From positions 1 through 13,947 of the forward strand of contig CAKZMS010000646.1 in NCBI GenBank assembly GCA_937128785.1: DNA of 13,947 nucleotides, read 5' to 3'. A model generated the notes under the pieces. It was not told where the DNA came from. It worked only from the letters and a program-made list of their open reading frames with translations, and did not search any database. Shown piece after piece: positions 1 through 13,947 of the stretch (its first letter is position 1; each line of letters starts with the position of its first letter). The position numbers and the translations under genes are program-made. This DNA is from an uncultured Opitutaceae bacterium. Lineage in GTDB: Bacteria > Verrucomicrobiota > Verrucomicrobiia > Opitutales > Opitutaceae.

Positions 1-414
1 GAGCAGGATGGGTTCAGGGAGGTCGGAGTGACTTTGGCTGACCTGGCTCAACGTCGTCGTGAAACTCTGGATGAGGCCCTGCGCCGCAGTCGGGAACTCG
101 AACGACATGGCATGGCTTCGGTGAATCGGGACGCGGTTTATTTCACCCCGCAGGGCCGGCAGCGGGCGGCGGAAATCGTGCGCAATCACCGACTGTGGGA
201 ACTCTATTTGACGAATTCCGCCAACATCGCGCCCGATCATGTGCATGAAGACGCGGAGCAGATTGAACTCGTCCTGGGCGTGAAAACCGTCCGTGAGCTG
301 GAGCGGCGCTTGGACTATGCCACCCAGGATCCGCACGGCAAACCGATCCCCGGCCCGCGTGATATCCATGGCGGTGTCGCGGTTCGTCCGGAAACCCGGG
401 AGGGAGACCAGTGA
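1..414 (+). CDS. DtxR/MntR-like metal-responsive repressor domain, probably the C-terminal part of an ABC metal permease (5' end outside window)
   Basis: The frame is open from the first base. A GTG at 28 could start a short protein, but it would cut into the helix-turn-helix, so I treat the gene as truncated by the window edge. The visible part is a winged helix (about bases 28-150, ending in FTPQGRQRAAEIV) followed by a DtxR metal-binding and dimerisation domain: NHRLWE (bases 184-201), VHEDAEQIE (241-267) and DPHGKPIP near the end. The Glu at 256-258 sits where MntR has Glu and DtxR has Cys, which points to manganese rather than iron, but the next-but-three ligand, normally His, is Leu (268-270). 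The stop overlaps the start of the permease gene by four bases (GTGA). In Chlamydia the equivalent domain YtgR is fused to the permease YtgC; the same fusion is inferred here but the permease half is not visible. A free-standing repressor is the alternative. Confidence 0.8.
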   Translation, partial: EQDGFREVGVTLADLAQRRRETLDEALRRSRELERHGMASVNRDAVYFTPQGRQRAAEIVRNHRLWELYLTNSANIAPDHVHEDAEQIELVLGVKTVRELERRLDYATQDPHGKPIPGPRDIHGGVAVRPETREGDQ

Positions 415-1370
415 GCGAGTTGATTCCGGCATTCGAATGGCACCGCGTCATGGTCGAGCCATGGACGGTGGATCTCAGCCTTTATGGTTGGATCGCGCTG
501 ATGGGCTTTCTCGTCGCGACCGCGTGCGGGTTGGTGGGGAACTATCTGATTCTGCGACGCATGGCGCTCATGGGTGACGCCGTGAGTCACAGTGTGTTGC
601 CGGGGTTGGTGATCGCCTTTCTTTTCTCCAACAGTCGCGGCACGGCTCCGATGTTTTTGGGTGCCTTGACGGCCGGAATCGTGGCGACCGTTATGATCGA
701 ATTGATTCACCGGAAGACGCGGGTGAAACAGGACGCGGCGATGGGGATCGCTTTTTCCACGCTGTTCGCGATTGGCGTGTTGCTGGTATCGCTCTTCAGC
801 GAGCACGTCGATCTGGATGCCGACTGTGTCCTTTATGGAGAGATCGCGTTTGTGCCGCTTGAACCGATGGTGGCGTGGTGGGGTGTCACGTTGGGGCCGG
901 TGTCGTTGGTGCGCATGGCGGTGGTGTTGCTGGTGGTGGTCGGATTGATCCTGGCCTTCTACAAAGAGCTGTTGGTGGCCTCGTTTGACGAGGCGTTGGC
1001 CCGCGCCACGGGAGTCAACCCCACGTGGGTGCACTACGGTCTGATGGCGGTTCTATCGGTGGTGATTGTGAGTGCGTTTGAATCGGTGGGGGCGATCCTG
1101 GTGATCGCGATGTTGATTTTGCCGGGCGCCACGGCGTCGTTGTTGACGGACCGGTTGGCCGTGATGCACGGCATCGCGGTGGTCCACTCGGCCCTCAGTG
1201 CCTGGCTGGGGGTGAGCCTTGGCGTGTGGCTCGATTGCTCAATCGGTGCAGCCATGGTCGTAGCCGGCGCCGGAGTTTTTACACTCGTTTGGATCGGCAC
1301 TTTGGTGCAGCCATGGCGCCGTCAGGGCGTGAAAATTAGCGGGCCCGAATCCACTCCATCGGTTTCTTGA
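411..1370 (+). CDS. Metal ABC transporter permease (Mn/Zn/Fe, ABC-3 family; TroD/ZnuB/YtgD type)
   Basis: This is an inner-membrane subunit of a periplasmic-binding-protein-dependent importer for manganese, zinc or iron. The 319-residue product is almost entirely hydrophobic, with about eight membrane segments. It carries the family signature near the start, GNYLILRRMALMGDAVSHSVLPG in overlapping form (about residues 44-66), in which the A-x-SHSVLPG loop is typical of ABC-3 permeases. A later segment, VGAILVIAMLILPGATA (about 225-241), is the second well-conserved family stretch. The length fits the family (270-320). The GTG start at 411 is chosen because it overlaps the upstream stop and gives a complete N-terminus. 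The upstream DtxR domain supports metal-regulated expression. The metal cannot be decided from the permease alone. The ATPase and binding protein are not in the window and are probably upstream. Confidence 0.93.
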   Translation: MSELIPAFEWHRVMVEPWTVDLSLYGWIALMGFLVATACGLVGNYLILRRMALMGDAVSHSVLPGLVIAFLFSNSRGTAPMFLGALTAGIVATVMIELIHRKTRVKQDAAMGIAFSTLFAIGVLLVSLFSEHVDLDADCVLYGEIAFVPLEPMVAWWGVTLGPVSLVRMAVVLLVVVGLILAFYKELLVASFDEALARATGVNPTWVHYGLMAVLSVVIVSAFESVGAILVIAMLILPGATASLLTDRLAVMHGIAVVHSALSAWLGVSLGVWLDCSIGAAMVVAGAGVFTLVWIGTLVQPWRRQGVKISGPESTPSVS

Positions 1371-2137
1371 AGGCACTTCGTTTACTTTTCATATCAATGC
1401 TCTGCGGCGGATGGGGATCGGTCGCCGCCCAAGTGGTCGAGACTCCGACGACGGTCGCCAAAGGCGAGTGGCTGCTGGAGGCCGATATCGCTTCCGGTAT
1501 CTGGGACCGAACCCGCTTGGAGGGAATCAGCATCTCAGGGTATGAGGTGATCGCCGCGCCCGTCATTTTGAGTACGGGGGTGACCGAGCGGTGGGATGTG
1601 CAGGTGGCGTTTGATGGGTGGGTACAAGCCGAGGTCAAAGGGGGTGGGCAAACCGAACGAGTGTCAGGTTGGGGCGACGTCTGGTTGCGGACCAAGTGGA
1701 ACTTTTATGGCGATGAGGAGACGGGACCGGCGGTGGCGCTATTGCCCTACGTCAAATTGCCGGTGGCTGACAGTGATATCGGTAATGGGGAGGTCGAAGG
1801 CGGCGTTGCGCTGTTGTATGGTCAGCCGATTGACGACGACGACTGGATCGAGGCCTTTGTTTCCGGCGACACTATAAGGTCGGACATTCGGGGGCGGGAC
1901 GAGCTTCTGGTGGCGGGAGTGGTCTGGGGGCGAAATATTTCCGAGAGCACGACGGTCTATACCGAGTTGTTGGCGGAGTGGTTAAGCGCGGAGGAGTCCG
2001 CCGTTCCGGTGGTTTGGGGAATCGGCGTATCTCCCGTCCTCGCCGAGGGGTTCGCCCTCGATTTTGAGGTATTGGCGGGAGTCACCAGTGAAGCCCCCGA
2101 CTGGGGCGCGGCCATTAGATTGGTGTGGGAGCTTTAG
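1367..2137 (+). CDS. Secreted outer-membrane barrel-like protein coupled to the metal transporter operon
   Basis: The 256-residue product has a typical Sec signal peptide (MKALRLL, a hydrophobic core, then SVAAQ, with cleavage near residue 21-22). The mature part consists of alternating hydrophobic and polar strands rich in W, G, D and E, with WGDVWLRTKWNFYGDEE, LPYVKLPVADSDIGNG and VEGGVALLYG. This pattern is like the 'transporter' or phenol-degradation MetA-type outer-membrane beta-barrel family (PF13557-like), and the protein ends in an aromatic-containing strand (AIRLVWEL). I choose the TTG start at 1367 because it overlaps the permease stop as TTGA and gives the full signal peptide; the in-frame ATG at 1397 would lose most of it. 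The tight overlap suggests translational coupling and a role in metal passage across the outer membrane, but that is inference. It ends six bases before the convergent deaminase gene. Confidence 0.72.
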   Translation: MKALRLLFISMLCGGWGSVAAQVVETPTTVAKGEWLLEADIASGIWDRTRLEGISISGYEVIAAPVILSTGVTERWDVQVAFDGWVQAEVKGGGQTERVSGWGDVWLRTKWNFYGDEETGPAVALLPYVKLPVADSDIGNGEVEGGVALLYGQPIDDDDWIEAFVSGDTIRSDIRGRDELLVAGVVWGRNISESTTVYTELLAEWLSAEESAVPVVWGIGVSPVLAEGFALDFEVLAGVTSEAPDWGAAIRLVWEL

Positions 2138-2143
2138 AGAGGG

Positions 2144-3577
2144 TTACTCCTTCGAAAATTCGAATCCCCACTTACGATTTCCGTAGCCGTAGGTGACCGC
2201 ATCCACGTGATCAATTTTGGTCAACGCATCGTCAAGATCGCCCATGCCGAGTTCCTTTTCGAACGCTTGCAGGCGGGCATCGTATTTTGAAAGGACCCGG
2301 GCTTTGCTGGCATCATCCAAGAAGGAGTGAGTGAGGGAATTACGGCCGAGTTGGGTCAGTTCCTCCCAGGACAAGTTAAAGTAGGTCACCGCCGTGTAGT
2401 ATTCGTCGGTCATATTGCTGTCCCACATGCCGCGATCATCCGTGTTGAGGCACACGGGCACCCCGGTGCGCAGCAACTCGGGGAAGGGGTGTTGGCTGAG
2501 GTCAGGCACATATTCGAGGAGCTCGTTCGAAATCAACTGCACCTCGATCAGGGCGCGATCACTGTGCTGGAGCATCAATAGGGTGTCGGGGTCGCCGAGA
2601 ATATTGACGCCGTGGCCGATCCGGGTGGCTCCGAGGAGGAGGGTTTCGCGGATGTTCTTGTCCGGACTGTCCATTTCGCCGGCATGGATGGACAGCGGCA
2701 GGGTGGGGTATTGGGAGCGCATTTTCCGATAGGTATCCAGAAAGCGCAGCGGGTAGCCTTTCCCGCTCTCCTCGATGCCCGCCATGTTGATGCCCACCCA
2801 GCGGTCACGATGCGCGTTGACCCAGGCATAGGTGATTTCCAGGTCCTGCAACGCGTTGGGCGAAAAACGGAGAATGGTCTCCAAAAAGCGCAGCTCCATT
2901 CCGGTATCCGCGACGTCGGGCTGGGCCAGGCGCTGCTCCATCATCAGCAAGGCCTCCTCGTCGGACAGGACGGTGCCGTCATTGGTGGTCATGGTATAGA
3001 GGCCGAACATCGTCTCCAAGTAGATCAGCCCCTCGGCGGCGAAGGCCTTGATGTGTTCGGCCAGAAACTCGAACCGGACATGAGGGTTGCGGTGCATGTC
3101 GCCGAGGCGATCCCACGTGTAGGCAAAAAACTCGTGGCGACCCTCGCCGGGGGCATCGAGGCGGAAGGCATTGAGCCATTCCGTGCGTTGGTCATCGGAA
3201 AGCTCGAGCAAGAGCACGTATTCACTCTGTTTTTGGGGATCTAGTTGATCGTAAGTGTGCTGGCGGATCGTGTGGTAGCGCACCCGCGGGTCGACGGCAT
3301 CAGGCGATACGGCAAAACGGGCGCGGGTGTAGAACGTGTCTCCGCCATTCCGGGTGGAGTCGGTCAGGATATCCCATTTCCACTCGGGAATGATGGATCC
3401 GCCGAAGTGGTTGTGCAGATCTCCTCCCTTGGGCAGCGCGTAGAGAAATTTGTAGAGCTGTTCGGGGGTCGCGGACACTTTGATGGCCTCGTAGCGAGCG
3501 GCAAAGTCGGCTGCGGACAGGCTGGTCGAGGTGAGCGAGAACAAGAGGAGCGTTAACCGGACGAGGCGCATGATCAT
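2144..3577 (-). CDS. Exported adenosine deaminase family protein (ADGF-like)
   Basis: This is a metal-dependent amidohydrolase of the adenosine deaminase family, expected to hydrolyse the 6-amino group of adenosine or a related purine nucleoside outside the cytoplasm. From the ATG at 3577 the protein has 477 residues. It begins with MIMRLVRLTLLLFSL, a signal peptide ending near residue 22. Visible family motifs are the zinc-binding H-x-H in GGDLHNHFGGS (H55, H57), SIHAGE (H298, catalytic E301), GATRIGHG (H322) and LNTDDRG (D380, D381). It is longer than cytoplasmic Add (about 330), mostly through an N-terminal insert, as in secreted ADGF/CECR1-type enzymes. An upstream in-frame TTG at 3607 is possible but puts ten residues before the signal peptide, and no ribosome site favours either start. 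After TDD the residue is Arg rather than the usual Pro, so substrate choice may differ. It is divergent from the adenine deaminase gene. Confidence 0.88.
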   Translation of the reverse strand: MIMRLVRLTLLLFSLTSTSLSAADFAARYEAIKVSATPEQLYKFLYALPKGGDLHNHFGGSIIPEWKWDILTDSTRNGGDTFYTRARFAVSPDAVDPRVRYHTIRQHTYDQLDPQKQSEYVLLLELSDDQRTEWLNAFRLDAPGEGRHEFFAYTWDRLGDMHRNPHVRFEFLAEHIKAFAAEGLIYLETMFGLYTMTTNDGTVLSDEEALLMMEQRLAQPDVADTGMELRFLETILRFSPNALQDLEITYAWVNAHRDRWVGINMAGIEESGKGYPLRFLDTYRKMRSQYPTLPLSIHAGEMDSPDKNIRETLLLGATRIGHGVNILGDPDTLLMLQHSDRALIEVQLISNELLEYVPDLSQHPFPELLRTGVPVCLNTDDRGMWDSNMTDEYYTAVTYFNLSWEELTQLGRNSLTHSFLDDASKARVLSKYDARLQAFEKELGMGDLDDALTKIDHVDAVTYGYGNRKWGFEFSKE

Positions 3578-3651
3578 GAAAAAGCACCACAGCTGGGATC
3601 GGGCCAATTTAAAAGCTGATTGGTGGCATTGGTAGTGCTTGTATCAAGTTT
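3578..3651. promoter_or_regulatory. Divergent promoter region between two purine deaminase genes
   Basis: This 74-base spacer separates the starts of two divergently transcribed deaminase genes, so it must hold both promoters if they are transcribed from here. It contains an AT-rich stretch (AATTTAAAAG, about 3606-3615). A weak possible + strand pair is TTGGTG (3620-3625) and TATCAA (3642-3647) with a 16-base spacer, but this would leave almost no leader. Neither start has a clear Shine-Dalgarno sequence. No operator could be identified with confidence. Confidence 0.4.
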
Positions 3652-5457
3652 ATGGCTCTTACCCGATTCTCTGTTCCCCCACTACATACTGTTACCCGTC
3701 AACTGGCCGCCGTGGCGATGGGGCAGGCCGAGCCGGACCTAGTGATTCGTGGTGCCCGGGTCTTGTCGACCTACACGGAACGCATTCGCCCGGATCGGGA
3801 AATTTGGGTCAAGGCCGGCCGAATCGCGGCGGTGCAGCCCACGGGCACCTGGAAAAAAACCAAGGGCAGTCAGGTCACTCAATTCGATGCCAAGGGGGGC
3901 ATTGTGGCCCCGGGGTTGGTCGATCCACACATCCACATCGAGAGCTCCATGATGACGGCCTGTGCCTACGCCGAGGGGGCGTTGTTAAACGGCACGACCA
4001 CGATTTTCTGCGACAGTCATGAAATTGGCAACGTGTGTGACACAGCGGGGGTGGAGTGGATGCTCAAAGATGCCCGGCAGGCCCCGTTGAACATTTTCCT
4101 GACCGTGCCCAGCACCGTTCCGGCGACCTCACCGCACTTTGAAACGGCAGGGGGCGACCTTACCGCGCTGAAGATTGGGGCGCTCTTCGACAAGTGGCCG
4201 GAAGCTCAGGCGCTGGGCGAGAAAATGGATTTTGTGCAGGTTGCGATGGGGGATGAGCGCAGCCACGCCATCCTGGCCGAGGCGATCAAACGCCGCAAAC
4301 CCGTCAGTGGACACATCTACGGCCGGGAGTTCGTCGCAGCGGGGGCGGCCAGTGGCATCAACGATACCCACGAATCGATCGATCGGGAGATTGCCGATGA
4401 TTTTCTGGAGAATGGCTTTTGGATCTTCCTGCGCGGAGGACCGCCAACCACGCCGTGGCATTCCCTGCCGGAAGCGATCAAGACGGTGACCGAATTGGGC
4501 GCCAATCCCAAGCGCGTCTGCGTGTGCACGGACGATCGTGACGCGGACGACCTGTTTTTGTTCGGGCAGGATTGGGTGGTGCGGGAGGCGGTGAAAGCCG
4601 GAATGTCCCGCGAGGCCGCTTGGTCAATGGGTTCACTTCACGGCGCGACCCGATTCCACCATGACGATGACATTGGTGGAATGGGCCCGGCCCGACGCGC
4701 TGATTTGGTGCTGTTGGACGATGACTTGAATCCGCAATGCACCTGGTATGGCGGCGAATTGGTGGTGAAGAACCGGCGCGTCACCCCTTTGCTGGAGGAA
4801 AGCCTCTCCCAGCCGTATCGCTATCCAAAGGCGGCCTACCGGACCATCAAGCTGCCCAAGGCGCCCAAGCTAACGCCGGATCTTCCGACCAAGCCCGTCG
4901 TGGCGAATACGATCCGAACCGAACTACCCGGTATTATTCTCTTTCACGACCAAGTGAAACTCACTCCGGCCGCTGAGTGGGGAGAACACTTCAAGAAACA
5001 CGACCTGTGTTTCGTCAGCGTGGTGGAGCGGCACGGTAAATCCGGCAAAGTTGCTCACGGACTGCTGCGCAAATTTGGCCTCAAATCCGGGGCGGTCGCG
5101 AGCAGCGTGGGTCACGATGCCCACAACATCATTATCGCCGGAACCAATGAGCCGGACATGAAACTGGCCTTGGATACGATCAAGCAGAGTCGGGGAGGGG
5201 TCTGTATTGTTAAAAATGGTAAAGTGCTGGCGGCAGTCGAGTTACCCATTGCGGGTCTTTTGTCGGACCAACGGGCCAAAGTGATCGCCAAGGCGACCAC
5301 GAAGCTTAAGCGGGCTTGGAGCCAGGCGGGGTGCACCCTGCCATACATGGGATTTAATCTGATCCCGCTCTCGGTGATCCCGGAAATCCGCATCACCGAT
5401 CAGGGGCTGGTGACGGTCCCGGGCATGGAATTGGTGCCGCTTTTTGAAAATCAGTAG
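3652..5457 (+). CDS. Adenine deaminase family protein with altered metal-centre residues
   Basis: The 601-residue protein matches adenine deaminase (adenine to hypoxanthine plus ammonia) over its whole length. The N-terminal part, [20 protein letters not shown], aligns with the start of typical Ade proteins and supports the ATG at 3652. The amidohydrolase barrel follows, with [11 protein letters not shown] (H93, H95), SHEIGNV (H123), SGHIYG (H221), DTHES (H240) and CTDDRD (D294). The C-terminal Ade-specific domain includes [23 protein letters not shown] and LPIAGLLS. Two positions differ from classical Ade. The Glu of the GLAEVM segment, which I take as a metal ligand, is Gln196 in DFVQVAM, and the IREGS loop reads LRGGP. 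It could be adenine deaminase with an adapted site, or a paralogue for another purine. It is cytoplasmic, as no signal peptide is seen. It is divergent from the exported deaminase and 121 bases upstream of the TonB receptor gene. Confidence 0.85.
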
Positions 5458-5578
5458 CATCAAGGAGGCTCGATTCACGACCACGAAACGAGGCAGAAGT
5501 AAAAAAGGTTAGTTATGAATATTATTTCTGGCCGCGAGGCATGCCACGTGCTTTGACCATGTCTTCCGCACACCGCCT

Positions 5579-7999
5579 ATGAACCGACTGAAAACTACCT
5601 ACCTACCGCTGGTCGCCTTGCTCGCCAGCGTTGTTCCCTTCACTTCGGCCCAAGACGCCGAAGAGGAAGCCATCGAGATGGAGGAATTCAAAGTGAGTGA
5701 TGTTCCCATCGAGGAAAACATCGTTCCGAGTTCCCGTCCCTTCAACTCCGTCTACGGCTCAGACCGTAACATCGTCGATACGCCCCGCAGCGTGACCATC
5801 ATCTCTCGCGAACAGCTTGATGCCATCAGCATCAAGACCCCGCGGGATTTCGCCAAACTCACATCCTCCTCTTATACCAAGAGCAACTTCGGCGCTCCCA
5901 CTTCGCCGAATCTGCGTGGTCAGGAAGCGGATATGTTCGTGAACGGCAGCCGCAAGGGTCTTACCTCCAATGGTAATGGGCTCCCGATCAATTTTAACGC
6001 GGTTGAATCCGTTAATATCGTCAAAGGCCCGGCCGGTCCGGTCTACGGCACCTCGAGCTACCTCGGCGGTTATGCCGACCTGATCACCAAGCGTGCCTTC
6101 TTCGACGGACCGCGCGGCGAAGCTTCGGTCACCGCGGGATCCTACGATGTCTACTACGGCTCGTTTGATTACGGCGCCCCGATCAGTGATACCTTGGCTT
6201 ACCGTTTTTCGGTCTCCGCCGAGCAATCCAAGGGTTATTATTATCGGGGTAAAAAGGAGACTCAGGCTTTCTACGGCACCATCACCTGGCGTCCGAATGA
6301 TGACTTCGAGCTCTTTGTGGCGGGCGAATACTTCAACGCCGACTACACCGAGAATTGGGGCATGAACCGACCGACTCAGGCGCTCATCGATGATCTGCTT
6401 TACATTCCCAACGCCCAGACCGATGCCGAATACGCGGACTACATCCGTCGTCTTGGCGACGGCACGTCCATCTTCGGAGGCGTCGCGGGCGAAACCGCCG
6501 CATCCGCCTTTGGTGGCGCGGGTTTCGCGACCATCGTTCCCCTCGACTTGGCCAATCCAGTCAAGATCAACCCCCGCCAGCGTCTGCTTGCGCCGGGAGA
6601 TGATTCCGAAGGACAGAACCTCTGGTTCCAAGGTATCGCCAAATGGACGATCTCCGACGAAACCCAATTTGTGTTCAACTCCTACTACCAGTGGATCGAC
6701 CGCAACACCTTCAGCTCCTATCATTACTCCGAGCTGCTCCGCGACAACTGGAGCTGGGACAATTCCGCCTCCTTCATCTTCCGCTCCGACAACTTCGGCT
6801 CCAATGTGGGTCTCCGCTACCGTTATGAAGATGTGTGGTCCGTGAATCACTTCTTCAATGAGCCCGTCAACTTCTGGGATCTGACCCGTGACCCGAATTC
6901 CTGGCGGGTGCCGGATCAAGGTTTCGCCGGATTCCCGACGGTTCCCGATCAGCCTGCTCGTGGTATCCTGAGCGAATGGTATTACGGCGGCACCGGTGGT
7001 CACAGCACCGGTTACGTCTTCGGACCGTTCGCCCAACTCGACTACACCATCGCTGATCGCGTGATCATCGATGTCGGTATCGGTCAGGACTACGTCAACG
7101 CGACCGAAGACGATCCGATCGGAGGCGCCGCCGTCTCCAGTGTCAGCGACACCGTCACCCTCGATAACTACAGCGCCGCGGTGGTCTTCAAAGCGACCGA
7201 CGTTTTCTCGGTCTACGGCAACTTCGGTTATTCGGAAGCTCACCCGGCGGATACCGGAGGTCGCTTTGACGTGGGTGCGTTCGGCACCCCGTTGGAAAGT
7301 GAACTTTTCGAAATTGGTGCGAAGGCGAACTTCATGGACGGCAAGCTCTTCGTGAGCACGGCCTATTTCGATCGCGAATTTACCGCGATCAATCCGGACA
7401 ATACGCGTGATCCTGTTTACCTCGAGGGCATTGAGTTTGAGGTGAACTACCAGCCGACCCGTAATTTCTGGGCCACCTTTGGTTATTCCTACATGAAGTC
7501 CGAACGCACCGCTGGGTTCTTCGCCACGGCCTACACCGCTGATCGCGCCGATGAAACCGGTGGTTTGTTTGTCACGCCCACCTTCGCCAGCCCGGTTAGC
7601 TCCACCACCTTGTTCGATTTCCCCGGGAATCCCCAGCATCAGGCCACCGGTCTGGTCAGCTACAAGTTCGACAACAACTTCGGGGTGCGAGCCAACTTCG
7701 TCTACACCGGACCGTTCTTCCTCGGCTACAATGGCATGGATCTCGACCCGGGTAACGTGTTGTTCATGTTCCTGGCCCCCGGTCAGTCCCAGTTCACCGT
7801 CAACAGCGTGCAGATCCCTGATCAATACGAGATTGACCTGACTGCCTTCTATGAGGCCGAAAGCTGGGAAGCCAGCGTCACGGTCTTCAACGTGACCGAC
7901 GAATTAAACTGGGATGCGCCGAACGCCGGATACGGCAACGGGTCGGTTGTCCTACGTGAGCCGATTCGCTTCGAGGCCACCTTCACCTACAAGTTCTGA
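5579..7999 (+). CDS. TonB-dependent outer-membrane receptor
   Basis: This 806-residue protein is an active outer-membrane importer energised by TonB. It has a signal peptide (residues 1-24, cleaved before QDAEEE). A likely TonB box follows (about 33-40, EMEEFKVS). The plug domain (about 60-175) includes TPRSVTIISREQLD, LRGQEADMFVNG and VESVNIVKGPAGPVYG. The rest is a long beta-barrel rich in aromatic strands, including a late VTVFNVTDELNWDAPNAG segment, ending in the typical terminal Phe (EATFTYKF). The length fits the family. The ATG at 5579 is the only start giving an intact signal peptide, although no Shine-Dalgarno sequence is visible. Third codon positions lean strongly to C, unlike neighbouring genes, which suggests high expression. 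The ligand is unknown. The surrounding purine genes make a nucleoside, nucleobase or nucleotide ligand a reasonable guess, while the plug resembles siderophore-type receptors. Confidence 0.93.
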   Translation: MNRLKTTYLPLVALLASVVPFTSAQDAEEEAIEMEEFKVSDVPIEENIVPSSRPFNSVYGSDRNIVDTPRSVTIISREQLDAISIKTPRDFAKLTSSSYTKSNFGAPTSPNLRGQEADMFVNGSRKGLTSNGNGLPINFNAVESVNIVKGPAGPVYGTSSYLGGYADLITKRAFFDGPRGEASVTAGSYDVYYGSFDYGAPISDTLAYRFSVSAEQSKGYYYRGKKETQAFYGTITWRPNDDFELFVAGEYFNADYTENWGMNRPTQALIDDLLYIPNAQTDAEYADYIRRLGDGTSIFGGVAGETAASAFGGAGFATIVPLDLANPVKINPRQRLLAPGDDSEGQNLWFQGIAKWTISDETQFVFNSYYQWIDRNTFSSYHYSELLRDNWSWDNSASFIFRSDNFGSNVGLRYRYEDVWSVNHFFNEPVNFWDLTRDPNSWRVPDQGFAGFPTVPDQPARGILSEWYYGGTGGHSTGYVFGPFAQLDYTIADRVIIDVGIGQDYVNATEDDPIGGAAVSSVSDTVTLDNYSAAVVFKATDVFSVYGNFGYSEAHPADTGGRFDVGAFGTPLESELFEIGAKANFMDGKLFVSTAYFDREFTAINPDNTRDPVYLEGIEFEVNYQPTRNFWATFGYSYMKSERTAGFFATAYTADRADETGGLFVTPTFASPVSSTTLFDFPGNPQHQATGLVSYKFDNNFGVRANFVYTGPFFLGYNGMDLDPGNVLFMFLAPGQSQFTVNSVQIPDQYEIDLTAFYEAESWEASVTVFNVTDELNWDAPNAGYGNGSVVLREPIRFEATFTYKF

Positions 8000-8027
8000 T
8001 CTAAACGCACCACGCGTTTTGCGTTTC

Positions 8028-8061
8028 AAAAGGCCGTCCCGCTTCGCGGGGCGGCCTTTTT
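8028..8061. terminator. Bidirectional rho-independent terminator
   Basis: A GC-rich inverted repeat of 11 base pairs (8032-8042 with 8046-8056, one G-T pair, loop TTC) is flanked by AAAA on the left (8028-8031) and TTTTT on the right (8057-8061). It therefore can stop transcription from both sides: the TonB receptor gene ending at 7999 and the convergent SIS gene ending at 8086. Confidence 0.93.
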
Positions 8062-8085
8062 GCTGGTGACCCGGATCCCGGATAT

Positions 8086-9144
8086 TCAGCTATCGGGGCA
8101 GAATCCGTAGAGCTGATCGTCGCGACCCTTACCGGGCCAGTTTACCTGATCGACCCGCAGGTGCTGCATGGCGGCGAAGACCGCTTCGTTGAGAGCGGCC
8201 TCAAATCCGAAGATCGAGAGTAAGGGCGGGGCATCCACCTTGATGACGTAGGCGGAGGCGCCAACGCCCCGCAGCATATCGACGCTGCGTTTGACCATTT
8301 CGGCTTCCCCGGCGCCATCGCCCTGAAGAATTACCACGGGTTTCGGCTGGGCAGTCATTTGCTGGAACGGGCCGTGGGCGAACTGGAGAAAATCGGAGAT
8401 TCCCGGGCAGCTCCAAAACAGGCCCTCCATAAACTTACACGCCAGGTTCTGGGAGTAGTCTGAAATCGGCGCGGCGGTGATGAGATTGAACCCCGCCGCA
8501 AACGCACTCGGCAAGTTGCACATGGCGTCCTTGAGCCCTTCGGGCGCCTGCTGACTGAGCAGCGGGAGCAGGCTCTCCGCGCAGGGCAGTGGAGCGCGGG
8601 ACGCAGGGAACTGCCCGGCAAACTGCAGACAGGCCAAATAGCCGGCCAGAGGGCCCACAAAGCGGATGAGGGTCGTATACTCTTCGGCCAACGGGAACAC
8701 GACTAACTCACCGCCCCTAACCGTGAGGTCTCGGAGTAGTTGCGCGCGGTCAGGTTTGCCGGCCGCCTCGGCGTCCTCGGGCGTGGTGGCCGTGAACAGG
8801 ACGCAATGATCGAAATCTGGACTGCGCTGTAGCGCTATCTGAGCGTTGGGAGACAATCCCTGGCTGAAGACCACGAGGGTCTTGCCCAAAAAGTTCACGG
8901 CCGGACTATCCACGAATCCGGAGAGGGGAAGGTAGGCCGCGCTGCGGTCGGTGTGGAGATTCAGCAGGGTCGAAAGATACCGGGCATGGGCCTCGGAACT
9001 GCCGGTCCCGGTGATGATGAAACGCTGCCCCTCGAGGGTCCTCTGATTCAGGGGCTTCGGTCCCTCGGCGAGCATGGACCCCAGGATTGAGGGGATGAGC
9101 GACAGGCGTTCAGCCAGAAGTTCGTGTCCGAGTGGATCAGCCAT
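8086..9144 (-). CDS. SIS-domain protein (sugar isomerase/AgaS-GlmS isomerase-domain type)
   Basis: The 352-residue product has two SIS (sugar isomerase) lobes, the fold that binds phosphosugars and catalyses aldose-ketose isomerisation or amino-sugar deamination. In the first lobe, FIITGTGSSEAHARYL (42-57) and VVFSQGLSPNAQIAL (91-105) match the phosphate-binding loops. The second lobe contains SDYSQNLACKFMEGLFW and FLQFAHGPFQQM, like the K-x-x-E and EFxHGP elements of GlmS-type isomerases. I choose the ATG at 9144 over an upstream in-frame start at 9225 because it has a plausible GAGG ribosome site and lies ten bases after the cyclohydrolase stop; the longer form would overlap that gene by 71 bases. 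It is the last gene of the - strand run, ending at the shared terminator. Context suggests a sugar-phosphate product of a purine nucleotide as substrate, but this is inference and the exact reaction cannot be read from sequence. Confidence 0.82.
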   Translation of the reverse strand: MADPLGHELLAERLSLIPSILGSMLAEGPKPLNQRTLEGQRFIITGTGSSEAHARYLSTLLNLHTDRSAAYLPLSGFVDSPAVNFLGKTLVVFSQGLSPNAQIALQRSPDFDHCVLFTATTPEDAEAAGKPDRAQLLRDLTVRGGELVVFPLAEEYTTLIRFVGPLAGYLACLQFAGQFPASRAPLPCAESLLPLLSQQAPEGLKDAMCNLPSAFAAGFNLITAAPISDYSQNLACKFMEGLFWSCPGISDFLQFAHGPFQQMTAQPKPVVILQGDGAGEAEMVKRSVDMLRGVGASAYVIKVDAPPLLSIFGFEAALNEAVFAAMQHLRVDQVNWPGKGRDDQLYGFCPDS

Positions 9145-9154
9145 GGGAGTCGCC

Positions 9155-10765
9155 TCAATCGCTGATGGAATCGTCGTCGATGAAGATCCAGCGTTCGACC
9201 TCGATGCGGTGTTGCTGGAGCGCAATGGAGTATTCCGGTTTCTTCACCAGACTCGCCGGCGAATTCATGATCATCTGGATCTTGTCGCTCTTGAGATGCT
9301 GCTTCAGCAACGAAATCGAGGCTTCGTAGTCCCGACTATCGTAGTCCACTCCGATCCGGCGATATGCCTCGTCGGTGGACAACGCCAGACCCGCCTCGGA
9401 CAGCATGAGATCGGTCGCATACGCGCCGAAGCCGGCGCCGCGACCATCATTGTAGATGAGTTGGATGACGCCCACGCCGTAGGTCACGATCTGTTTGACC
9501 GACTGTTTGAATTTATCGCGGTTTTCCACCGTCCGCAGCGGGAAGCGGTTGAAGAGGGACTCGCTGTGCAGGCGGACCACCGGGATGTCGTAGATTTTGG
9601 CCTTCCCGTGGGTCAGCACGACAAACTCCTGAGTGGTCACGATATCATAGTAGACATGGACGCGAAACCAATAGGGGGTGGTGAGGAGATCGACGATGGG
9701 GTCCTCGGGGTTGGCGTCGGCGTAGGCCTTCAGGTTCGCCGCGTGGATCTGCACGAGGAAACGGTTTCCGCGGATTAAGGAGTAGTTCGTGATGAGCGGA
9801 TTTTCTTCGCTCATGTAATCTTCGATTTTCTTTTCACCGAAGAACTCCCGGAATTGTTCGTTGTTAAGCAGCACCTCGTCATCCACCGGCTTCATCGGCA
9901 GGAAATAACTGGCGGAATAAACGAAACGTTTGGCCTGGGGCAGGGCGTGAGGTTTGAACGGGACGACGGGTTCCGGGGGCAGGGCGCGTTTGACCCGGGT
10001 TGCGGATGGTCGGTTCAGGATATGTCCGCTGGCGGCCTTCGATGTCAGGTAAGCGAGGTTGAAGGGCGACGGCTCGAATTCCAACGTCTCCGTATTGGCG
10101 ATCTTGATACCCTGGTCCCGCAGCGCGTTCACTTTGTCGGGGTTGTTGGTCAACACGACGAAGGGCGCCTTGATCCCCAATACGTCACAGATGTCGGAGA
10201 TATTGTCGTAGTTGCGGTGATCCTTCTTCAGCCCCATGGAAGCATAGGCTTGGAAAGTGGACAGCTCATCGAGGGAGGCCTGGACCATCATGCGATCCCG
10301 CGACTTGCCCACGTAGCCCACGCCGCGGCCCTCTTGCATGAGATAAAACAGGATGCCATTGCCCTTTTCCGCGATGACCTTGAATGCGCCTTCCAATTGT
10401 TGCACGCAGTCACAATCGCAGCCCCGGAGGGTTTCACTGGTTACGCAGGAGGAGTGCAACCGGGTGTAGAGCACTTCCGCCTGGTCGATGTCTCCATGGG
10501 CGAGGGCGATGATGTAGTGCTTGTCGATGATGTCCTGGAAAATATGAGTCCGGAAGGTGCCGAACCGGGTCTCCAGCGAACAAGTCGCAATGTAGAGGGT
10601 GGTTCCGCGTAGCGGGCGATCATCGATGGATTCGGGTTTCAGCAGGCTGCCAGTGGCATGCTGCATTTCCCCCACCAAGCGTTGAAACTCAACGGGTATG
10701 TTGGGGAACAATAGTTCACCATCGGTGGAAGCGGGTAACTGAGTCTGGGAAATGGAATCACTCAT
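9155..10765 (-). CDS. Tandem-domain GTP cyclohydrolase II homologue (RibA-like), probably not the riboflavin enzyme
   Basis: GTP cyclohydrolase II opens the imidazole ring of GTP, releasing formate and pyrophosphate. This 536-residue protein holds two such domains. The first (about 50-225) has RLHSSC (C107) and CDC (C118, C120) with the family zinc spacing C-x10-C-x-C, QEGRGVG (144-150), DHRNY (D182, R184) and LTNNPDKV (205-212). The catalytic Tyr expected after K-x-R is replaced: the segment reads KSRDRMMVQ (154-162), giving Arg158 or Met159 there. The second (about 325-530) has RLHSES with Ser403 in place of the first Cys, Glu414 and Arg416 at the other two zinc positions, NDGRGAG (439-445), DSRDY (D476, R478) and MNSP (500-503). 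RibA is about 200 residues, or about 400 when fused to RibB; this is neither. The gene lies 33 bases after the permease and 10 before the SIS gene, so it is probably in their operon. The URC1 proteins of uracil catabolism are another known divergent branch. Confidence 0.88.
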   Translation of the reverse strand: MSDSISQTQLPASTDGELLFPNIPVEFQRLVGEMQHATGSLLKPESIDDRPLRGTTLYIATCSLETRFGTFRTHIFQDIIDKHYIIALAHGDIDQAEVLYTRLHSSCVTSETLRGCDCDCVQQLEGAFKVIAEKGNGILFYLMQEGRGVGYVGKSRDRMMVQASLDELSTFQAYASMGLKKDHRNYDNISDICDVLGIKAPFVVLTNNPDKVNALRDQGIKIANTETLEFEPSPFNLAYLTSKAASGHILNRPSATRVKRALPPEPVVPFKPHALPQAKRFVYSASYFLPMKPVDDEVLLNNEQFREFFGEKKIEDYMSEENPLITNYSLIRGNRFLVQIHAANLKAYADANPEDPIVDLLTTPYWFRVHVYYDIVTTQEFVVLTHGKAKIYDIPVVRLHSESLFNRFPLRTVENRDKFKQSVKQIVTYGVGVIQLIYNDGRGAGFGAYATDLMLSEAGLALSTDEAYRRIGVDYDSRDYEASISLLKQHLKSDKIQMIMNSPASLVKKPEYSIALQQHRIEVERWIFIDDDSISD

Positions 10766-10798
10766 GGGAGCAGGTCCGGTTGGAGCCGGCGACGGCGA

Positions 10799-12136
10799 TT
10801 AGCCGGAGAACGGAAAGATATGAAAGAATTCGAGAAAAAATATTCCGGCGATGATGTAGCCGGTGACCGGAAAGTCCTTGGCGCGGCCGGTGGTGAGTGC
10901 GAGGAGAGCGGCGGCGATCAAGCCGAGGCCGATACCCTCGGCGATGCTGAAAGTCAGCGGGATGCACAAAATGGTGAGCATGGCCGGCGCCGCGACCTTG
11001 AAGTCATCCATTTTGATCTCGGTGACCGATTGAAGCATGAAAATACCGACCACCACGAGAGCCGGGGCGGTTGCGGCGGCGGGCACCGCGAGGATCAAGG
11101 GAGTTAAAAACAGGGCAAGCAGCATCAGCCCGGCGACGACCACCGCGGTCAGTCCCGTGCGTCCCCCCGCCTCCACGCCGGAGGCTGACTCAATGTAGCT
11201 GACCACGGTGGATGTGCCAAACAACGAGCTGAGGATAGCCGCAATGGAGTCAGCCACCAAGGCCCGGCCGGCCTTGGGCAGGTGACCATTTTCATCCAGC
11301 ATGCCGGCCCGCTTGGTGACACCGATGAGCGTGCCGATGTTGTCGAACATATCGACCATCAGCAGCGTGAGAATCAAGGGCAGGGCGGCCAGAAAGGCGG
11401 TTGAGTTGGTGAGAAACCCGAATTCGAGTTTGAAGAAAACCGGTGCCGCGGAGGCGGGTAGATCCACAAAGCTGGTAGGCAGGGTGGTCACTTTTCCCTC
11501 GGTGCCATTAGGCACAAAAAGTCCGACGATAGTCGTGATCGCGATGCCCAGGATGATGGCTCCCGGCACTCCGCGTGCGACCAAGACGATGGTGAGAGCG
11601 ATGCCCAGCAGGCAGACGAGCACCGGGCCGGAAGTGAAGTCGCCGTGACTGACAAGGGTTGCCGGATTATCAACGATGACGCCGCCATTCTTCAGCCCGA
11701 TGAAGGCAATAAAGAGACCGATGCCACACGTGATCGCGATTTTCAGTGAGTAGGGGATCGACTTAACGATCTTCTCGCGCACACCCGTGACCGAAAGGAG
11801 GAGGAACATCACACCGTTTACGAACACCATACCCAGCGCCTCCTGCCAGCGGACACCGGCACCGATTACGATGGTGTAGGTGAAGAACGCGTTGATCCCC
11901 ATGCCCGGAGCGAGGGCGAGCGGGAAGTTGGTCAACGCGGCCATGAGGATGGTGCTGACGGCCGCAGTCAGGGCGGTGACGGTGACCAATGCTCCCTGAT
12001 CCATCCCGGTGGCGGAGAGGATGGAAGGATTCACCGCCAGGATGTAGGCCATGGCCGCGAAGGTGGTAAGGCCGGCCTGAAGTTCACGTGGAACCGAAGT
12101 TCCGTTGGCAGAAAGTTTAAACAGTCGTTCGAACAT
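10799..12136 (-). CDS. Purine nucleobase permease (NCS2 family, AzgA/PbuG type)
   Basis: This is an inner-membrane proton-coupled importer of adenine, guanine or hypoxanthine. The 445-residue product has the AzgA-branch signatures: APGMGINAFF (76-85), WQEALGMVFVNGVMF (97-111), VDMFDNIGTLIG (261-272), GTSTVVSYIESASG (307-320) and GGRTGLTA (324-331), with long hydrophobic stretches between them consistent with 12-14 membrane segments. The length is normal. This branch prefers purines, whereas the UraA/XanQ branch of NCS2 has different signature residues. It starts 94 bases after the DUF3891 gene, a gap holding a stable hairpin, and is followed closely by the cyclohydrolase gene. It links this operon with purine bases rather than uracil. 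Confidence 0.93.
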   Translation of the reverse strand: MFERLFKLSANGTSVPRELQAGLTTFAAMAYILAVNPSILSATGMDQGALVTVTALTAAVSTILMAALTNFPLALAPGMGINAFFTYTIVIGAGVRWQEALGMVFVNGVMFLLLSVTGVREKIVKSIPYSLKIAITCGIGLFIAFIGLKNGGVIVDNPATLVSHGDFTSGPVLVCLLGIALTIVLVARGVPGAIILGIAITTIVGLFVPNGTEGKVTTLPTSFVDLPASAAPVFFKLEFGFLTNSTAFLAALPLILTLLMVDMFDNIGTLIGVTKRAGMLDENGHLPKAGRALVADSIAAILSSLFGTSTVVSYIESASGVEAGGRTGLTAVVVAGLMLLALFLTPLILAVPAAATAPALVVVGIFMLQSVTEIKMDDFKVAAPAMLTILCIPLTFSIAEGIGLGLIAAALLALTTGRAKDFPVTGYIIAGIFFLEFFHIFPFSG

Positions 12137-12174
12137 ACAGTGTCAGGTAGGAATAGAGCATCGAGGGTGCCAAA

Positions 12175-12219
12175 CGGACCAACGAAGGCGAGCGGTATTC
12201 AGCTCGCCGTTTTTGTCCG
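12175..12219. repeat. Composite hairpin in the leader of the purine permease gene
   Basis: A perfect 7-base-pair stem (GGCGAGC 12187-12193 with GCTCGCC 12202-12208, 8-base loop) lies inside a second pairing (CGGAC 12175-12179 with GTCCG 12215-12219). A T-run (12210-12214) follows the inner stem on the + strand only. For the - strand transcript of this operon the hairpin is preceded by A's and followed by TTCGTTGG, a poor terminator. It could be an inefficient terminator, an attenuator, a processing or stabilising structure, or a dispersed palindrome. I do not recognise a known purine riboswitch core in the 94-base gap. Confidence 0.55.
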
Positions 12220-12230
12220 GTTGCGGCCGA

Positions 12231-13028
12231 TTAATCAGCCGCCAATCGAAGGGTCTTGGTTTCGGTTTCGGCGGCAGCGTAGGCCTCGCGATAACCGGCA
12301 AGATCCGTGCAAGCACCTTTGGGGATTCGCTTAATCGGCAGGGTGAACTCGGCCTCCACATTTCGAAACGGCCAGGGGGTGATCGTGAAACTGGTCTCGC
12401 CGGTTGGTGTACACTTCAGCGCATGGCGTTGTCCCTCTCGATCGGGATGCTGGTGGCGCAGGGTCAGCGGTTGATCATATCCGGCGCACGCCACCAATGA
12501 GAGGTTATCGCAGGCCTGCAGAAACTCGAATCCGCGCTGCAACACGGCCTGATCGAGGGCGAGCCGAGTCCGTTCCGAGCTTTGCCAGTCCTGCTGGGCC
12601 TTCACAAAATCCGCGTGAGGTAGTCGATGCTCGGGGCGGAGGGTGGAAAGGTCCGCCTGCTCGGTCAGCAGATTGACGGTGTGCATCGAGACGATGATGC
12701 CAGCGATGGGATCCTGCTCGGCCACGGCGGAGGTAGCCTTGGCTCTAACCTCCAGGTAGCTAGGCAAGTCAATCTCCTCGAACGCGGAGTAGGCGCCGAC
12801 CAAGGCCCGAGTGAAGGCTTCCGGTTTGCCCGCCGGTGTTAGCTCGGGGTTGGCATCGCGTTGGATCCAACCATCGTCGTGGTGATAGACGGCATAGCGG
12901 ACGGAGTTGAACTCCTCGGGAGCCGCGAAGTAGTCATTTCCCCAGGCGTCGGCAAATTTACCCGCCAACCGAGCATGGTCGGGGTGAGTAATGAGTATCC
13001 ATGAATCTTCGGTTTCAGCGCGGATCAT
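12231..13028 (-). CDS. DUF3891 family protein with HD-like metal-site residues
   Basis: The 265-residue protein resembles DUF3891 (PF13030), a family of unknown function. The features I recognise are HPDHARLAGKFADAW (15-29), the central YHHDDGWIQRDANPEL (48-63) and SMHTVNLL (114-121). The order His, His-Asp, His is what HD-superfamily phosphohydrolases use to bind metal, so a metal-dependent hydrolase is a fair guess, but that is inference. The C-terminal third (about 175-265) is more variable and ends in Ala- and Glu-rich sequence. No signal peptide or membrane segment is seen, so it should be cytoplasmic. It begins nine bases after the amidase stop, so the two are probably co-transcribed. 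A hairpin-containing gap follows before the permease gene. Confidence 0.75.
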   Translation of the reverse strand: MIRAETEDSWILITHPDHARLAGKFADAWGNDYFAAPEEFNSVRYAVYHHDDGWIQRDANPELTPAGKPEAFTRALVGAYSAFEEIDLPSYLEVRAKATSAVAEQDPIAGIIVSMHTVNLLTEQADLSTLRPEHRLPHADFVKAQQDWQSSERTRLALDQAVLQRGFEFLQACDNLSLVACAGYDQPLTLRHQHPDREGQRHALKCTPTGETSFTITPWPFRNVEAEFTLPIKRIPKGACTDLAGYREAYAAAETETKTLRLAAD

Positions 13029-13037
13029 AGGCTAGCG

Positions 13038-13947
13038 TCAGCAAGTTCCGCACCGATCCAGAACGGTCGGAATCGCAAAAGAGGTCGAATGGGAAAAAAC
13101 TATCTGCAATCCGAGGGTCAGGTCGTCGCCGATATCAACCGGAATGGAAACCGCGGGTCGGCCGGCGATGCTGATGTGGGTATTGAGGTTGAGCAGGTTG
13201 TCCCGCAAGGCCGGTGACTCATCATGGTAGCGGGGCGCCGGCTCAAGGGATATGGGGGTAATCAGAAAATCGTAATTATCGAAATAAATGTCGAAGGCAG
13301 AACGGATGCGGAGGGCGTGGAGACGGGCTTGATCCAGCTGTCCGGCGGTCCAGTGGCGTCCGCGATCGATCCTCGACCAAACTACCTCACCGTAGTTGGC
13401 GCGATGACGATCCAGATTTGCCTGATGGACGGAATAGGCCTCGGTGCTTTGCAGGATTGAATAAGTTTCGGCCACGTCCCGGCAGCTCAGGGCCAGAGGG
13501 TGGTCTGATTCCAAAACCGTTTCGGCCAAAGCCCGCGCTCGGGTGTTAAGGGCGTGCTCATGTGGGGGAGTCCCCGTAAGTCCCAGTGAAGTCGCGGGAA
13601 GGTAGGCGCCTCTCGCTGGATGGGTGGCCTCGGCCTCCGGCGTATAGAAGGTGCGCCACAATGCCGAGCAGTCGGCTGCGGTTGAGCAAAGCCACCCGGC
13701 GGTATCGAAGGCCGGTGCGAGGGGGAAGGCGTCCGAGATCCACGACTCACCCGGTTGACCCCGCCAACTGAACAGCCCGCAGTAGGCGGCCGGCACGCGC
13801 AGGGAGCCGGCCGTATCCGTGCCCAGCGCAAAAGGCACGATGCCCGCGGCAACGACGGCGGCACTGCCGCTGGAGGAGCCCCCCGAACTGCGACCGACAT
13901 GATGGGGGTGCTCGATATTGCCGTAGTGGGGGTTTTCGCCGGTGAGG
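13038..13947 (-). CDS. Amidase signature family protein (5' end outside window)
   Basis: The frame is open to the right edge of the window, so about a third or more of the N-terminus, including the catalytic Lys, is missing. The visible part starts within the amidase signature: [18 protein letters not shown], then [19 protein letters not shown]. The cis-Ser and the nucleophilic Ser are 24 residues apart as in the family (codons at 13875-13877 and 13803-13805), so the enzyme looks active. A C-terminal segment [18 protein letters not shown] matches the conserved amidase region that follows. Members hydrolyse amide or related C-N bonds (amides, ureido acids, allophanate, Gln-tRNA subunit A); the substrate cannot be decided. 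GatA is unlikely given the short, divergent C-terminus and operon context. It is followed closely by the DUF3891 gene and is the first visible gene of the - strand run. Confidence 0.9.

Follow-up and report, generated by a model that had tools for sequence, protein, structure and literature searches.

A conserved tandem GTP cyclohydrolase II protein with a zinc-free second domain in Verrucomicrobiota, with a probable role in purine degradation

The window, the whole stretch of 13,947 nucleotides that was analysed, contains an open reading frame with an ATG start encoding a tandem GTP cyclohydrolase II (GCH II) protein of 536 amino acids (9155..10765, minus strand), with two PF00925 stretches. 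The minus-strand gene order comprises an amidase whose 5' end lies past the contig end (13038..13946, PF01425), a DUF3891 protein (12231..13028, PF13030), an NCS2-family purine permease (10799..12136, PF00860), the tandem gene, which follows after 33 bases, and, 10 bases downstream of it, a gene for an SIS-domain-like protein of 352 amino acids (8086..9144), a predicted sugar-phosphate deglycase or isomerase. Further genes include a TonB-dependent receptor with a Plug domain (5579..7999, plus strand), an adenine deaminase (3652..5457, plus strand; PF13382 and PF01979, with TIGR01178 at 355.5 bits, below its cut-off of 472.5), and a growth-factor-like adenosine deaminase (2144..3607, minus strand; PF00962, with TIGR01430 and TIGR01431 matches below their cut-offs). 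This block of receptor and two deaminases also stands beside the tandem gene in loci L036, L037, and L038. A riboswitch search near the operon gave no Rfam match in seven sources totalling 132,563 bases.

The first-pass annotation had proposed two GCH II domains in one protein, and the Pfam search bears this out. PF00925 is the sole Pfam family in the protein at E 0.01, covering two stretches; at the DNA level, the match at 10094-10588 scores 131.1 bits and that at 9224-9670 scores 54.2 bits, against a cut-off of 23.3. Domain 1 (residues 59-255; 10001..10591, minus strand) is defined by PF00925 and by alignment to E. coli GCH II (2bz0), at E 1e-28 as a single protein and 2e-36 as a profile. 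Domain 2 (residues 331-532; 9170..9775, minus strand) is defined by its PF00925 match together with hhalign, conserved residues, and dN/dS. Aligned against each other by hhalign, with 12 aligned orthologues for each, the two halves share 24% identity across 174 columns (E 9e-18). The protein scores 154 bits with TIGR00505, the curated RibA equivalog, below the 205.85-bit cut-off, and 191.4 with PRK00393, a broader RibA subfamily model with a cut-off of 148. Judged by its sequence, the tandem protein is a real, conserved two-domain GCH II variant.

Residue conservation was assessed in named genomes, where a scan with two search patterns gave 126 matches and 96 relatives, the best 80 of these 96 forming the loci set, with some loci cut by contig ends. 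In domain 1, the predicted zinc ligands C107, C118, and C120 (10406..10447, minus strand) align to the E. coli zinc cysteines and are present in 80/80 loci. With the spacing C107-x10-C118-x-C120 here and no cysteine in the other domain, the earlier description of one zinc-intact and one zinc-free domain holds. D182-H-R184 (10214..10222, minus strand), described at first pass as the counterpart of E. coli D126/R128, is likewise present, with D and R in 80/80 loci of the same set. The RibA position Tyr105 had been assigned to Arg158 or Met159; the alignment to 2bz0, gap-free from the zinc site, places it at Arg158 (10292..10294, minus strand), Arg in 80/80 of these loci, and Met159 is one residue further. 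A K-x3-Y pattern is found in 23/25 RibA-type sequences compared, the remaining two having Met. Further residues invariant in 80/80 of the best 80 of 96 include R102, H104, S105, Q123, E145-G-R147, K154, R156-D-R158-M159, T170, T206-N-N-P, and K211. For most of the E. coli positions that contact GTP, taken to be those of the UniProt annotation, the counterpart is invariant in the same 80 loci; that of E53 is replaced by Ser. Because one of the search patterns contains C116 and C118, the conservation of these pattern residues is partly selected for; the 12 orthologues found without those patterns, some from the same organisms, all carry the three zinc cysteines, R158, D182, and R184.

Domain 2 was counted in the 78 loci that reach it among the best 80 of 96 relatives (L102 and L104 stop short of residue 398, and L091 stops short of 501). 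The motifs RLHS, DGRG, DSRDY, and MNSP, previously read in the second copy, are all present in the translation. D440-G-R442 (9440..9448, minus strand), EGR in RibA, is conserved at D in 75, G in 78, and R in 76 of the 78 loci; D476-S-R478 (9332..9340, minus strand), the D126/R128 counterpart, at D in 74 and R in 76; and R398 and E402 in 76 each. Ser occupies the first zinc position in 73 of the 78, and a cysteine anywhere in residues 403-420 occurs in 3/80 loci of the best 80 of 96. The last cysteine of the window protein is at 193, so its domain 2 is cysteine-free. Of the replacements Ser403, Glu414, and Arg416 named for the three zinc ligands, Ser403 is confirmed, and the other two depend on the alignment, hhalign giving V413/N415 vs E414/R416.

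Between the window and its six nearest relatives, dN/dS was 0.018-0.065 for domain 1 and 0.026-0.134 for domain 2, finite in 5/6 pairs each, the single values being rough because most of these pairs have dS > 1. In 14 closer pairs (dS 0.13-0.72), which overlap and are non-independent, the range was 0 to 0.084 for domain 2 and 0 to 0.085 for domain 1. Mean pairwise identity over 800 sampled pairs was 73% for domain 1, 56% for the linker, and 63% for domain 2. Domain 2 has a little more freedom than domain 1, yet it is constrained by strong purifying selection. The suggestion that the second domain has decayed is therefore unsupported: its own conserved residues persist in 74-76 of the 78 loci, with dN/dS of 0.03-0.13.

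Both tandem domains are placed apart from RibA. A careful tree was built from 67 domains, with five long-branched or paired rows excluded; in it, domain 1 (99/96), domain 2 (100/99), and the degenerate GCH II domains of RibBA (100/100) are each split off by a single branch, and a further branch separates domains 1 and 2 jointly from the rest (99/93). The AU test does not reject a group of domain 2 and the degenerate GCH II domains of RibBA (p-AU 0.186). The joint branch fits the tandem duplication suggested at first pass, and the two domains may have arisen by internal duplication, a history that is tentative because a quick tree warned of long branches meeting.

Full-length orthologues were found in 12/194 genomes of the phylum, the window's included. 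Record titles of the best 80 of 96 relatives name Verrucomicrobia or their members, except for two labelled 'bacterium', one 'PVC group', and one Kiritimatiellae; ponds, fen, and groundwater are among the sources given in the titles of relatives. A plasmid search returned no record covering 80% of the tandem query among 196 with a match. Two genomes carry additional copies: G045 has an intact gene at 219942-221492 and an apparent second, broken copy with pieces in different frames (C1:483098-484124), and G195 has two tandem genes (C1:688471-689805 and 2467702-2469039).

Gene context was compared, using codon-scored gene calls, over 81 loci, namely the window and the best 80 of 96 relatives. 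The SIS gene recurs in 44 (43 within 3 kb), the NCS2 permease in 26 (22 within 3 kb), the TonB-dependent receptor in 22 (20 within 3 kb), RidA in 21, the amidase in 19, adenosine deaminase and a PF06516 nucleoside permease in 17 each, Amidohydro_2 in 16, a phosphoribosyltransferase (PRT) in 12, DUF3891 in 10 (9 within 3 kb), adenine deaminase and an NMT1-type binding protein in 7 each, and an Amidohydro_1-type deaminase in 6. The SIS gene lies directly downstream of the tandem gene in 41 of the 70 loci that offer 1 kb or more of room, window included. Since these loci had also supplied the neighbour profiles, near and far parts of each locus were compared as a control in the best 80 of 96, setting hits at 5 kb or less against those farther away (636,934 vs 488,231 bases). 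Denser near the gene were SIS (43/0 near/far), PRT (12/0), nucleoside permease (19/1), amidase (18/1), TonB (23/2), NCS2 (23/4), DUF3891 (8/1), RidA (16/5), and, on the opposite strand, Amidohydro_2 (16/0). Adenosine deaminase (10/7), adenine deaminase (5/3), the deaminase (4/2), creatininase (3/4), and formamidase (2/3) lacked clear enrichment in this comparison.

In G045, DUF3891, tandem, SIS, PRT, and deaminase genes follow one another unbroken on one strand, with creatininase-family and formamidase-family genes on the other; in L056, SIS and deaminase form a single 747-aa frame; and in the window's genome, PRT and deaminase lie on contigs C428 and C370, respectively. A creatininase-family and formamidase-family group, in some cases with RidA, was also observed near the tandem gene in L113:3656-6191, L183:11041-12759, L050, L066, L110, and L105. 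The archaeal FAPy deformylase ArfB belongs to the creatininase family.

Of the partner proteins, the SIS-like one is assigned weakly by score. The window SIS-like protein (8086-9144) gave no PF01380 match; weak matches occur in 7/18 of its relatives, the best at E 0.0019, and the SIS chain 3fxa aligns at E 0.11. It carries the motifs GTGSSE and HGPFQ, and GTGSSE and HGP presumably fit SIS isomerases of the GlmS type. The best solved match of the PRT profile is a hypoxanthine-guanine-xanthine phosphoribosyltransferase (E 2.9e-25). Among the neighbouring PRTs, a uracil phosphoribosyltransferase as partner is set aside on this profile result; the UPRTase model scores 26.3 on the PRT of L085, below its cut-off of 27. 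The deaminase matches the chlorohydrolase/guanine-deaminase superfamily.

Co-occurrence was evaluated in 61 Opitutaceae genomes, 24 with the tandem gene and 37 without, G240 and G241 being left out; both domains were found in 23 of the 24, and G215 was counted by a 594-aa frame with an adjoining SIS gene. With kinship ignored, the SIS gene is present in 16/24 tandem vs 0/37 non-tandem genomes (Fisher p 3.6e-9), the deaminase (E 1e-60 or better) in 11/24 vs 4/37 (p 0.005), and the PRT (E 1e-30 or better) in 5/24 vs 0/37 (p 0.007). Eight of the 24 tandem genomes lack the SIS gene, and completeness is at least 96% in five of these. Full-length XdhB, defined as a best match of at least 580 bits (the next genome, the window's own, scoring 176), is present in 0/24 tandem vs 15/37 non-tandem genomes (Fisher p 1.6e-4, genomes treated as independent). 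A RibBA tree of 55 genomes (6/61 had no RibBA row) yielded six supported independent pairs differing in the tandem gene. SIS followed the tandem gene in an average of 5.3 of these pairs and never ran opposite to it (median p 0.06, not significant), XdhB ran opposite in 2.3 and never followed it (median p 0.5, not significant), and the deaminase followed it in 2.7 and ran opposite in 0.2 (p 0.5, not significant).

In 14 control genomes the XdhB model found matches in 5, over its cut-off in 1, and other xanthine dehydrogenases could be missed because the model is narrow. Weak XdhB-superfamily matches occur in 13/24 tandem genomes, including the window's own, and an XdhB-type match of any strength was found in none of the other 11/24 and is lacking in 10/37 non-tandem genomes, so that its absence is not specific to tandem genomes. 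G140, a tandem genome within the family and outside the 61, has no XdhB. Outside the family, the tandem genomes G015, G157, G039, and G048 have no XdhB, and their non-tandem relatives, searched likewise, gave one weak match; as these relatives also lack full-length XdhB, the exclusion adds nothing there.

From sequence, selection, gene context, and co-occurrence, the tandem protein is predicted with moderate confidence to be a purine-nucleotide cyclohydrolase of a purine catabolic route. Its probable task is to open the purine ring within a Verrucomicrobiota route of purine degradation that has not been described before, and the indirect evidence for the catabolic role is good. The earlier proposal of a purine role other than riboflavin synthesis is consistent with this, its support coming from gene context.

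A role in riboflavin synthesis, with the tandem protein a working GTP cyclohydrolase II that replaces a RibBA whose GCH II domain has lost its zinc site, is unlikely. The GCH II domain of RibBA lacks all three zinc cysteines in 54/55 Opitutaceae genomes compared, the sole intact one being that of G060; one such zinc-less domain lies at G000:C243:6959-7405 (L002). RibD_C matches occur in 63/63 genomes, by a model that also matches other reductases, and GCH III in 0/62, which rules out GCH III as the missing riboflavin enzyme. Most Opitutaceae examined have no recognised GTP cyclohydrolase II for riboflavin, and the gap, together with the score over the cut-off of the broad NCBI RibA subfamily model, speaks for such a replacement. 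Against it, the tandem gene is missing from 37 of the 61 Opitutaceae genomes, among them the single-contig G018 and G099, which still have RibBA, and PF00925 finds only that zinc-less RibBA in each. Additionally, outside the family the tandem gene coexists with a RibA-type match (G015, G157), its neighbours are purine genes, and Tyr105 is replaced. By eye, lumazine-synthase (RibH)-like and NusB-like frames stand beside the zinc-less RibBA in G099 and G018 (L131, L133), and the riboflavin operon of both looks kept. G225 encodes a separate RibA-type protein with the cysteines (L115).

Supply of a pyrimidine building block, FAPy or a diaminopyrimidine, to secondary metabolism, a role that may also fall to the Streptomyces Met-variant paralogue, is quite unlikely. 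The Arg that replaces Tyr in 80/80 of the best 80 of 96 loci might indeed stop the reaction at the formylated product, but the identified recurring neighbours include uptake, deaminase, nucleoside permease, and amidase genes, with no recognised biosynthetic cluster, and the Met-bearing homologue on a Streptomyces plasmid groups among canonical RibA. A non-enzymatic role, in which the protein senses nucleotides or regulates the purine locus and its zinc site is structural, would accord with the loss of zinc ligands in one domain and of the catalytic Tyr in the other, but is very unlikely given that the zinc ligands and D-x-R of domain 1 are invariant in 80/80 of those loci.

For the favoured reading, in which the tandem protein opens the ring of a purine nucleotide for degradation, we infer the substrate, the product, the order of steps, and the roles of domain 2 and of every partner as follows. 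Imported nucleosides and bases would be deaminated by adenosine deaminase and adenine deaminase and then converted to the nucleotide by the phosphoribosyltransferase. According to the review PMC10366380, GCH II requires zinc to open the ring but can release pyrophosphate without it, and its Arg128 is in contact with the alpha phosphate. Domain 1 would use its zinc for hydrolysis at C8 of the imidazole ring of the purine, and the product would be a 5-(formyl)amino-6-ribosylaminopyrimidine phosphate. With Arg158 standing where RibA has Tyr, the formyl group may stay in place, a FAPy-type product, and be left to another enzyme. The SIS protein could act as a deglycase that cleaves the ribosylamine of the ring-opened product and releases ribose 5-phosphate; the pyrimidine would be degraded by deaminase, RidA-like, and amidase-type enzymes. 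Domain 2 may bind nucleotide without zinc, either completing a pseudo-dimer or carrying out a zinc-independent half reaction (NTP -> NMP + PPi); it may instead be the pseudo-enzyme suggested at first pass.

A fuller scheme is possible and is offered tentatively: a purine pathway of Verrucomicrobiota free of xanthine dehydrogenase and uric acid, in which the nucleotide is formed first, the tandem cyclohydrolase opens the ring, and the SIS deglycase and deaminase, RidA-like, and amidase enzymes follow, joined in some lineages by creatininase-family and formamidase enzymes. Domain 2 would then be a second, zinc-free active site for the phosphate half, and the whole a purine twin of the URC pathway for uracil. 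If true, it would let nitrogen and carbon be drawn from purines independently of xanthine dehydrogenase, a molybdenum enzyme, and the protein would be a test case for a zinc-free cyclohydrolase domain kept under selection.

Among known systems, RibA (PF00925; E. coli 2bz0/2bz1) shares with domain 1 the family, the zinc cysteines, the D-x-R pair, EGR, and TNNP-x-K. Unlike RibA, the tandem protein has Arg for Tyr105, Ser for E53, a fused second zinc-free domain, and a purine context. The degenerate GCH II domain of Opitutaceae RibBA is also zinc-free and keeps the Arg of D-x-R (54/54), but it forms a clade separate from domain 2 in the best tree, their union not being rejected by the AU test noted above. 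The Streptomyces GCH II paralogue in which Tyr is changed to Met reportedly stops at FAPy. It too has lost the Tyr, but it is single-domain, and the residue in the tandem protein is Arg; as the Met-bearing plasmid homologue L148 falls among canonical RibA, away from domain 1, the parallel drawn in the first-pass annotation is not a close one. Met at the Tyr105 position was seen in the GCH II homologues of a Streptomyces globisporus plasmid (L148) and a Rhizobium plasmid (L144).

Among the open-licence matches listed, no title named a GCH II-type enzyme in purine catabolism. The excerpt of PMC4016543 proposes a new purine route acting on ureidoglycine after allantoin, and mentions no cyclohydrolase.

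The comparison extends to URC1, also a GCH II relative. Membership of the tandem protein in URC1 is rejected, PF12471 being absent from it and present in 0/145 phylum genomes; no match came either from the four plasmid records examined as a source of URC1 for comparison, and URC4 (DUF1688) had no match among the neighbours scanned. URC1 carries an N-terminal PF12471 (GTP_CH_N) domain. PDB entries 7eev and 7ej3, labelled GTP cyclohydrolase II, are UTP cyclohydrolases that we take to be URC1, as presumably is the 'UTP cyclohydrolase' of a published title. A paper of that title stands in the reference list of PMC12507026, as excerpted, and the excerpt of PMC3869809 describes URC1 and URC4, with other enzymes, as converting uracil to urea and 3-hydroxypropionic acid. 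Similarity between URC1 and the tandem protein is very weak (profile E 0.0019), and URC1 keeps the Tyr by alignment reading. The two would share a common catabolic logic, in which a base is converted to its nucleotide and the ring is opened at the nucleotide level; the tandem protein, with purine rather than pyrimidine genes as neighbours, would be the purine counterpart of URC1.
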